DNA of 64,000 nucleotides, from positions 124,001 through 188,000 of the forward strand of contig NZ_JAFCJM010000007.1 of assembly GCF_018130955.1 (NCBI RefSeq), read 5' to 3'. This document shows positions 1 to 64,000 of this stretch, one piece after another (within the stretch, counting starts at the first letter, position 1; the number at the start of each line of letters is the position of its first letter). Source of the stretch: Bradyrhizobium liaoningense. GTDB lineage: Bacteria > Pseudomonadota > Alphaproteobacteria > Rhizobiales > Xanthobacteraceae. The position numbers were made by a program, and so were the translations under genes. The notes under the pieces were generated by a model. That model saw nothing but the letters and a program-made list of their open reading frames with translations. It was not told where the DNA came from and did no database searches.

Positions 1-117
1 CCCAAAGAGCTCTCATCCAAATTCGTTGATCGACAATCGACGTTCTGGCGTCGGCCCCCCTTGGGAAGCTTGGCCAACAATGTAATTCAGCCTCAAACTC
101 GGAGGGCAACATCGATC

Positions 118-1068
118 TCAGAGCCGCGTACGCCCCGGCGAGGTTCCAAAGCGCTTCTTGTATGCTCGAGAAAACTCCGCCAACGATTTGAAACCAACTT
201 CGTATGCGACCTCAGACACTGTGCAGGTGCGCCCCTTTTGGCAGAGAAGGGTGTGAGCCGTTTCCAGTCTAAGCTCTTTGACACGCTCCATGACCGTCTG
301 GCCACTCCCGCGATAGACCTTATGTAGGTAGCTTTCGGAAATGCCACATGCTCTGGCTATCATAGATGGAGACAGGTCTGCCCGTGCGTGGAGCCGGGCG
401 ATGTGCTTCTCGCTGCGCTCGCGCTGCGCGAGGAGAAGTACACCTTCCTCCGATTCGGAAGCGTCTGCCGCCGCAAAACAAAACGCAGCGATGTCGCAAA
501 TCTGCTGCTCCAAAAGCGTTGCCGAACGCGTTTCGAGTGGACTCGTCAAGGCGCTTACTTTTATCAGAATGTCCTGCAAAAGTTCTGGTAGTATTTGGCT
601 AGCGTCTACGCGGAGAAAGCTGCTGTTAAACTGTTTGCCTATCCGCTGCTTCATTCTGCAAATCGGAATTTGAATATTTAGCGTTTCGTATGAGTTGCAT
701 GCAAAAAATTCTGCGGGGCGCGAATTATCAAGCAAGAACATTGAACCCGGCCCGAGCGCGAGTCCGTCGTTGCCCATCCGAATACTTGCCTGACCTCGTT
801 GCGGAAATGCGAGCGAGTAGAACGCCTGCTCCGGGTTGGCTTCGGTCCGTCTGAACCGCAGGCCTTCAAAAGATATTCGATTAGCTCTCAACGAGGCGAC
901 CCGGACCGAATGCAAATCGCCGGAGAACGATTGGTGCTCCTCCGGAAAGAGCTGCACTCTTCCCCAGATTGATCCGAAAGCAGAAGACCAATACTCGACC
1001 TGCTCAGCGAGTTGCACATCGGAAGTGCGAGCGACAAGTATTTCGGTCGAGCCGGGTTGTTTCCACAT
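118..1068 (-). CDS. AraC-family transcriptional regulator
   Basis: The last ~95 residues hold two helix-turn-helix units of the AraC/XylS type: CGISESYLHKVYRG in the first and AYEVGFKSLAEFSRAYK in the second, ending in the usual FGTSPGR. The N-terminal ~200 residues resemble the AraC-binding-like domain of regulators such as FeaR. I start it at the ATG at 1068 (MWKQPG); the frame stays open to 1200, so a longer form is possible and no strong ribosome site settles it. It is divergent from the esterase gene at 1272 with about 200 bases between them, which suggests it controls the esterase, binding protein and dehydrogenase to its right. The effector is unknown. Confidence 0.85.
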   Translation of the reverse strand: MWKQPGSTEILVARTSDVQLAEQVEYWSSAFGSIWGRVQLFPEEHQSFSGDLHSVRVASLRANRISFEGLRFRRTEANPEQAFYSLAFPQRGQASIRMGNDGLALGPGSMFLLDNSRPAEFFACNSYETLNIQIPICRMKQRIGKQFNSSFLRVDASQILPELLQDILIKVSALTSPLETRSATLLEQQICDIAAFCFAAADASESEEGVLLLAQRERSEKHIARLHARADLSPSMIARACGISESYLHKVYRGSGQTVMERVKELRLETAHTLLCQKGRTCTVSEVAYEVGFKSLAEFSRAYKKRFGTSPGRTRL

Positions 1069-1271
1069 TGATGGGCCATGCCTTGAATTAGCGTCCAGTA
1101 TGCCAATGGCGGGGAAAGCACGCAACTGGGAGTGTTTGGGAGCGCCAGGAACAAAGCACAGTGAGCCATATCGCAAACCCAGCTCGCGAAAACCTGTCAA
1201 GGAGACGCACAGACCTCAGGCCTCTTAGGCCCCGGGCGATCCAACAGGGCAAAGGCGAGAGTTGACCCCGT

Positions 1272-2468
1272 ATGAAGTGCGTCACGCCGGAAGAGGTGGG
1301 CTTTTGCCCAACACGGCTTGCCCGATTGGGTGAAGTGATCAAGCAGCAAGTTGAGAGCGGGATAATTCCCGGCGCAGTCGTGCTATTGGCGCGTTTTGGT
1401 AAACCGGTAATCTTCGAATCATTCGGATATTGCGATCCGGCCAGGGAAGTCCCGATGCGGCGGGATTCCCTGTTTCGGCTGGCTTCGCTCACAAAGCCGA
1501 TCACGTCGGTCGCGGCAATGATCCTCGTCGAACGCGGCATGCTCTCGCTCGACGAACCTGTCGCGCGTTACCTGCCGGAATTCGACGGTCTCTGTTGTCG
1601 TTCGAGCGCCGCCACGCCGCCGATCAAAGTTCACGACCTGCTTCGGCACACCTCAGGCTTCACATACGGCGATTTCGGGTCTGGGCCTATCCACGAGAGC
1701 TATCGCCGCCTCAACGTGTTGGACCCGCAGCAGACCTCGAGCGATCTGGTTGAGAAGCTTGCGCGGATAGATCTCCTCTATGTTCCTGGAAGCACTTTCG
1801 AGTATGGCATGTCCACGGACGTGCTCGGGCTGATCATTGAACGCCTTTTGGCCCGCGATCTTCAGGGGGCCTTACATGATCTTGTGCTCGCTCCTATGGG
1901 ATTGGACGATACCGGGTTCCTGCTCTCCAGTAGGTCGCAATCGCGTCTTGCCCAGCCTTTTCGAGACCAGGCATCGGGTCGAATGCCGTGGATGCCCGCA
2001 TTCTGGGAGAGCAACGTATCGCCATCTTGGTATTCCGGCGGGGGCGGCCTGCTCTCAAGTGCTCACAATTACTACGCATTCCTTCAAACGCTTTTGGATG
2101 ACCTTGTTCATGACCAAGGCGTTCTCCTGAGTCGTGCCACGGCTAGCTGGATGGTTGCAAACCATCTTCCGGCGCAGGTGAACTTTGGAGCGTACATGCC
2201 AAGTCTCGGCGCGTTGGCTCCTCTTCCAGAACTGGGGCAAGGATTCGGTTTGGGCTTTCTGATTAGAACTCATCGCGGTCTAAACTCGCTTCCAGGATCT
2301 GTCGGTGACTTCTCTTGGGCCGGGATATCAGGAACATATGCCTGGGTAGACCCAGCCGAAGAGATGGTCTGCGTCTTCATGATGCAGGCTCCCGATCAAC
2401 GCCATCACTGTCGGCGGCTCCTTCGTCAGCTTGTTTATCAGGCACTGCGCGGCGGAAAGAACCTTTAG
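1272..2468 (+). CDS. Serine hydrolase, class C beta-lactamase/esterase family
   Basis: The 398-residue protein carries the SxxK nucleophile motif S72-L-T-K75 (in FRLASLTKPI) and the second-motif tyrosine Y178 in EYGMS, the pair used by class C beta-lactamases and EstB-type esterases. There is no obvious signal peptide, so a cytoplasmic esterase or lactone/amide hydrolase is likelier than a penicillinase. It is followed 14 bases later by a periplasmic binding protein and then an acyl-CoA-type dehydrogenase, so it probably opens an imported ester or lactone. The substrate cannot be told from the sequence. Confidence 0.88.
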   Translation: MKCVTPEEVGFCPTRLARLGEVIKQQVESGIIPGAVVLLARFGKPVIFESFGYCDPAREVPMRRDSLFRLASLTKPITSVAAMILVERGMLSLDEPVARYLPEFDGLCCRSSAATPPIKVHDLLRHTSGFTYGDFGSGPIHESYRRLNVLDPQQTSSDLVEKLARIDLLYVPGSTFEYGMSTDVLGLIIERLLARDLQGALHDLVLAPMGLDDTGFLLSSRSQSRLAQPFRDQASGRMPWMPAFWESNVSPSWYSGGGGLLSSAHNYYAFLQTLLDDLVHDQGVLLSRATASWMVANHLPAQVNFGAYMPSLGALAPLPELGQGFGLGFLIRTHRGLNSLPGSVGDFSWAGISGTYAWVDPAEEMVCVFMMQAPDQRHHCRRLLRQLVYQALRGGKNL

Positions 2469-2482
2469 GAGAACATGGAATT

Positions 2483-3679
2483 ATGTCTCGATGTCGTATC
2501 GCAATCGCAGTTCTGTCTGCGCAGTTGGCCTCGGTTGCTGCTTTCGCGGCAGAGCCGGGAGTGTCGGAAAACCAAATCAAAGTCGGGCAAACGACGTCTT
2601 ATAGCGGCCCAGCTTCTCAATACGGCCTCATAGGCAAAGTGCAAGACGCCTACTTTAGAATGCTGAACGAGAAAGGCGGAATCAATGGGAGGAAAATCGA
2701 ACTCCTGTCCCGAGACGACGCCTATTCGCCGCCCAAGTCGGTCGAGCAGCTGCGAAAGTTGGTCGAAGACGATGAAATTGCGTTCATGTTCAACAGTTTT
2801 GGAGGACCAACGAACGCTGCACAGGCCAAATATCTCAACAGGCAGAAGATACCGCAATTGTTCGTTGCGACAGGAGCGCACTATTGGGGTGACGTGAAGG
2901 ACTATCCCTGGAGTATGGGGTGGCAACCAAGTTTTCGGTCTGAAGCAAGAGCCTTTGCGCGGGACGCAATCGACAAGAATCCGGCTGCGCGCATTGCGGT
3001 GCTCTATCAAAACGATGACTTCGGTAAGGACTATCTGCTCGGGGTCAAAGACGTGCTCGACAAGCAGAATTCGGCAAAGCTAATCTCAGAATTCAGCTAT
3101 GAGACGAGCGCCCCCACGATTGAATCCCAATTTGTGAATGTGCGAGCGGCCAGCCCCGATGCGGTCATACTCGCAGCCATTCCAAAGTTTGCCGCGCAGT
3201 TCGTACGCAAGCTCGTTGAGATGAATTGGTCCCCCACTGTTTATGTAACCGGTGGCGCCTCATTGGTGCCCGTAACAACGGAAACAGTGAAGGGCAGAAG
3301 CGATCTCTCCCTGTATACGGCGACCTTTTTCAAGGATTGGAACGATCCTAAATGGAGGGAAGACCCTTCGCTCGCGGAGTACTTCGATTTCATGCGAAAG
3401 TATATGCCGGGAGTGCAAGACAACGATTTCGCTCCTGTTTACGGCTATTCGGTCGCTCAAACCGTAGTCGATGTACTGACCCGTTGCGGAGATGACCTCA
3501 GCAGGGGAAACATCATGAAGCAGGCCTCAGATATAAGGGACTTGGCCCTACCCCTGCTCGCGCCCGGTATCGTTCTAAATACCGCTCCTGACGATCATTT
3601 CCCAATTGAGCAGATTCAGCTCGGCAAGTGGGACGGCTCAACCTGGCGACCGGCGGGAGCGCTGATCTCAGTGAGGTAG
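2483..3679 (+). CDS. Branched-chain amino acid-type ABC transporter substrate-binding protein
   Basis: I start at the ATG at 2483 because it gives a clean Sec signal peptide (MSRCRIAIAVLSAQLASVAA, then FAAEPG) and has AGGAGA about ten bases upstream; the open frame runs back to 2315 inside the esterase gene but makes no sense there. The mature part begins with SENQIKVGQTTSYSGPAS, typical of type I periplasmic binding proteins of the Liv/urea/aromatic-acid group (about 400 residues; here 398). No permease or ATPase genes accompany it, so it must borrow a transporter (perhaps the Liv system at 42.7-46.0 kb) or has been separated from its own. Confidence 0.9.
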   Translation: MSRCRIAIAVLSAQLASVAAFAAEPGVSENQIKVGQTTSYSGPASQYGLIGKVQDAYFRMLNEKGGINGRKIELLSRDDAYSPPKSVEQLRKLVEDDEIAFMFNSFGGPTNAAQAKYLNRQKIPQLFVATGAHYWGDVKDYPWSMGWQPSFRSEARAFARDAIDKNPAARIAVLYQNDDFGKDYLLGVKDVLDKQNSAKLISEFSYETSAPTIESQFVNVRAASPDAVILAAIPKFAAQFVRKLVEMNWSPTVYVTGGASLVPVTTETVKGRSDLSLYTATFFKDWNDPKWREDPSLAEYFDFMRKYMPGVQDNDFAPVYGYSVAQTVVDVLTRCGDDLSRGNIMKQASDIRDLALPLLAPGIVLNTAPDDHFPIEQIQLGKWDGSTWRPAGALISVR

Positions 3680-3727
3680 CCGCTCCACTGCATCCACACC
3701 ATAGAAGAGCCAATTAGGGTAGGGTAA

Positions 3728-4612
3728 ATGCCAACTGTCGCCGTGCTGGGCTGCGGGTTGATCGGTTCGAGCTGGATTGCCGCGTTCTCGACGCAATGCC
3801 AGACGGTCAAAGCGTGGGATCCACAACATTCTCTCATTCAAGCTGATACTTCAAGTTCAATCCAATGGTGCGAGACGCCTGAAGACGCTGTAGAGGGCGC
3901 CGATTTTGTTCAGGAAAGCGCGCCCGAGGATCTCGCTGTTAAACGCGAGTTGTACGCAAGGCTTTCCAACAAGCTTGCATCACATGCGATCGTTGCCTCT
4001 TCTTCGTCAGCTTTGCTGCCGTCCGACCTCCAGGCGGGATTAAGCTTCGCCGAGCGGGTTCTCGTGGGGCATCCCTTCAATCCGCCTCATCTAGTCCCGC
4101 TGGTTGAAGTGGTCGGCGGCCGCGATACCGCTCCTTCGGTGCTCGAGGAGGCCGTGCGATTTTACACGGCAATCGGTAAGCGTCCGATTAGGTTGAACGT
4201 CGAGCGAAAAGGCCATCTCGCAAATCGCTTGCAGGCAGCGGTATGGCGTGAGGCGGTCGACGCTGTCGCGACAGGACAGGCGACCGTGCAGGATGTGGAC
4301 GCCGCTATGATTTACGCATTGGGTCCGCGATGGGCTCTCCTGGGGCCCTTTGCAACGTTCCACTTAGGTGGTGGCTCAGGCGGCCTAGCTCACTTCATGG
4401 ACCATCTCGGGCCCGTATTTGAAGACCTTTGGGACGATGCTAAGCGTCCAACTATGACGTCCGAACTCAAACGCGAAATAATTGACAGCACCCAAAAGCA
4501 AATGGGTGGCCTTTCAGTCGATGAATTGACGGAACTTCGGAATGGTCGCCTGAAATCTATTTTGATGAGTGCGGCACTGCAATTCTCGCCCGAAACAAGG
4601 CGGAGAGATTGA
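3728..4612 (+). CDS. 3-hydroxyacyl-CoA dehydrogenase-type NAD-dependent oxidoreductase
   Basis: The N terminus is a Rossmann fold with G8-C-G-L-I-G13, and the family signature GHPFNPPHLVPLVEVV follows at about residue 119. Length (294) and architecture (NAD domain, then helical dimerisation domain) fit the short single-domain group that includes L-carnitine dehydrogenase, L-gulonate 3-dehydrogenase/lambda-crystallin and 3-hydroxybutyryl-CoA dehydrogenase. Helix residues such as HLANRLQAAVWREA match that group. It is 48 bases behind the binding-protein gene and probably in the same transcript. It would oxidise a 3-hydroxy acid or CoA ester made from the esterase product; which one is inference. 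Confidence 0.88.
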   Translation: MPTVAVLGCGLIGSSWIAAFSTQCQTVKAWDPQHSLIQADTSSSIQWCETPEDAVEGADFVQESAPEDLAVKRELYARLSNKLASHAIVASSSSALLPSDLQAGLSFAERVLVGHPFNPPHLVPLVEVVGGRDTAPSVLEEAVRFYTAIGKRPIRLNVERKGHLANRLQAAVWREAVDAVATGQATVQDVDAAMIYALGPRWALLGPFATFHLGGGSGGLAHFMDHLGPVFEDLWDDAKRPTMTSELKREIIDSTQKQMGGLSVDELTELRNGRLKSILMSAALQFSPETRRRD

Positions 4613-5456
4613 ACCCGTGAGGTGCCGTTGGATATTATTCCGGTGCCGAACAGTCGGGAATGCTCGATCGATTGGGCATGCAAGTGCTTGATTGTGTCCG
4701 CCAAGAAGAGCAATTGGTTGGACAAGTGAAGCTCGTCGATTGACATCGCGACACCTTGGCAAGCGTACATTGCGCCTTCGAAAATGTCGCCGCAAGGTTC
4801 GGAGGTTGGGGCAAGAGAACGGCCCCGCGAGCGGCTTTCGGTGACCGGTTGGCGTCAATCGCCGAATTCCAAATCAAGGCGAACACGCTGTCGCCGCCCA
4901 GCTGGCGGCGCGACCAAGCTTGGCTTAGAGTGGGCGATTAAGGGTATCGCAGCCGCCGTCAGCGACAGGCTCACACGTCCTTGCCGTTGTTTCATCGTAG
5001 CGGATTCAACCGCGCGTGGCTCGACGCCGCGGGTGAATACCCCCTAGTCAAGATGGCCTCAGCTCTCTTGTCCCGTTTCGGCGGAGTTCTATATGGGTTA
5101 GGAAAATGAAAGACGCATACGGCCGGCGCTTGTAGCTATCATTATCGTTCTTGGCGCCGCCCCGATCGTCCGGGTCTCTCCTCGCAGTTTCCGTTTCAGC
5201 GGGTCCGACACCCTGCGCGTGGCGAAGAGACCTATGGGAAGCGCTCCGCCTGCCAAAACCCTCGCCGCCAACTTTTTTCCCCGCCGGACAAATGCGTCCG
5301 GCTCCTCGCGGCCGCTTCGCTTCAAAAAAGCTTCCGGCTCAGGTGCTCCGCGTGCGCTGCGCCCCGCATGCGGGTTCGAAGGCGTTTCGCTTCCCATAAC
5401 GGTCTCGCCATCGCGAGGGGATCGGCTCCTCGCGAGCAACAGAAGAGGACAAGACC
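4613..5456. other. Intergenic stretch at the left border of the ICE core
   Basis: No intact gene is visible over about 840 bases. It holds the inverted DUF736 remnant at 4806-4937. At 5100-5190 a short plus-strand frame (RIRPALVAIIIVLGAAPIV) reads like a stray hydrophobic N terminus, with nothing coherent after it. The last 200 bases before 5457 are a GC-rich leader of the DUF736 gene. This is a likely junction between the catabolic cassette and the ICE module. Confidence 0.5.
4806..4937 (-). pseudogene. Inverted remnant of a DUF736 gene 3' end and its terminator
   Basis: Read on the minus strand this segment encodes GDSVFALIWN, then the equivalent of GRAP-type 3' sequence and the GGGGCCGTTCTCTTGCCCC tail seen behind the intact DUF736 gene at 5700-5828. 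The match covers the last ~20 codons plus the downstream hairpin region but has diverged: the stop codon is lost by a frame slip and the hairpin arms no longer match. It is therefore an old partial copy in opposite orientation, about 0.9 kb from the functional copy. Confidence 0.75.
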
Positions 5457-5780
5457 ATGACCGCGATCGGATACGTCACCAAGAACGACAATGGTAGCTA
5501 CAAGGGTCAGCTCAAGACCGTCTCAATTCGCGCCGATATCGATATCATCCCGAACCGCGACAAGAGCGCGGAGACCCATCCCGACTTCCGGGTCTTTACC
5601 CAGGGGGTCGAGATTGGGGCAGGGTGGGTCCGCCGCGGCGAGAACAGCCGCAAGGACTATGTGAGCCTGTCCTTGGCGGCGCCCGAATTCGGCCCGCGCA
5701 AGCTCTACGCCAATCTCGGCCGCGCCGCCGGCCAGGATGACGACAGCGTGTTTGCCCTGATCTGGAATCCGGCGGACTGA
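5457..5780 (+). CDS. DUF736 family protein of conjugative elements
   Basis: This 107-residue protein (MTAIGYVTKNDNGSYKGQLK at the start, SVFALIWNPAD at the end) is a textbook DUF736 member. DUF736 genes sit at the edge of the transfer/excision module in many rhizobial ICEs and plasmids; their molecular role is unknown. The start has AGAGGAC eight bases upstream. A perfect hairpin ends its transcript at 5788-5816, so it is probably transcribed on its own. Confidence 0.92.
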   Translation: MTAIGYVTKNDNGSYKGQLKTVSIRADIDIIPNRDKSAETHPDFRVFTQGVEIGAGWVRRGENSRKDYVSLSLAAPEFGPRKLYANLGRAAGQDDDSVFALIWNPAD

Positions 5781-5787
5781 CGCCAAT

Positions 5788-5816
5788 CGGCCCCGCGAGA
5801 ACTGCTCGCGGGGCCG
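5788..5816 (+). terminator. Rho-independent terminator behind DUF736
   Basis: A perfect 12-bp stem (CGGCCCCGCGAG / CTCGCGGGGCCG) closes a 5-base loop AACTG and is followed by the T-rich run TTCTCTT. It lies 8 bases after the DUF736 stop codon and overlaps the upstream edge of the next reading frame. Confidence 0.85.
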
Positions 5817-5821
5817 TTCTC

Positions 5822-6697
5822 TTGCCCCATTTGGACAGGACGATCCAAAGTTGTATTGGAATTTGTTGGGACGCCTGTTTGATCCATTCAGCTAATGCGA
5901 GCCGTGGTCTTGCCCATGATCATGCGGCTTCCTGTATTCCCGCCGACTATGACGGTGGCGATTGGGCATGGGAGTTCCTACGACGCAATGCCGATTACGT
6001 CGCCGATTGGCGAAGATCCGTACCTCAGCACTTGCCGTGCATCACGCTCAACGACGGCACCAAGCTATTGCGCCTCAGGCGGAGGTTCCCGCGGGCCGAG
6101 AGGTGGGGACTTTACGCCTTCGCCGATCCAAGACTTTGCGCTCACGAGGCAACCGCGTTCTGGCATACCAATACTTTGAAGCGGGTCGTTCGGCTGAATG
6201 CGAGGAAGCCCATCGAGGGCGAAGAGGCGAAAGTCCGACGGCTTGCTGACTTCAATGCTGATCGACAGGCAGTGATAGGTATCGACGGCGTTCCACTAGT
6301 CATGATGAAGCGCAATGGTGTTCGCGTGCCTCTCGAAATCCACGGGCTTTCGGTCCTGACCGCGGCTTTCACGCCGGTCTTTGAGCTGCACGATCTCGAT
6401 GACCTCGCGTCTCAAGCTGAGCTTCTAAAGCGTCTGCAGCGCTTCACCGAGGCGGACTTTAGAGCGTTTCAAAAACCCTCCGCGGCAGCCGACGAGCGGC
6501 TCCATCAGGCTCTCATTGCGCTGGACGAGAGCCTGCACGGTAAGACATATCGGCAGATCGCAATTGCGATCTTCGGAGAGAAGAAAGTCACTGAAGAATG
6601 GCACGGGCATAGTCAATTTTTGCGCGATCGCACCCGACGCCTCGTCGCCAAGGGCACCGAATTGATGAAGGGCGGTTACCGCGACCTTTTGAGCTGA
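5822..6697 (+). CDS. FseA-like excision activator (DUF6499 and DUF2285 fused in one frame)
   Basis: Residues ~43-110 match the DUF6499 domain (PADYDGGDWAWEFLRRNADY is diagnostic) and residues ~200-291 match DUF2285 (LHGKTYRQIAIAIFGEKKV, then RDRTRRLVAKG). In ICEMlSymR7A these two domains are made from msi172 and msi171, joined by programmed +1 frameshifting into FseA, the activator of rdfS and so of excision. Here both lie in one uninterrupted frame. The ATG at 5822 sits against the DUF736 terminator and is a doubtful start; only TTG codons (5831, 5879) lie between it and the conserved domain. The rdfS- and traF-like genes that FseA would control follow directly. Confidence 0.82.
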   Translation: MPHLDRTIQSCIGICWDACLIHSANASRGLAHDHAASCIPADYDGGDWAWEFLRRNADYVADWRRSVPQHLPCITLNDGTKLLRLRRRFPRAERWGLYAFADPRLCAHEATAFWHTNTLKRVVRLNARKPIEGEEAKVRRLADFNADRQAVIGIDGVPLVMMKRNGVRVPLEIHGLSVLTAAFTPVFELHDLDDLASQAELLKRLQRFTEADFRAFQKPSAAADERLHQALIALDESLHGKTYRQIAIAIFGEKKVTEEWHGHSQFLRDRTRRLVAKGTELMKGGYRDLLS

Positions 6698-6847
6698 TCG
6701 AAATTTGTCATTCTCTTTTGACGAAGTTTGCTCGCGCAGGATGGCGAAAGAGAAACTCTGAACTTCGCCACTCCACAAAGCCTCTCCAATCTGACGACGC
6801 TTCTTCTTGCACCTCTTGGTTGTACGAGGTGTGGGAAGGAAAGCTGG

Positions 6848-7069
6848 ATGATCACGAAAGCTGACGACAAGGAGCCGGACAAGCCGTTCCTCAACACTGC
6901 GGAGGCGGCCATCTGGCTCAGGCTCACGAAGAACACGCTGGAGAAGATGCGGGTCCAGGGCAGGGGACCGACCTACCGCAAACATGGACGCTACGTCCGC
7001 TACCACATCGAAGACCTCGTCGAATGGTCGCATGCGAGCAAGAGGAGGTCGACCTCCGATGCCGATTGA
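6848..7069 (+). CDS. rdfS: RdfS-like excisionase / MerR-type helix-turn-helix protein
   Basis: The 73-residue protein contains FLNTAEAAIWLRLTKNTLEK followed by a basic wing (GPTYRKHGRYVRYHIEDL), the winged-helix excisionase fold also called HTH_17. Start at 6848 is set by AAGGA just upstream; the frame is open further back without sense. In rhizobial ICEs an rdfS gene of this size sits just before traF, downstream of fseA, and its product steers the integrase towards excision. That exact order (fseA-like, this gene, traF) is seen here. The symbol is assigned by domain and position only. No ICE-type integrase gene remains nearby for it to serve. Confidence 0.82.
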   Translation: MITKADDKEPDKPFLNTAEAAIWLRLTKNTLEKMRVQGRGPTYRKHGRYVRYHIEDLVEWSHASKRRSTSDAD

Positions 7070-7598
7070 CCGCATGAGACTATGGCGCCAGGCCTCAACG
7101 CTCTCAGCCATGTGCGCCGGCATCATCACGCTTCTGATGTCGTCCGCTCCGGCGGTGCCGCTGCTGATCTACAATGCCACGGGCAGCGCGCCGCTCGGTT
7201 TCTACTATCTGGAGCCGCGCCTGCCGGTGCGCGGCGAGCTCGCCGTCTTCAAGCCACCTCCTGGAATCGAGCTCCTGATCATCGCGCACGAGATCCTCCC
7301 CATGCCGGTGCCTCTTCTAAAGCGGGTCGAGGCCATCGGCGGAGACGAAATCTGCCGCACCAGGGAGCCGATCGGCAACATCTCCATCAACGGAAAGGTC
7401 GTTGCCGAGGTGCTCGACAAAGACCGGCAAGGGCGGCCTCTGCCGGCCTGGGAGGGCTGCATGCGGCTCGTTGAGGGCGAATACTTCCTGCTGCAGCCCC
7501 ACCCGAATTCTTTTGACTCGCGCTACTTCGGGCCGGTGCTTCGGTGCGACATCCTGGGGGTCGCGCGTCCACTGTGGACATGGAATCCCGATATGTGA
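7059..7598 (+). CDS. traF: TraF, S26-family conjugal-transfer signal peptidase
   Basis: The start ATG at 7059 follows AGAGGAGGT by nine bases and overlaps the stop of the excisionase gene, implying translational coupling. After an N-terminal membrane segment (~10-35), S43 in TGSAPLGFYYLEP and K88 in LLKRVEAIGGDE are the catalytic Ser/Lys pair of S26 peptidases; DSRYFGPV near the C terminus is the usual third block. TraF matures pilin (TrbC) in mating channels of this type. The trbC gene itself is missing from this element because of the traG-trbI deletion. Confidence 0.9.
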   Translation: MPIDRMRLWRQASTLSAMCAGIITLLMSSAPAVPLLIYNATGSAPLGFYYLEPRLPVRGELAVFKPPPGIELLIIAHEILPMPVPLLKRVEAIGGDEICRTREPIGNISINGKVVAEVLDKDRQGRPLPAWEGCMRLVEGEYFLLQPHPNSFDSRYFGPVLRCDILGVARPLWTWNPDM

Positions 7599-8089
7599 GC
7601 GGTTGGCGACGACCGGCGCGCGTCTGAAGTAAGAACGCGCGCCCGTCATGTTTCCCCCTCGGCTCGAGGCCTGATCGCCTGCAACGCGTCAGGCCTGCAG
7701 GCAAGGTCGTTCAGCACTGGGCTGACAAACCTCCACGACGCCCCGTCGGATCATGACGGTGGTGATCAAGAGGATTGATCGCACCAGCTCGCGCACGGGT
7801 TAGCATGCGAAAAGCACTTTTCTTTTAAGCAGGGGGACTTGAGGGGCGCTGCCCCTCACCCCTGCAAGACCTTCTTTCGCCCTCCGGTGCAGCAAGTCGG
7901 TCGCACGTCGCAGCTCACGCGGCTCGGTGCAACCGCGTTGCGCACCATCGGATTCGCGCCGGCGCACCGGCGCCGAAACAAGCTCTTGCCCCCGAAACCC
8001 CGGTCTCGCCGACGGGCAGGCGGCATGGCGAAGGCCATGCGCGCCGCGCCGATCAAACGCCCATCAAGGGCCCACAAGCGAGACACACG
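7599..8089. other. Intergenic region between traF and the methyltransferase gene
   Basis: About 490 bases without a convincing gene. It is rich in short dyads, the clearest being the GAGGGGC/GCCCCTC hairpin at 7841-7857. Short plus-strand frames here are arginine- and proline-rich and look accidental. A leader for the methyltransferase or a transfer-related site is possible. Confidence 0.4.
7841..7857. repeat. GC-rich hairpin upstream of the methyltransferase gene
   Basis: A perfect 7-bp stem, GAGGGGC-GCT-GCCCCTC, followed by ACCCCTGCAAGACC. Similar hairpins are common between traF and the downstream genes of rhizobial elements as far as I recall; a role in termination or transfer is inference. 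Confidence 0.45.
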
Positions 8090-9037
8090 ATGGCAAAACT
8101 TACGAAGGCGGAGGCCAAGGCACATGCCGAGGCTGTCGAATTGCTCAAGAAAGACGTCCTCACCTATGATGAGCGTGTGTTTGTGCTGGACAATTGGCAC
8201 GAGGGCGCAAGCCACATCAACGGAGCGGCGGGGGCGTTCTTTACCCCTAGCGGGCTTGCCGGAGACTTCGCAATTGATGCTTACGGCGGCCGAACGGTCG
8301 ACCTTTGCGCCGGGATTGGCGCGCTCGCATTCCACGTCTATTGGAGGGCACACTATGCGCGCGGTCGCGACGAGCCACAGAAAGAGATCGTCTGCATCGA
8401 ACGCAATTCTGCCTATGTCGAGGTCGGTCGCAAGGTGCTGCCGGAAGCCAATTGGATTTGCGCCGACGTGTTCAGTTTGGACCTGACAAGCCTCGGTCGT
8501 TTCGGCTGCGCGATCGCAAATCCCCCATTCGGAGCCACTCCGAGGATCGGAAGCGGACCCCGGTATACCGGACGCTCTTTCGAGTTTCACGTGATCGATA
8601 TCGCTTCCGGTATTGCGGATTATGGCGCGTTCATCATCCCGCAGACGTCTGCACCGTTCCAATATAGCGGCGTGCAGTGCTACCGCGAACGCAAGAGCGC
8701 GGATTATCTCAAGTTCACCGAGCAGACCGGAATTCACCTCGAAGCGGGCTGCGGCGTGGACTGCTCTTTCTATCGTGACACATGGAAGGGCGTCGCGCCC
8801 AATGTCGAAATCGTCTGCGCCAACTTCGAGGAAATCCCCCGCAACAAGGCTCGATCTTCGGCCGAGCCTGAGGCCGAGCTGCGCGCTCTCTGGAGCAAAA
8901 ACGGCGTTCCAGTCGAGCGGCAGGACGCGATAATTCGCGAGGTCGAGGCCAAAGCCAGGGGCGGAATTCGGTTTGACGAACGCCCCCTCCAGGCGGACTT
9001 GTTCAACGATCTTGGACCCTACGCGCCCAAGCGCTGA
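8090..9037 (+). CDS. Class I SAM-dependent DNA methyltransferase, ICE-borne
   Basis: Motif I is VDLCAGIGALAF (residues ~68-79), the acidic motif II residue lies in EIVCIERN, and the catalytic motif IV is N-P-P-F in IANPPFGATPR, the pattern of N6-adenine methyltransferases. No restriction endonuclease gene is adjacent, so it is best viewed as an orphan methylase. Such genes are regular cargo next to traF in rhizobial ICE cores, possibly helping the incoming element escape restriction. The start at 8090 is the first ATG of the conserved frame (MAKLTKAEAKAHAEA). Target sequence cannot be inferred. Confidence 0.85.
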   Translation: MAKLTKAEAKAHAEAVELLKKDVLTYDERVFVLDNWHEGASHINGAAGAFFTPSGLAGDFAIDAYGGRTVDLCAGIGALAFHVYWRAHYARGRDEPQKEIVCIERNSAYVEVGRKVLPEANWICADVFSLDLTSLGRFGCAIANPPFGATPRIGSGPRYTGRSFEFHVIDIASGIADYGAFIIPQTSAPFQYSGVQCYRERKSADYLKFTEQTGIHLEAGCGVDCSFYRDTWKGVAPNVEIVCANFEEIPRNKARSSAEPEAELRALWSKNGVPVERQDAIIREVEAKARGGIRFDERPLQADLFNDLGPYAPKR

Positions 9038-9447
9038 CGGTCTTTGCGGCGAATTTCGTCTCGCAAATTGTCTGAGCGAGCCAGGCTGCCAAGCCTGGTT
9101 CACTCGGTCGGCCTCTGTGCGCCTGATGAACTTCAGCGCTCGTCGGACAGCCCAAAGGCCCGTTGTACAGCGCAGCCATTTTTCATTCAGACGCTGATCA
9201 CCTTTAGCCCATCTGCGAACTTGCGCCGTGTCCGACGGAGGTCGTCTCATCAAGCCCAGAGCGGACCAGACTTGCTCAACCTGAGTTCTTAGCGATTTTA
9301 CCCTGAGAGGACTTTTGACCGTTCTCATTCCGTGCTGGGGTCGCCGTTTATTCCCATTCAACGGACGGCGCTGCCTGTTGCCGACCCCAGTTGGCCTAGT
9401 TTGAATTGCTCGGTGGCCTGTTTTGTTTTTCTGGCGCATAAAGATGC
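9038..9447. other. Gene-poor stretch behind the methyltransferase gene
   Basis: About 410 bases. Read on the minus strand, 9080-9290 gives a protein-like sequence with evenly spaced tryptophans (TQVEQVWSALGLMRR and others), but it runs on into the antisense of the methyltransferase gene without a believable start. I see no defined feature here. Confidence 0.4.
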
Positions 9448-9642
9448 ATGCCAGAGTCTCATCATCGATCCTGTCCATGCGGCGCTGTTTACAGCCGCAC
9501 CGAGGCGATGGCCCCTTCGCGGGAAATAGCCAGCTTCGAGTGCTCGGTTTGCGGCGCAACCATGGAATCGTGGAACACCGCTTGGGTGCCCACATATCGC
9601 TTGATAGCTGGCCCAGTTCGTCTGCCTCACAGTAGCAACTAG
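9448..9642 (+). CDS. Small zinc-ribbon-like hypothetical protein
   Basis: The 64-residue product has two cysteine pairs, C9-P-C11 and C32-S-V-C35, separated by about 20 residues, and the string SWNTAWVPTYRLI near the C terminus. I recall very similar short proteins scattered through Bradyrhizobium genomes, all of unknown function. The spaced cysteines suggest a small zinc-binding knuckle. It precedes another small gene by 25 bases and may share its transcript. Confidence 0.62.
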   Translation: MPESHHRSCPCGAVYSRTEAMAPSREIASFECSVCGATMESWNTAWVPTYRLIAGPVRLPHSSN

Positions 9643-9667
9643 CGACACGCAGAGGCATTAGCGAGCG

Positions 9668-9910
9668 ATGGCGGAGTCGTTCGGCAATTCGTTCACTATC
9701 GTTGAGGCGACCTCGGACGAGGTGCCATCCACAAAGCAGTTGTGGCTTGCCTTAGCCAAGCCTAGCCAGGCGTTGACATTGGTCCTCGCCGCCGTTCCCG
9801 AAGGCTGGACGGCGGAAGTTGTTCCAGCAATCCTCACGGAAAAGCAGCAAAAGATGTTCGAGGAACTAAACCTCGGCCCGGGTGACGTTTATAGGATCGA
9901 TTCAGAGTAA
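9668..9910 (+). CDS. Hypothetical protein, 80 residues
   Basis: A compact acidic-ended protein (MAESFGNSFTIVE to VYRIDSE) with balanced composition and no membrane segment. I recognise no domain. The hydrophobic middle (ALTLVLAAVPEGWTAEVVPA) looks like a small folded domain. It lies 25 bases after the zinc-ribbon gene and ahead of the long region upstream of the relaxase. Confidence 0.6.
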   Translation: MAESFGNSFTIVEATSDEVPSTKQLWLALAKPSQALTLVLAAVPEGWTAEVVPAILTEKQQKMFEELNLGPGDVYRIDSE

Positions 9911-10614
9911 GGCCACCTCAGTTGCCGGCCACTTTTACTTTCAGCCTACGGTGACTTCCGCTGCTAGCCCTTCAGCGACATCGGAAGATTGCTGCTTCTC
10001 CACCACTGTTCGGGCCTAATCGGAAATCGGTCGGCCAGCTCCTTTATGAGTACCAGGACCCTCGCGTACGCGCGCAAGAATTCGCGGAGGAGTACGACAA
10101 TAACGTGCTGGGCGATGCCTTCGGCCCGCGCTCTACTCGTCGCTTCGCTCCTCACCGAGCCACCCTCCGGGTGTCTCGGCCCTTCGGGTAACGATCGCTA
10201 TCGCGGGCCAAGTCGCAGCGGCTCTTTCGCAATGAATCGGTCACCTGTCGACGTGTTCGGGCAGGCGCTATTGGAAGCATCTACCGCAATGACCCGAACT
10301 GCGTTTCGTCGTAAATCGCCGAGTACCGAGTGTTTGTTGGCTTGGAATTTGGGGCTTGGGAATCAGCGACCGGGAGACGACGACTTTTGATCTCGTCGTA
10401 GGAAAGCAAAAAAGCGGGAGGGCAAGATAAAAGCACTGGCGCCACGGAGCGCCTAAGCCGTTGTCTGCACATCCAAGATTTGGCGCTCTCTGGATCTTCG
10501 CTGTCGCCAGGTGAGACCCAACGCAATGGCGAACTTGGGCAATTGCGTCTGCGTCTTGGCGAGCCCTCGTCGGCTTCACATATCGGCGTCTTCTCCAAAC
10601 GTCGGATGCATGCC
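9911..10614. other. Long non-coding region ahead of the relaxase, expected to hold oriT
   Basis: About 700 bases with no convincing gene. In related ICEs the transfer origin lies just upstream of the relaxase gene, so oriT should be in or near this interval. GGCGCC-type dyads occur around 10439-10456 and again near 10482-10489, but no nic consensus stands out by eye. The segment 10130-10200 is a run of short GC dyads of the kind usual in such leaders. Confidence 0.45.
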
Positions 10615-12582
10615 ATGCGAGAGATCGAAGACGAATTCGAAGTGAAGCTCGGGCGGATCGGCAATCGCAGGACCAAGCGTGCGGCCAGCTATCTTCGACG
10701 GGTCCGCCAGGAGGCGGCCAAGGCCGGCGCCAGTGCGCGGCCAGGTTCGTCGTTCACTGGCGGCCGCATTGGCCGTGGCCACGCGCAGGGTGCGGTGTTG
10801 GCCGGGCGCGGACGAAGCCAGGGGCAACGCCGTGTCGTGATCAAGGCCCGAATCGTGCGGATCAAGTCAGGTGACACCGGTGCTGTGCGAGCGCACCTCC
10901 GCTACGTCCAACGCGACGGCGTCACGCGCGAGGGCGAGCCGGGGGAGCTATACGACGCCAGCAGTGACCGCGCCGATGGCAATAGCTTTACGGAGCGCAG
11001 CGCCGGCGATCGCCACCAGTTCCGGTTTATTGTGGCGCCGGAGGACAGCGCGGAGCTGGCGGACCTGAAACCCTTCGTCCGCGACCTCATGCGGCAGATG
11101 GAGCAGGACCTCGGCACCAGGCTCGAATGGGTCGCCGCTGATCATTTCAACACCGGCCATCCCCATACCCACATCGTCTTGCGCGGCAAGGATGACCGAG
11201 GAGACGACCTCGTGATCGCACGCGACTATATCGCTCATGGTTTCCGATCGCGGGCAGCGGAACTGATCACGCGAGAGCTCGGCCCTGAAACAGTGATCGG
11301 AGTCGCGCGCAAGCTCCAGCAGGAGGTCACGGCCGAGCGGCTCACGCGGCTTGACCGGAGCATCCTGCGAGATGCCTTTAGCGGAGCTCTTGAGCTGGGT
11401 GCGCTGTCTGGACGGGCGCCCGCCTGGCAAACGGCGCGGATCGGACGGCTGCGAACCCTGGAGCGGATGGGGTTGGCGGAGGAGACTGAACCGGGGCGCT
11501 GGCGGATCGACCCTGAGCTCGAGCCGAAGCTCAGGCGCATGGGGGAACGCGGCGATATCATCAAGACCATGCATCGCGAGATGGCAGCCGCAGGAGTTAC
11601 GCGGGCGGCCAGCGACTACACGATCTTCGATCCGGAACGAAGCGCTCATCGCCTGGTCGGGCGGGTTGTTGGCGAGGGGTTTGCCGACGAACTGACGGAG
11701 CGCCGTTATGTCGTGATCGATGGGGTGGACGGGCGGACGCACTATGTCGAGATTGGTACCCTTCGCGCCGACGAAGAGCCGCCTGTCCGGAATACGATTC
11801 TGGAGCTCAGGGCGCGCGTCGCTGAACCGCGCGCAATCGACCGGACGATCGCAGAAATCGCCGCCCGCCATGGCGGCATCTACAGCGACCGTTTGCATCG
11901 GGAATTCGACCCGCAAGCGTCGGGCGAATTTGTCGGATCCCACGTGCGGCGCCTGGAGGCGATGCGGCGCGAAGGGATAGTCAGCCGTCTTGCCGATGGC
12001 AGTTGGAGCGCCGGGCAGGATTATCTGGACCGGGCGCTTCGATACGAGGAGCTTCAGCAATCGCGCAGTCCGGTCCGGGTCGCGGTGCTGTCGTGGCAAA
12101 GGCTTGAGGATCTGCCGCAGGCGCTGGGCGCAACTTGGCTTGATCGCAAGCTTGTTGGGAGGGAGACAGCTGAGTTCGCGTCGGCCGGCTTCGGCGGGGA
12201 GGTCGAGACCGCATTGCGAGCAAGGCGGCAATGGCTGATCGAGCAGGGGCTGGCGCGAGAGGAGGGTGGCCAGCTGCGTTTTGCGCGAAACATGCTTGAG
12301 ACGCTCCAGGCCCGAGAGCTGTCGCGGACCGCGGCTGACATATCCGCGCGCACCGGCCTCGAACCTATCGACGTCAAGGCCGGCGACAAGATCGACGGCG
12401 TCTATCGGCGCATGCTGACGCTGAACAGCGGACGGTTCGCCTTGATCGAGCGGTCTCACGAGTTTGCGCTGGTGGCCTGGCGGCCGGTGCTGGAGCGTGC
12501 GCGCGGGCAATTGGTCACCGGTCAGGTCGGGGGCGAGGGCATATCCTGGTCGATCGGCATCAAGCGCGGGTTGGGCCTATAG
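10615..12582 (+). CDS. VirD2/RlxS-like relaxase with DUF3363 region
   Basis: The relaxase domain fills the first ~200 residues. Its metal-binding histidines are in HFNTGHPHTHIVLRG (H182, H184, H186 from the start used here), and HLRYVQRDG at ~94 holds the likely catalytic tyrosine (Y97). The remaining ~450 residues form the DUF3363 region. I start at 10615 (MREIEDEFEVKLGRIG) because relatives begin right there; ATG at 10606 and an upstream open frame to 10480 are alternatives. The protein nicks the transfer origin and pilots the strand to TraG. Its presence with an intact HxH triad suggests the element could still be mobilised in trans. Confidence 0.92.
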   Translation: MREIEDEFEVKLGRIGNRRTKRAASYLRRVRQEAAKAGASARPGSSFTGGRIGRGHAQGAVLAGRGRSQGQRRVVIKARIVRIKSGDTGAVRAHLRYVQRDGVTREGEPGELYDASSDRADGNSFTERSAGDRHQFRFIVAPEDSAELADLKPFVRDLMRQMEQDLGTRLEWVAADHFNTGHPHTHIVLRGKDDRGDDLVIARDYIAHGFRSRAAELITRELGPETVIGVARKLQQEVTAERLTRLDRSILRDAFSGALELGALSGRAPAWQTARIGRLRTLERMGLAEETEPGRWRIDPELEPKLRRMGERGDIIKTMHREMAAAGVTRAASDYTIFDPERSAHRLVGRVVGEGFADELTERRYVVIDGVDGRTHYVEIGTLRADEEPPVRNTILELRARVAEPRAIDRTIAEIAARHGGIYSDRLHREFDPQASGEFVGSHVRRLEAMRREGIVSRLADGSWSAGQDYLDRALRYEELQQSRSPVRVAVLSWQRLEDLPQALGATWLDRKLVGRETAEFASAGFGGEVETALRARRQWLIEQGLAREEGGQLRFARNMLETLQARELSRTAADISARTGLEPIDVKAGDKIDGVYRRMLTLNSGRFALIERSHEFALVAWRPVLERARGQLVTGQVGGEGISWSIGIKRGLGL

Positions 12583-12611
12583 ATCTACGTAAGTCACTGA
12601 TAAATATAGAA

Positions 12612-12641
12612 GTTATACTATTTTTGCGGAAATAGTATAAC
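12612..12641. promoter_or_regulatory. Operator-like palindrome, copy 1
   Basis: A 30-bp near-perfect palindrome with half site GTTATACTATTTTTG and a nearly matching complement. It is a slightly decayed twin of the perfect copy at 12665-12694, start-to-start distance 53 bases (about five helical turns). Confidence 0.75.
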
Positions 12642-12664
12642 GGGCTTGCCCCTGCGGGGAATGG

Positions 12665-12694
12665 GTTATACTATTTTCGCGAAAATAGTATAAC
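12665..12694. promoter_or_regulatory. Operator-like palindrome, copy 2 (perfect)
   Basis: A perfect 30-bp palindrome with half site GTTATACTATTTTCG, ending 13 bases before the ATG of the nucleotidyltransferase-fold gene. Each arm contains TATACT, a good -10 hexamer, so a protein bound here would block a promoter. A 30-bp mRNA hairpin sequestering the start region is the other reading. Confidence 0.8.
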
Positions 12695-12707
12695 TGGGGT
12701 TCCCGGC

Positions 12708-13847
12708 ATGACGTCCGCCCGCCTCGATATCACCTATCAAACGCTATATTCGGAATTGGCCCAGCGTAGCCTCGATGAAAGCTTCACCTCCGAATTCTCC
12801 TCGAATGGAAGATTCGTGGCCGTCGAGGTCAAGGACAAGAAATACTGGTACTTCGACACACCCAAGCCCGAGGGTGGTGGCCAGGATCGCCGCTACGTCG
12901 GTCCAGTGGACGATCCCGAAATCACCAAACGGGTTGAGGCATTCAAAGATTTGAAGGCCGACCTGAAGGGACGTCGCCGCCTTGTGTCCACGCTGACCCG
13001 CGAAGCCTATCTGCCGCGCCCCTTACCCATGGTTGGCCAAGTCGTGGAGCAACTGGCCAAGGCTGGCTTCTTCCGCATGAGGGGAGTGCTCGTCGGTACT
13101 GTGGCCTACCAATGTTACTCCGCCGTGCTTGGCCGACGCCTCGATGCGGTCGCCATGCAGACTGGTGATGCCGACTTTGCGCAATTCCACGAAATCTCGG
13201 TAGCCATCAAGGACTCCATACCTCCCATCCTGGAGGTACTTCGACAAGTCGACCAGACCTTTCGTGAGGTCCCAAGCCAAGCCGATGGCAGGGTTTCCAC
13301 CCAATTCGTGTCGAGAGGCAACTTCAAGGTGGAATTCCTGACACCGAACCAGTGGTCCGATGATCAGGCAGGCAAGCCAGTTCCGATGCCGGCGCTCGGT
13401 GGTGCGGCGGCATTTCCGCTGCGCTTTCTCGATTACCTGATCTACGAGCCCATCCGTGCCGTGCTGCTGCACGGTGCAGGCGTGCCGGTTCTCATTCCAT
13501 CTCCAGAGCGATATGCCATCCACAAGCTCATCGTCGGATCCCGCCGGAAGCAAGACCGCGACGGGACGGCCAAGAGCGCGAAGGATCGGCTTCAAGCCAG
13601 ATCGATCATTGAAGCAATGATCGAGAACCGGCAGCACGCTGATCTTGCCTCCGCCTTCATGGAGGCATGGGATCGTGGTGACCAGTGGAGAGCTGCGATC
13701 CGCACCAGCATTGCAACCTATGACGATGACTTCCAGACGTTGCTCCGAACCGAATTTGCGAAGGGTGTATCCGAGTTCGGCTCCGATCCAGCCAATTACG
13801 ATCTGGCAGACAAGTCCACCGGCGAGCCGGCTCCAACGCCAAAATGA
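12708..13847 (+). CDS. GSU2403-type nucleotidyltransferase-fold protein
   Basis: The 379-residue product has the core RGVLVGTVAYQCYSAVLGRR (~123-142) followed by TGDADFAQFHEI, giving the G...DxD pattern of a minimal nucleotidyltransferase, then the long C-terminal region with SPERYAIHKLIVGSRR. This fits the GSU2403 family (Pfam NTP_transf_8), which is related to AbiEii-type toxins and often carried on mobile DNA. It stands alone between the relaxase and traG, behind two tandem palindromes, which is how autoregulated toxin-like genes are arranged; no separate antitoxin gene is visible. Function as a toxin or defence enzyme is inference. Confidence 0.8.
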   Translation: MTSARLDITYQTLYSELAQRSLDESFTSEFSSNGRFVAVEVKDKKYWYFDTPKPEGGGQDRRYVGPVDDPEITKRVEAFKDLKADLKGRRRLVSTLTREAYLPRPLPMVGQVVEQLAKAGFFRMRGVLVGTVAYQCYSAVLGRRLDAVAMQTGDADFAQFHEISVAIKDSIPPILEVLRQVDQTFREVPSQADGRVSTQFVSRGNFKVEFLTPNQWSDDQAGKPVPMPALGGAAAFPLRFLDYLIYEPIRAVLLHGAGVPVLIPSPERYAIHKLIVGSRRKQDRDGTAKSAKDRLQARSIIEAMIENRQHADLASAFMEAWDRGDQWRAAIRTSIATYDDDFQTLLRTEFAKGVSEFGSDPANYDLADKSTGEPAPTPK

Positions 13848-14460
13848 CCTTGGGGCAGGCCTAGTACCGGTCTCGAGCTTCCCTGCTCCAATATCGCCTC
13901 GACCAGCAGCAGCGGCAGCACAAGCCTGCATCAACATGATCGCCTCTGCCACGCGGGTGCTGCCGATGAAGATGCCGATATCGGCATGCCGATTACGTCC
14001 GCGTCACCGATCATGCTGGAGACCGCGCCTGGCCTAACATGACCGTGGCAGTGATCGGGCTGTCCACGCCTTGCTGGCTCTTATTCGCCAAATGGCATGT
14101 TGATCGCTGACCCGTCCGACCCATCGCGCCTGAGTACAATTAGACGCAGCTCAGTCTTACAGAATCGCATCGTGGTGCTTCATGGTCGTGCCGACTCGCG
14201 CATGGTCGCTATGGTGCTGAGCGCCAATCGCAAAGGCTCAGTGGGTGACATGGCAACGAGATGCAATTTGGGCCAAGTGTTCACGCGCTGTTGAGGCGCT
14301 CGATGACGCTGCGCTGACCTTGATCTTCAAGTCCGGCGCCTGATCAGACTTGATCAATCTCGCGCTCGCTGACAGCGCGACTTTTTATTTCGATTGAAGG
14401 CCTGCCGCATTCACCGTTTTCATCGCGCCGCTCACGTTGCGTGAGTATGGGGCGAGCGGG
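13848..14460. other. Intergenic region between the nucleotidyltransferase gene and traG
   Basis: About 610 bases with only short, composition-biased frames. GATGCCGATATCGGCATGCCG near 13975 contains overlapping dyads. No gene or clear insertion-sequence end is seen. The nucleotidyltransferase gene plus this stretch interrupts the usual relaxase-to-traG spacing and looks like inserted cargo. Confidence 0.4.
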
Positions 14461-16050
14461 ATGTTTCCAGCAAAAATCTATCTCGGTCAGATCACCGTCG
14501 TGCTCGGCATCGTCGTTGTGTCGACCTGGGGCGCGACGCAATGGACTGCCGCAGCTCTCGGATATCAGCAGCGCTTGGGTGAGCCCTGGTTCCTGATCAT
14601 CGGCTATCGCGTCTATCTCCCTTGGCGGTTGTTCGAATGGTGGTTCGCCTACGAGGCCTATGCGCCCGAGATCTTTGAGGAGGGCGGAGCGATTGCGGCG
14701 GCTGGCGGCATCGCGGGCGCGCTCTTTGCGATCGTCAACTCTGTGTGGCGCGCGCGCCAAAGCCAATTGGTGACGACTTACGGTTCGGCTCGGTGGGCGA
14801 CGTCGAAGGAAATCAAGGCGGCCGGCCTGTTCGCGTCCAAGGGCGTTTTCCTGGGGCGTCTCGAGAACAACTATCTGCGGCACGATGGACCGGAACACGT
14901 CATGTGCTTTGCGCCGACCCGATCGGGAAAGGGCGTCGGACTGGTCTTGCCTACATTGCTCTCGTGGACGTCGTCAGCCGTGGTGCACGACATCAAGGGC
15001 GAGAACTGGGAATTGACCTCCGGCTGGCGTTCGACCTTCTCGCATTGCCTTCTGTTCAATCCCACGGATGAACGGAGCGCCCGCTACAATCCGCTGCTGG
15101 AGGTGCGCAAGGGAGCCGCCGAGGTCCGCGACGTCCAGAACATCGCCGACATCCTGGTCGATCCCGAAGGGGCGCTCGAACGCCGCACCCATTGGGAAAA
15201 GACCAGTCATTCGCTTCTGGTCGGTGTCATCCTTCACGTCCTTTACGCCGAAGAGAAGAAGACACTAACCCGCGTCACCGAGATCCTGGCCGATCCGGCG
15301 CAGTCCTTTGAGAAGACGCTCCGGATCATGCTGGCAACCAATCACCTCGGCACCGAGGCCGAGCCGAAGGTACATCCTGTCGTCGCCGCGACGGCACGAG
15401 AACTGCTCAACAAGTCCGAAAACGAACGCTCCGGCGTTCTGTCAACCGCCGTGAGCTTTCTTGGGCTCTACCGCGATCCCGTCGTCAGCCGAAACACCGA
15501 ATCTTGCGATTGGCGCATCGCCGACCTCGTGAGTGCCGATAAGCCGGTCACGCTCTACCTCGTCGTTCCGCCGTCGGACATCAGCCGGACCAAGCCGCTG
15601 ATCAGGCTGATCCTCAATCAGATCGGCCGCCGGCTGACCGAGACGCTGAATACCAAGGCAGGCGACCGCAGGCACCGTCAGCTCCTGATGATGCTGGACG
15701 AGTTTCCTGCGCTTGGCCGGCTCGACTTCTTCGAGAGCGCGCTCGCCTTCATGGCCGGTTACGGCATCCGCGCCTACCTGATCGCCCAGTCGCTCAATCA
15801 GATCGCAAAGGCTTATGGCGAGAACAATGCGATCCTGGACAATTGTCACGTCCGCATTGCTTTCGCCGCCAATGACGAGCGCACCGCCAAACGGATTTCG
15901 GACGCCCTCGGCACCGCAACGGAACTACGTGCACAGCGCCGCAAGGGACTCGGATCATGGGCAAATACGACAGCGTCGTCGCCTTTGGCCAGAAGCGGGC
16001 GCTGGTCGTCTGGACGAGACTCATCTTGCCGAACGGCAATTCGATCGTGA
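14461..16050 (+). CDS. traG: TraG/VirD4 coupling protein, C-terminally truncated by deletion
   Basis: Start at 14461 (MFPAKIYLGQITVVLG) matches the family N terminus, with two membrane segments in the first ~100 residues. Walker A is PTRSGKGVG (~residue 152) and Walker B is LLMMLDEFPALGRL (~residue 407). The sequence is typical up to ATELRAQR at about residue 493 (base 15939), after which it joins trbI sequence in a different frame and adds a meaningless 36-residue tail. Intact relatives go on for roughly 150 more residues. Coupling proteins link the relaxase complex to the channel; this one lacks its C-terminal region and probably does not work. Confidence 0.9.
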   Translation: MFPAKIYLGQITVVLGIVVVSTWGATQWTAAALGYQQRLGEPWFLIIGYRVYLPWRLFEWWFAYEAYAPEIFEEGGAIAAAGGIAGALFAIVNSVWRARQSQLVTTYGSARWATSKEIKAAGLFASKGVFLGRLENNYLRHDGPEHVMCFAPTRSGKGVGLVLPTLLSWTSSAVVHDIKGENWELTSGWRSTFSHCLLFNPTDERSARYNPLLEVRKGAAEVRDVQNIADILVDPEGALERRTHWEKTSHSLLVGVILHVLYAEEKKTLTRVTEILADPAQSFEKTLRIMLATNHLGTEAEPKVHPVVAATARELLNKSENERSGVLSTAVSFLGLYRDPVVSRNTESCDWRIADLVSADKPVTLYLVVPPSDISRTKPLIRLILNQIGRRLTETLNTKAGDRRHRQLLMMLDEFPALGRLDFFESALAFMAGYGIRAYLIAQSLNQIAKAYGENNAILDNCHVRIAFAANDERTAKRISDALGTATELRAQRRKGLGSWANTTASSPLARSGRWSSGRDSSCRTAIRS

Positions 16051-16388
16051 TCGAGAACCTTCCGGCCACAGACGTCGCAGGCTATGCCGGCCTTGAGGAC
16101 GAGGTTGACTTCCATACGTGGCAGTTACTCAAAGGCGTCGCTCTGGCAACCCTGATCGGGGTGGGGACCCAGCTATCTATCGGCAACGACGAAAGTGATC
16201 TCGTGAAAGCACTGCGAGAAAGCACGCAGCAAACGACTAATCGTGCCGGCCAGCGCCTGGTGGAACGCGAGCTCGACGTGCAGCCGACGATCACGGTGCG
16301 GCCAGGTTGGCCGCTACGGGTGATTGTTTCGAAGGATCTCGTGCTGAAGCCCTACAAGGACGTTCAGACAATTGCGAAGGGCAGGTGA
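15942..16388 (+). pseudogene. trbI: 3' fragment of trbI (VirB10 homologue) fused to traG
   Basis: From 15942 the frame reads QGTRIMGKYDSVVAFGQKRA and continues through the characteristic VDFHTWQLLKGVALATLIG to WPLRVIVSKDLVLKPY, which is the periplasmic C-terminal third of TrbI. Everything 5' of QGTRI is missing. It can be read from an ATG at 15957, giving 143 residues without a membrane anchor. The deletion that joined it to traG removed the genes that normally lie between them (trbB, C, D, E, J, L, F, G and most of trbI). Confidence 0.9.
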
Positions 16389-16391
16389 AGG

Positions 16392-16625
16392 GTGAAGCTG
16401 GCGAAACTGCCTGACCGGACACCGGTGAAGATGAGCGTCGTGCTTACGCCAAGCCTTGCGCAGCGGCTGCGCGAGTATTCCGTTTTCTATGCAGAGACCT
16501 ACGGCAACAAGGAAGAAGTAACTGAGTTGATACCGTTTATGCTTGAAGCGTTTCTTGACAGTGACGCAGATTTTAAGAGAGGCGGCAAGAAGAGACACGG
16601 CGAACCAATGGGCACTGCATCCTGA
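16392..16625 (+). CDS. DUF2274 protein, last gene of the trb operon
   Basis: The 77-residue product (KLAKLPDRTPVKMSVVLTPS, then ELIPFMLEAFLDSD) is a DUF2274 member, the small gene that follows trbI in many alphaproteobacterial elements. It starts at a GTG three bases after the trbI stop, so coupling is preserved. Function unknown. Its survival shows that the deletion took only the middle of the conjugation operon. Confidence 0.82.
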   Translation: MKLAKLPDRTPVKMSVVLTPSLAQRLREYSVFYAETYGNKEEVTELIPFMLEAFLDSDADFKRGGKKRHGEPMGTAS

Positions 16626-16642
16626 GTGGCAATTCTGCGTTC

Positions 16643-17044
16643 CTATTTCGCCTTACCTCCGAGAAGACGGATCGTGCGCTCAACCGCCACGACGGATTTG
16701 TGAAGGCGGCCGAGCAATGTTCTCAGCTCTGCTTCCGTCGCCTCTTCCTTATGGAGATTATGGCTGGCCACGAACGCGTCCACCAGGTGGTCAATGGAGA
16801 CGCTCGTTCGTGCCGAAAAGCAATCAGATGCCGGTCCAGTGACGGCGGAGGCAACCTGTCCGTCGTCCAACAAAGTGATTTCTACGGAAGCATTCTCGAG
16901 AACCGCGCGTTCGATCACTTGGGTAGGAATTTCGATCGAGGCTATCACGGTTCCGGTCGACGCATCACGGTAACCAACGGTTATAGTGTTTTGGCAGCAC
17001 TTGGCGAAGGCGCCAAATGTCAGGTCCACCTGTTCTACTGACAT
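16643..17044 (-). CDS. Hypothetical protein
   Basis: A 133-residue soluble protein (MSVEQVDLTFGAFAKCCQNT to RTIRLLGGKAK), started at 17044 because GAGAG lies just upstream; the frame is open to 17062. I recognise no domain. The middle is beta-rich (TVIASIEIPTQVIERAVL) and the C-terminal ~40 residues look helical. It is convergent with the DUF2274 gene, ending 17 bases from it, and is likely cargo added at the end of the ICE core. Confidence 0.6.
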   Translation of the reverse strand: MSVEQVDLTFGAFAKCCQNTITVGYRDASTGTVIASIEIPTQVIERAVLENASVEITLLDDGQVASAVTGPASDCFSARTSVSIDHLVDAFVASHNLHKEEATEAELRTLLGRLHKSVVAVERTIRLLGGKAK

Positions 17045-17137
17045 CGCTCTCTGAACTTGCATCAGAAGTCGCCAGCGTAGTCGCTTTATGACTCATAGTC
17101 TATGGGCTGATTGGGTTGTTTCTCTCGATTTTCCTGC

Positions 17138-17377
17138 ATGCGCTTGCAGGACCGAGTCGGCTTAAATATTCAGGAATTGCGCCGAGCAAAGAGACTCAGC
17201 CAGGAGGAGCTCGCCGATAGGTGCAAGGTCCATCAGACCTATCTGAGTGGCGTCGAAACGGGAAAGAGGAATCCCTCTCTTTTAGTGCTCGAGCGAATAG
17301 CTAGGGCTTTGGACGTCGACCCCGAGGAACTAGTTCGTCGTCGACGGCGGCGAACCGGCGGAGCCGGTGACTCTTAA
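17138..17377 (+). CDS. XRE-type helix-turn-helix regulator
   Basis: The 79-residue product is almost entirely one Cro/C1 HTH: LNIQELRRAKRLSQEELADR, then VHQTYLSGVETGKRNPSLL and LERIARALDVDPEELV. The start at 17138 (MRLQDRVG) is chosen over 17111 by alignment to the family. The stop codon lies inside the tRNA-Lys-like sequence at 17371, so this gene abuts an attachment site; it may be a regulator at the end of the element. Confidence 0.82.
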   Translation: MRLQDRVGLNIQELRRAKRLSQEELADRCKVHQTYLSGVETGKRNPSLLVLERIARALDVDPEELVRRRRRRTGGAGDS

Positions 17378-17415
17378 ACAGAAGATCCCAGATTCGAACC
17401 TTCGTGCGCCCACCA
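17371..17415 (+). other. 3' half of a tRNA-Lys(CUU)-like sequence, candidate attachment site
   Basis: The segment begins with the anticodon loop CTCTTAA, continues through a T-loop TTCGAAC, and ends TGCGCCCACCA, an acceptor strand with discriminator A and encoded CCA. No matching D arm or 5' acceptor strand lies upstream, and the T-stem 5' strand is degenerate. Genomic islands that integrate into tRNA genes leave exactly such 3' halves at their ends. I assign Lys from the CTT anticodon. Confidence 0.6.
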
Positions 17416-17503
17416 ATCTCTCAGAAAAATCAGTAGATTGGCGAAGCAGCAGTGAAGAAGACCGGCCGAGACGAAAAACAGGACTGTGCGCCGGTGATTG
17501 ACC

Positions 17504-17645
17504 GGCACGTTCCTCGAGGTGACCAGGGAGGAGCTCGAGAACGTCGCCCGGACCATCGAGGTCGACGAGTTCGTCGACAAGACCGACACCGATCCGCTAC
17601 CTGATCTGCGCCTACTACCTCAAACCTGACGGCAACTGCGCGGTG
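17504..17645 (+). pseudogene. ku: Internal fragment of a Ku (DNA end-joining) gene
   Basis: The plus strand reads GTFLEVTREELENVARTIEV, then DEFVDKTDTDP, and after a two-base loss RYLICAYYLKPDGN in the next frame. This is the conserved Ku segment of the form EVTREELE...TIEIDEFV...DPRYLIRPYYLRPDGK. Neither the N-terminal part nor the rest of the protein is adjacent. A ku 3' remnant in the same orientation lies at 49358-49601. Confidence 0.75.
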
Positions 17646-18062
17646 CTATATGCGCAGCGCCGACCTGAGCTTGGCGAAAGCACGCGCGATCGTGATCCAG
17701 ATTCGGCTGATCCAAGGCCGCTGCCGCTCGTCGTGAACGACATGACGCGCGATCTGATTGCGCATGACGGCCGACGCCTGGGCTGTCGAGAACGCAGGCA
17801 GCCACTCGATGTGGCCGCCCGCGATGATGTAGTGCGACTTGCAAGGCGCGTCGCAGACCGAAATCGAGGGCCGGACGGTGGGTGTGCCATTCTGAGCAGA
17901 GACTTGGTGGCTGTCAGGGACCAGCAGCATTACCCGATGTCCGCAGCCGCACGCGCAGGAGAGGGCCGCCACCTCGAACTCCTCGGAGTGATAGAGCACT
18001 CCCTGCGCAAGGTGCTTCGGCAAACGCTCGACGGCCTGGTAAGTGAAGCGCATCGCGGTCAT
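17646..18062 (-). CDS. DUF6527 protein, predicted ubiquitin-like maturation peptidase
   Basis: The 138-residue protein has a cysteine-rich block CACGCGHR (~34-41) followed by LVPDSH and then TPTVRPSISVCDAPCKSHYI, the conserved DUF6527 core, and GGHIEW near the C terminus. The cysteines and histidine suggest a bound zinc. It is the last gene of the operon: its ATG begins one base after the ThiF stop. DUF6527 proteins co-occur with ThiF and multi-ubiquitin genes and are thought to process the ubiquitin-like partner; this protease role is from my recall of recent work and from context. Confidence 0.78.
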   Translation of the reverse strand: MTAMRFTYQAVERLPKHLAQGVLYHSEEFEVAALSCACGCGHRVMLLVPDSHQVSAQNGTPTVRPSISVCDAPCKSHYIIAGGHIEWLPAFSTAQASAVMRNQIARHVVHDERQRPWISRIWITIARAFAKLRSALRI

Positions 18063-18063
18063 G

Positions 18064-19248
18064 TTACTTGTCGATCTCCAGCGTCGCGGTGTCGAAGATG
18101 GCGCAGGTTGCCTCGTCCAGGCGTTCGAGCAGCTTGAAGTGCTGCTTGAACCTGATCACGGCCATGACGGCGTTGAGAGCGTTCAGCTCGGTGATTTGCG
18201 CCTGCTTGCGGTACTCATTGGCCTTGGCGTTCTCCGTTGGCAGCCGGGCAGTTCCGACGTTGTCGTCAAACGCCTTCCGGTCGGTACCGGTCACGCGGAC
18301 GAATCCGGTAAGGCCGCCGACCGATCGATCGAGTCCCATGCCGCAGTCGACGTATGGAATGCCGCGCGTGCTGAACCAATCGACGATCAGGAGGCGGGCC
18401 GGGCCATCGTCGACGGACACAAAGACGAAGTCGAAGGAGTTCAGGCGTTCGATGTTGGCGGCGGTGATGCGCTCCGGAACCGGATCCAAGCCCGCGTGCC
18501 AGTTCCCATACTGACGGGCCAGAACGTTTACCTTGAGCTCGCCGATGGCGCGGGGAACGAAGCCCGGTATCCGGAAGATCGTGTGGACGTGCACCTTGTC
18601 GTCGTCGAACAGCGCGATGCGCTCGAGATGCGTCCTCGCGATGAAGTCCAGGATGTAGGATCCCGTGCCGCCGAGGCCGATGATCGCCACGCGCTTTCCA
18701 CGCAGCAGGGAGGAGATGTCGTTCATATGGTACCTGGAGGACATCGTGTCCGGGAAGCGCAGGGGGCTGCCTTGCGCCGCCGCCTTCACGGCGATGCCGC
18801 GCAACGGCGTCGCATCCGGGTAGGCGGCGAGCGAGGGGCCGGTGATCGCGTCGAGATAGGTCTGCACCTTCTCTTCGAACGAGCGATAGGCGCGGTTCTC
18901 GCCGTTCTCCTGCAGCTTGAACGAGAACGACTGATTGGCGACGAGATCCGGAGTGATCGTCACAGGATTCGGTCCGCCGCCTAGCCTGATCTGGCGCCCT
19001 TGCTGGTCGAAGGGGCGGGTACCTCGCCACCATGCCTGATGATCGGACGGCGGGTCGATCACGGCGCCATTCAGGTCCAGGGGACTGGCCCAATCGCCAT
19101 GCTGAAGCGCGCCCTGATCATCCAGATAGGGCAGGCCGTAGATGATGAAGTAGCCGCCCACAAAGCCGAGCTCGTAGCCGAGCTCCTCGAGATCCTTGAC
19201 GAATGGATTATGACTCGCCAGTTCCGGCAACCCTAAAGCGCATGCCAT
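18064..19248 (-). CDS. ThiF-family E1-like enzyme with N-terminal DUF6791-type domain
   Basis: The C-terminal half is an E1/ThiF adenylation domain: nucleotide loop G191-L-G-G-T-G196, the acidic patch FDDDKVHVHTIFR (~214-226), and SVDDGPARLLIVDWF. The first ~170 residues form a separate domain (FVKDLEELGYELGFVGGYFI at the start) resembling DUF6791, found only in such fusions and possibly E2-like. A candidate acceptor cysteine is C302 in YVDCGMGLD. It would adenylate the C terminus of the multi-ubiquitin protein and may pass it to the N-terminal domain. It overlaps the upstream gene by 41 bases, so the two are translationally coupled. Confidence 0.87.
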   Translation of the reverse strand: MACALGLPELASHNPFVKDLEELGYELGFVGGYFIIYGLPYLDDQGALQHGDWASPLDLNGAVIDPPSDHQAWWRGTRPFDQQGRQIRLGGGPNPVTITPDLVANQSFSFKLQENGENRAYRSFEEKVQTYLDAITGPSLAAYPDATPLRGIAVKAAAQGSPLRFPDTMSSRYHMNDISSLLRGKRVAIIGLGGTGSYILDFIARTHLERIALFDDDKVHVHTIFRIPGFVPRAIGELKVNVLARQYGNWHAGLDPVPERITAANIERLNSFDFVFVSVDDGPARLLIVDWFSTRGIPYVDCGMGLDRSVGGLTGFVRVTGTDRKAFDDNVGTARLPTENAKANEYRKQAQITELNALNAVMAVIRFKQHFKLLERLDEATCAIFDTATLEIDK

Positions 19249-19660
19249 CTTTCACCGTAACCTTCTGTCCAGGAGCCAAAGTGCCGCTCGGGTTCTCCGC
19301 GGGGCCGTGGGAATACTTCACGAGGTACTCGTTCGACGGGCTGCCGCCTCTGCCGAGATAGAGCTCGACGACCTGGGCGTACGAGATGTGCTTCTGGTCG
19401 ATCTCGTGCTCGTCGGTGTTGACGAAGATCTCGAACACCTTCTGGCTGTAGAAGTGCTCGTCTTCCTTCAGGTGGATGGTCTCGCCGTCGCGAGGGATCG
19501 GCTTGTCTTCCTTGTCCCCATTGACCTCCCGGTACAGCCGCTCATGGGGCGGGATCTGGGCGAGCCCGTAGAGGGCTTCGCCAGTTGCGGGGTTGGGCGA
19601 GTCGTAGGGCTCGCGGTTGACGTGGATGCGCACCAAATGCGCGACGACATCGACAGACAT
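19208..19660 (-). CDS. Multi-ubiquitin domain protein (two beta-grasp repeats)
   Basis: The 150-residue product has two tandem ubiquitin-like modules, VRIHVNREPYDSPNPATGEA onward (~9-72) and KVFEIFVNTDEHEID onward (~73-150), as in the Multi_ubiq family. It ends RFRVAGTGES rather than in a free diglycine, so trimming after GTG or a similar point would be needed to expose a conjugation-ready end. It is the first gene of the minus-strand operon; two operator-like sites lie 56 and 120 bases upstream, and an XRE regulator is divergent from it. Confidence 0.86.
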   Translation of the reverse strand: MSVDVVAHLVRIHVNREPYDSPNPATGEALYGLAQIPPHERLYREVNGDKEDKPIPRDGETIHLKEDEHFYSQKVFEIFVNTDEHEIDQKHISYAQVVELYLGRGGSPSNEYLVKYSHGPAENPSGTLAPGQKVTVKDGMRFRVAGTGES

Positions 19661-19715
19661 TTCAGTACCTTCCTGCCTCGCGGCGCTTGCATTTCACGCA
19701 CGGGGTTGTATAGCT

Positions 19716-19733
19716 GGTGTCCAGCCAGACAAC
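19716..19733. promoter_or_regulatory. Operator-like site 1 of the ubiquitin-like operon
   Basis: GGTGTCCAGCCAGACAAC, matching site 2 in 17 of 18 positions. The dyad is GTTGTC / GACAAC around a 6-base core. It lies between the promoter-proximal end of the multi-ubiquitin gene and site 2. Confidence 0.72.
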
Positions 19734-19779
19734 ATCCGGGCGGTTAAAAACGCCCAGTCCGCGCAACGGGTGAGGGCGT

Positions 19780-19797
19780 GTTGTCCAGCCAGACAAC
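19780..19797. promoter_or_regulatory. Operator-like site 2, next to the XRE gene
   Basis: GTTGTCCAGCCAGACAAC, a 6-bp inverted repeat with CAGCCA between the arms, 35 bases ahead of the XRE start codon and 64 bases from site 1. TTGTCC within it could serve as a -35 box, so repressor binding would autoregulate the XRE gene while site 1 controls the conjugation operon. Confidence 0.75.
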
Positions 19798-19832
19798 AGT
19801 ATGATTGTGGCAAGATTTTGTCGGGAGGACGG

Positions 19833-20204
19833 ATGCCGGAAACGGCGCTTGGGACCTGGTTGAAGGATCTGCGGGACCGCCGCGGCATGAGCTTGCGGGA
19901 GGTCGCTGAGCGCAGCCGCGTCGACCACGCCTACATCTACCGCCTCGAGACCGGCACGAAGGAGGCTCCCTCGGAGGAGGTGGTCAACAAGCTGATATCG
20001 GCGCTGACGCCACCGGCGCGCGACGCGGAGATACTGCGCTTCCTCGTCGACCACACCAACATCGACATCAAGCTCGTCGAGTTCGTCCGAGGCGATCCAA
20101 GCATCACCTTCGATCAGTTCCACATGCTGACGACGGTCGTAAACCGCGGTGCGCGCCCCGACTATGTGACCTCGCTCGCCCGCATCCGTAAATTCATGAC
20201 GTAG
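19833..20204 (+). CDS. XRE-family repressor divergent from the ubiquitin-like operon
   Basis: Start at 19833 (MPETALGTWLKDLRDRRGMS) follows GGGAGGA by three bases. The HTH occupies residues ~9-65 (SLREVAERSRVDHAYIYRLE), and the remaining ~60 residues are a helical tail. It is followed 9 bases later by an ImmA/IrrE protease gene, the standard repressor/anti-repressor pair of ICEBs1 (ImmR/ImmA) and of CBASS operons (CapH/CapP), where the protease cleaves the repressor on a DNA-damage or single-strand DNA cue. Targets here are probably the two sites at 19716 and 19780. Confidence 0.88.
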   Translation: MPETALGTWLKDLRDRRGMSLREVAERSRVDHAYIYRLETGTKEAPSEEVVNKLISALTPPARDAEILRFLVDHTNIDIKLVEFVRGDPSITFDQFHMLTTVVNRGARPDYVTSLARIRKFMT

Positions 20205-20213
20205 GTCGGCAAC

Positions 20214-21077
20214 ATGATTGATGAACTCGGCATCGCTATCAAGGCGCGTGAGTTCATCAAGCGCTGTGGACCGTTGGCCCTGCCAGTTTCGGTCGATGGC
20301 TACGCCTCGCAGATTGGCGGGGAAGTGCTCAAAGAGGCGTTGGAGGAGAACGAGGACGCCTGGTCCTTCCGCGACAAGGGAGGCAAGTACCGGATCTGCG
20401 TGAATTGCACCCATAATGCGAGACGCCAGCGATTCAGCGTCTGCCACGAGGTGGCCCACGTCGTTCTCGAGATCACCTCCGATCATGTGACGCCGAGCTG
20501 GAGCTATTCGCGCCGCCCTCCGGGTGAGATCGCTTGCGACGTTTTCGCGGCCGAGCTGCTGCTGCCGTATCAGTTGTTCAAGCCGCGCGTCGACGGCGCC
20601 GACATGTCGATCTCGGCGATCGGCAGCCTGGCGGACGAGTTTGACGCGTCCCTGATCTCCACCGGCTCGCGTTTCGCGACCTTTTCTCGCGAACTGTGCG
20701 CCTTCGTCGTCTCCGAGGGAGGCAAGGTCCGGTACAGCGCCCGCTCTACCCGGCTTCGCGAAGCGAAGGGGTGGATCAGGCCAGGCTCGCCTCTGCCGAC
20801 AGACTCCTACAGCGCCCGTGTTCGCGCCGGTGAAAGGCCGTCGGGGGCCGAGGACGCCGATCCAGATTCATGGTTCGAGGATTTGGCGCGGGATGGGGCG
20901 CTCTTCGAAGATGCGCTGCATTTGGGGCATTGGGACCAGACACTGACGCTGCTATGGTTGGACGACGAGCATCTATCGGCACCGGCCTCGGAACGAAAGC
21001 AGTGGGACGAGGACTCTTACAAGCTGCGCGAGCTCGACGGAGTGCTTCCGTGGCCTAGCGGGAAGAAGCGCAGGTAG
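20214..21077 (+). CDS. ImmA/IrrE-family metallopeptidase, partner of the XRE repressor
   Basis: Zinc motif H78-E-V-A-H82 sits in RFSVCHEVAHVVLE, and the downstream acidic ligand lies in ACDVFAAELLLP. At 287 residues it is longer than the minimal ImmA; the extra ~120 C-terminal residues are acidic and end LPWPSGKKRR, which may be a sensor region. It forms a two-gene operon with the XRE gene and is expected to cleave that repressor, releasing the divergent ubiquitin-like operon. The trigger is unknown. Confidence 0.87.
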   Translation: MIDELGIAIKAREFIKRCGPLALPVSVDGYASQIGGEVLKEALEENEDAWSFRDKGGKYRICVNCTHNARRQRFSVCHEVAHVVLEITSDHVTPSWSYSRRPPGEIACDVFAAELLLPYQLFKPRVDGADMSISAIGSLADEFDASLISTGSRFATFSRELCAFVVSEGGKVRYSARSTRLREAKGWIRPGSPLPTDSYSARVRAGERPSGAEDADPDSWFEDLARDGALFEDALHLGHWDQTLTLLWLDDEHLSAPASERKQWDEDSYKLRELDGVLPWPSGKKRR

Positions 21078-21470
21078 ATGGCAGCTTGTGCGGACAGGAC
21101 GAAGTTAGGGTGCGCACCAAGCGTGTGGGCCAGCGTTTCGTCGCCCAGTAGCTACGTCGGTTATCCACGATCGACTTGCCTGTGCCCCGATGCCGCAGCT
21201 GCGGGGGAAGGACGCTCGGGCGGGTGCCCCCCGCGTGGCCGCTGCCCTTCTTCAGGAGTCGAGACCACGGCAGCAAAGAGGTAGGCTTTAATTCATCAAA
21301 GGGGCGAGTCCCGCCAGCAACGACGGTCAAGGGCGAACTTTGATGCGAAATGCCCGAAAATGTGAGCAAAATGATCGAACGCCGGGGCAAATTTGACAAT
21401 TTTCGGGAATTTCCCATTATCTCCTGCCATACAAACGAATTCATTACCTGATTCGGCAAACAGCCCCAAA
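21078..21470. other. Intergenic region with the promoter of the cyclase operon
   Basis: About 390 bases. The left 200 are GC-rich without a gene; from about 21290 the sequence becomes AT-richer and carries the promoter described at 21393-21421. No terminator hairpin with a T run is obvious behind the protease gene. Confidence 0.5.
21393..21421 (+). promoter_or_regulatory. Predicted sigma-70 promoter with palindrome in the spacer
   Basis: TTGACA at 21393-21398, a 17-base spacer, then ATTATC at 21416-21421. The spacer contains the palindrome GGGAATTTCCC (21405-21415), placed where a bound repressor would block RNA polymerase. It drives the ImmA/IrrE gene whose ATG is about 50 bases downstream. 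Confidence 0.55.
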
Positions 21471-22001
21471 ATGATGGAATATAGCGCTCCGGTCGAAAGC
21501 AACCTATCGAAAGCCGTCGTGGATACGTTCGCTGCGGATGTTGCCAACCAATTGAGCTATGTTCCTGGAGCGGACCTTTCGCCAATCGTCGGGAAGCTGG
21601 GCGGCAGAATAACCACCCAAAACGTTCTGGACTTCAATCGCGTGCCATCCGGTTCAATCCGGATTGATGCCCCCGGCAGGTTCGAGATCTTTTTGGCTGC
21701 ACACACCGGACCCATGCGGGATCGATTTACGATCGCTCATGAACTCGGCCATTACGTGTTGCATTACCTTTATCCGAACCGCAACGGCCGCAAGGTCGAG
21801 AGACTAGAAGCTCAGCGTTATGGTTCAGGGCGCGTTGAGTGGGAAGCGAATTGGTTTGCCGCCGGATTTTTAATGCCGGTGGCACAGTTTCGAGAGCGCT
21901 ACGGCCTGTTGCAAGGCTCCCATGCGGCGCTCGCAGCCGAATTCGGCGTTTCTCTCGAATCTATCAGGATCCGAATCCAGTCACTCGGTCTCACACGTTG
22001 A
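21471..22001 (+). CDS. ImmA/IrrE-family metallopeptidase heading the cyclase operon
   Basis: From the ATG at 21471 (MMEYSAPVES) the product is 176 residues with the zinc motif H90-E-L-G-H94 (RFTIAHELGHYVLHY) and the second block EWEANWFAAGFLMP. The last ~30 residues (AALAAEFGVSLESIRIRI) form the small helical end usual for the family. The frame is open back to 21393, inside the predicted promoter, so the shorter start is preferred. There is no adjacent XRE gene; it is followed 16 bases later by a nucleotidyl cyclase gene, so it may activate or release that system directly. Confidence 0.82.
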   Translation: MMEYSAPVESNLSKAVVDTFAADVANQLSYVPGADLSPIVGKLGGRITTQNVLDFNRVPSGSIRIDAPGRFEIFLAAHTGPMRDRFTIAHELGHYVLHYLYPNRNGRKVERLEAQRYGSGRVEWEANWFAAGFLMPVAQFRERYGLLQGSHAALAAEFGVSLESIRIRIQSLGLTR

Positions 22002-22017
22002 GTAAGACAGTGCGTTC

Positions 22018-23154
22018 ATGGAAGCTGGGCCCTTCACGTCTACTCTCCGGATCTTTTTGAGCGTCGATATCGTCGGGTCGACAGCGTTCAAGCAGGCTGC
22101 AAAGGATCACATCCCCGAGCATTCGATTGGTGATGAACCGCCTCCTGCTGAGCCATGGTTCTCTCCAATAGCGCAATTTTACCGCGGCATTGAGCGAACG
22201 TTCGCACGCGAATGGGCCCTTTGTGTCGAATCGTCCCAGAAGCTCGGCTGGCCAACGGGCCCGGCGCCGGAACTTTGGAAGAGCGTTGGTGATGAACTGA
22301 TCTACACCAAACGCCTCACCGATCACCGTGAAGCGCTCACCACGATCAATGCGTGGATGAAAGCCATTCAGTCATACCGAAAACGGCTGAGAGAGCAGTT
22401 CAAGTCGCTCGATCTCAAGACCACGGCGTGGGTCGCGGGATTTCCCGTGCACAACGCAGAAGTTGTATTCCGATCATCTGTTCAGGGACTGCGGGATGCC
22501 GAAGATGAAGACGATGAAGTATTCAGCAATCTTGCGCTGCTCAATGAATATTACAATAGCCCACGCAATCCAGAACTGACGAAGGATTTTATCGGTCCGG
22601 CGATCGATACGGGATTTCGCCTTTCGCAACTTTCAACGCCGCGACGCCTCGTCATTTCGGTTGAGTTGGCCTTGTTGCTAGTTCATGCCGTCCGAACACA
22701 GCCCCACGAATATGCATACGAGAGGCTCAGGTTCTTCTTTGAGGGACGACACAGCCTGAAGGGCGTCTTCGGAGGCCTACCATATCCCATATTTTGGATC
22801 GACATGCGTCCATCCCCTGAGCTCGAAGCCAGCGAAGACGAGCTCAACAACAAGAAGCCCCTCGGCACCGATACCGTCTTGAGCTTTTGTCATGAGTTCG
22901 TGAAGGCGAGCGATGGCTACTGTTTCACCCCGTATATCGTCGACAACATCGATCCTACGTTCAATCAAGTTCCTGACCATCACACGCGACGCTTGGCGGG
23001 GCTCAAAACATATTGGGAAAGAGAGGCCCAAAAGAGGTTGGATGAAGAGACCGCTGGACTCCAGATAACCGATGGAGTTTTGCAGACGTCTGACGAAGGT
23101 CTGAAGAAAATCCTGCGTGACCTCGAAGGGGGATCTTCTTCGCCGGACCAGTAG
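22018..23154 (+). CDS. Class III nucleotidyl cyclase-like protein, possible Pycsar-type cyclase
   Basis: The cyclase core begins FLSVDIVGSTAFKQ (first metal aspartate at ~17) and continues with LWKSVGDELIYTKRL (second metal aspartate at ~93), the two signatures of class III adenylate/guanylate/pyrimidine cyclases. There is no membrane or sensor domain in its 378 residues; a long insert lies between the motifs, and a helical, charged C-terminal tail follows. Soluble single-domain class III cyclases encoded beside membrane proteins are the layout of Pycsar defence systems. Here the neighbours are an ImmA/IrrE protease before it and a membrane protein after it. Base specificity cannot be read by eye. 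Confidence 0.72.
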   Translation: MEAGPFTSTLRIFLSVDIVGSTAFKQAAKDHIPEHSIGDEPPPAEPWFSPIAQFYRGIERTFAREWALCVESSQKLGWPTGPAPELWKSVGDELIYTKRLTDHREALTTINAWMKAIQSYRKRLREQFKSLDLKTTAWVAGFPVHNAEVVFRSSVQGLRDAEDEDDEVFSNLALLNEYYNSPRNPELTKDFIGPAIDTGFRLSQLSTPRRLVISVELALLLVHAVRTQPHEYAYERLRFFFEGRHSLKGVFGGLPYPIFWIDMRPSPELEASEDELNNKKPLGTDTVLSFCHEFVKASDGYCFTPYIVDNIDPTFNQVPDHHTRRLAGLKTYWEREAQKRLDEETAGLQITDGVLQTSDEGLKKILRDLEGGSSSPDQ

Positions 23155-23358
23155 GACGTGTGTTTTGAGTGCGGCACCCATCGGAGCCGGGCTGGTGGCG
23201 TTGCCCCCCAATTATCCCATCATAACCAATGGGAATGGTTCGGAAGCGAACGCTGCGACGCCAATGGAGCCTTTGAGTCGGGGACAACGACTTTGGTTGG
23301 CTTGAAAGCCAGTTGCAACCACCGGTAAATAGCATCGACCGATGGACTGGGGGAACGA

Positions 23359-24810
23359 ATGCCGCGATCGTTTTTCTTTGGCGCTTGTGCCGTTGCACTG
23401 ACGCTCGCGTTTTTCATCGTGCCCTCCAGCGCCCAGCAGAACACTGCTCCAAGGGTGGGAGCTCCGGAAGCGCAGACTACTGCGCCCTTGCAGTCGCCAC
23501 AGAAGATCGATGAAGCGTCGACCGGTGCAGGTGCAACGATTACTACTCCCAGTGATCCGCAAAAGCAGTGCGTAAAACCGGGCGAATTTGCCATCGAGCT
23601 TCGATCGGGCCGAAACCCGGTCGGGCCGCCCATTGTCATTGGCACTAACTTCATCCCGACCAATCAACGAGTCGACATCGGCGTTCGGGCGCCTTTTGTC
23701 GATGGCGTCCGCTACTTCGCCGGTATCGACTACGGCGACGACACCTATCTGTTCAAGCGGCAAGACGTCGTAACGCACCGCGCCACCGATTCCGACCCCC
23801 TGGTACAGAAGCGCCTGCTCGAGGCCGACCAGACGATAGTCACGCTGAACATGGGCGATGACCTGGCATGGTTCTGGAGCAGAGTCGATCTTTACCTCTA
23901 CACCTGCAACAGTCCCGTGGGCCAATCCCCCTGGCGGGTCTCGTCCGTGACTGTCCGCCTGAGCCCCTACTGGCTTAGCGTTTTCGCCGTCATCGCAGAG
24001 GTGCTCGTACTGTACGTTTGGATCGCGTTTGCCCTCCGCAAGCAGGATCACACGTTCGGATCATTTCTCGGTGCGCTGAACCCCGCACAGGTGTCGGCCG
24101 GCCCGGACGGGAAGGGTAGCCTGTCGACGTTCCAAACGCTGGCCTTTTCGCTCGCAGTCGCCGCGCTAATCACGCTTCTACTGCTGCAGACAGGGACCTT
24201 GGTGGACCTCTCGGGGTCGATTCTGGCGCTGCTGGGCATCAGCGGGATTGGAGCCACGATCGCGAAGGGCACAGACACTCAGCGCAATGCGCTGTCGGCC
24301 GATAATAGGGCGTGGCTTCTTCGCCACGGCTGGATTCCAATGGCCAAGACCGTCGTCGACCCGTCAGGCGCCACGTGGCGCGACTTCTTCACCACCGACG
24401 GCGTGTTCGATGTGTATCGATACCAAAGCTTCATCTTTGGCCTGGTCGTCATCGGCGGGCTAGTCGCAGCCGGCGTCAATCAGCTTTCGACGTTCGCGGT
24501 CCCGAACACGATCCTTGGCATCGTTGGGCTCAGCCAAGTCGTCTACATCGGTGGCAAGCTCGTTACCCCGACCAACATTTCCGACCTGAATGCCGCGATA
24601 GCGGACCTTCGCGCGGCCGAACAGAAGTTGAAGGCAGCGGCTGTAGCGAAAAAGCAGGGGCAAGTGGCGAGCTTGGCGGAAGCCATTCCGCTGATTGGAC
24701 AGGACGCTTACGACGCGTACCGGCAGAAGGCCAGAGATGTCGCGGCGATATTCGCGGATGCGACCGGCATTGTCGTCGTCGATGCCTCGCTTGAACCAGT
24801 CGTCGCTTAA
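23359..24810 (+). CDS. Membrane protein with signal peptide, possible effector
   Basis: A signal peptide (SFFFGACAVALTLAFFIVPS, cut near SSAQQ) is followed by ~180 periplasmic residues, a membrane span at ~200-222 (YWLSVFAVIAEVLVLYVWIA), a second pair around 250-300 (TLAFSLAVAALITLLLLQTG, then ILALLGISGIGATIAKG), and further spans near 355-400. The string LVDLSGSILALLGISG is shared by bacterial membrane proteins of unknown function. The start has GGGGGAACG upstream. The C-terminal ~90 residues are cytosolic and helical. It sits between the cyclase and the phosphoesterase genes; a role as membrane effector is inference. Confidence 0.75.
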   Translation: MPRSFFFGACAVALTLAFFIVPSSAQQNTAPRVGAPEAQTTAPLQSPQKIDEASTGAGATITTPSDPQKQCVKPGEFAIELRSGRNPVGPPIVIGTNFIPTNQRVDIGVRAPFVDGVRYFAGIDYGDDTYLFKRQDVVTHRATDSDPLVQKRLLEADQTIVTLNMGDDLAWFWSRVDLYLYTCNSPVGQSPWRVSSVTVRLSPYWLSVFAVIAEVLVLYVWIAFALRKQDHTFGSFLGALNPAQVSAGPDGKGSLSTFQTLAFSLAVAALITLLLLQTGTLVDLSGSILALLGISGIGATIAKGTDTQRNALSADNRAWLLRHGWIPMAKTVVDPSGATWRDFFTTDGVFDVYRYQSFIFGLVVIGGLVAAGVNQLSTFAVPNTILGIVGLSQVVYIGGKLVTPTNISDLNAAIADLRAAEQKLKAAAVAKKQGQVASLAEAIPLIGQDAYDAYRQKARDVAAIFADATGIVVVDASLEPVVA

Positions 24811-24824
24811 GAGGGTTGAGGGAA

Positions 24825-26585
24825 ATGGTCGAAAAGCCATTAGACGATACGAAGACCTATCCGCACATGGCGCACTGGTTCGACCCGGTGTTGCTGCTTC
24901 AGTTGCTCAACAATGTGGTCGTTTCGTCGATATTCGGACAATATGCCGATAGGCGCCTAATGATCGCAGCGCTGGACACAGTGCCGCCCGAAGAGCACGC
25001 GAGGAGGGCTGAGGAGTTTCGGACGCGCCTGAAGCCGGACGATGAGGGCGGAGTCTGGATCGATTGGGTCGCCGATCTCGGCGACGGCTTCGACAGCACC
25101 TACGCGGTGGCGAGCCTTCTGGCCAAGAAACAGTTGAAGGTTGGCGACGTCGACCTACCACGCGGAGAGGCGCTCGTCATGGGCGGCGACGAAGTATACC
25201 CAAAGGCCACTCGGCAGGCCTACACGCACCAGCTTTGGCAGCCCTACGCGTGGGCTGCTCCCGACTCCAATAAGAAGAACGACGCGGGAAGGCCGTTGCT
25301 CGCGATTCCCGGAAACCATGATTGGTACGACGGGCTGGTGCTCTTCCTCGCGCTATTTTCCCGCGAAAAGCCGTGGCATGTCGGTGCCTGGCGTTCCTAC
25401 CAACGTCGCAGTTACTTCGCCGTACGTCTCTCCGAAACGTGGTGGCTGTGGGCGACCGACATCCAACTCGCCGACAACATGGACCAGCCTCAGTTTGACT
25501 ATTTTAAGCATATCGCGGCGCATATGCCCGAGAACTCCAGGATCATCCTCTGCAGTGCCGAACCTGGCTGGTTGTACACGGACAGCAATAGAAACTCGTG
25601 GGAGATCATGGAGTACGCTGCCGGGATCGCGATGAACGCTGGGCGCGGACATACCATTCCGATATTGTTGTCCGGCGACACGCATCACTACAGCCGCTAC
25701 GTCGGCAGGGACGATCGGCAGTACGTAACGTCCGGCGGAGGTGGGGCCTTTCTCCATCCGACGCACCAACTCGAGCAGGACGTCTCGGTGCGCCTCGTCG
25801 ACCATCGCGAGGCACTGAAGCTCGGCACCATGCCGGATCCAAACGATCCAAAGAAGACCACGGCGGCGGCTTACCCGTCGTTCGCGACGAGCCGGGCGCT
25901 GACCCTACGGAACGCCTTCTTCGCATTCACGAACTGGGACTTCTCGCTGCTGATGGGGGGCATCTACTTCCTCTTCGCGGTGCTGATCTCGCTGCGGGAC
26001 CGGCCGGACGTCTATGCGCTAATCGCCGCGGTCTTTGGCGCTTCCCTGATCGGGTACACAATCAAGCAGGAGGTCTCGACCAGGTTCAAGATCTGGTCCT
26101 CAAGCGCCGTGCATGCGGCGGCCCACGCAGCCGTGCTCATCTGTGCTGCGCGGTACGCGATCGCCTTCAATAACCAACATTTCGCGTGGAATGGCGAGTG
26201 GTGGGAAGTGTGGAAGTGGTTCGGCCTGCTTGCCGCGGAGATGGTTGCGGTGGGTTTCCTGATCGGGAGCACGCTGTTCGGCCTGAACATGATGTTGACT
26301 TGTCTATTGCTCAGGATGAACCGAAATGACGCGTTCAGCTCGCTTCGGATCGGGGCGTACAATAACTTCCTTCGTATCCGGCTGACAAACGATGGCTTCG
26401 ACATGTTTGCCATCGGACTTGAGAAGGTGCCCCAGCGGGGCGACTGGATCGCCAACTCCAAACACAATAAAGACGCGCCCGATTCTGAGATTCCGGTCTT
26501 CGTTCCCAAAACCGATCTCAAGCCGCATCTGATCGAGCAGGTCTCGCTCCGCTTCGGTCCAAAGCAAGCCGGTCCCATCGCTTAG
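24825..26585 (+). CDS. Metallophosphoesterase with C-terminal membrane domain
   Basis: The calcineurin-like motifs are visible: DWVADLGDGFDSTYAV (~77-92, first metal block), AIPGNHDWYDG (~162), SGDTHHYSRY (~283), with GGDE at ~120. Four or so membrane spans follow from ~355 (LMGGIYFLFAVLISLRD) to ~490 (MVAVGFLIGSTLFGLNMML), then a ~90-residue cytosolic tail. The ATG at 24825 has GAGGGTTGAGGGA upstream and is preferred over TTG at 24816. It follows the membrane protein by 14 bases. It might hydrolyse a nucleotide signal made by the cyclase or a membrane phosphodiester; both are inference. Confidence 0.82.
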   Translation: MVEKPLDDTKTYPHMAHWFDPVLLLQLLNNVVVSSIFGQYADRRLMIAALDTVPPEEHARRAEEFRTRLKPDDEGGVWIDWVADLGDGFDSTYAVASLLAKKQLKVGDVDLPRGEALVMGGDEVYPKATRQAYTHQLWQPYAWAAPDSNKKNDAGRPLLAIPGNHDWYDGLVLFLALFSREKPWHVGAWRSYQRRSYFAVRLSETWWLWATDIQLADNMDQPQFDYFKHIAAHMPENSRIILCSAEPGWLYTDSNRNSWEIMEYAAGIAMNAGRGHTIPILLSGDTHHYSRYVGRDDRQYVTSGGGGAFLHPTHQLEQDVSVRLVDHREALKLGTMPDPNDPKKTTAAAYPSFATSRALTLRNAFFAFTNWDFSLLMGGIYFLFAVLISLRDRPDVYALIAAVFGASLIGYTIKQEVSTRFKIWSSSAVHAAAHAAVLICAARYAIAFNNQHFAWNGEWWEVWKWFGLLAAEMVAVGFLIGSTLFGLNMMLTCLLLRMNRNDAFSSLRIGAYNNFLRIRLTNDGFDMFAIGLEKVPQRGDWIANSKHNKDAPDSEIPVFVPKTDLKPHLIEQVSLRFGPKQAGPIA

Positions 26586-27538
26586 TCTCGCGCGGGGCTG
26601 CTGATTATCTCTCCATGGACAACGAGCGCTGACAGGACCGATTCCAGTTCACCGAACCTTCGGCGTTCGTGGCTTCGGCCGACTTGAGTGTTGAGGGAAA
26701 AATTTTGTCCGATGCAGGTCGCGCTCCGAAGCTGGCGCCATCGAACTCAAGCGCCGCTTTCCCAAGATTCAGATCAGGCTCTACGACGCCGACGCCCAAA
26801 CCCGGTTCGATCCCGGCCCATCCTTCGTCCGCCAGTCGGTTGAAGGTGCCTTCCAGAACTCGAACGGTGGTGGCCACGCGGTCTAAGGCCAGGTGTTATC
26901 GTACAATTTCAACAAATGAGGGAATATATCGATTCCCTCTACATCAAATTGTATTAGGCGGCCCCGGTCAAGCGATCGCGAAGATCGATCACAGAGTCTA
27001 ATGGGTTCCCAGTTCGAAGGCTGGGCTCTTAGGCGCTCGCTTCCTTAATCCAGGGGGCGCCGTCATGGCTTCGTTCTTTGTGGCTTGAACTCATCGGCCA
27101 CGATTGCAAGGCGGGTAGGTCCCAACCAGCGAGGCGACAAATTGCTCCATCGAGGGCTGTGTGGTCTTCGGCAGTCTGGGGAGGTCTTCAGGTCTAAGGT
27201 TCTGTGGCGCGACCGCGTAATCGATCGAGCGTCGGCCAGGACGAGCGCTCGCCACTGCGACGGCACGGACCATCCCGAATTCATCAAGGCTCTCGACAAG
27301 GTCGTCCGCCTCCTATCCTTACCGCAATGCGAATGGATGTCGCCGCGGGGCGGCAGCAATGAAAGCCGCGATGGGACCTTCGTACGGCGCGTGCTGTCCA
27401 GCCGGTCAGAGCGCGAGAACGGGCGGAGGCCGCAGCGCTATTTTTTCTGAAGTTCCGTTATCCACAACCAAAAGAAGGTCCCACGGCTTGAAGTTGCGGA
27501 CGCTCTTCCTAGTTTTTTGTGTTGGGTAGGGGGACAAA
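26586..27538. other. Scarred intergenic region between the cyclase operon and CBASS
   Basis: About 950 bases without an intact gene. Plus-strand 26733-26884 reads ELKRRFPKIQIRLYDADAQT and on to a stop, a coherent C-terminal gene fragment with no visible start. Minus-strand 27110-27230 reads NLRPEDLPRLPKTTQPSMEQ, another protein-like scrap. Between them is the compound hairpin at 26903-26952. These are probably remnants of genes lost during island turnover. Confidence 0.5.
26903..26952. repeat. Compound stem-loop
   Basis: Inner arms GAGGGAAT (26918-26925) and ATTCCCTC (26932-26939) close a 6-base loop; outer arms ACAATTT (26903-26909) and AAATTGT (26946-26952) are also complementary. It is AT-rich compared with its surroundings and not followed by a T run, so it is less a terminator than a possible recombination or protein-binding site. 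Confidence 0.6.
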
Positions 27539-28165
27539 ATGCGCGAACACGAATACGCGTTGCTCGGTGCAATGAACCGAGCTCATGTTGGACGATATCT
27601 CGGCTTGGTGTCGGCCGCTGCATCCGCGCTGATCGTCTATATTTTGTTGTCGGCCGTCGACATCGCTCATCGCTTTGGCTGGAACGTAACGCTGACGCCT
27701 TCGATCCTCTCGCTCGTCGGCGCCGCGACAGTCTTTACGGCGCTCTATTGGTTGTTCGACCGATTTGCCTGGAAGTGGCGCTTTCTCAAGCTCGTCATCA
27801 AAGTACCGGACATCGCCGGTCAGTGGGACTGCCAAGGTCAGACCATCAATCCCGATGGTTCTCAGGGCCATAGCTGGCGAGCGACGATTACGATCCTTCA
27901 GAGCTGGGATCGGATCAGGGTTCTGCTCAAAACAAATCAATCGGGATCGAACAGCATTTCGGCCGCGCTTATTTGTGACGACGCGGATGCCTATCGCCTT
28001 CTCTACCACTACCGCAATGTACCCCGAATCGATGAGGTCGATCTCCAGAGTCACCTTGGTTTCGGCGAACTGGTCTTTGGGCGCGATTTAGGTTCGGCCG
28101 AGGGTGAGTATTTCAACGGTCACGGCCGCAATACGTTCGGTACGATGAAGCTGACGAGGATCTGA
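27539..28165 (+). CDS. cap15: Cap15-like CBASS effector (two TM helices and beta-barrel)
   Basis: Two membrane helices occupy ~20-42 (YLGLVSAAASALIVYILLSA) and ~54-74 (SILSLVGAATVFTALYWLF), followed by VPDIAGQWDCQGQTINPDG and a ~120-residue beta-barrel domain ending EYFNGHGRNTFGTMKLTRI. This is the architecture of Cap15, the CBASS effector whose barrel binds a cyclic nucleotide and whose helices then disrupt the inner membrane. The start has GGGTAGGGGG upstream. The stop overlaps the start of the CD-NTase gene by one base, so the pair is one operon. Confidence 0.85.
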   Translation: MREHEYALLGAMNRAHVGRYLGLVSAAASALIVYILLSAVDIAHRFGWNVTLTPSILSLVGAATVFTALYWLFDRFAWKWRFLKLVIKVPDIAGQWDCQGQTINPDGSQGHSWRATITILQSWDRIRVLLKTNQSGSNSISAALICDDADAYRLLYHYRNVPRIDEVDLQSHLGFGELVFGRDLGSAEGEYFNGHGRNTFGTMKLTRI

Positions 28166-29310
28166 TGGCTCGCAACATTGGAAATCGACTAACCAAACTG
28201 GAGCAACGGCGGAAAGGTACAGACCGCTTGACGCGGGTCGCGCAGGACTCGCGACCGGACATCATCACGAAAAGTCTCCAGGCTGAATCGTGGCAAGGCC
28301 GTGCGCGGAGCCAGTCTTACACACGTTATGCTTTGGGGGCTATGCAGGAAGTCGGGCCGGACTATACTCGGATCAGCATCGAGACCGCCCAGCGGGTCGG
28401 TGCCCAGCTCAAGTCAGGTCTGGAAACTGCTGGCATCTCGGCAGAGTTCCGTTTGCAGGGGTCTGTGCCGCTCAACGTTCATATCCGCGGCGTCAGCGAC
28501 GTCGATCTGCTGACATTGGATTTAGGCTTACTCACTTATTCAACAATGGGGGCGCTGAGCATGCGTGGCGGATACTATTCCTCCGTCCCAACCCCAAAAA
28601 CGTCGATCGGCGAACTGTTCAAGCTCAGGGTCGAAGCCGAAAAAATCCTGAAGAACAGATATCCTGCGGCGACCGTCGATACCTCGGGCGGTAAGGCGAT
28701 CAGTGTCTCAGGCGGATCTCTCGCGCGGCCGGTCGATGTCGTGCCGAGCCATTGGCATGACGGACATGAGTACCAACTCTCTCAGCAGGAGCACGATCGA
28801 GCGGTCACGATCTTAAATAAGAAAGTGCCGGAAACCATCGACAATCTCCCCTTCCTTCACATCAAGAGGGTCGGCGAACGCTGCGATAGCGTGTTTGGCG
28901 GACTGCGCAAGGCGATCCGGCTCTGCAAAAACGTGAAAGCCGATGCGATCGAAGAAGGAACCGCGATCAATTTTCCAAGCTTCGATATCGCGGCTACGAT
29001 GTATCACGCAGACCAAGACGCTCTAAAGGTGGGTTCTTTCTATGAGTTGAGAATCCTGGGTGAGGTGCAGCGCTTTCTCGACGTGCTTTTCCATAACGAG
29101 ACGTACGCCAAAACACTTCGCGTACCGGACGGTTCTCGGATCATCTTCGACACGCAGGAAAAGTACGAGGGTATGAAGCGGCTGTCGGTCGAGATCGACG
29201 ATCTCATGAAAGAGGTCGCCAAGGAGCAAGTGCCCTTCCTGCATATCCCGATTGGGCAGGAATTGACCAAGAGCCGCGACGCGATTTGGTCTGTACAGGT
29301 GCCTTCCTAA
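28165..29310 (+). CDS. CD-NTase (cGAS/DncV-like nucleotidyltransferase) of a type I CBASS
   Basis: The catalytic core is visible: G99-S100 in FRLQGSVPLNVHIRG, the metal pair D112-V-D114 in SDVDLLTLDL, and the third aspartate D191 in RPVDVVPSHW. Helical C-terminal half follows (RVGERCDSVFGGLRKAIRL). It makes a cyclic di- or trinucleotide when phage infection is sensed. With Cap15 and no Cap2/Cap3 or HORMA/TRIP13 genes, this is a minimal type I CBASS. The exact clade and product cannot be settled by eye. Confidence 0.88.
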   Translation: MARNIGNRLTKLEQRRKGTDRLTRVAQDSRPDIITKSLQAESWQGRARSQSYTRYALGAMQEVGPDYTRISIETAQRVGAQLKSGLETAGISAEFRLQGSVPLNVHIRGVSDVDLLTLDLGLLTYSTMGALSMRGGYYSSVPTPKTSIGELFKLRVEAEKILKNRYPAATVDTSGGKAISVSGGSLARPVDVVPSHWHDGHEYQLSQQEHDRAVTILNKKVPETIDNLPFLHIKRVGERCDSVFGGLRKAIRLCKNVKADAIEEGTAINFPSFDIAATMYHADQDALKVGSFYELRILGEVQRFLDVLFHNETYAKTLRVPDGSRIIFDTQEKYEGMKRLSVEIDDLMKEVAKEQVPFLHIPIGQELTKSRDAIWSVQVPS

Positions 29311-29668
29311 CCGGCGCCAAACGTCCTTGGCCAACCCATACTCGGCTCTTCGTTTACCCCCCGCTTTCGCGCTTACCGGAGGTCGCATCTCTTCTGGCGG
29401 TCGCCCGAGAGTGGCTTACGAATTTACAAGATTGCAGTTTCCGCTGAATTTTGATTTGTCAGCAGTATTGTCCTAAATCCCAAGGTTGCGCTACCGTTTT
29501 TGTGCATAAGTCTGCAAATTTTTAGAAAAATCTCCTGCGTTCCTCTTGAACAGTTCCATGACGTTCCCAAATCGTTCGCACGAAATGGGGATCACTCGCG
29601 CGAGGCCCTCCCAATCGTCAAGTCGATAACGACCGCCCCGTAAGGGGGGCCGAACGCAGGAGCATGCC
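29311..29668. other. Intergenic region upstream of the MBL operon
   Basis: About 360 bases. The middle (29440-29530) is AT-rich with T and A runs, unlike the flanking genes, and probably carries the promoter of the next operon; no clean -35/-10 pair stands out. No gene is seen. Confidence 0.45.
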
Positions 29669-30742
29669 TTGCCTTACGAGATCGATTTTTTGCGCGCAGG
29701 TGACAGCAACGGCGACGCCATCATTCTTCGCTGGGGAGCCACGAAGGAGGGTCCGTTTTCGATCAACATCGTCGATGGTGGCTTTGCTGATACCGGCGAT
29801 CAAATCATTGAACACGTCGAGCGCTATTACGCGAAGCCCGCCAACATTGCCAATGTCGTGCTTTCCCACGCGGACAACGATCACGCGACCGGTCTCATAA
29901 AGGTACTCGAGCATCCTCGGTTCACCATAGGCACGCTCTGGATGAACCGTCCCTGGGACTATGTCGATGAGGTGATCGACAGTTTCCATGGCGCCTATAC
30001 GCGCGAGGGCTTGATCAAGCGGATGCGCGAGATGCATCCATACCTCGTCGAGATGGAGGAGATCGCGAAACGGCGCGGCATCGCCATCCAGGCGCCGCTT
30101 CAGGGTACTGTGATTGGATGCTTCACCGTGCTTGCACCAAGTCGCACCCGTTACGTCAGCCTCATTCCCGATCTGGATAAGACGCCGACCGCCTATGGCA
30201 GCGCCCTCAAGGGCGGCTTTGGAAGCGGATTGGTCAAGGCCATCGTCTATGTCGCCGAAAAGATCCTTGAGCGGCTTGATTTCGAGACGCTCGACGACAA
30301 GCCCTCGGCAACATCAGCTTCCAACGAGACCTCGGTCGTGCAGTGGGCCTTGATCGACAATAAACGCATCCTCCTGACCGCCGATGTGGGCCCTGAAGGG
30401 CTTGCCGAAGCAGCTCAGTATGCCGAGGACACTAGTCTCACGATCCAGCCCGATATTATGCAGATCCCGCACCACGGCAGCCGACGCAACGTTACTCCTG
30501 CGGTCCTCAACCGATGGCTTGGCGATTATCCGGCGTCCTATCGGGGAGACGCGATCGCCTCGATCGGCAAAAATGCCGACATCTATCCGCGCAAGAAGGT
30601 GACCAATGCCTTCACGCGGCGCGGTTACAGCGTCTACGCCACGCGCGACGGCTGGATCAACTTCTACAACGGGTATGATCGCCGCGCGAACATGGGCAAT
30701 GCCCAAGTCGTCCCCTTCAACCCCGATGTTGAGGATGACTAG
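29669..30742 (+). CDS. ComEC-like metallo-beta-lactamase-fold hydrolase, first of two
   Basis: The metal motif is H67-A-D-N-D71-H72 in LSHADNDHATG (the HxDxDH variant typical of ComEC-type MBL domains), with IVDGG before it and IPHHGSRRN near 273 as the later histidine block. I take the TTG at 29669 as start because GCAGGAG lies seven bases upstream and the sequence begins naturally with MPYEIDFLRAGDSNGDAII; the nearby ATG at 29664 is in another frame. It opens a four-gene operon with a membrane protein and a second MBL gene. Substrate unknown. Confidence 0.83.
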   Translation: MPYEIDFLRAGDSNGDAIILRWGATKEGPFSINIVDGGFADTGDQIIEHVERYYAKPANIANVVLSHADNDHATGLIKVLEHPRFTIGTLWMNRPWDYVDEVIDSFHGAYTREGLIKRMREMHPYLVEMEEIAKRRGIAIQAPLQGTVIGCFTVLAPSRTRYVSLIPDLDKTPTAYGSALKGGFGSGLVKAIVYVAEKILERLDFETLDDKPSATSASNETSVVQWALIDNKRILLTADVGPEGLAEAAQYAEDTSLTIQPDIMQIPHHGSRRNVTPAVLNRWLGDYPASYRGDAIASIGKNADIYPRKKVTNAFTRRGYSVYATRDGWINFYNGYDRRANMGNAQVVPFNPDVEDD

Positions 30743-30746
30743 GACC

Positions 30747-31556
30747 ATGCTCAAGTTCGACAAATACACGTTGTTTGCGCGGTTGGTCCCGGCCATCATT
30801 GCTGTTGCTCCTGCCATCGCATTGACCTGGGCGGTGATGACATCGGGCGCCGAGCTCAAGCTGGTGCACGGTATTGCCGGCACCGCGCTCGCTGTCTTGC
30901 TTTGGGCTTTTGCTGACGCCACCCGGCGGCGCGGTAAAGCCATCGAGCCCAGCCTGATCGAGGGGATGGGAGGGTTGCCCAGCATCACAATGCTCCGGCA
31001 CCGGGATCCGACCTTCGATGCGGCGACCAAGACGCGAATGCTGGCATTCCTGGCCGCAAAGGTTTCTTCGGCTGCTCCGACGCTAGAACAGGAAGAACAG
31101 GATCCAAACACCGCGGATGCCTTCTACAAGCAAGCAGGGGACTGGCTTCGCGAGAACACGCGCAACAAGAAGAAGTTCGACATCCTCTTCCATGAAAACA
31201 TCAGCTACGGTTATCGCCGTAACCTCTATGCCTTGAAGTGGCCCGCGCTGGCGCTCAACGTCATGATCGTGGTGGGGTGCGTGGTGCAATATGTCTACCA
31301 CTGGCCGGCATCGACAGAGCTGGGTCTACTGCCGGTGTTCGTCATCGCCATTCTGCACGCCTGCTACCTCCTTGCCTACTCGACGCGGGCGGCCGTAACC
31401 GAGGCCGCCCGCACCTATGCGCGGCAGCTGCTCCTCAGCTTTGAATCTCCGCATCTGCAAAAGAATGAAAAGAAGGAGCCGGCAGTCGCGCCGCGTACGA
31501 GGCGTAAGCGAGCCTTGACGGACGGCAAGCCGATAGAAGCGGAGAAGCAGGAATGA
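30747..31556 (+). CDS. Four-TM membrane protein between two MBL genes
   Basis: Two spans at the N terminus (~10-31, LFARLVPAIIAVAPAIALTW; ~40-58) and two near ~170-215 flank a ~110-residue soluble segment containing KKKFDILFHENISYGYRRNL. The C terminus is a basic, disordered-looking tail (TRRKRALTDGKP). The ATG at 30747 has GAGGA about ten bases upstream; ATG at 30735 overlapping the previous stop is an alternative. The arrangement recalls the multi-TM effectors of nucleotide-signalling defence systems, but no family is recognised with certainty. Its stop overlaps the next start (ATGA). Confidence 0.75.
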   Translation: MLKFDKYTLFARLVPAIIAVAPAIALTWAVMTSGAELKLVHGIAGTALAVLLWAFADATRRRGKAIEPSLIEGMGGLPSITMLRHRDPTFDAATKTRMLAFLAAKVSSAAPTLEQEEQDPNTADAFYKQAGDWLRENTRNKKKFDILFHENISYGYRRNLYALKWPALALNVMIVVGCVVQYVYHWPASTELGLLPVFVIAILHACYLLAYSTRAAVTEAARTYARQLLLSFESPHLQKNEKKEPAVAPRTRRKRALTDGKPIEAEKQE

Positions 31557-32476
31557 CGATCATTAAGAGCTTTGCCGTCGGTAACGGCGATACTTTTTAC
31601 ATCAAGCATAACTCGGACAATTTCACGATCATCGATTGTGATCTCAATGATGAGAATGCCGACCGGATTATTGAAGAGCTCCTGGCGCAATCGGCACACA
31701 AGGGCGTGTCGCGATTTATCTCGACACATCCCGACGACGATCATTTCGGCGGTATCGAACGGCTTGATGCGGCGATGCCGATCCGGAATTTCTACGTCGT
31801 GAGGAACGGCGTCATCAAGGACGACGAAACCGCCTCGTTCAAGCACTATTGCAAACTGCGCGATGATCCAGGCAAGGCGTTTTACATCGAGAAGGGCTGC
31901 GTCCGCCGCTGGATGAACCAGGATAACGACGAGCGCGGCTCCTCGGGGATACGGATTTTATGGCCGGACACCTCGAATGAACACTTCAAGGACGCGCTTG
32001 CTGATGGCGAGGCAGGCCTCAGTTACAACAACATGTCAGCGGTCATTCGCTACAACATGGTGGACGGCGCAAGCTTTCTGTGGCTCGGCGATCTTGAAAC
32101 GGACTTCATGGAAGCGATCACGGACGACATCAACCTGACGAAAACGACGGTGGTGTTCGCCGCGCATCATGGGCGCAAGTCAGGCAAGATCCCCGATCGT
32201 TGGCTTGAGAAGCTCGATCCACAGATTATCGTGATCGGCGAGGCGCCTTCCCGGCATCTTCACTACTACACCGGATACACAATCATAACCCAGAACAGAG
32301 CTGGCGATATCACCTTCGATCTCTTGGACGACAAGGTGCATATCTATGTGTCCAATGCGAACTACTCACACAAGAAACTGGCGGACGAGAAGCAGAGCAG
32401 ATTTCCAAACTATGTCGGCAGCATCACGGTCGAAACCGAATACACCCTAAAGCCCGCCAAATATTACATCACGTAA
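31553..32476 (+). CDS. ComEC-like metallo-beta-lactamase-fold hydrolase, second of two
   Basis: Metal motif H59-P-D-D-D63-H64 in ISTHPDDDHFGGIER, and AAHHGRKSGKIPD near 203 as the later histidine block; SAVIRYNMVDGASFLWLGD is the conserved strand before the LGD motif. At 307 residues it is shorter than and clearly different from the first MBL protein, so the two are not a recent duplication. It is translationally coupled to the membrane protein by a 4-base ATGA overlap. Substrate unknown. Confidence 0.83.
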   Translation: MTIIKSFAVGNGDTFYIKHNSDNFTIIDCDLNDENADRIIEELLAQSAHKGVSRFISTHPDDDHFGGIERLDAAMPIRNFYVVRNGVIKDDETASFKHYCKLRDDPGKAFYIEKGCVRRWMNQDNDERGSSGIRILWPDTSNEHFKDALADGEAGLSYNNMSAVIRYNMVDGASFLWLGDLETDFMEAITDDINLTKTTVVFAAHHGRKSGKIPDRWLEKLDPQIIVIGEAPSRHLHYYTGYTIITQNRAGDITFDLLDDKVHIYVSNANYSHKKLADEKQSRFPNYVGSITVETEYTLKPAKYYIT

Positions 32477-32508
32477 GGCCACCCACCCCGAGCAAGCAGA
32501 GAGTAACA

Positions 32509-32712
32509 ATGGCAAAGAACGAATTCTTCGTCGAACAGCGCCCGGATGGGCGTTACAATGTGTTGCGTCCCAATGCGGATCGCGCGAGCGCCACCACCGA
32601 TACGCAGGCCCAAGCGATTGAAAGGGCCAGGTCGATGGATCCTGAAGCTGCGATTCATGTCGAGCGCGTGCGCGATATCGGGCCCGGCCGCGATAAGTGG
32701 CGAAGGATTTAG
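32509..32712 (+). CDS. DUF2188-like small protein
   Basis: The 67-residue product (FFVEQRPDGRYNVLRPNADR, then TDTQAQAIERARSMDPEAAI and HVERV) has the short beta-beta-helix-beta layout of DUF2188 proteins, which are small, basic and of unknown function. It lies 32 bases behind the second MBL gene with GCAGAGAG upstream, and is probably the last gene of that operon. Confidence 0.72.
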   Translation: MAKNEFFVEQRPDGRYNVLRPNADRASATTDTQAQAIERARSMDPEAAIHVERVRDIGPGRDKWRRI

Positions 32713-33900
32713 CCTTATCCCGGTAAGCGGTCGCGCGACCGGATTGCGTCCGTGTTACCATGAGTTCTTGCCAATATCGATGCCGATCACGGCGATTGCG
32801 CAGTTGGATTGCTGAGACATGGCGGGCTCCTTGTCTTCGCTGCCCCGGGCCCAGCTTTGCACGCTGTCGGGGTCGGAGCACGGCCGGACCATCCCATTGG
32901 GGGACACGATTCCTCGCGCAAGACGTTGCTGATTGGAAGAGCAAGTTCTTTCGCGAACGCGATCGCCAAGGAAACTGGATTGATTACCACGCCGCCGGTA
33001 CTGGCAAGCTTCAATTGGTGCCCGACGCCGAGACCCGCAAGAAGCTCGAAGAGGACTACATTGCGATGGTCGAGGCTGGCTCGCTTTTTGGTGAGCCTGA
33101 GTCCTTTGACGAGCTCATGAAACGCTGCGAGAGTCTGCAGAACCGCGCTAACGGCGTGCCGCAACCGCCCGGCTGCGATCATCTTACCTAGCACGGCTGC
33201 ATTTTAGGTGCTGAGCAAGAACGGGACGGCGTCCCCGACGCATCAAGGGCAATGCTGGCAGTGCGGGGCGTATCCCCATTCTTCCGCGTCTGGATGTCCC
33301 GTCCGGCCTTGTGCACGACGGGTCCCCGCGCTGGGACGCGCCCACCCCACTCATTGGCGCGGGCCCAGTTCCGGTTGCATGCGCAACCGCTGAGGTCTGG
33401 TTCTGTCGAGCAGAGGGCAGCGCGACTACCTTGCCGCTAGTAGACAGCCAACTCGAACATCATTCCGACAAGAGTAAATTCTACAGTGATCTCAACGGGC
33501 AAAAAGGCTGCAAATTGTCGGAATGCGCTTTGAAAGAACAGCGAAAATTCGAAGACTTCCAAGCTGAAGACGAGGGTGCCATGTCCACCGAAGTGTTGGT
33601 CCGTACGGCAGAGCTGAAAGGCTCCTTTAGCAGTTGATCTGGACCTTTCGTCTCGACGACTGCGATAAGTTATTGAAATAACAGCAAATGCGAGCGCCAC
33701 AAACCCACAACGCTCGCAGGTACGGACGGCGCGGAGCTTCGTCTGCTCGCGTATCGCCCCCTAGCTTGTTGGCACCCAGGCCGTGTCCCTCGGCGGTGGG
33801 GCTTTCGGCCCAGCTTCAGTCGACAATTGGTAGACCGGCAAACGTGCCGCCGTTTAACAAGGGCGTCAGGGTCGTATTGTACGAAGATTTTGGTTGCTTG
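32713..33900. other. Remnant-rich gap between the defence block and the catabolic cluster
   Basis: About 1.19 kb without an intact gene. It contains the C-terminal gene fragment at 32935-33191 and a plus-strand frame ending at 33637 (SKFYSDLNGQKGCKLSECAL) that looks protein-like for ~60 residues but has no convincing start. Otherwise nothing is recognised. Confidence 0.5.
32935..33191 (+). pseudogene. C-terminal fragment of an unidentified protein
   Basis: The plus strand reads DVADWKSKFFRERDRQGNWI, then TRKKLEEDYIAMVEAGSLFG and ESFDELMKRCESLQNR, ending in a stop at 33191. Composition and phase look like real coding sequence for ~85 residues, but the upstream part of the frame is low-complexity Arg/Trp/Cys and clearly not protein. 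I suspect the tail of a toxin-type nucleotidyltransferase but cannot prove it. Confidence 0.5.
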
Positions 33901-34455
33901 TCAGGCGAGAGCTTGTAGGTGGCGATGTAGCGATGGGCGATGTCGTTCCGAGTCGGCCGGCGCCGACTTTACCTGGATCGGCCTGGATACATCGAGCGGC
34001 AGTGCTCGCCGGCTGGAGACGTTGCGCACCGCGAGACCAGAGCGGATGCTCGCGACGCCGGCGATCCGGGATATGCGTGCAATCAGATTTTCGAGGTCGG
34101 ATACGTCGGATACAATGGCACGCAACAGATAATCCTGATCTCCGACCATGAGATAGCAGTCCATGATTTCGGCGATGCGGCCGACTTCAGTCGCAAAGCC
34201 GTCGCGGACACTCTGCACGTGTTTTTCCAACGTCACCTGGATGAACGCCATGACGCGCAAGCCGACAATCTGCGGATCGACCACGGCGACGCGCCGATTG
34301 ATCACGCCGAGCCGCTCCAGATTCTTGACTCGGGCAAGACAAGGGGACGGGGAGAGGCTGACCCGCGAGGCCAGCTCGACATTGGTGAGACTGGCGTCAT
34401 TCTGAAGTTCTTGCAGGATCCGCAGATCGATTTTGTCGAGCGTGTCAAAGCTCAT
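33901..34455 (-). CDS. Lrp/AsnC-family transcriptional regulator
   Basis: Start at 34455 (MSFDTLDKIDLRILQELQND) is fixed by AAGGAGGT six bases upstream. The N-terminal HTH reads NVELASRVSLSPSPCLARVK, and the C-terminal RAM domain contains IAEIMDCYLMVGDQDYLLRA. The protein is 184 residues. It is divergent from the enoyl-CoA hydratase gene across a 391-base region and probably controls the first transcript of the catabolic cluster in response to a small-molecule intermediate or amino acid. The C-terminal ~25 residues are unusually basic (HRPSLHRHLQALA). Confidence 0.88.
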   Translation of the reverse strand: MSFDTLDKIDLRILQELQNDASLTNVELASRVSLSPSPCLARVKNLERLGVINRRVAVVDPQIVGLRVMAFIQVTLEKHVQSVRDGFATEVGRIAEIMDCYLMVGDQDYLLRAIVSDVSDLENLIARISRIAGVASIRSGLAVRNVSSRRALPLDVSRPIQVKSAPADSERHRPSLHRHLQALA

Positions 34456-34846
34456 CGAGACCTCCTTAGCTTTCCCCAAATACCCGCAGGGCGAGTTTTT
34501 CTGGGTAAGAGCCGCAGCTTCGGGTATTCCAGGAAGCTAAGGCGGCTCTGGAGGTCTGTATTTCGCTAAATTGTCATCTTATATCGAAAAACAGACAACT
34601 TTGAAATTCATGTCATAAGCCGCCCTTCGAACTGACCAATATCGATCCAATCGCCTGATCAGGATTGGATCAAATTGCTCAATCGGCGTGCTACGTTCTC
34701 GCCGGGTTGGGTCGAAGGACCCAGAAACGCGGTGCAGCAGAAAAGTCGGCACGGAGCGCTCCGAGCAATCGTTTCTGCCGTCGATCGGGTCAAGCCTCTC
34801 GCAATACGGTAGCTCATTCAACGCGGAGCCCGTTATTTTATCGGGC
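34456..34846. other. Divergent control region of the catabolic cluster
   Basis: About 390 bases between the Lrp gene and the first enoyl-CoA hydratase gene. It is AT-richer near 34560-34620. Lrp-type regulators usually bind several degenerate sites in such regions; I see no strict repeat. The plus-strand frame open from 34688 is not a credible N-terminal extension. Confidence 0.45.
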
Positions 34847-35602
34847 ATGATGGATGCAGACATTCTCAAGATCAGGCGTGAGCCGGACCTCGTCGTCCTC
34901 ACGATGAACCGGCCTCCCGCAAACGCCCTTAATTATGCATTGATTGCGCGATTGCTCGAAGAGATCAGGCGCCTGGAATCCGAGCGGGAACCACCCGGCA
35001 TCGTTCTGACCGGCGAGGGAGATCGCTTCTTCAGTGCTGGCGGCGATATTCGCGAAGTCACCGGGCTGCAAGTCGCCGCGCAGCGCATTCGATTTTTCCA
35101 TGCAGTGTTGTGCGCTTTCGAACGCTATCCGGGTCCCGTGGTCTGTGCTGTGCGCGGTTACGCGGTCGGCGGCGCCCTCGAATTCCTCCTGCATTCCGAT
35201 CACGTGATTGCCGACCACAAGGCCCAGATCGGCTTTCCCGAGATCAATCACGGTCTTCTGCCGGTGGCCAAAGGCATGCGCCAGGCCGCGCTGCGGCTGG
35301 GAAAGCGGGCGGCGCAGATCTTGCTCTACTCAGGAGTCCTCGTCGATGCGGCGAAAGCGATTCAGATCGGTGCCTTCGACGAAGTGGTTAACACCGACGC
35401 CGTACTGGATCGCGCGATCGATGTCTGCCGGGACTTCCGAAGCAAGGACCCAAAACTCTTTGCGGCCATCAAGCGATCGTTGAATTTGACGGGCCAGATA
35501 AGCGACGACGAGCTTGAACAGATGACGGTCAGCGACCTCAGCCAATATCTCGACAACGACCAGTCTGCAGATGCCCGCGCACGGTTCCTCGCCCGGAAAT
35601 GA
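34847..35602 (+). CDS. Enoyl-CoA hydratase/isomerase family protein
   Basis: The crotonase fold is shown by VVLTMNRPPANALN at the start, the oxyanion-hole block GDRFFSAGGDIREV (~60-72) and GPVVCAVRGYAVGGALEFLL (~94-113), where E110 is in the position of a catalytic acid. Length is 251 residues. Start at 34847 (MMDADIL); ATG at 34850 is nearly equivalent. It is seven bases ahead of the creatininase-family gene and presumably cotranscribed. It acts on an acyl-CoA intermediate of the pathway; whether as hydratase, isomerase or hydrolase is open. Confidence 0.87.
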   Translation: MMDADILKIRREPDLVVLTMNRPPANALNYALIARLLEEIRRLESEREPPGIVLTGEGDRFFSAGGDIREVTGLQVAAQRIRFFHAVLCAFERYPGPVVCAVRGYAVGGALEFLLHSDHVIADHKAQIGFPEINHGLLPVAKGMRQAALRLGKRAAQILLYSGVLVDAAKAIQIGAFDEVVNTDAVLDRAIDVCRDFRSKDPKLFAAIKRSLNLTGQISDDELEQMTVSDLSQYLDNDQSADARARFLARK

Positions 35603-35609
35603 AAGAAAA

Positions 35610-36383
35610 ATGGTCAAGAACACACCCACAGGCGCTTTGAAGCTCGAACTCATGACGTTCGAAGACGTGTCGAACGCGTTGAGTGACGGCTTCGATACTG
35701 TGCTCATCCCCTGCGGTGCGATCGAGCAGCATGGTCCCCATCTGCCGCTGTGCATGGATGCCGATCACGCCGAACATCTGGCGGTGCTGATCGCGCAAGA
35801 GCTCGGCAGGACGCTGATCGCGCCGACCATCAAGGTCGGTTGCTCCGCGCATCATCTGGCGCTGTCGGGGACGATCTCGTTGCGCAAGGAGACATTCGAA
35901 GCGGTGTGCCAGGATTATTGCACAAGCCTCGTCCTTCACGGCTTCAAGCACATCCTGCTGTTCTCCGGCCATATCGGGAATTTTCCGGTTTTGGCGGACA
36001 TGCTGCCGCGGTTGCGGCAGGCAACGAACGGCAAGGTTCGCATAGCCGCCTATACGGACTCCCAGGCCTGGATCGGATGCTGGAAGCACTGCGTGCAGGA
36101 GGCAGGCGGTGATCCGGACCATGTCGGTGGGCACGCCGATATCGCCGAGACGTCGCTGATGCTCAAGCTTCGGCCGGAGAGCGTCCGCGTCGATCGCTTC
36201 GCGCGCGGCCATCTCGGTGCGCTGACTCCCGATCAACTGGATCTAATGTGGAAGAACGGCATCGTATCCGTGTCCAAAAACGGTATCGTCGGCGATCCGC
36301 ATGGCTCGACGGTCGCAATCGGTGAACGATGCCTGCATGACGTCGCTGGCCTCCTGACGAAGTTCTTTCGCGCGGTCGATTGA
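35610..36383 (+). CDS. Creatininase-family amidohydrolase
   Basis: The metal-binding signature GAIEQHGPHLPLCMDADHAE (~29-48) is exact for the creatininase/mycofactocin-MftE fold, and FSGHIGNFPVLADMLPRL follows near 124. Family members hydrolyse cyclic or linear amides (creatinine, formamides, lactams). In a CoA-ester pathway with a flavin monooxygenase, it may open a lactam or remove an amide made by ring oxidation. Start at 35610 (MVKNTPTG) has GAAAGAAA upstream. A strong terminator follows at 36415. Confidence 0.85.
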   Translation: MVKNTPTGALKLELMTFEDVSNALSDGFDTVLIPCGAIEQHGPHLPLCMDADHAEHLAVLIAQELGRTLIAPTIKVGCSAHHLALSGTISLRKETFEAVCQDYCTSLVLHGFKHILLFSGHIGNFPVLADMLPRLRQATNGKVRIAAYTDSQAWIGCWKHCVQEAGGDPDHVGGHADIAETSLMLKLRPESVRVDRFARGHLGALTPDQLDLMWKNGIVSVSKNGIVGDPHGSTVAIGERCLHDVAGLLTKFFRAVD

Positions 36384-36414
36384 CGCGACGACGTCCTCCC
36401 GTCGGCAAGGATTC

Positions 36415-36446
36415 AGCCCCGCAACTTCCATTGCGGGGCTTTTTTC
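36415..36446 (+). terminator. Rho-independent terminator ending the first catabolic transcript
   Basis: AGCCCCGCAA / TTGCGGGGCT form a perfect 10-bp stem around CTTCCA, followed by TTTTTC. It separates the hydratase-creatininase unit from the monooxygenase-to-Liv unit, so the two need separate promoters. Confidence 0.92.
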
Positions 36447-36601
36447 TTTGCCAGGATTGCGAGAGCCGCATACGACAGCGCACGTTTGTCGCGCAGCATA
36501 AAATAGGGAAGGTCGCATCTCGCAGGGTCACCTTCGGGAGAAAATGTTGCGCGAGCTGTGACACTCTCCCTGCATCAAAAGCGACACCAAGGGAGCGCTG
36601 A

Positions 36602-37756
36602 ATGTCACTCAAGTTTGGATTGTGGTCGGAGCAGGAAACGCAAGTCGGACACAGCTATGCTCGCAGACTGCACGAACTTGTCGACGAGGCCAGGCTGGCC
36701 GAGAAGATGGGATTCGACTTCGTCGCGCTGTCGGAGCAGCATGTCGCACTCGGCGGCATCTCGAGCTCCGCACCCGAAGTCGTGTTCGGCTACCTCGCCG
36801 CCGTCACCGAGCGGATTCGCCTTCGCACCGCAGTGACTCTGATGCCCCAGCGTATCAACCACGCGCTGCGTTCCGCCGAACGGCTCGCCGTCAGCGACAT
36901 TCTGTCCCACGGGCGCATGGAGATGTATTGCGGGCGCGCCAATACGACGATCGCCATGCGCGCTTTCAACGTCGACCCCAAGGAAACCCTGCCGCAGATG
37001 GAAGAAGGCATGGCCCTGTTGCGTAAGGCGATGCGCGAGGACATCTTTACCTTCGAGGGCGAATACTACCAGGTTCCCCCGCGCATGCTGGTGCCGAAGC
37101 CGGTGCAGAAGCCCTATCCGGTCATCGGCATCGCTGCGACGAGCGAGCGCAGCCACGCCTGGGCCGGTGCCGAAGGCCTCGCTCTCATGAGCGCGACGAT
37201 CTACCAGGGCTTCGAGAATCAGCAGAAGCTGATCGATGCCTATCACAAGGCGTGGAAGCGTGACGAGACCGGTCCTCTCGATCGCCCGCGCGTCGGCGTG
37301 CCGCTGTTCTTCGGCATCGGCAAGACCGATCAGGCCGCCAAGGAGGACTACGCCGAAGCGCTGATGCACTACGCGCGCATCTCGACTGACGCCTATCCGC
37401 GTCTCGCCAAGCTCGCCGACGACTATTCCTACATGAGCGAGAGCGTGCCCGCGATGGAGCGTGCAGGCCGCGATTGGGACTATCTGCTCAATCACTCAGG
37501 TACGACGGTTTGCGGCAGCCCCGACACCGTCATCCGCCAGATCGAGAAATTCCAGGCGATGGGCATCCAGGAGGTGCTGCTGCATCTCGACTCCGTCACT
37601 CACGAGAAGATCATGGAGGGGATCGAGATGGTCGGCCGCTATGTCATCCCCCACTTCAACGACCGCAACAACGTCGTTCGCCCGACCGACGAGATCCTCG
37701 ACAGGATCAGGGCAATGCGTCCGCAAAATGAAGCGCCGGCGGCCAAGTCGGCCTGA
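36602..37756 (+). CDS. LLM-class FMN-dependent monooxygenase (luciferase-like)
   Basis: The 384-residue protein shows the luciferase-like barrel: KFGLWSEQETQVGHSYARRL at the start, RIRLRTAVTLMPQRINHALR (~77-96), ERLAVSDILSHGRMEMYCGR, and PYPVIGIAATSERSHAWAG (~170). This is the flavin-dependent oxygenase half of a two-component system; the flavin reductase gene at 40851 is the likely partner. GGGAGCG precedes the start. It opens the second transcript after the terminator at 36415. Such enzymes hydroxylate or perform Baeyer-Villiger or desulfonation reactions; the substrate is unknown. Confidence 0.9.
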   Translation: MSLKFGLWSEQETQVGHSYARRLHELVDEARLAEKMGFDFVALSEQHVALGGISSSAPEVVFGYLAAVTERIRLRTAVTLMPQRINHALRSAERLAVSDILSHGRMEMYCGRANTTIAMRAFNVDPKETLPQMEEGMALLRKAMREDIFTFEGEYYQVPPRMLVPKPVQKPYPVIGIAATSERSHAWAGAEGLALMSATIYQGFENQQKLIDAYHKAWKRDETGPLDRPRVGVPLFFGIGKTDQAAKEDYAEALMHYARISTDAYPRLAKLADDYSYMSESVPAMERAGRDWDYLLNHSGTTVCGSPDTVIRQIEKFQAMGIQEVLLHLDSVTHEKIMEGIEMVGRYVIPHFNDRNNVVRPTDEILDRIRAMRPQNEAPAAKSA

Positions 37757-37766
37757 GGAGAGAGTC

Positions 37767-38546
37767 ATGACACCCCATAGCTACACCTATCTGCTGGTTG
37801 AAAAGCGTCCCAGCGGCGTCGCCGTCGTGACGATGAACCGCCCCGAGATTCTTAACGCTGTGAACTGGGAGATGCACGACGAGCTAGAGCGCGTCTTCAT
37901 CGACCTCGATTCCGACAAAGACGTCCGCGCCATCGTTCTGACCGGCGCCGGCCGGGGCTTCTGCTCGGGCGGCGACCAGAAGACGCTCGACAAGAGCACG
38001 GTTCCGTCGGCGACCCGCGGCGGGCGTCATCTCATCCGCAACATTCTCGAGGTCGAAGCGCCGATCATTGCCGCGGTCAACGGCGCCGCCGTTGGTCTCG
38101 GCGCGACGCTCGCCCTGATGTGCGACATCGTGTTCGCGGATTCCAGCGCCCGATTCGCCGATACGCACGTGACGGCCGGCGTCGTCGCCGGTGACGGCGG
38201 TGCCGTCATGTGGCCGCTCCTGATCGGGCCGGCGCGCGCCAAGCACTATCTGATGACGGGCGATTTCATCTCCGCAGAGAAGGCCGCTGCGATCGGGCTG
38301 ATCAATGAAGTGGTGACCGGACCTGACGTCCGCGATCACGCGATCGAATATGCCGAAATGCTGGCGAGTGGCCCGCGCGACGCGATCGTCTGGACCAAGT
38401 ATTCCGTCAACAAGATCATCAAGGAATACACCCACCTGCTGCTCGATACGTCGACTGCGCTGGAAACGCTGACCTTTGCAAGTCCCGAGCGCCGCGAAGC
38501 CGTCGCGGCCTTTGCCGAAAAGCGCAAGCGCTTCGCGGAGAAATGA
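37767..38546 (+). CDS. Enoyl-CoA hydratase/isomerase family protein, second copy
   Basis: Crotonase motifs: GVAVVTMNRPEILNAVNWEM at the N terminus, LTGAGRGFCSGGDQKTLD (~59-76) and APIIAAVNGAAVGLGATLAL (~94-113). The start at 37767 has GAGGAGAG seven bases upstream. Its product is 259 residues and only distantly like the first hydratase, so the two enzymes probably act at different steps. Its stop overlaps the ligase start (ATGA). Confidence 0.88.
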   Translation: MTPHSYTYLLVEKRPSGVAVVTMNRPEILNAVNWEMHDELERVFIDLDSDKDVRAIVLTGAGRGFCSGGDQKTLDKSTVPSATRGGRHLIRNILEVEAPIIAAVNGAAVGLGATLALMCDIVFADSSARFADTHVTAGVVAGDGGAVMWPLLIGPARAKHYLMTGDFISAEKAAAIGLINEVVTGPDVRDHAIEYAEMLASGPRDAIVWTKYSVNKIIKEYTHLLLDTSTALETLTFASPERREAVAAFAEKRKRFAEK

Positions 38547-40447
38547 CGATGACCGTGCCGTCGCCAGCGTCCGGCGCCCAATATGCCAACGTGACAATCC
38601 CGAGCCTGCTGCAGGCCAGAAGCGTCGAACGGGCCGGGGAGGTCGCCTTCCGTCAGAAGCGGAACGGCCAATGGCTTTGCACCACCTGGCAGGAGTACGC
38701 CTCGCTGGTCTGCCGCATCTCAGCTGCCATGAAGGCTGTCGGGCTCAATCGCGGCGATCGGGTCGCGATCATGGGCGACGTGTCGCAGGAGTGGCTGCTG
38801 GCGGACATGGCCACGATCTGCTCCGGCGCCGTGACGGTTGGCATCTACTTTACGTCCTCGCCCGAGGAGGTCGACTATTACCTGCGGGACTCGGGGGCGC
38901 GGATCGGCTTCGTCGGCGGGGAGCCGCAGCTTCGCGCGTTTCTCGCCGGCAGCCGGGCGGGCGCGCTCAACAAGATCGTCATTATGGATCCCGGCTGGAG
39001 CGGGGCGTTGCCGGCAAGCAACGTCACGACGTTGGTAGACTTCATCGGTGCGATGACGGTCGATGCTGCCGCGGCCCTCGCTGAAGAAGCCGTCATTGCG
39101 AAAGCCTCCGACATCGCGACGATCGGCTATACTTCGGGAACGACGGGTTATCCCAAGGGCGCCATTCTCAGCCACACGGCGCTGCTTGCCGGGGCCCATA
39201 CAAACATCACGTTCTGCCCGCCGCTCGCCACGGAGCCGCAGCGCGTCGCTGTGCACCTGCCGATGTCGCACACCGTCGCGCGCGCGCAAGCCACGACGAA
39301 GCCGCTGATCACGCGGGTCGTACCGCATTTCGGTGAAACCACGGCCGAGTTCGCTGCGACGATCCGCGAAGTTAAGCCGACCTTCTACATGGCGCCGCCG
39401 CGGTTCTATCAGCGCAATGCCGCGCTAATCCTGAGCAAGGTCCAGTCCGGCTCCGCGCGGTTCCGCCAGAACTACAAGCACGCGATGCGGATCGCTAAGA
39501 CAGTGCTGGCGCATCGCCAGGCCGGCCGCGAGGCAAATCCCTTCCTCGATGGTTTGTTTGAAGTCTGCCGCGAGCAGGTGTTTCGTCCCCTTCTTGCCGA
39601 AGTCGGCTTTGATCAACTCACCTATCCCTATACTGCCTCGGCCCCCATGCCATCGGAGGTGATGACCCTGTGGCAGCTCTGGGGACTAAACCTCAAGGAG
39701 TGCTACGGCCAGACCGAGATGGTCGGCGGCAATCTCGGCCAGATGGCGGATTGGTCGAAGGCCGGTACGGTCGGCATCCCGGTCCAGGACCCGGCGTGGG
39801 AAACCCGGGTTCTCGAAGACGGCGAGATGATCGTTCGGGGCCCGGGGCTATTCACCGGCTATTGGAACAAGCCTGCCGAGACGCAGTCCGCTCTCAAGGA
39901 CGGATGGCTCTATACCGGCGATGTCGTCCAGGTTCAGCCGGATGGATCGTTCAAGCTCGTCGATCGCAAGAAGGAGATCATCAACACCTCGGGCGGCAAA
40001 TCGGTCAGCCCGACCCAGATCGAGAACGAGCTGCGCCAGAGCCCCTACATCTCCGAAGCCGCCGTGATCGGCGAGGGGAGGAAGTACCTAACGGCGTTGA
40101 TTGAGGTCGACGCTACCACCGGCATGGACTGGGCGAGGTCACGTGACGACCAGGTGAGGGAATACAAGGATCTCGCCAAGTCCGAGATCGTGATCCGCCT
40201 GATCGAAGGCGAGGTAGCGAAGGCCAACATGCGTCTTGCGCGCGTGGAGCAGATCAAGTCGTTCCGCATCCTACCCGAGGAGCTTTCACCCGACACCGGC
40301 GTCATGACGCCGACGCGCAAGAAGCGACGCAAGCCGCTGATGGAACGCTACAAGTCGCTGATCGACACGCTCTATGACGATTCCGAAGAGCAGCTCATCA
40401 AGGAGCAATTGTCGCCGGCATCGAGATCGCACGGGGTCAGCCCATGA
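38543..40447 (+). CDS. AMP-binding acyl-CoA ligase, long-chain fatty-acid type
   Basis: The AMP-binding signature YTSGTTGYPKGAILSH lies at ~196, GQTEMVGGN near 393 is motif A5, and GWLYTGDVVQVQPDGSFKLV with DRKKEIINTSGGK (~455-488) are the late motifs of the adenylating superfamily. At 634 residues and with EQIKSFRILPEELSPDTGVM near the end, it resembles the FadD15-type long-chain ligases. It activates the acid substrate to its CoA ester, placing it first in the CoA-dependent part of the pathway. Coupled by ATGA overlaps on both sides. Confidence 0.9.
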   Translation: MTMTVPSPASGAQYANVTIPSLLQARSVERAGEVAFRQKRNGQWLCTTWQEYASLVCRISAAMKAVGLNRGDRVAIMGDVSQEWLLADMATICSGAVTVGIYFTSSPEEVDYYLRDSGARIGFVGGEPQLRAFLAGSRAGALNKIVIMDPGWSGALPASNVTTLVDFIGAMTVDAAAALAEEAVIAKASDIATIGYTSGTTGYPKGAILSHTALLAGAHTNITFCPPLATEPQRVAVHLPMSHTVARAQATTKPLITRVVPHFGETTAEFAATIREVKPTFYMAPPRFYQRNAALILSKVQSGSARFRQNYKHAMRIAKTVLAHRQAGREANPFLDGLFEVCREQVFRPLLAEVGFDQLTYPYTASAPMPSEVMTLWQLWGLNLKECYGQTEMVGGNLGQMADWSKAGTVGIPVQDPAWETRVLEDGEMIVRGPGLFTGYWNKPAETQSALKDGWLYTGDVVQVQPDGSFKLVDRKKEIINTSGGKSVSPTQIENELRQSPYISEAAVIGEGRKYLTALIEVDATTGMDWARSRDDQVREYKDLAKSEIVIRLIEGEVAKANMRLARVEQIKSFRILPEELSPDTGVMTPTRKKRRKPLMERYKSLIDTLYDDSEEQLIKEQLSPASRSHGVSP

Positions 40448-40794
40448 AGATCAAGCACGCATACCTGACGGCGTCGGACCCCGAAGCCCTTGCGCAGTTC
40501 TATCGCGAGATCGGCATGCCGGTTCGCTTTGCGGATGGCGAGCGGTGGATCCAATTCGCAACGGACGGTGCCGCATTCTGCATCGCCGGCCTCGAGGAAT
40601 CGGCGGTGCAGCCCTCTTCGAATGCCGTCGTGGTTCTCGAAGTCGAGGGGCTCGAAGCCGCGCTGGCGAAAGCCGTCGATGCCGGCGGGACCAAAATCTC
40701 GGGCATCCGCGACATGGGCAGCCACGGCCGCACCGCCCAGATCCGCGATCCCCAGAACAACCTGATCCAAGTTTTCGAGCGAGCCAAAGCATGA
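40444..40794 (+). CDS. VOC/glyoxalase-fold protein
   Basis: A 116-residue single VOC domain: IKHAYLTASDPEALAQFYRE at the start and HGRTAQIRDPQNNLIQVFER at the end give the paired metal-binding beta-alpha-beta units. Too small for an extradiol dioxygenase, it fits a glyoxalase/epimerase-like or binding role, for example an acyl-CoA epimerase-type step. Its start overlaps the ligase stop by four bases. Confidence 0.85.
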   Translation: MKIKHAYLTASDPEALAQFYREIGMPVRFADGERWIQFATDGAAFCIAGLEESAVQPSSNAVVVLEVEGLEAALAKAVDAGGTKISGIRDMGSHGRTAQIRDPQNNLIQVFERAKA

Positions 40795-40850
40795 GCAGGG
40801 AGCCGTTTGTTGCTCGCCTAGAACGATCTGCCAACGCAGGAAGAGAAGCC

Positions 40851-41399
40851 ATGACTGCCGAAGCTCAATTCGATCCAAACGATCTCGTCGACAGCATCTC
40901 GTTCAAGAGGGCACTCAGAGGTGTGACCGGTGCGGTGTCGATCGTGACGTCTGGATCCTACCCCGCGCGACACGGCTTGACCGTCACCGCCGCCTGTTCG
41001 CTGTGCATCGAGCCGTCGACGGTTCTCGTCTGCGTCAACAAATCGGCAGGTGCGCACGACACGATCGTCAAGACCCGTTCGTTCGGCTGGAATGTGTTGT
41101 CGTCATCCCATGTGCCGCTGGCTCAGAAGTTCTCCGGCCAGGACGGCAGCAAGGGCGACGTTCGTTTCGCTGAGAAGGAGTGGCGTTCGCTCAGAACGGG
41201 AGCACCGATTCTGATTGATGCCCTTAGCAGCTTCGACTGTCGGGTCATCGGCGTACATCCGACCGGCACGCATACCGTGTTTGTCGGTGCGGTACTCGCC
41301 GAGATGCATCGCGAGGACCTCGAGCCCCTCGTCTACGGGCAGGGACGATTTGCCGTACCTGCAAACCTCGATCGCGCCGGACCTGAAAAGTCGGCCTGA
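40851..41399 (+). CDS. Flavin reductase, partner of the LLM monooxygenase
   Basis: The FMN-binding split-barrel motif is RGVTGAVSIVTS near the N terminus and GLTVTAACSLCIEPSTVLVC soon after, followed by FGWNVLSSSHVPLAQKFSG. These are hallmarks of HpaC/ActVB-type reductases that hand FMNH2 to an oxygenase. Start at 40851 is preferred because GGAAGAGA lies upstream; ATG at 40791, overlapping the VOC stop, is an alternative that would fit the coupling seen elsewhere in the operon. Confidence 0.88.
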   Translation: MTAEAQFDPNDLVDSISFKRALRGVTGAVSIVTSGSYPARHGLTVTAACSLCIEPSTVLVCVNKSAGAHDTIVKTRSFGWNVLSSSHVPLAQKFSGQDGSKGDVRFAEKEWRSLRTGAPILIDALSSFDCRVIGVHPTGTHTVFVGAVLAEMHREDLEPLVYGQGRFAVPANLDRAGPEKSA

Positions 41400-41437
41400 T
41401 TTACGCACGCATCAATTCTTCATGGACGGAGACTTCG

Positions 41438-42670
41438 ATGATCAACCTGAAGGGACCAACGATTAACCGACGCACGGCGATGAAGGGCGCTGCAGGGTTC
41501 GCAGCTGCGACGATGGTTCCCTGGATTCGCGCCGCAACGCTACTGCCTGTCAAGGTTGGTGCGATCATGCCGAGTAGCGGCATACTTGCGTTTCCAGGTC
41601 AGGCCTGTGTTCGCGGCATTGATCTCGGCGCCAAATTTGCTAGGGAGCGTTATGGCGTCGACATGAGCGTCGTCCACGCGGACACGCAGAGCAAGCCGGA
41701 GAACGGCAGGATTGCGGCCGACTCTCTGATTCAGCAGGGCTGCAACGTTCTGATCGGGGCGTGGGACTCCGGTGCAACCATCTCGGCGCTTCAGGCCGCC
41801 GAAGCGGCAAAGGTGCCCATGGTAGTGCATGTCGCGAGCGCTAATCAGGTCACCTCGCAAGGCTTTACGCAGGTGTTCCGGTTCTATCCGCCCGCAGCCA
41901 CGATCGTGCGGCAGTCGCTTGCCGAAATGAAGGCTCTGGTCACAAGCGTGAAGGATCCTCCCAAGGGCGCAGTCGTGCTGCATCTGAGCAATACGATGGG
42001 AACGTCCACGGCAACCAGCCTCGATGCCGCTTGGAAAGAGCTCGACGTGCCGGTCAAGCTGCTCGAATACATCCCCTACGACGAGAAGGCGCGCGATCTT
42101 TCGGTCGAGGTGGCGAAGGCGAAGGCATCCGGTGCCGATGCCCTGGTGTCGGTTACGCGCGTCAACGACGCCATCATGATCGTTCGGGAATGCATCAAGC
42201 AGGGATGGAACCCGAAGTTGATGTTCTCGCCGAATGGCAACGGCGTGCCCGACAAGGCGTTTTACGACGCGCTTGGAAAGTATGCCGATGGCGCGATGTC
42301 GTCGAACCTCTGGTACAATCCGAAAGGCGAAGATACCCGCACGATCGTGGACAGATTTCAGTCTACCTATCCCAACGAATGGATGGACGCGAATTCTGGG
42401 TGCGCGTTCGAGGCGGTCCATATCGTGGCCGATGCGGTCGCGCGTGCCAAGTCGGCGGTCTCGTCCGAGATCCACGCGGCGCTCAAGGCGACGGACCTGA
42501 AGCCCATCCTCATGTACAGCGGCCCGATCAGATTTGATGCGACCGGGCAGAACACCGGCGCGGCCGTGGCGGTTCTTCAAGCGAAGGAATCGAAGCCCCA
42601 CGTCGTCGGCCCCGACGGCATCGCCGAGTACAAGCCGCAATATCCCCTTGCACCGTTCGGGAAGCGCTAG
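41438..42670 (+). CDS. Liv-type ABC transporter substrate-binding protein with Tat-like signal
   Basis: The N terminus INRRTAMKGAAGFAAATMVP contains a twin-arginine-like pair before a short hydrophobic stretch, suggesting export by Tat. The mature part begins LPVKVGAIMPSSGILAFPGQ, the type I binding-protein fold. It is followed directly by livH, livM, livG and livF, so it serves that transporter. Relatives bind branched amino acids, amides, urea or aromatic acids; here the enzymes in the operon point to a carboxylic or amide substrate fed to the CoA ligase. Confidence 0.9.
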   Translation: MINLKGPTINRRTAMKGAAGFAAATMVPWIRAATLLPVKVGAIMPSSGILAFPGQACVRGIDLGAKFARERYGVDMSVVHADTQSKPENGRIAADSLIQQGCNVLIGAWDSGATISALQAAEAAKVPMVVHVASANQVTSQGFTQVFRFYPPAATIVRQSLAEMKALVTSVKDPPKGAVVLHLSNTMGTSTATSLDAAWKELDVPVKLLEYIPYDEKARDLSVEVAKAKASGADALVSVTRVNDAIMIVRECIKQGWNPKLMFSPNGNGVPDKAFYDALGKYADGAMSSNLWYNPKGEDTRTIVDRFQSTYPNEWMDANSGCAFEAVHIVADAVARAKSAVSSEIHAALKATDLKPILMYSGPIRFDATGQNTGAAVAVLQAKESKPHVVGPDGIAEYKPQYPLAPFGKR

Positions 42671-43540
42671 ATGCTGATATTATGGGGCAACGTTCTCGTA
42701 AGCGGGATCCTCATGGGTCTCGTTTACGGCATGATTGCGCTGGGGCTGACGATCATCTTCGGCGTTATCCGCATCGTCAATTTTGCGCACGGTGCGATGG
42801 TCGTTTTAGGCCTCTATGTCGGCTATTTCGCCGGAGCTTGGTGGGGCATTCCGACCATCGTTGCGGCCGTCAGCGCCGGCGCACTGCTGTTCGTTTTCGG
42901 CCACTCGCTGGAGACGTCGGTGGTAAAGCGGTTCGTCACGCGGCCGCACCACATCCAGTTCATTCTCTTCATTGGCATCTCGCTGGTCCTCAGCGGAGCG
43001 CAACTGATCGCGTTTGGACCCGACCCGCGCCCTTCGATCTCGCATCTGTCCTTCGAGACCATCGCTCTTGGACCGATCCGGCTTGACCTTGCCAGGCTGC
43101 AGGCGGCCATCGTCGCGGCCGTGATGATCCTGGCGCTCGCCGGATTCCTCAAATACTCGACATTCGGTCGCTTCATCCGCGCCGCCGCCGACAACCGGCT
43201 GGGCGGCCTGATGGTCGGGCTGCCGATCCCGAAGATCTACGCCATCACGTTCGGCATCGGAGCGGCCTGCGCCGGCGTCGCCGGTGCGCTGATATCGCCG
43301 TTGTTCGATGCCCAACCTTTCCTCGCCGTCGACTTCACCCTGCTGGCGTTCGTCACGGTCATCGTCGGCGGTCTCGGAAGTTTCGTGGGCGCCCTCGTCG
43401 GAGGGTTGACCATCGGGCTCACGGAAGCGGTCGCAGCACTCCTGTTTGCGCCGTCCCTGAAGTCCGCGCTGTCCTACGGCTTGCTGATGATCGTCCTGAT
43501 CGCGCGTCCAAGAGGGTTCTTCGGTGCAAAAGAAACGTGA
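42671..43540 (+). CDS. livH: Branched-chain amino acid-type ABC permease LivH
   Basis: A hydrophobic protein of 289 residues with about eight membrane spans; GLVYGMIALGLTIIFGVIRI and VNFAHGAMVVLGLYVGY near the N terminus are the LivH signature, and TVIVGGLGSFVGALVGGLTI near the C terminus carries the ATPase-contact loop region. The ATG follows the binding-protein stop directly. The symbol denotes family, not demonstrated substrate. Confidence 0.92.
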   Translation: MLILWGNVLVSGILMGLVYGMIALGLTIIFGVIRIVNFAHGAMVVLGLYVGYFAGAWWGIPTIVAAVSAGALLFVFGHSLETSVVKRFVTRPHHIQFILFIGISLVLSGAQLIAFGPDPRPSISHLSFETIALGPIRLDLARLQAAIVAAVMILALAGFLKYSTFGRFIRAAADNRLGGLMVGLPIPKIYAITFGIGAACAGVAGALISPLFDAQPFLAVDFTLLAFVTVIVGGLGSFVGALVGGLTIGLTEAVAALLFAPSLKSALSYGLLMIVLIARPRGFFGAKET

Positions 43541-44555
43541 CGCCTTGCCGGACCGTGGCGCGGTTCTCGCCAGCCTTGCGGCCTTCAGCGTCCTTTCCGG
43601 ACTTGGCGGCGTGCTGAACCCCTACCTGATCTCGCTGCTGACGATCGTCTTCCTGTTCACTTTTATCGGGCAGTCATGGAGCATCATGCTGGGCCTCGGG
43701 GGACAGCTCTCGATCGGTCACGCGCTGTTCGTCGGCATCGGTGCCTACTCCGTCGCGGTTCTCAACATCCGCTACGGCCTGAGCCCTTGGTTCGGTTTGG
43801 TCGTCGGGATGGCGCTGGCAGCCACGGTCGGCGCAGCACTGGCCTGGTTGAGCTTTCGTTTCGAGGTCCGGGGCATCTATTTCGCGCTACTGACGATCGC
43901 CGCAGCCGAGTTTGCTCGGGTCGTCTTAAGCGGCTGGGAATTCGTCGGCGCCATGCAGGGGCTCTTCTTCCCGGCACAATCCGGGCCGAACTCGCTCTGG
44001 ATGTTACGCGGCGATGCGCGCTTTTATTATTTCGTGGCGCTTGCCGCGGTCTTTCTCGGCATCAGCGTCACGGCTCTCATTCGCCAATCCTTCCTGGGCT
44101 ATGTTTGGCGCGCAATGCGGGACGACGAAGAAGCCTCGCGCGCGCTGGGTGTACGTACATTCCTGCATAAGATCGTCATCGTTTCGTTCTCCGGGGCTTG
44201 GGCGGCGGTTGGCGGAGGATTGCTCGCGCTTGTTCAAGGCTCGGTATTCCCGGATTCGATCATGGGCATGGGAATCTCGGTCGACATTCTGGTCGGCCCG
44301 GTGGTCGGCGGATTAGGAACGGCCTTCGGGCCGCTGGTCGGCACACTTATCACGCTGCCCCTGGATCATCTCGCGAGTGCCATCGGCAACAAGTTCGGGA
44401 TTCCCGGGCTTAACAATGTCGCCTACGGCTTCGCCTTGATCGCCGCCGTCTGGCTGCTGCCGGATGGCATCGTACCGGTCATGGTCAATCTGGCCAAATC
44501 AGTCACCCGATTTTCCTGGTTCGGTTACCTCCAGATGGAGCAGGTCAAGAAGTGA
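43524..44555 (+). CDS. livM: Branched-chain amino acid-type ABC permease LivM
   Basis: The 343-residue membrane protein has SIMLGLGGQLSIGHALFVGI (LivM signature) and RGIYFALLTIAAAEFARVVL, and the cytosolic EAA-like loop AMRDDEEASRALGV contacting the ATPases. It starts at a GTG inside the 3' end of livH (17-base overlap) and its stop overlaps the GTG start of livG. Confidence 0.92.
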   Translation: MQKKRDALPDRGAVLASLAAFSVLSGLGGVLNPYLISLLTIVFLFTFIGQSWSIMLGLGGQLSIGHALFVGIGAYSVAVLNIRYGLSPWFGLVVGMALAATVGAALAWLSFRFEVRGIYFALLTIAAAEFARVVLSGWEFVGAMQGLFFPAQSGPNSLWMLRGDARFYYFVALAAVFLGISVTALIRQSFLGYVWRAMRDDEEASRALGVRTFLHKIVIVSFSGAWAAVGGGLLALVQGSVFPDSIMGMGISVDILVGPVVGGLGTAFGPLVGTLITLPLDHLASAIGNKFGIPGLNNVAYGFALIAAVWLLPDGIVPVMVNLAKSVTRFSWFGYLQMEQVKK

Positions 44556-45277
44556 GCGATCTTCTCGAACTCGACGGTGTCTCGCGCCGGTTCGGCGGGT
44601 TGCTCGCAGTCGACAATGTCAGCTTTCGGCTCAAGGGCGAAGGGATCACCGCGCTCGTGGGGCCGAACGGCGCAGGCAAGACGACATGCTTCAATCTGAT
44701 TGCCGGGGCCTTTCCGCCCACCCAGGGATCGATCAGATTCCGCGGCAAGCTGATCTCCGGCTTTCCGGCCGAGAACATCTGCCGGCTCGGTATTGGCCGT
44801 ACATTCCAGGTGGTCCGGCCTATGCGCGACATGACAGTGATCGAGAATGCCATGGTCGGCGCGTTCAGCTGGACACGAAAAGTAAGCGAGGCGAGGGACG
44901 CTGCCCGCGAGGCTCTCGACTTGGTGGGACTCGGTCCGAAGGCCGACGCCGCCATTAGCAAGCTAACACTCCCCGATCGCAAGATGCTCGAAACTGCCAA
45001 GGCTCTGTCGACCCGGCCACGCCTGCTGCTGCTCGACGAGGTCATGGCAGGGTTGCGGCCCCCCGAAGCTGCGGCGGTGGTCGCGGTGCTTAGGCGCCTT
45101 GCCGAGAAGGGCTTGTCGATCCTGCTCGTCGAGCACGTCATGCGTATTGTGATGGAAGCCGCCGAACACGTCATCGTCCTCCATCATGGCGCGAAGATCG
45201 CGGAAGGCACGCCGCAATACATCGTCAGTCATCCGGAGGTTATTGCCGGCTATCTCGGGGAGGGGTTCCGTGCCTAG
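44552..45277 (+). CDS. livG: ABC transporter ATPase LivG
   Basis: Walker A GPNGAGKTTCFN (~37), then the family-specific GIGRTFQVVRPMRDMTV, and Walker B LLLLDEVMAGLRP (~160), followed by LLVEHVMRIVMEAAEH. The usual LSGG signature is replaced by LTLPDRKMLETAKALS, a variant I note as mild divergence. Starts at GTG 44552. Confidence 0.9.
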   Translation: MSDLLELDGVSRRFGGLLAVDNVSFRLKGEGITALVGPNGAGKTTCFNLIAGAFPPTQGSIRFRGKLISGFPAENICRLGIGRTFQVVRPMRDMTVIENAMVGAFSWTRKVSEARDAAREALDLVGLGPKADAAISKLTLPDRKMLETAKALSTRPRLLLLDEVMAGLRPPEAAAVVAVLRRLAEKGLSILLVEHVMRIVMEAAEHVIVLHHGAKIAEGTPQYIVSHPEVIAGYLGEGFRA

Positions 45278-45989
45278 CGAGCCGCTTCTCACGGTGCAAT
45301 CTCTGACGGTCGGTTATGGCGGATCCATCGCGCTCAATGGTGTGTCGCTCAGCATCTATCCGGAAGAGCTGCTGAGCGTCGTCGGCGCAAATGGTGCCGG
45401 CAAGACATCTCTTATTCGGTCGATCGCCGGCGTCGTCCGGCCCCTGGATGGCGAGATACGTTGGCGCGGCATCAATATTGCGGGCCTTCCACCGTGGGAG
45501 ATCTGCGAGCTCGGCATCGCGCAAGTGCCCGAAGGGCGCGAGCTGTTTCGAAACCTGTCGGTCGAGGAGAATTTGCTCATTGGGGGCTCGCTCAAGCGCG
45601 CTAGGGCTCGCAGGTCGGGCAACATGCAGCAGGTCTATGGGCTCTTCCCGCGATTGCTGGAAAGGCGGCTGCAGGCCGCGGGCACGCTGTCCGGCGGTGA
45701 GCAGCAGATGCTCGCGATCGGCCGTGCCATCATGGCCGAACCCGAGCTCATCATGCTCGATGAACCCTCGATCGGGCTTTCACCGGCACTGACCAGCGCA
45801 ATGTTCGATATCGTAAAGATGCTGCATGCCAAGAAGACTACCATCCTGCTGGTCGAGCAGAACGTCGCGGACTCGCTTTCGATTGGAGATCGTGGCTATG
45901 TGCTCGAGAACGGAAGTGTTGTTCTTGAAGGCACCGCCGCCGCTCTGCTCACCAACCAGGATGTCCGGCGCGCCTATCTCGGGCTTTGA
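45270..45989 (+). CDS. livF: ABC transporter ATPase LivF
   Basis: Start is a GTG at 45270 (MPSEPLLTVQSLTVGYGGSI) with GGGGAGGGG upstream and an 8-base overlap with livG; the longer open frame from 45186 is not credible. Walker A GANGAGKTSLIR, signature TLSGGEQQMLAIGRAI, Walker B LIMLDEPSIGLSP, then LLVEQNVADSLSIGDRG are all typical of LivF. Confidence 0.92.
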   Translation: MPSEPLLTVQSLTVGYGGSIALNGVSLSIYPEELLSVVGANGAGKTSLIRSIAGVVRPLDGEIRWRGINIAGLPPWEICELGIAQVPEGRELFRNLSVEENLLIGGSLKRARARRSGNMQQVYGLFPRLLERRLQAAGTLSGGEQQMLAIGRAIMAEPELIMLDEPSIGLSPALTSAMFDIVKMLHAKKTTILLVEQNVADSLSIGDRGYVLENGSVVLEGTAAALLTNQDVRRAYLGL

Positions 45990-46012
45990 CGGCGAACCTG
46001 CGCCCTCGCTCG

Positions 46013-46831
46013 TCAAGGCGTGGTCGAGGTGCCGCTCATCTTTCGATCGGCCAGGTATCGGCGGGGACTCTTGCCCAACGCCTTCTTGAACATGGTGATG
46101 AAGGCGCTCGGCGTCTCGTAGCCGAGATCCTGCGACACCGTCTGAACCGATATTCCCACCGACAGCCGCTGGAGCGCAACCAGGATATGCAGACGCTGGC
46201 GCCAGCGGCCGAACGTCAGACCCGTCTGCTTCTGGATGAGGCGCGCCAGCGTCCGTTCGCTCATCGCATAGCGCTCCGCCCATTCGTCGAGCGTGCTGCG
46301 GTCGCCAGGATCTCGCAGTAGAGCGGTCGCCAGCTGTTGCAGACGAATGTCGCGCGAGATTGGCAGATACATCTGCTCGGAATCCATCTGCACCAGTTCG
46401 TCGAGGAGGACCTGCGCGAGCCGACTGGTCGGCCCGCCTACGGAATATAGTGGGGGGAAAGAGGCAAGCCTGTCGATCAGCTCACGCACAAGGGGTGAGA
46501 TCGTGAATGTGCAGCATTCGGACGGCAGCTTCATCGCTCGGGGATCGATGAAGACGCAATAGATCTTGCCGAATGACGAGACGCAATTGCTGTGCTGCAC
46601 GCCACCGGGGATCCAGACGGCCCCTTGCGGCGGAACGATCCACAGCCCGTCGGGCGCCCGGCACATGACTGAGCCGCGCGAGGCGACCACCAGCTGCCCC
46701 TTCAGATGCGTGTGCATCGGAAGTTCATCGTCATTTTGTCGTGTCTCGATGGCGATGGAGACAACCGGACGATCGAGAAAGTCGGGATCGAGCGGCTCGT
46801 AGTTGATTCGTAAGTCCGGCAGTTGCATCAT
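46013..46831 (-). CDS. AraC-family regulator with cupin sensor domain
   Basis: An N-terminal cupin (LPMHTHLKGQLVVASRGSVM, then PPQGAVWIPGGVQHSN) is followed by two HTH units (RYAMSERTLARLIQKQTGLT; SVQTVSQDLGYETPSAFITM) and FKKALGKSPRRYL. It is convergent with livF, ending 23 bases from it. The start at 46831 (MMQLPDLRINY) is the last ATG before the cupin; the frame is open to 46966. It likely controls the catabolic operon in response to its substrate, alongside the Lrp protein at the other end. Confidence 0.88.
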   Translation of the reverse strand: MMQLPDLRINYEPLDPDFLDRPVVSIAIETRQNDDELPMHTHLKGQLVVASRGSVMCRAPDGLWIVPPQGAVWIPGGVQHSNCVSSFGKIYCVFIDPRAMKLPSECCTFTISPLVRELIDRLASFPPLYSVGGPTSRLAQVLLDELVQMDSEQMYLPISRDIRLQQLATALLRDPGDRSTLDEWAERYAMSERTLARLIQKQTGLTFGRWRQRLHILVALQRLSVGISVQTVSQDLGYETPSAFITMFKKALGKSPRRYLADRKMSGTSTTP

Positions 46832-47171
46832 GCGAAAGCCGGCTTCATCCCGTGATGCTTTTGCCTGCATTTCAGATGGGCGGTACACGACCTTGCTCCA
46901 ATAAGTGCGGCTGCTCAGCAACCTCGGCGCATCGATCGTTGCTGCCGCGAGATTGTCACCGAGCATATCGAATCTTGCTTGGACTCGCCAATGGCAAATC
47001 GCCGCTCTTTATGGAACCGCAGCATGATCTGCCGTGGCTGGCGTAATCCGCGGCAGAGAAGGCGGCGCTAGAAAGTAGTGATCCGATTTCGGCAGGAACT
47101 GCTTGCGGCGGTGATGGTATTCATCGTTCCGTCGGACCTCCGCAGCGGGGGTGCCATGGTGTTGGGAAACG
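46832..47171. other. Intergenic region right of the AraC gene
   Basis: About 340 bases. The left part may encode an N-terminal extension of the AraC protein (open to 46966). The rest holds the AraC promoter region and shows no further gene. Confidence 0.4.
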
Positions 47172-47489
47172 ATGGGGAAGCCAAGCTCGAGGCGCGTTAT
47201 ACTGACTGTTCAGGAAATCGAGTTCGCGTTCGCGTGCAAGACATTCGTTCTCGAAATGGACCCGCGCGCAGGGAATCAAATTATCATCGAGGGGCATGCC
47301 ATCGCCGTCCCTGATTCTGGGAAAACCAGGCGAGCCTTTCTGCATTATGGCCTTACACGCCTCTTGCGAGTTTTTAACAAGGCAATCGAGCAGCGGGCGA
47401 TTCCGCTAGAGCAAGTTCCGGGGCTCATCTCCAACCTTGCCATATTCAACGAGAAAATTCTTCGCGCCTTTGACGTGGTTGCCGAGTGA
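47172..47489 (+). CDS. Hypothetical protein
   Basis: A 105-residue frame (MGKPSSRRVILTVQEIEFAF, then LHYGLTRLLRVFNKAIEQRA, ending EKILRAFDVVAE) with balanced composition and no membrane segment. Start at 47172 is weakly supported by GGGAAACG; 47151 is possible. No family recognised. It sits between the catabolic cluster and a tRNA-derived attachment sequence, so it may be island debris. Confidence 0.45.
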   Translation: MGKPSSRRVILTVQEIEFAFACKTFVLEMDPRAGNQIIIEGHAIAVPDSGKTRRAFLHYGLTRLLRVFNKAIEQRAIPLEQVPGLISNLAIFNEKILRAFDVVAE

Positions 47490-47823
47490 TAAGTAGACTC
47501 GGCGTGAGCATCGCTACTGTCACACCAGAATGACCAGCAGAGATTCAAGAAAGCTTTGGGAAGAGCTTTAGGGTGCACCTTAAGCACCGCCTCACCATTG
47601 CTGGTAAAGATGGGTTACAAGCCTGAGGCAGGATGGTGGGTGCACAAGGGATCGAACCATGGACCTCTCCCGTGTGAACCACAATCCGTAGATCCGAGCT
47701 AACCAAATCCGGCCATATTAGGCGCAGCGCTAGGTCGAAATCTACTGTAACACCCACCGTGTTGCCACCCGCCCCATTCGTAACCCAAAACCCCCGAACC
47801 CGAATCGCTGCTCAGGAGGAGCC
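47490..47823. other. Gap holding a tRNA-derived sequence
   Basis: About 330 bases without a gene. It contains the tRNA-Val 3' half at 47634-47678 on the minus strand and the upstream region of the DUF2971 gene. Confidence 0.5.
47634..47678 (-). other. 3' half of a tRNA-Val(CAC)-like sequence, candidate attachment site
   Basis: Read on the minus strand, the segment starts at an anticodon loop TTCACAC, continues with GGGAGAGGTCC and the T-arm GGTTCGATCCC, and ends TGCACCCACCA with encoded CCA. The upstream side (TTAGCTCGGATCT) is only faintly D-arm-like and the anticodon stem 5' strand does not pair. It is thus a 3' half or a decayed tRNA, the usual trace of integration into a tRNA gene. Confidence 0.55.
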
Positions 47824-48789
47824 ATGGCAGAAAAACGAAACGTTCCGAGGCGGCTGTTCAAGTACCGCGCGTTCAATAATCTCACACTCGATATGATCAT
47901 TGCGGACAATCTCTTTTATGCCGATCCGAGCACATTCAATGATCCGCTCGATACGCGGCCGTCGCTCAACACCGACCTTCCCGCCACAGACCTCGATCGC
48001 GCGTTACGCCAACTCGTCGAGCGGCGCGTCAGCGCGGAGATGAAAGCCGCGGCTAAGACAATCAGGTACAAAGGTCCGAAAACCCTGGATCATATCGATC
48101 GACTTAGCCGCCTACAGGCCGATCGGGTCATTTCGGAAATCAGCTACAACGCTACCGACCCAAGCTATGAAATAGATGACCCTCTTCAGTTTTTGCTTGG
48201 TAGCTATCTGGAGAAGGAACTGCTGCTGCAATATGACAAGGGCATTGTGTCTATGGGGCAGCGCGCCACCTGCCCGTTGATGTGGAGCCACTATGGCGAT
48301 CAGCATCACGGTGTCTGCATCGGCTACTCGGTGCCGTCTGATGCGTTCGATGATCTCCATAAGGTAAAGTACGGCGGCACGCGGCTCGTCGATGCCAGCA
48401 AGGTCCTAGCGATGCTCGACGGCGACAAGGACGCTCGTCGTCAGGTCGACGAGGCCGTTCTGTTGCGAAAGGCGGCGAGCTGGCGATACGAGCAGGAATG
48501 GCGTTTGATTGGACCGCGCGGGGTGCAGCGTTCCCTACTGGAGCTCGAAGAGGTGATTTTCGGAATGCGCTGCAAGGAAGCCGTGAAGTACGCTATCGTC
48601 ACGGCGCTGGATGGCAGGCGACGCCCCGTTCGTTTCTATGAAATGCGCGAACTCCACGGGACCTTCAATTTGAAGAAATATCCGCTGGACGACGGAGAAA
48701 TGAGGACCTTTTTTCCGAGGCGATCTCGTGACATCCACGAAGCATTCCAATCCGCCGCCGCTTCCTACGCGGAGGGGCAATCGTCGTGA
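47824..48789 (+). CDS. DUF2971 family protein
   Basis: The family landmarks are clear: RRLFKYRAFN at the start, YADPSTFNDPLDTRPS (~38-53), CPLMWSHYGDQHHGVCIGYS (~150-169) and SWRYEQEWRLIGP (~219-231). DUF2971 proteins are widespread on mobile DNA and in defence neighbourhoods; biochemical function is not established. A good site CAGGAGGA precedes the ATG. It stands alone beside a tRNA-derived scar. Confidence 0.85.
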   Translation: MAEKRNVPRRLFKYRAFNNLTLDMIIADNLFYADPSTFNDPLDTRPSLNTDLPATDLDRALRQLVERRVSAEMKAAAKTIRYKGPKTLDHIDRLSRLQADRVISEISYNATDPSYEIDDPLQFLLGSYLEKELLLQYDKGIVSMGQRATCPLMWSHYGDQHHGVCIGYSVPSDAFDDLHKVKYGGTRLVDASKVLAMLDGDKDARRQVDEAVLLRKAASWRYEQEWRLIGPRGVQRSLLELEEVIFGMRCKEAVKYAIVTALDGRRRPVRFYEMRELHGTFNLKKYPLDDGEMRTFFPRRSRDIHEAFQSAAASYAEGQSS

Positions 48790-49357
48790 TGGATTTGCCT
48801 CGCATGGAAGGAAGCTCACGACTCCCGTATCTGCTGATGAAAGCTGGCCTGTCTGGCGGTTGTGGCAGTCGGAAGCCCAGCTGCGGATAGGGCGTTGTCG
48901 ACTACGGCTCTCACGCTCTCCATGCTGCTGAATTCAATGGCGAGTGCGATCATCGAGCGTATACAAGCCCAAGGGGGGCGGGGGGCTCGTGAACCGAGCC
49001 GCGCTGCGTCTCGACCTTGCTGCTTCGATTCGTCGCGTTAGAGCTTTGGTGCTCCTCGCCGGGGACACTCGGAAAAGGGGCTCGCCTGCGGCGATCGCTA
49101 TCACTGCCCCGTTCCCGGGTGCCGCTATTGAACCGGTCTCGTCGCTGCACTCGGACCCGCGTGCCCCTTCGGGTCGCTCTATGCTCACGCTCTCCGGGTG
49201 CCATTTTCCGTTGAGGCGATGCTCCCCTAGCGCACGCCTGATCGGGCCTGCGGCCCAGGCAGATTGTGAGACTGGGCCGCCGCTTCCGCGCTGGCCGCTC
49301 TTTTTCGAGCGAGGAGGGTTGAGACCGGCTAAGGCGCAGCTTGGCGCATCTCGCCGA

Positions 49358-49601
49358 ATCAACCAAAAGCGAGCCGGAAAGCCGATCACCCCCAGGTCTA
49401 AGCCGGTACCGAGCAACTTCGTCGACTTAATCGAGGCGCTGCGGCGGTCCGTGGGCAGGAGGCGGCGCCGGCAAAGGCGGCCAAGAAGCCGAAGAAGGCC
49501 CCCGTCGGACAGAAGAAATGCTGATGCCAATCGAAGGCAAGAAGCCAAAGGAGGCAGCGGCGAAGAAGTCGGTGCCGCGGCCGCAGCGAAAGTCGGCCTA
49601 A
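49358..49601 (+). pseudogene. ku: 3' end of a Ku gene with frameshifts
   Basis: Plus-strand translation gives INQKRAGKPITPRSKPVPSN, then FVDLIEALRRSV, and after a frame slip the lysine/alanine-rich linker GQEAAPAKAAKKPKKAP and, after another, MLMPIEGKKPKE and RPQRKSA with a stop at 49601. This is the C-terminal part of a rhizobial Ku protein (SNVV-LMDALRRSV, then the MLLPIEGKK tail). At least two indels break it. The N-terminal two thirds are absent here; a middle fragment lies at 17504. Confidence 0.8.
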
Positions 49602-49634
49602 GCGCTATCGTATTTATCACCGGCAGCACCGACG

Positions 49635-49659
49635 GACTCGGCCGGGACCCGGCCGAGTC
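49635..49659. terminator. Hairpin between ku remnant and integrase
   Basis: GACTCGGCCGGG and CCCGGCCGAGTC form a near-continuous 11-12-bp stem with a minimal loop. It sits 10 bases from the integrase stop and would act as a terminator for leftward integrase transcription, although the T run is weak. Confidence 0.65.
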
Positions 49660-49668
49660 GCTTCCTCG

Positions 49669-50985
49669 TTAGGCGACCAGTCTGAGCTTCTGTCGCTTTC
49701 TTTCGGCCTGCTGCTTCCCTGACTCGCGCGACTTGATGAAGTCAGCCCACGCCTGGAGCACCTCGCGTCGCCGCTGGATCATCTCGCTGTCCCAATACGA
49801 CAGCTCGGCCTCGTCGCCGACTCGATGCGACAAGCAGAACTCAAGGACTTCGCGGCGAAAATTGTGCTCTTTGTTGTCTGCGCCCCAGTTTCTGAAGCTC
49901 GTGCGGCAGCCATGCATGGAAGATTTGACGGCGGTGCGCTCGATAGCTCCAACAAGGGCGTTCGCCCGGAACGGCTGATGTTCCTCAGCGTGGTCCGAGG
50001 GGAATACATACTTATCTGTGCGCCGCATCGATTGGATGATCTCGATGGCCTGATGCGACAGCGGAACGAGATGCGGTTTGGGCTCTAAGTCCCCCTTTAT
50101 CTTCATCTTCTCAGCCGGAACCATCCATGTCTTCGCCTCGAAGTCGAGTTCGGTCCATTCCATGAGCCGGATTTCTTGGCTGCGCGACACGGTGAGGATG
50201 CCCACTTCTGCGCAGCGCGCGGCATTGCCGGGATCAGAGCGCAGCCCTGTCATCATTTGCGGCATCTTCGTGTATGGCGCGGACCGATGTCCCTTTTTGC
50301 GATTCAGCTTGCGGGGTGACGGCAGCAGGTGTTTGAGGTTGCCGCGCCATGCGGCCGGATTCTCACCTGAGCGAAGCTTCAAGGCTTTGGCAGCGTCCAT
50401 CAACCGCTCAATTCGCTGGCGCGTCCGCGACGCTGTGACAGGCTTGACGGTCCAGGTCCGCTTGAGTGCCTCCAACACGTGCTCGGTGGTAATCTCGTGG
50501 ACTTTCTTCTCGTGCAAGCTCGGCACGTCGCGGATGGAGCGCTGCCATTGGGATAACTCCTCTTTGGACAAGCCCCGGCACCAATCAGGGTACTGCTCCT
50601 CCGCAAATTCCTTGAATGTTTTGCTGCCTTGAGCGGTCGCCCGCTTCTTGACGCGCGGATCGATACCCTCGCGCTTCAATGCGACTTTATATTCGCGGGC
50701 CTTCTCGCGCGCGCTGCTTAGGGTCAGAACGTCACCCCCTGCGCTGTCGCGGTCGCCAGCCTTGGCGAACTCCATCTGCGCCCGCTTGCCCTCGAGGTCC
50801 GTGAAGCGGAAGGCCCACACCCGATCACCGCTCGCGCGCACGACCAGATAGAGACCCCCGGTGTCCGCATGAACGCCAGCTTGCAGGGATTTAACTTGGT
50901 TCGAATTGAGCGCCACTTTAACGTTCCCCTTTCGCTTACCACTTACCGGCACGGATGCTTTGGCCGCCACCGTCAGTAATTCCAC
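49669..50985 (-). CDS. P4-type tyrosine integrase
   Basis: The 438-residue protein has the N-terminal DUF4102-like arm-binding domain (ADTGGLYLVVRASGDRVWAF), a SAM-like core-binding domain, and the catalytic residues R268 (SRSQEIRLMEW), H358-x-x-R361 (MHGCRTSFRNW), H387 (LSHRVGD) and Y397 (LSYWDS). All are present, so it could be active. It is transcribed leftwards, with its start about 200 bases from the inner 27-bp direct repeat at 51190. It is the obvious enzyme for the direct-repeat attachment site. It is not the RdfS-partner integrase expected next to the ICE core. Confidence 0.92.
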   Translation of the reverse strand: MELLTVAAKASVPVSGKRKGNVKVALNSNQVKSLQAGVHADTGGLYLVVRASGDRVWAFRFTDLEGKRAQMEFAKAGDRDSAGGDVLTLSSAREKAREYKVALKREGIDPRVKKRATAQGSKTFKEFAEEQYPDWCRGLSKEELSQWQRSIRDVPSLHEKKVHEITTEHVLEALKRTWTVKPVTASRTRQRIERLMDAAKALKLRSGENPAAWRGNLKHLLPSPRKLNRKKGHRSAPYTKMPQMMTGLRSDPGNAARCAEVGILTVSRSQEIRLMEWTELDFEAKTWMVPAEKMKIKGDLEPKPHLVPLSHQAIEIIQSMRRTDKYVFPSDHAEEHQPFRANALVGAIERTAVKSSMHGCRTSFRNWGADNKEHNFRREVLEFCLSHRVGDEAELSYWDSEMIQRRREVLQAWADFIKSRESGKQQAERKRQKLRLVA

Positions 50986-51189
50986 GGGAACCGGTGCGGA
51001 TGTGTGACCGTCACGGATACTTTCAAAGGGAGCCGTGCGTCACCTTACCACTTTTTTACCTGGCCCGGCTGGCGTTCGGCGGTTTTAGGCGAAGACAGAC
51101 GATAGCTTATAAGCCCAAGATACTGTAAACAAAAGAGAATGCGAAGGGTGACGATGCTCGGTGATAGCAGACGCAGCGCTGAAATTGGA

Positions 51190-51216
51190 TACATGATCCG
51201 TGACGGCATTCGGTAA
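51190..51216 (+). repeat. 27-bp direct repeat, inner copy (attachment-site candidate)
   Basis: Identical over 27 bases to 53111-53137. Translated in phase it reads GYMIRDGIR followed by a stop (with the G from 51187), the typical C terminus of an OmpR-type response regulator, but no regulator gene precedes it. It lies between the integrase and the DUF1254 gene. Confidence 0.85.
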
Positions 51217-51271
51217 GACGCCGGCGCGTCCATGGTCTGCCAACTAGACCTGGCCGCGTCGGCATCTATCG

Positions 51272-52702
51272 TCACTTCCGGCCAACGGTGTCGCTATCGA
51301 TCCGCTTGATGGCCGGGGGATTCCACACGCCGGTCAGCGCGTCCGACTTCGGCGCATAGAGGCGCATGGTGAGGCTGAACGGACCTTTGGGTGCGGGCAG
51401 CCAGTTGGCTTCGTGATCGCTGCCGGGATTTTCATTCTGGAAATAGATAGTCAGCGAGCCGTCGGCGTCGCGCTTGAACGGCATCCAGCTGCTCACCGCA
51501 AAGCGATTGACCGGATTGGCAACCTGGAAGCCTTCGTTGTCATATAGCGTGATTGACCAGAATGCCTCGACCGGCGGCAACTCGTCTTTGGTGAAGCGGA
51601 TGATGTATTTGTTTGCGCCGTCGAGCGGCTTGCCGCTTTCATCGCCAATGCTGCCCGGGTAGATCGCGTCCTCCGGCAGATTGGCACCGAGTCCGATCTG
51701 GGCGACGATCGCGCGCTTCAAATAATAGGTGCCGTAAACGCCCATCGTGTCCGTGTTCATGGACCAGTTGTTGGCGACGCGCGCCAATGTCGGGACTTTC
51801 CATGCCATCAGCTTTTGCGCCTGCGCCGGCGCGTCGTCGATGGCCTTCCGCACTGTCGCGTCAACCTTGGCTGTGTCGAAGCTCTTGCCCTGCTCGAAAC
51901 CAATCCGCTTCATGCGGGCGATGATCGGCTCATCGGTGATGTGTGGCGGGTTGACCTTGAGCAACTCCGCGGCATAGGCGAAGAATTTGTCGCCCGCCAT
52001 CGTGTCGACTTGTCTCTTCGGCGGCGTCTTGACGTCGACGTTGGGATCGATGGTTTGCGTTACCGCGACCGGAGGCTTGCCCCATCCAGACAGCGGCGTG
52101 ATCTTGTAGCCCTTCTGCACCTCGTGAACTGCGGCATAGTCGGCGGGCCCATCGGTCTTGGTGCGACCGATGACCCATACATGGGGCGTCGGCGCATTGA
52201 TGCGCGTGAAGCCTGCCGGCACGTCTCCATTCCAGCCCGGCGGCACGACCAGGAAATTGGCTGCCTTGGTGCCTGTCGTGCGCAATCCCGGCGAAGCGAA
52301 CACGTCGGACCACATGTCAAGCATCGGTAGAAGATAGAAGCGGCCACCGGTATCAGGAACCGAAACGACCATGGGCTCCTGCGTCAGGTCCAGCCAGGCG
52401 CTCGAATACAACGTGTCGAAATTGGGCCGCACGACCGCCCTCATGTCCGCGGTCGGGTAGGCCAGGATATTGTCGAATGTGTTGGGCGGACCGCCCATTC
52501 CACCGGTTTTGGCATCGGTATTGATGAGTTGCTTGCGCGTCAGGTCCATCGTCACGAGCGGATAGAAGTAAGTATATGCCTCCACGGCGATGGCCTGTGC
52601 CTCGTCCGCAGAAATCGATTGAGCAGCGCTCGGGACCGATGTCGGGACCATGAGAATCAGACCCGACAAGACCGCTGCTAATGATGACAGACGCTTATTC
52701 AT
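51272..52702 (-). CDS. DUF1254/DUF1214 secreted protein
   Basis: A signal peptide (SLAAVLSGLILMVPTSVPSA, cut after AAQS) is followed by the DUF1254 domain (AVEAYTYFYPLVTMDLTRKQ; RPNFDTLYSSAWLDLTQEPM; LLPMLDMWSDVFASPG) and the DUF1214 domain (FWSITLYDNEGFQVANPVNR; LTIYFQNENPG) ending NWLPAPKGPFSLTMRLYAPK. The full family length (476) suggests an intact gene. Function is unknown; relatives are periplasmic. It is alone between the two 27-bp repeats, which makes it the only cargo of that segment. Confidence 0.9.
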   Translation of the reverse strand: MNKRLSSLAAVLSGLILMVPTSVPSAAQSISADEAQAIAVEAYTYFYPLVTMDLTRKQLINTDAKTGGMGGPPNTFDNILAYPTADMRAVVRPNFDTLYSSAWLDLTQEPMVVSVPDTGGRFYLLPMLDMWSDVFASPGLRTTGTKAANFLVVPPGWNGDVPAGFTRINAPTPHVWVIGRTKTDGPADYAAVHEVQKGYKITPLSGWGKPPVAVTQTIDPNVDVKTPPKRQVDTMAGDKFFAYAAELLKVNPPHITDEPIIARMKRIGFEQGKSFDTAKVDATVRKAIDDAPAQAQKLMAWKVPTLARVANNWSMNTDTMGVYGTYYLKRAIVAQIGLGANLPEDAIYPGSIGDESGKPLDGANKYIIRFTKDELPPVEAFWSITLYDNEGFQVANPVNRFAVSSWMPFKRDADGSLTIYFQNENPGSDHEANWLPAPKGPFSLTMRLYAPKSDALTGVWNPPAIKRIDSDTVGRK

Positions 52703-53120
52703 GATGGTTCCTCCTGACTATCCCTGCAGTGGCGAGCAATAATCCTGCTTTGCTGCTGCGGATTTTCCAATTTTCCTTCAAGGGCGGAGAATGGACAGTG
52801 GACGAGCCAGCTAAGACGCGAAGCGCCGTGGTCCGGTTGATCTACATCAAGAACGTCCGCGAAGGGGCGAAGCCGGAGATCGAGCAATCCGCCGTCTCAA
52901 GTCTGCTCCAGCTCCGGAAGCGGACCCCGGAAGCCCGCGAGATTGCACAGATTTAAGTAGAGAGGGGCTCTTTCTGCCTTTATCATGAGAACCGTGACGG
53001 CGCGGTTCGCCATAGCCGATAAGGGATTGTAGCCGCTTGCCAAAAGGACCAACCACCCCTGAGAGGACGGCGAGGAAAATGGTTTTGAATTTACCATTTT
53101 GCCGGTGCCGTACATGATCC
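52703..53120. other. Region between the DUF1254 gene and the sensor kinase
   Basis: About 420 bases. It holds the upstream region of the DUF1254 gene and, at its right end, the outer 27-bp repeat. A 75-residue plus-strand frame (52729-52956) is protein-like in part (FKGGEWTVDEPAKTRSAVV) but unsupported. A response-regulator gene, expected upstream of the kinase, is absent. Confidence 0.5.
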
Positions 53121-53137
53121 GTGACGGCATTCGGTAA
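53111..53137 (+). repeat. 27-bp direct repeat, outer copy, overlapping the kinase start
   Basis: Identical to 51190-51216. It contains the GTG start codon of the sensor kinase (53121) and its first five codons, and also encodes YMIRDGIR-stop in the other phase, the tail of the response regulator that normally overlaps the kinase start. Integration here keeps the kinase frame intact. Confidence 0.85.
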
Positions 53138-54581
53138 ACTGATCCGAACCACGGCGTTCCGGCTGATGCTGGTCTATCTGCTGTTGTTCGCGATGTTCGC
53201 GGCGTCGCTGCTCGGCTATTTCGCCTGGAACACGCGCCGGCTGATCACCGAAGAAATCACGCAGACGGTCAACGTCGAAACCGCCGAGATCAACGACATC
53301 TACATCGGCCGTGGCCTGTACGGCCTCGCGCGTGCGATCGAATACCGGTCGCTGCGGCCGAACGCCAACCTCTATCTCGTGACCAACCCGTCCGGGCAGG
53401 CTATTGCCGGCAATGTCGGCTCGCTCGCGCCCGGCGTGATGGCGACGCGCGGCTGGATCGAAACGGCCTACCGGCGGATGGAGGAGACCGACAGCCGCGA
53501 TCATCGCGCGCTGGTTTACGTCAGCGAGCTGCCGAACGGCTTCCGCCTGCTGATCGGTAGGGATCTCGACGAGCGCCGCCGCCTGTTCGGCATCGTCGCA
53601 AGAGCCGCGCAATGGTCGATCCTCATCGTGGTCGTGCTGGGCCTTGGTGGCGGCATCTTCGTCGCGCGCAGAGTGCTGCGCCGGATCGATGCAATGACCG
53701 GCACCGCCCAGCGCATCATGACCGGCGATCTCAGCGAACGCCTGCCGGTCGGGCGCAGCGGCGACGAGCTGGACCGCCTGGCCGAAAACCTCAACGCCAT
53801 GCTGGAGCGCATCGAGGCCCTGATGGCCGGGCTGAAGGAAGTCTCCGACAACATCGCACACGACCTCAAGACGCCGCTGACGCGGCTGCGCAACCGCGCC
53901 GAGGAAGCGTTGGCGAAATCGGGTAGCGAGGGCGAGTATCGCGCGGCACTCGAACGTACCATCGAGGAATCCGACGGGCTGATCCGCACCTTCAATGCGC
54001 TCCTGATGATCGCGCGCGCAGAATCCGGCCAGGCCCGCGGCAATATGGACGACTTCGACGCCGCCGACGTTGCCAATGGCATCCACGAGCTCTACGAGCC
54101 GCTCGCCGAAGATGACGGCATGATGCTGAAGGTGAAGACCGAACCCACGCCCGTCCACGCCAACCGCGAACTGATCAGCCAGGCGCTCGCCAATCTCGTC
54201 GAAAATGCCGTCAAATACGGCAAGCCTGTTGCGCAGGCAGCGGGAACCGTCGTCAGCATGGACAGCCGCCAGATTTTGATCGAGGCGAAGCGCGAGGGCG
54301 GTCACGTCCTGCTCAGCGTCACCGATCGCGGCCCCGGCATCCCCGAAGGCGATCGCAAGCACGCGATCGAGCGGTTCGTGCGGCTGGAAGCGAGCCGGAC
54401 ACTACCCGGCTCCGGTCTGGGGTTGAGCCTCGCGTCGGCCGTGGCCACATTGCACGGCGGTGAATTGAAGCTGGGCGACGCCCATCCCGGCCTCGTCGCC
54501 ACGCTGGTGCTGCCTGCGCGGGCGGGCGCCAGCGACAGGGTTGCTCCCCTAACGCAGGATGTGTCACAGAAGGTGGCATGA
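53121..54581 (+). CDS. Sensor histidine kinase
   Basis: Membrane spans at ~13-34 (LMLVYLLLFAMFAASLLGYF) and ~163-181 (QWSILIVVVLGLGGGIF) enclose a periplasmic sensor; HAMP follows (~183-235), then the phospho-acceptor H247 in NIAHDLKTPLTRLRNR, the N box LANLVENAVKYG, and the G boxes DRGPGIPEGDR and GSGLGLSLASAV. Start is GTG at 53121, lying inside the 27-bp repeat. The cognate response-regulator gene, expected just upstream and overlapping, is missing in this window and presumably lies beyond the other end of the island. The stop overlaps glnE by 4 bases. Confidence 0.92.
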   Translation: MTAFGKLIRTTAFRLMLVYLLLFAMFAASLLGYFAWNTRRLITEEITQTVNVETAEINDIYIGRGLYGLARAIEYRSLRPNANLYLVTNPSGQAIAGNVGSLAPGVMATRGWIETAYRRMEETDSRDHRALVYVSELPNGFRLLIGRDLDERRRLFGIVARAAQWSILIVVVLGLGGGIFVARRVLRRIDAMTGTAQRIMTGDLSERLPVGRSGDELDRLAENLNAMLERIEALMAGLKEVSDNIAHDLKTPLTRLRNRAEEALAKSGSEGEYRAALERTIEESDGLIRTFNALLMIARAESGQARGNMDDFDAADVANGIHELYEPLAEDDGMMLKVKTEPTPVHANRELISQALANLVENAVKYGKPVAQAAGTVVSMDSRQILIEAKREGGHVLLSVTDRGPGIPEGDRKHAIERFVRLEASRTLPGSGLGLSLASAVATLHGGELKLGDAHPGLVATLVLPARAGASDRVAPLTQDVSQKVA

Positions 54582-57538
54582 CTCTCTCCGCGCCGGGAAA
54601 CGCGGACAAGCATGGTGTCGCTCTTGCCGCTCGCTTTGCGGAAGCGCCTCATGTTGCCGCTTCCACCACCGCCGAACAACGCCTTCGTGACTGGCTGGCC
54701 GAGCTCGATCCGCAAGCCGCGGCTGCGATCGAGGCGCAGTTGGTGCATTCATTCGCCCGGGAGATCCTGGCGGGGATCGCGGACTTCTCGCCATATCTGT
54801 TCGAGCTGGTTCGTGCCGATCCGGCACGGTTCATCCGGCTGCTTCAGAGCGATCCCGATGCGCATTTTGCGTCGCTGATCGAGGGCACCAGACACGCCGT
54901 CCTCGCCGCATCGGACGAAGCCGAGGTGATCCGGCTGCTTCGCCGCACGAAATCGGAAGCCGCGCTCCTGACCGCGCTGTGCGACATCGGCGGCGTCTGG
55001 CCGGTGATGCGGGTGACGGCGGCGCTGACCGATCTCGCTGTGTCCTCGGTGCAGACGGCACTTGAATTTCTGCTGCGACAGGAAGCCGCACGCGGCCGCA
55101 TCTCGCCGTCGAATCCCGACGCGCCCGAAGAAGGCTCCGGCCTGATCGTGCTTGCAATGGGCAAGATGGGCGCGGGCGAATTGAACTACTCCAGCGACAT
55201 CGACCTGATCGTGTTCTTCGATCCGGATGCGACGACGCTGGCCGATGACATCGAGCCCCAGCCGTTCTTCGTCCGGGTCACGCAGGGGCTGTCGCGCCTG
55301 CTGCAACAGCGGACCTATGACGGCTATGTGTTCCGCGTCGACCTGCGGCTGCGGCCAGATCCGTCCTCCACGCAAGTGGCGATCTCCCGCGACGCGGCGT
55401 TGCATTATTACGAGCGGGAAGGGCGCACCTGGGAGCGCGCCGCCATGATCAAGGCGCGCGCCTGCGCCGGCGATATCAACGCCGGCGAAGCACTGCTCGC
55501 CGAAATCTCGCCCTTCGTCTGGCGCAAGCATCTGGATTTTGCGGCGCTTGCCGACGTCCACGACATGAAGCGGCAGATGCAGACCTATCGCGGCCAGAGC
55601 GAGATCTCCGTCGAAGGACACAACGTCAAGGTCGGCCGCGGCGGCATCCGCGAGATCGAGTTCTTTGCCCAGACCCAGCAGCTGATCGCCGGCGGGCGGC
55701 ATCCTGAGCTGCGGGTGCGGCCGACGCTGGTCGCGCTTGACGTGCTCGCCACCAGCAACTGGATCACCTATCAGGCGCGCGACGAGCTCACGAACGCCTA
55801 CGAATTCTTGCGCCGGGTCGAGCACCGCCTCCAGATGATCGCCGACGAGCAGACCCACGCGCTGCCTGACGACAAGGAGGCGGTCGAGCGCTTTGCGTGG
55901 TTCTTCGGCTACACCAGCCGCGAAGCCTTCGCCCGCGACCTCCTGCGCCAGCTCGAAATCGTCCAGGGCCACTACGAAAAGCTGTTCGAAGGCGATCCGA
56001 CCGGCACGGTCCAGCTGCCGGCGGTCGACTACGGTGCGGGCCCCGACGACCAGCGCCTGTTGCAGCATCTCACCACGCTCGGCTTCAAGAAGCCCGCCGC
56101 GCTGGCCCAGACCGTGCGCGACTGGATGACCGGCAACTACCGCGTATTCCGCAACGGGGCGACGCGCACCGCTTTCATCGAGTTCGTGCCGGCGCTGATC
56201 GACGGCCTCGCGCACGCCGAGGACCCGGACCGTGCCGTCGTCGCCTTCGACCAGTTCCTCCAGGCCCTGCAGCGCGGCGGTCGCCTGATCACGCTGCTCA
56301 GCCAGAACCGAGATCTCGTCGCACTGGTGGCGCTGGTGCTTGGTGCTGCCCCGCGGCTCGGTGAGATGTTGGCGCGGAAGCCGCAGCTCATGGACGGCCT
56401 GATCGACCCGCGGTTCTTCGGCGCGATGCCGGATCGGCAGGAATTGTCGGCGCGTCTCGCCGCCACGGTGCGCGATGCGGACTCCTACGAGGAATTTCTC
56501 GACCGGCTCCGCCTGTTCGGGCAGGAGAGCCTGTTCCTGATCGGCACGCGCATTCTGTCCGGCACCGTCTCGGCGCAGCAGGCGGGCACGGCGTTCGCCG
56601 ACGTCGCCGAGGGCATCGTTCACACCGTGCATGGGCTGGTCGCCGATCGTTTCGCCGCCCAGCACGGACGGATCAGGGGGCAGGAGACCGCCATCATCGC
56701 CATGGGCCGGCTCGGCAGCCGCGAGATGACGGCATCCTCCGATCTCGACCTGATCCTGCTCTATGATTTCGACGCTGACGATCCGGACTCCGACGGCGCA
56801 AGGTCGCTGCAAGGCGCACATTACTTCGCGCGTTTCACACAGCGCCTGATCAGTGCGTTCACGACGCGAACCAATTACGGCGTGCTCTACGAGATCGATA
56901 TGCGGCTGCGTCCCTCGGGGCGCGCCGGTCCCGTGGCCTCGCACATCCACTCCTTCGCCGACTATCAGGAGAACGAAGCCTGGACATGGGAGCACATGGC
57001 GCTGACGCGGGCGCGCGTCGTCTCGGCATCGCCTGCGTTCCGCGACGAGATCGAAGCCGTCATTCGCCAGGTGCTGACGCGGCGCCGTGATCGCGCGACT
57101 GTCGCCAACGACGTCGCCGAGATGCGGCGGGCGATCGCGCTGGAGAAGGGCGAGGACGACATCTGGGACCTGAAGCTCGCGGCAGGCGGTCTCGTCGACA
57201 TCGACTTCATCGCGCAATATCTCCAGCTCGTCCACGCCGCCGACAAGCCGGAGATCCTCAGCGTCTCGACGCTTCAGGTGCTGGAAAACGCCGCAAGACT
57301 CGGCGTGCTCGATGCGTCGGAAGCTGAGATCTTGCGTTCCGCGGCGCGGCTCTATCACGACCTGACGCAAATCCTCAGGCTCTGCGTGATCGGAAAGTTC
57401 AATCCGGAGACGGCAGGTGTGGATCTTCAGCGCGTGATGGTGCGGGCCGGGGACACCCCCGACTTTTCCGCGCTGGAAGCCCGTGTCCGTGAAACGCAGA
57501 CCGAAGTCAGGCGCGTCTTCAACGCGCTGGTCGGTTAG
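54578..57538 (+). CDS. glnE: Bifunctional glutamine synthetase adenylyltransferase/adenylyl-removing enzyme
   Basis: GlnE regulates glutamine synthetase by adding or removing AMP in response to PII. Both nucleotidyltransferase domains are intact: the N-terminal adenylyl-removing site ELNYSSDIDLIVFFDPD (~201-217) and the C-terminal adenylylating site MTASSDLDLILLYDF (~717-731), each followed by its helical GlnD-PII-UTase-like region (VDLRLRPDPSSTQ; IDMRLRPSGRAGP). Length 986 is normal. It overlaps the sensor kinase gene (ATGA), an order I recall as standard in Bradyrhizobium. This gene anchors the right end of the window as core chromosome. Confidence 0.96.
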   Translation: MTLSAPGNADKHGVALAARFAEAPHVAASTTAEQRLRDWLAELDPQAAAAIEAQLVHSFAREILAGIADFSPYLFELVRADPARFIRLLQSDPDAHFASLIEGTRHAVLAASDEAEVIRLLRRTKSEAALLTALCDIGGVWPVMRVTAALTDLAVSSVQTALEFLLRQEAARGRISPSNPDAPEEGSGLIVLAMGKMGAGELNYSSDIDLIVFFDPDATTLADDIEPQPFFVRVTQGLSRLLQQRTYDGYVFRVDLRLRPDPSSTQVAISRDAALHYYEREGRTWERAAMIKARACAGDINAGEALLAEISPFVWRKHLDFAALADVHDMKRQMQTYRGQSEISVEGHNVKVGRGGIREIEFFAQTQQLIAGGRHPELRVRPTLVALDVLATSNWITYQARDELTNAYEFLRRVEHRLQMIADEQTHALPDDKEAVERFAWFFGYTSREAFARDLLRQLEIVQGHYEKLFEGDPTGTVQLPAVDYGAGPDDQRLLQHLTTLGFKKPAALAQTVRDWMTGNYRVFRNGATRTAFIEFVPALIDGLAHAEDPDRAVVAFDQFLQALQRGGRLITLLSQNRDLVALVALVLGAAPRLGEMLARKPQLMDGLIDPRFFGAMPDRQELSARLAATVRDADSYEEFLDRLRLFGQESLFLIGTRILSGTVSAQQAGTAFADVAEGIVHTVHGLVADRFAAQHGRIRGQETAIIAMGRLGSREMTASSDLDLILLYDFDADDPDSDGARSLQGAHYFARFTQRLISAFTTRTNYGVLYEIDMRLRPSGRAGPVASHIHSFADYQENEAWTWEHMALTRARVVSASPAFRDEIEAVIRQVLTRRRDRATVANDVAEMRRAIALEKGEDDIWDLKLAAGGLVDIDFIAQYLQLVHAADKPEILSVSTLQVLENAARLGVLDASEAEILRSAARLYHDLTQILRLCVIGKFNPETAGVDLQRVMVRAGDTPDFSALEARVRETQTEVRRVFNALVG

Positions 57539-57552
57539 TGCCACAAACTCCG

Positions 57553-57668
57553 TCGTCATGCCCGGGCAGAAGCGCGAAGCGCGTCTTCGCGCTAGATGTC
57601 CCGGGCATCCACGTTCTTCGTGCTGCGAGAAAGGTCGTGGATGGTCGGGACAAGCCCGGCCATGACGG
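57553..57668. repeat. Mosaic palindromic intergenic repeat (RPE/RIME-type)
   Basis: Nested dyads: ATGCCCGGG (57558-57566) pairs with CCCGGGCAT (57600-57608), and inside it AGCGCGAAG pairs with CTTCGCGCT. A second half ends CCCGGCCATGACGG, mirroring CGTCGTCATG at the left end. Such mosaic palindromes are dispersed between genes in Bradyrhizobium and relatives; this copy may also act as the glnE terminator. Confidence 0.75.
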
Positions 57669-57765
57669 ATGGCGTTCTTGGTGTGCCTGCTTCGAGCTGA
57701 CGGTTTTCAGATTGATGAAAGCGGTCTAGTTGAAGGCCTGATGAGATTCTTTTGAGAGACTTACG

Positions 57766-58230
57766 ATGATCTACCCAATACTAAAATTGCTCCATATCAT
57801 GAGCGCCACAATTCTATTTGGTGGAGGCATTTTTGCTGCCTTGCTAGGTACAATTGTATTTGGCTCCAAGAAAGTAAAAGTCATTGCCGAAGTCGGGCCT
57901 CATATTGTCAAGGTCGAGTCGTACCTGACTGTATTGTCCGCGCTGGCTCAAATCATCACTGGATGGTGGATGGCATCACTGGCGGGATTTCCAGTTTGGA
58001 CGGGATGGCTTGGGTGGGCCTTGGTACTATTTTGTATAGCCGGTCTTTGCTGGATCCCTGGTGTCTGGCTGCAGCATCGCATGGTTGATCTTTGCAAAAA
58101 GGCTAGTGAGACAAGCTCAGAATTACCCGCTGTGTATCATGAGCTCTTCAAGAATTGGACCTTTTTGGGCCTCCCATCAACGGCAGCCATGATTGGGATA
58201 TTCTATTTGATGGTTTTCAAGTCAGTCTGA
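57766..58230 (+). CDS. DUF2269 integral membrane protein
   Basis: The 154-residue protein has four hydrophobic spans (LLHIMSATILFGGGIFAALL; LTVLSALAQIITGWWMASLA; GWALVLFCIAGLCWIPGVWL; LGLPSTAAMIGIFYLMVF) and the H10-x-x-x-A start typical of DUF2269. Function unknown. Its third positions are clearly more AT-rich than those of glnE and the ABC genes around it, and it is flanked by dispersed repeats on both sides, so it may have arrived separately. Confidence 0.82.
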   Translation: MIYPILKLLHIMSATILFGGGIFAALLGTIVFGSKKVKVIAEVGPHIVKVESYLTVLSALAQIITGWWMASLAGFPVWTGWLGWALVLFCIAGLCWIPGVWLQHRMVDLCKKASETSSELPAVYHELFKNWTFLGLPSTAAMIGIFYLMVFKSV

Positions 58231-58410
58231 AAGCCTTCGATCAGCAAGGTATTGGAAGTGGGAAATCAAATAGACCGCTTTCCACTGCTGCAGGATTTTC
58301 CCGCGGAGAAATCGAGGGGGCGATCAAGAACCTGACGCGCGGCCCGGCCATGACGGTGCAGAGCCGTCTGGGCAGGATATGGCGCCACTCCTGCCGACGA
58401 TGGCAATATA

Positions 58411-58477
58411 CCCCTGATTTGCCCGACGGGTCAAGCGAAATTCGTAAAATCAGCAAGTCGTCGACCGACCCGTCCGG
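58411..58477. repeat. Dispersed palindromic repeat
   Basis: TTTGCCCGACGGGTCAAGCG opens the element and GACCGACCCGTC closes it; GACGGGTC and GACCCGTC are complementary arms. I recall this element as frequent between Bradyrhizobium genes, which fits the taxonomic reading. It lies in the 290-base gap between the DUF2269 and ABC genes. Confidence 0.55.
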
Positions 58478-58522
58478 CTACTGTGCATGGGGTTGTTTTC
58501 GACGTTTTGTTGGACCGCCGCC

Positions 58523-59284
58523 TTAGTCCGGCAGGAATGCCGCGGCGCCGGTCGCGGCATCGATCATCTGCCTGACGCTGGCGCCGTAGAGCGCGGACAG
58601 TTTTTCGAGCGTCAACACATCGGCGACCGGACCTTCGCCGACCCGCATGCCCTTGCGCAAGAGGTAGGCGCGGCTAGCCGCCGCCATCGCGTGGTTCGGA
58701 TCATGCGTCGTGAACAGCACGCCATGGCCGGAGGCGGCAAGCGCCCGCAACTCGCGGATCACGCGGCCCTGATTGCCAAAGTCGAGGCTCGAGGTCGGCT
58801 CGTCCAGCACGACGAATTGCGGCTCCTGCGCCAGCGCGCGGGCGAGCAGCGTCAATTGGCGTTCGCCGCCCGAGAGCATGGTGTAGGGACGTTCCGCAAG
58901 ATGCGCGATGCCGAACCGTTCGAGCATGCGCGCGGCAATCGTGCGATCGGCCGAGGTCGGCCGGCCGAACAGGCCTCCATGCGCGGTCCGCCCCATCAGC
59001 ACGACGGTCTCGACCGTGAAGGCAAAGGTCGCCGCATGCGACTGCGGCACATAGGCGATCAGCCGCGCGCGCTCGCGGCTGGTGAGGCCCGCGAGCTTGC
59101 GCTCGCCAAGCCTGATATCTCCCGCCTTGGGCGGAAGCAGCCCGATCAGCGTCTTCAAGAGCGTGGTCTTGCCGCCGCCATTGGGACCAAGCAGCGCCAG
59201 CACCTCGCCGGTCGCAAGCTGAACGTTGAGGTGGCTACCGACCACGCGGTCGCGATAACCGATGGAGAGATCGTGCCCCGACAT
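58523..59284 (-). CDS. FecE/MolC-like ABC transporter ATPase
   Basis: From the start at 59284 (MSGHDLSIGYRDRVVGSHLN): Walker A LLGPNGGGKTTLLK, signature MLSGGERQLTLLARAL, Walker B FVVLDEPTSSLDFG. It belongs to the iron-siderophore/B12/molybdate (FecCD-partner) group. It is the last gene of a binding protein-permease-ATPase operon transcribed leftwards from the formate dehydrogenase side. Confidence 0.9.
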   Translation of the reverse strand: MSGHDLSIGYRDRVVGSHLNVQLATGEVLALLGPNGGGKTTLLKTLIGLLPPKAGDIRLGERKLAGLTSRERARLIAYVPQSHAATFAFTVETVVLMGRTAHGGLFGRPTSADRTIAARMLERFGIAHLAERPYTMLSGGERQLTLLARALAQEPQFVVLDEPTSSLDFGNQGRVIRELRALAASGHGVLFTTHDPNHAMAAASRAYLLRKGMRVGEGPVADVLTLEKLSALYGASVRQMIDAATGAAAFLPD

Positions 59285-59286
59285 GA

Positions 59287-60306
59287 TCACGGCGCGGACC
59301 ACGTCTTGGAGACGCCGGCGAGCAGCCAGATGAAGAACGGTGTGCCGACGAAGGCGGTGAGGATGCCGAGGGGAATTTCCACCTGCGCCGCGGTGCGCGC
59401 CAGCGTGTCGATCAGCAGGAGGAAGCCGCCGCCCATCAGCGCCGCCGCCGGGATCAGCCGGCCGAAATCGGGGCCGACCAGTGTGCGTGCGATATGCGGC
59501 ACCACGAGGCCGACCCAGCCGATGATGCCGGCGGTCGCGACGCTGGCGGACGTCACCAGCGTAGCGGCGGCGATGATCGCGATGCGCAGGGGCCCCGTGG
59601 AGACGCCGAGCGCGCGCGCTTCCTCGTCCGGCAGCGACATCACGTTCATGCGCCAGCGCAGCGCCAGCAGGATGAGCGTGCCGATCATGACGGGCCCGAG
59701 CAGCGGAATGAGATCGGATGGGTTCGTGGATGCGAGGCTGCCGAGCAGCCAGAACGTCATCGCCGGCAGCTGGTTGTAGGGATCGGCGAGATATTTGATC
59801 AGGCCGACGCCGGCGCCGAGCAACGCCCCGATCACGACGCCGGCAAGCACCAGCACCAAGACGGGATCGCGCGCTGCGACTGCGGAGCCGACCGCATAGA
59901 CCATCGCCACCGCGACCAATCCACCCGCGAAGGCCAGCGCCTGGATCGCGAACACGCCGAGCGAAAAGTAGATGCCGAGCACTGCGCCGAGTGCGGCGCC
60001 TGAGGAGGCGCCGAGGATGTCTGGCGAGACCAGGGGGTTGCGGAACAGGCCCTGGAATGTGGTGCCGGCGACGGCGAGCGCCGCGCCGACCAGGCTCGCG
60101 GCGATCACGCGCGGGCCCCGCACTTGCCAGATCACGGTCTCGACGGCGGCGGGCACGCTCGACGCATGGCCGGACAGCTTTGCCGAGAGCACGGCGATGA
60201 GGTCGCCGAGACCAACCGGATAGCGCCCGACCGTGAAGGCGAGCAGCAGCCCCGCAAGCAGGACGGCGAACGAGATCAACAGACCGGGGAGGGGCGAGCG
60301 GGACAT
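59287..60306 (-). CDS. FecCD-family ABC transporter permease
   Basis: A 339-residue protein with about ten spans; RGPRVIAASLVGAALAVAGT and QGLFRNPLVSPDILGASSGA are the FecCD signature, and GWVGLVVPHIARTLVGPD is the conserved late loop. Start at 60306 (MSRSPLPGLLISF). The 3' end is two bases from the ATPase start. Family substrates are ferric chelates, haem, cobalamin and, in MolB, molybdate. Confidence 0.9.
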   Translation of the reverse strand: MSRSPLPGLLISFAVLLAGLLLAFTVGRYPVGLGDLIAVLSAKLSGHASSVPAAVETVIWQVRGPRVIAASLVGAALAVAGTTFQGLFRNPLVSPDILGASSGAALGAVLGIYFSLGVFAIQALAFAGGLVAVAMVYAVGSAVAARDPVLVLVLAGVVIGALLGAGVGLIKYLADPYNQLPAMTFWLLGSLASTNPSDLIPLLGPVMIGTLILLALRWRMNVMSLPDEEARALGVSTGPLRIAIIAAATLVTSASVATAGIIGWVGLVVPHIARTLVGPDFGRLIPAAALMGGGFLLLIDTLARTAAQVEIPLGILTAFVGTPFFIWLLAGVSKTWSAP

Positions 60307-60319
60307 CGCCGGCAGACTA

Positions 60320-61339
60320 TCAGTCCCGCCCGGCGAGCACACGGTCGATATCGGCGTCGGACGGTGCGATATGGTAGAATCGCGAATAGAAGTCCCGCGT
60401 CAGCTCGCGCATGTCCTCGGGGAAATGCTGGGGGTAGAGGATCTTTGCCAGCCACCAGAGCCCGATCAGCCGGTTGACCGAGGGCGGGAAGTCGACCCAG
60501 CCGAACGGCAGCTTTGGCGACAGGTGCACGCGGCCGTCGCGCACCGCCGTGACGCCGGCCCATTGCGCATCGCTGCGCACGTTGGCGGCGAAGTCGCGGT
60601 CGATGGTCACGATGACAGCCGGATTCCACGCCAGGACCTGCTCGACCGAGACGGTGGCGAGCCCGCCCTTCTGCTCGGCCGCGACGTTGCGCGCGCCCAA
60701 AAATTCCAACGTCTCGACATTGATCGAGCCGCCGAGCCCGGTCTCGAGCCCGCGCGGCCCGCGTGCGTAGTAGACCCGCGGCCGCTCGTTCTCGGGGATG
60801 CGGTTGACGCGCGCGGTGATGGTGGCGAGCGTCGCTTCGGCGTAGGTCGCGAGCGGCTCGGCATCGCGACGGGTGAGGGCGCCGAGCAGGCGATAGGTCG
60901 CCGCTGTCGCATCGAAGCGGCCGTCGAGCAGCGCGTAGGGAATCCCGGTCTGCTCCTGCACGCGCGTGGCCAGCGAGACAAGGGTTGGCGTGGTCGAGCC
61001 GACGTCGAGGATCAGGTCAGGCTTTAGCGCGATGACCGATTCCAGGTTCGCGGTGTTGCCGCGCCCGGTAAGCCGGCCGACCTCCGGCCGCGCGCAGATG
61101 TCCGGCAGCAGGAATGCGCATTCCTCGGAACGGTTGGCGCGCGTCCAGCCGAGCAGCAACTCAGGTGCGAGCGTGTAGAGCAGTATTGATGCGGGAGGCC
61201 CGGCAGGAAAGACGCGGCTGACGGTTGCCGGGATCTCCAGCGCGCGGCCGGTGGCGTCGGTGACAGCAGCCGCGCGCACGCGGGTGGTTCCGAGCAGGAG
61301 TGCGGGGGCGGCAAGCAGCGTCCGGCGCGTCAGGCCCAT
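60320..61339 (-). CDS. FecB/MolA-like periplasmic substrate-binding protein
   Basis: Start at 61339 (MGLTRRTLLAAPALLLGTTR) has GGAAGG upstream and gives a Tat-type RR signal; the frame is open to 61432. The class III binding-protein fold shows as IPATVSRVFPAGPPASILLY, LKPDLILDVGST and LAWNPAVIVTIDRDF. Lying against fdsD and fdhD, it may import molybdate or tungstate (as MolABC does) or iron for formate dehydrogenase; this is inference from the neighbourhood. Confidence 0.87.
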   Translation of the reverse strand: MGLTRRTLLAAPALLLGTTRVRAAAVTDATGRALEIPATVSRVFPAGPPASILLYTLAPELLLGWTRANRSEECAFLLPDICARPEVGRLTGRGNTANLESVIALKPDLILDVGSTTPTLVSLATRVQEQTGIPYALLDGRFDATAATYRLLGALTRRDAEPLATYAEATLATITARVNRIPENERPRVYYARGPRGLETGLGGSINVETLEFLGARNVAAEQKGGLATVSVEQVLAWNPAVIVTIDRDFAANVRSDAQWAGVTAVRDGRVHLSPKLPFGWVDFPPSVNRLIGLWWLAKILYPQHFPEDMRELTRDFYSRFYHIAPSDADIDRVLAGRD

Positions 61340-61455
61340 CGTCAAAACCCTTCCGATCATTGCCCGACCTGTATAAGGCCGCCTGATGAGGCTGCAATGA
61401 CCGTCGGAGCGCGGGCATGGCATATGCGCCATGCTCCGGCGGCTTTGAGGCGGGG

Positions 61456-61671
61456 CTAGGCCGCCTTCTTCAGCGTTTCGAGGGCGTCACGGACGGGAGC
61501 ATCCAGGCCGGCGCCGCCGGCGTCGAGATGGGCGAAGATCGCGCGCTTCATGCGGGGATCCCAGAACTTCTTGATGTGCTCGGCAATTCCCGGCACCGCC
61601 TTGTCATGGCCCTGGCTGCGGAAGAACGTTCCGATCTGGTTGGCCATGTAAATCAATCGGTCAGGCGACAT
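61456..61671 (-). CDS. fdsD: Formate dehydrogenase delta subunit
   Basis: The 71-residue product (MSPDRLIYMANQIGTFFRSQ, then IAEHIKKFWDPRMKRAIFAH) is a typical FdsD, the small subunit of soluble NAD-dependent molybdenum formate dehydrogenases. Its start overlaps the fdhD stop. Gene order fdsA-fdhD-fdsD matches the fdsGBACD operon of Rhizobiales and Cupriavidus. Confidence 0.92.
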   Translation of the reverse strand: MSPDRLIYMANQIGTFFRSQGHDKAVPGIAEHIKKFWDPRMKRAIFAHLDAGGAGLDAPVRDALETLKKAA

Positions 61672-62488
61672 TGGCAACCTCTGTGGTGACGCAGGCCGCC
61701 ACGCGGCCGCCATGCGTAAAAACTTCGAATCCGTCGCTGCGGGCGATCGCGACCAGCGTGATGCCGGCGGCCTCTGCGGTGCGAACCGCGAGCGCGGTCG
61801 GCGCGGAGACGGCAACCATGACAGGCGCGCCGATCGCAGCCGTCTTCTGTACCATCTCGACGGAGACGCGGCTCGTCAGCAGCACCATGCCGTCGCTCGC
61901 ATCGGTCCGGCTGCGCGCGAGCGCGCCGGCGAGCTTGTCCAGCGCATTGTGGCGACCGACGTCCTCGCGCAGCGCCACGATGCCGCGGGCAGGGGACCAG
62001 AACGCGGCGGCGTGAACGGCGCGGGTCTGCCAGTTGATCGATTGCAGAGGCGCAATGGCCTGCATCGCCGCCATGACCTGGTCGTGCCTGAAGCGCTCTC
62101 CTTGCGGCACGATCGCAGCAGGCCGGATCGCCTCCGCAATGGACTCGACGCCGCAGATCCCGCAACCGGTCGGGCCCGCAATGTGTCGCCGCCGCTCGCT
62201 GATCAGGCCTGCGGTCTCGGGCGCCAGCCACATCCGAAGCTCGATGCCGTCATCGAGGCGCACGATTTCGAGCGACTGGATCTCGTCGACCGATGTCACG
62301 ATGCCCTCGCTGAGGCTGAATCCGACCGCAAAATCCTCGAGGTTTTGCGGCGTTCCCATCATGACGGCATAGGTGCCGCCATTATAGGTCAGCGCGATCG
62401 GCGTCTCCTCCGGGATCAGCCGCGCGCCCTCGGAGGCCGCGCCGTCGCGCCAGATTTCGCGGTCGATGGCCTGTACCGCCACGTGCAT
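61661..62488 (-). CDS. fdhD: FdhD, sulfur carrier for formate dehydrogenase maturation
   Basis: From the start at 62488 (MHVAVQAIDREIWRDG) the protein has the reactive-loop motif C109-G-I-C112 (TGCGICGVESI), ALREDVGRHNALDKLAG and VSVEMVQKTAAIGAPV. FdhD (FdsC) passes sulfur from IscS to the Mo cofactor of the alpha subunit. It lies 4 bases after the fdsA stop. Confidence 0.94.
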   Translation of the reverse strand: MHVAVQAIDREIWRDGAASEGARLIPEETPIALTYNGGTYAVMMGTPQNLEDFAVGFSLSEGIVTSVDEIQSLEIVRLDDGIELRMWLAPETAGLISERRRHIAGPTGCGICGVESIAEAIRPAAIVPQGERFRHDQVMAAMQAIAPLQSINWQTRAVHAAAFWSPARGIVALREDVGRHNALDKLAGALARSRTDASDGMVLLTSRVSVEMVQKTAAIGAPVMVAVSAPTALAVRTAEAAGITLVAIARSDGFEVFTHGGRVAACVTTEVANVA

Positions 62489-62492
62489 GGGT

Positions 62493-64000
62493 TCACTCCG
62501 CGGCTTCGGCGGGTGCGATGCGGCGGGAATGCCGCGCCTGCGCGTCATAGGCCTTCTGCCAGTCCGACGGTCCGTTCGACGGCGAGATCTGCACCGCCGT
62601 GACCTTGTATTCAGGGCAGTTGGTCGCCCAGTCCGAATACTCTGTTGTGATCACGTTGGCCTGCGTGTCCGGGTGGTGGAAGGTGGTGTAGACCACGCCC
62701 GGTGCGACGCGATCGGTGATCTCGGCGCGCAGCGTGGTTTCGCCGGCGCGGCTCTTCAGCCGCACCCAGTCGCCGTCGCGCACGCCGCGCTGCTCGGCGT
62801 CGTGAGGATGGATCTCGAGCCGGTCCTCGCTGTGCCAGACCACGTTGTCGGTGCGGCGGGTCTGCGCGCCGACATTGTACTGGCTGAGGATGCGGCCCGT
62901 GGTCAGCAGCAGCGGATAGCGCGGGCCGGTGCGCTCGTCGGTTGCGACATATTCTGTCACGACGAACTTGCCCTTGCCGCGGACGAAGCCGTCGATATGC
63001 ATCACCGGCGTGCCCTCGGGCGCCTTCTCGTTGCAGGGCCATTGCACCGAGCCGAGCTCGTCGAGCCGCGCGTAGGACACGCCGGCGAAGGTCGGCGTCA
63101 GCGCCGCGATCTCGTCCATGATCTCGGACGGATGGCTGTAGTTCATCTCGAAGCCCATGGCCTTGGCGAGGCCGATGGTGACTTCCCAATCGGCCATGCC
63201 GTTCTTCGGCGTCATCACCTTGCGCACGCGCTGGATGCGGCGCTCGGCATTGGTGAAGGTGCCGTCCTTCTCCAGGAAGCTCGAGCCGGGCAGGAAGACG
63301 TGGGCGTAGTTGGCGGTCTCGTTCAGGAACAGGTCGTGGACGATGACGCATTCCATCGCCGACAGTGCCGCCACCACATGCGACGTGTTGGGATCGGATT
63401 GCAGGATGTCCTCACCCTGCACATAGATGCCCATGAACGTGCCTTCGATCGCGGCATCGAACATGTTGGGAATGCGCAGGCCCGGCTCGGGGTTGAGCTT
63501 GACGTTCCACAACGCCTCGAACTGGTCGCGCACGGCCTCGCCCGAGATGTGGCGGTAGCCGGGGAGCTCGTGCGGGAACGAGCCCATGTCGCAGGAGCCT
63601 TGAACGTTATTTTGGCCGCGCAGCGGGTTCACGCCGACGCCGGGCCGGCCGATATTGCCGGTTGCCATCGCGAGGTTGGCGATTGCGATCACGGTCGTGG
63701 AGCCCTGGCTGTGCTCGGTGACGCCGAGGCCGTAATAGATCGCGCCATTGCCGCCGGTGGCATAGGTCCGCGCGGCCTCGCGCAGTACTTTTGGGTCGAC
63801 GCCGGTCAGGATCGCGGTTGCTTCCGGGCTGTTCTTGGCTTGCGCGACGAAGGCCGCCCATTCCTCGAACTCGCTCCAGTCGCAGCGCTCGCGGACGAAG
63901 GCTTCGTTGACGAGGCCTTCGGTGACAATGACGTGGGCGATCGCGGTCATGACCGCGACGTTGGTGCCGGGCATCAGCGGCAGGTGCAGCGCCTTCACAT
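62493..64000 (-). CDS. fdsA: Formate dehydrogenase alpha subunit, 5' part outside the window
   Basis: The visible ~500 residues are the C-terminal half of a molybdopterin bis-MGD oxidoreductase: YGLGVTEHSQGSTTVIAIAN, MATGNIGRPGVGVNPLRGQN NVQG-type block, FLPGSSFLEKDGTFTNAERR, LLLTTGRILSQYNVGAQTRR and the C-terminal cap HPHDAEQRGVRDGDWVRL. It oxidises formate to CO2 and passes electrons to the FdsBG NADH module, whose genes should lie further right. The frame runs off the edge, so the start is not seen. Confidence 0.94.
   Translation of the reverse strand, partial: VKALHLPLMPGTNVAVMTAIAHVIVTEGLVNEAFVRERCDWSEFEEWAAFVAQAKNSPEATAILTGVDPKVLREAARTYATGGNGAIYYGLGVTEHSQGSTTVIAIANLAMATGNIGRPGVGVNPLRGQNNVQGSCDMGSFPHELPGYRHISGEAVRDQFEALWNVKLNPEPGLRIPNMFDAAIEGTFMGIYVQGEDILQSDPNTSHVVAALSAMECVIVHDLFLNETANYAHVFLPGSSFLEKDGTFTNAERRIQRVRKVMTPKNGMADWEVTIGLAKAMGFEMNYSHPSEIMDEIAALTPTFAGVSYARLDELGSVQWPCNEKAPEGTPVMHIDGFVRGKGKFVVTEYVATDERTGPRYPLLLTTGRILSQYNVGAQTRRTDNVVWHSEDRLEIHPHDAEQRGVRDGDWVRLKSRAGETTLRAEITDRVAPGVVYTTFHHPDTQANVITTEYSDWATNCPEYKVTAVQISPSNGPSDWQKAYDAQARHSRRIAPAEAAE

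What the first reader, a model, noticed from the sequence alone, without database searches (positions are those of the whole stretch)
17646..21077. Compact ubiquitin-like conjugation operon under a divergent XRE/ImmA-IrrE switch
Seen: multi-ubiquitin protein, ThiF/E1 with a DUF6791-type N-terminal domain, and DUF6527 protein in one coupled operon; divergent from it an XRE gene and an HEVAH-protease gene; two near-identical 18-bp dyads in the 172-bp gap. Known: multi-ubiquitin/E1 neighbourhoods were predicted as prokaryotic ubiquitin-like systems; BilABCD is a proven antiphage ubiquitin-like pathway; I also recall a recently described DUF6527-containing class (Bub). CapH/CapP pairs switch CBASS operons on. 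Inference: this is an inducible conjugation system released when the protease cleaves the repressor. The combination of this E1 fusion with a CapH/CapP-like switch is the most striking system in the window.
Basis: partly seen in the sequence, partly recalled or inferred. Interest (0 to 1): 0.93.

Follow-up and report, generated by a model that had tools for sequence, protein, structure and literature searches.

The report
Minimal bacterial ubiquitin operon with switch
This stretch holds a three-gene operon related to bacterial ubiquitin-tagging pathways, head to head with a repressor-like and a protease-like gene and two matching DNA sites, so the cell would likely switch tagging on after DNA damage; it shows no recognisable conjugating enzyme, trimming protease or conserved reactive cysteine, so it may reveal how little such a pathway needs.

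Summary
Ubl (Multi_ubiq x2), E1 (DUF6791+ThiF) and DUF6527 genes overlap or abut on the minus strand; CapH-like repressor and CapP-like HEVAH protease genes are divergent; two dyads (17 of 18 bases identical) lie in the 172-bp gap. Of 80 relatives examined (best 80 of 366), 75 keep Ubl-E1-DUF6527. It resembles Bub but fails Bub's parts list: a Bub operon carries Prok-E2_E and JAB domains, not found here or in the stretches held for the 80. The Ubl ends in serine in 78 of 78; the E1 has no conserved cysteine and a Tyr346 (78 of 79) that aligns with Bub Tyr370. An E2 fold for DUF6791 was not shown. The dyad occurs at least twice upstream in 16 of 16 operons with this CapH type and in 0 of 62 others; the same switch and the identical 18-mer also precede CBASS operons in two other genomes. 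A 2006 paper tabulated operons whose E1 has an unknown domain in place of JAB; a 2026 paper reports CapW or CapH+CapP beside Bub operons. Most likely: a DNA-damage-inducible, stripped-down Ubl conjugation system next to mobilisation genes; conjugation and defence are untested.

The parts
19208..19660 (-). Ubl gene: 150 aa, two Multi_ubiq beta-grasp repeats, ends ...AGTGES
   Evidence: Pfam PF14452 E=1e-16, two stretches; PDB 9cd2 multi-ubiquitin protein E=5.8e-9, which ends in TDKS
19211..19213 (-). codon of the C-terminal serine of the Ubl (last residue Ser in 78 of 78 relatives)
   Evidence: sequence
18064..19248 (-). E1-like gene, 394 aa: DUF6791 + ThiF; no conserved cysteine
18745..19200 (-). 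DUF6791 domain (residues 17-168), in the place held by JAB in Bub
   Evidence: PF20590 E=3.5e-24
18121..18705 (-). ThiF adenylation domain (residues 182-376)
   Evidence: PF00899 E=3.7e-17; hhalign 97.7% to the BubD part
18211..18213 (-). codon of Tyr346, aligned with Bub Tyr370
   Evidence: Tyr in 78 of 79 aligned E1s; forced global profile alignment
17646..18062 (-). DUF6527 protein, 138 aa; C36, C38, C40, C74, H77 invariant (likely metal site)
   Evidence: PF20137 E=5e-16; alignment of 40, the window and 39 chosen relatives; model pLDDT 95.3
19661..19832 (.). 172-bp divergent control region
   Evidence: sequence
19716..19733 (.). Ubl-side dyad, predicted CapH operator, GGTGTCCAGCCAGACAAC
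19780..19797 (.). capH-side dyad, predicted CapH operator, GTTGTCCAGCCAGACAAC
   Evidence: the identical 18-mer (other orientation relative to capH) before CBASS in L102 and L104
19833..20204 (+). CapH-like XRE repressor, 123 aa
   Evidence: PADLOC capH E=4.4e-12; Pfam HTH_31 E=8e-13; PDB 7t5u E=1.4e-5
20214..21077 (+). CapP-like M78 (ImmA/IrrE) protease, 287 aa, HEVAH
   Evidence: PADLOC capP E=6.6e-51, residues 10-250; PDB 7t5t E=4.8e-10

Best explanation
It is a compact ubiquitin-like operon, a sister class of Bub without Bub's E2 and JAB parts, sitting beside mobilisation genes and predicted to be kept off by a CapH-type repressor on two dyads until the CapP-type protease, likely triggered by DNA damage, cuts the repressor. 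Seen in sequence: gene order and overlaps, two dyads that track the CapH type, a Ubl whose last residue is serine in all relatives counted, an E1 with the invariant residues of an adenylation site but no conserved cysteine, and no Bub-type E2_E or JAB gene nearby. Inferred: CapH binds both dyads and represses the operon and itself; CapP, by homology activated by single-stranded DNA, cleaves CapH; the E1 adenylates the ready-made C-terminal serine of the Ubl, so no trimming protease is needed; Tyr346, where Bub has Tyr370, helps the transfer in place of a cysteine; the DUF6791 domain takes over the role of E2; the metal-binding-like DUF6527 protein guides or edits the modification. Whether targets are host or phage proteins is unknown.
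Against: No biochemistry: adenylation, conjugation, CapH binding and cleavage are untested. The strict CapH+CapP pair was detected in 33 of 78 relatives only. In L084 (B. barranii plasmid) the operon stands without a detected capH/capP in the 11-kb stretch held and keeps one dyad. The terminal serine lies where the Ubl and E1 genes overlap in a fixed register (77 of 78), so part of its invariance may come from the E1 frame; the one locus without overlap (L060) still ends TGQS, a single case. The Tyr346-Tyr370 match comes from a forced global alignment with a gap nearby; the local alignment stopped before it. The 16-of-16 count is not blind (motif arms and CapH cut-off were set) and the loci are related; L010 fits the 62-68-bp spacing only with a looser match. 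The own genome has Prok-JAB matches on two other contigs, one over the cut-off, so help from outside the operon is not excluded. Bub has not been shown to defend either (PMC13373217, passage).
Confidence: 0.62

Rival explanations
1. It is simply Bub with divergent domains: DUF6791 is an unrecognised E2 (or JAB) fold, and chemistry and roles are the same as in Bub.
For: Same gene order Ubl - E1 - DUF6527, homologous ThiF part, shared DUF6527, same kinds of Cap controllers; an alphaproteobacterial Bub operon (L093) also has divergent CapH/CapP. The model of DUF6791 has a helix, four strands and a later helix, which would fit an E2-like core.
Against: No sequence or profile link of DUF6791 to E2_E (hhalign 1.2) or JAB (0.1); no Pfam E2 hit in 25 members; extra strands 96-119; the Ubl tail is Ser rather than Gly.
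Confidence: 0.2
2. The E1 and Ubl do not tag proteins: the E1 adenylates the Ubl tail to make a small modified peptide or protein (as MccB does with MccA), or the Ubl forms filaments as a stress structure.
Against: The closest Foldseek hits are BubCD; the partner DUF6527 and the Cap controllers are shared with Bub.
Confidence: 0.15
3. A decayed or selfish remnant carried by a mobile element, with no present function.
For: Sporadic: 1 of 13 genomes of the genus; at least one relative is damaged (L025 E1).
Against: All five reading frames are intact, domain matches are near full length, and dyads and catalytic-type residues are conserved across genera.
Confidence: 0.03

Closest known systems
Bub (bacterial ubiquitination-like; PDB 9ea4-9eav; PMC13373217)
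   Same: Multi_ubiq Ubl, then ThiF E1, then DUF6527, in that order; homologous E1 with an invariant Tyr at the aligned place; can have divergent CapH/CapP (L093)
   Different: Bub here fuses Prok-E2_E to the Ubl and JAB to the E1; in the window neither is found, the Ubl ends in Ser not Gly, and DUF6791 takes the JAB place
Operon type 6e, footnote b, of Iyer et al. 2006 (PMC1779556; section 14 and table passage read)
   Same: polyUbl, E1 with an uncharacterised domain X in place of JAB, metal-binding protein: by architecture this class
   Different: in the parts read there is no Ubl serine tail, regulator or operator for it; whether domain X is DUF6791 was not checked against its figure
CapH+CapP switch of CBASS (described in PMC13373217, passage read; PDB 7t5t CapP)
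   Same: XRE repressor and M78 protease divergent from the operon; the same dyad also precedes CBASS in L102 and L104
   Different: in this window it fronts a Ubl operon; binding and cleavage are untested
Bil (BilABCD)
   Same: polyUbl; weak profile similarity to BilA 8u38 (E=8e-4)
   Different: Bil has an E2 with catalytic Cys and a JAB (PMC11354881 passage); the three operon proteins here have neither domain

Membership tests
Bub | Multi_ubiq Ubl followed by a ThiF E1 and a DUF6527 gene | tested here: met
Bub | E2-like BubB (Prok-E2_E), fused or separate | tested here: not met
   no Pfam hit in the operon, no profile hit in the window or in the stretches held for 80 relatives; positive control L083 found
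Bub | JAB peptidase (BubC) fused to the E1 | tested here: not met
   E1 N-terminus is DUF6791; no Bub-type JAB hit nearby
Bub | Ubl matured to a C-terminal glycine | tested here: not met
   Gly229 in 86 of 86 Bub proteins; Ser end in 78 of 78 here; that Gly229 is the mature end is taken from PDB titles
Iyer 2006 type 6e, domain-X version | 1-3 Ub-like repeats, E1 with a non-JAB N-terminal domain, metal-binding protein | tested here: met
   paper parts
CapH/CapP controller | XRE + M78 pair of the capH/capP families, divergent from the operon | tested here: met
CapH/CapP controller | repressor binding and DNA-damage-triggered cleavage | not testable with these tools
   only operator conservation seen
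Bil | E2 with catalytic Cys, and JAB, in the operon | tested here: not met
   Pfam scan of the three operon proteins shows no E2 or JAB; no cysteine column above 42 of 79 in the E1; Bil-type profiles were not run on the flanks
E2 (UBC) fold for DUF6791 | sequence, profile or structural match to E2 | tested here: inconclusive
   no match; the fold search was filled by the ThiF domain

The most novel reading that the evidence does not exclude
The smallest ubiquitin-like conjugation pathway known: a born-mature Ubl with a serine end, one E1-type enzyme that both activates and transfers through an oxygen ester on Tyr346, no cysteine, no E2, no maturation protease, plus a metal protein; run by a repressor-operator-protease cassette that moves as a unit between Ubl operons and CBASS.
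Probability: 0.3. Interest if true: 0.82.

Novelty: new member of a known kind. Interest (0 to 1): 0.58.

Why it matters
Bub showed that bacteria have a diverged ubiquitination pathway. This class keeps the Ubl, the E1 and DUF6527 without a recognisable E2 or JAB, so it points to the parts common to both and makes the role of DUF6527 and of the E1 tyrosine testable with three small proteins. The operator found here (GTTGTC-N6-GACAAC) gives a sequence tag for one CapH type and shows the same switch in front of two different systems, a Ubl operon and CBASS.

Tried and rejected

Led nowhere: the promoter scan of 19600-19900 found no sigma-70-like site and one terminator-like site on the minus strand at 19757-19736, against 0.3 expected; phage records hold no E1 match, three viral contigs do; the E1-Ubl fusion P0107 was not followed. 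Literature: DUF6527+ubiquitin 0 papers, BubCD 0, four papers for Bub/Bil terms, one of them unrelated; DUF6791 had 0 occurrences in the 20 listed rows. The key papers (Ye 2026, Gong 2025, Chambers 2024) are not held, so they may already describe this class; what I say of them is from citations, PDB titles or recall.

Rows dropped: L028 and L031 (no Ubl found, partial E1) are left out of the Ubl, E1-residue and regulator counts; L001 and L082 are the window's own genome and left out of the 80; alignments A2, A3, A4, A5 hold chosen members (41, 39, 33 and 24 relatives plus the window). BubCD relatives of 400 aa or less (2 of 121) were dropped and Ubl-E2 proteins of 330 aa or less (9 of 95).
Full report
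What is there. The five genes, the 172-bp gap and the two dyads are as described. The Ubl gene overlaps the E1 gene by 41 nt; 1 nt separates the E1 and DUF6527 genes. The dyads start 64 bp apart, one nearer each divergent start. Upstream lie a DUF3363 protein with a sub-threshold relaxase match (10480-12582) and a type IV coupling protein (14437-16050), and DUF6791 was found in 1 of 13 genomes of the genus, the own one, so the operon is likely carried by a mobile element.

Relatives. A scan of genome contigs with the E1 alignment confirmed 366 relatives and kept the best 80, from Alphaproteobacteria to Bacteroidota, Actinobacteria, Chloroflexi and ammonia-oxidiser archaea by record title. Partner genes were not used to find them. 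Of 80, 78 have the Ubl just upstream, 77 a DUF6527 gene just downstream, 75 both; three lack a detected DUF6527 gene (L040, L043, L065) and two have partial E1 and no Ubl found (L028, L031). So the three-gene core is a widespread unit.

Not Bub in the strict sense. PDB holds Citrobacter BubCD, also in complex with BubB and BubA(155-229) (titles). A plasmid operon 88% identical to BubCD over the 135 residues searched is two genes that look like capK and capS by place and weak domain hits, then Multi_ubiq+Prok-E2_E, then Prok-JAB+ThiF, then DUF6527. The window has the same order but no E2_E and no JAB; profiles of these two, built from 95 and 119 Bub proteins, hit nothing in the stretches held for the 80 loci (up to 6 kb on each side), in two own-genome loci or in the window, and found the control L083. 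More distant JAB or E2 types could escape these profiles. The own genome has no Prok-E2_E and Prok-JAB matches on two other contigs, one over the cut-off, so a JAB acting from elsewhere is not excluded. In 2006 Iyer and colleagues tabulated polyUbl operons whose E1 has a domain X in place of JAB (PMC1779556, row 6e footnote b; section 14 and table passage read). By architecture this is that class.

Chemistry read from conservation. The Ubl ends in Ser in 78 of 78 relatives (TDKS 28, TGES 27, TGQS 8, others 15), with no GG in the last eight residues; two viral-contig relatives end TDKS and TNRS. The Bub Ubl has Gly229 in 86 of 86, the last residue of the BubA construct in PDB titles if the numbering carries over. 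The tail is encoded where Ubl and E1 genes overlap in one register (77 of 78), so E1 coding may contribute to the invariance; L060, without overlap, still ends in Ser. In 79 E1s (window and 78 relatives) R226 and K239 are invariant and D280 is in 78, but no cysteine column exceeds 42, and 72 have no cysteine between 320 and 360, where ThiF-type enzymes carry theirs (recalled). Tyr346 is present in 78; the exception is the broken L025. A global profile alignment places it on Bub Tyr370 (119 of 119), the residue mutated to Phe in PDB 9eav. The match is an inference: the local alignment ended before this region. DUF6527 has C36, C38, C40, C74, H77 invariant in the 40 aligned, likely a metal site.

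DUF6791. The model (pLDDT 88.6) shows a helix, four strands, further short strands and helices. No Pfam E2 family is among the hits of 25 members (most hits above E 0.1 are filtered out), hhalign gives 1.2 against E2_E and 0.1 against JAB, and PDB sequences give no E2. Structure searches were filled by the ThiF domain. An E2-like fold is neither shown nor excluded.

The switch. Upstream and divergent, 46 of 78 relatives have an M78 (CapP-like) gene and 33 also a separate CapH-like hit; 32 have none, 5 of them with under 3 kb of contig. Among the others, four have WYL (CapW-like) proteins (L037, L060, L063, L075) and L069 has a STAS-like DUF4325/HTH gene next to a weak HATPase match, CapK/CapS-like (ten upstream proteins were scanned, not all). 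In operons whose CapH resembles the window's (E below 1e-40; cut-off chosen after seeing the values), 16 of 16 have at least two GTTGTC-N6-GACAAC sites with at most one arm mismatch upstream of the E1 gene, and none of the 62 others has even one; spacing is 62-68 bp in 15 of 16, and L010 has a looser pair 66 bp apart. The loci are related and the motif was refined, so the Fisher p of 6e-17 overstates it. CapP was then searched in 398 and 397 genomes, two overlapping sets; besides the own genome three had it at E<=1e-20. L103, before Ubl-E1-DUF6527, has three sites. L102 and L104 have the window's exact 18-mer, in the other orientation relative to capH, and a second site with two arm mismatches 66 bp away, so by the one-mismatch rule they count one site each. 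In both PADLOC names the operon's proteins phospholipase effector, cyclase and E1-E2, and JAB in L104; L102 has a like JAB-type frame by eye. That is type II CBASS. CapH of L104 is 50% and CapP 40% identical to the window's. A Bub operon (L093) has a divergent CapH/CapP of another type without dyads upstream; one match lies inside its E1 gene. In a B. barranii plasmid (L084) the operon is complete, no capH or capP is found in the 11-kb stretch, and the Ubl-side dyad remains. So the switch behaves as an exchangeable cassette.

What is known. PMC13373217 (section 7 and passages read) says CapP is activated by ssDNA and cleaves CapH, that 219 of 544 Bub operons have CapW or CapH+CapP, and that Bub has not been shown to protect against phage. 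Whether those 544 include this class I could not check: Ye 2026 and Gong 2025 are not held. PDB 9cd2, a multi-ubiquitin protein ending in TDKS, belongs with this class by sequence.

Verdict. Real, well conserved, and close to what is in print. Seen: the parts, their conservation, no Bub-type E2 or JAB gene nearby, the operators. Inferred: repression, cleavage, conjugation through Tyr346, E2 role of DUF6791, defence.

Noticed in passing
21393-26585: Next to the operon: a second M78 protein (21393-22001, weaker capP match), a 378-aa protein with a cyclase-like motif by eye (IFLSVDIVGSTAFK), a membrane-like protein (by eye) and a protein with a sub-threshold calcineurin-like phosphoesterase match; perhaps another inducible defence module. 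No Pfam hit for the 378-aa and the membrane-like protein.
   Followed up: no
10480-16050: DUF3363 protein with a sub-threshold relaxase match, a nucleotidyltransferase (NTP_transf_8, 12708-13847) and a type IV coupling protein: remains or part of a mobilisation region.
   Followed up: partly
L084 4140-4620: In a B. barranii plasmid the capH/capP side is replaced by other sequence and one dyad is left in front of a complete Ubl operon: a natural uncoupled copy.
   Followed up: partly
L102 2034-8012, L104 2390-8375: The same CapH/CapP type and the identical 18-bp dyad in front of type II CBASS.
   Followed up: yes
L060, L071: L060 is the only one of 78 loci without Ubl-E1 overlap; L071 holds a second, inverted Ubl-E1 copy.
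   Followed up: no
AP014688.1 33046-34226: In a B. diazoefficiens plasmid the E1 match falls in two pieces under two annotated proteins, perhaps a broken copy.
   Followed up: no
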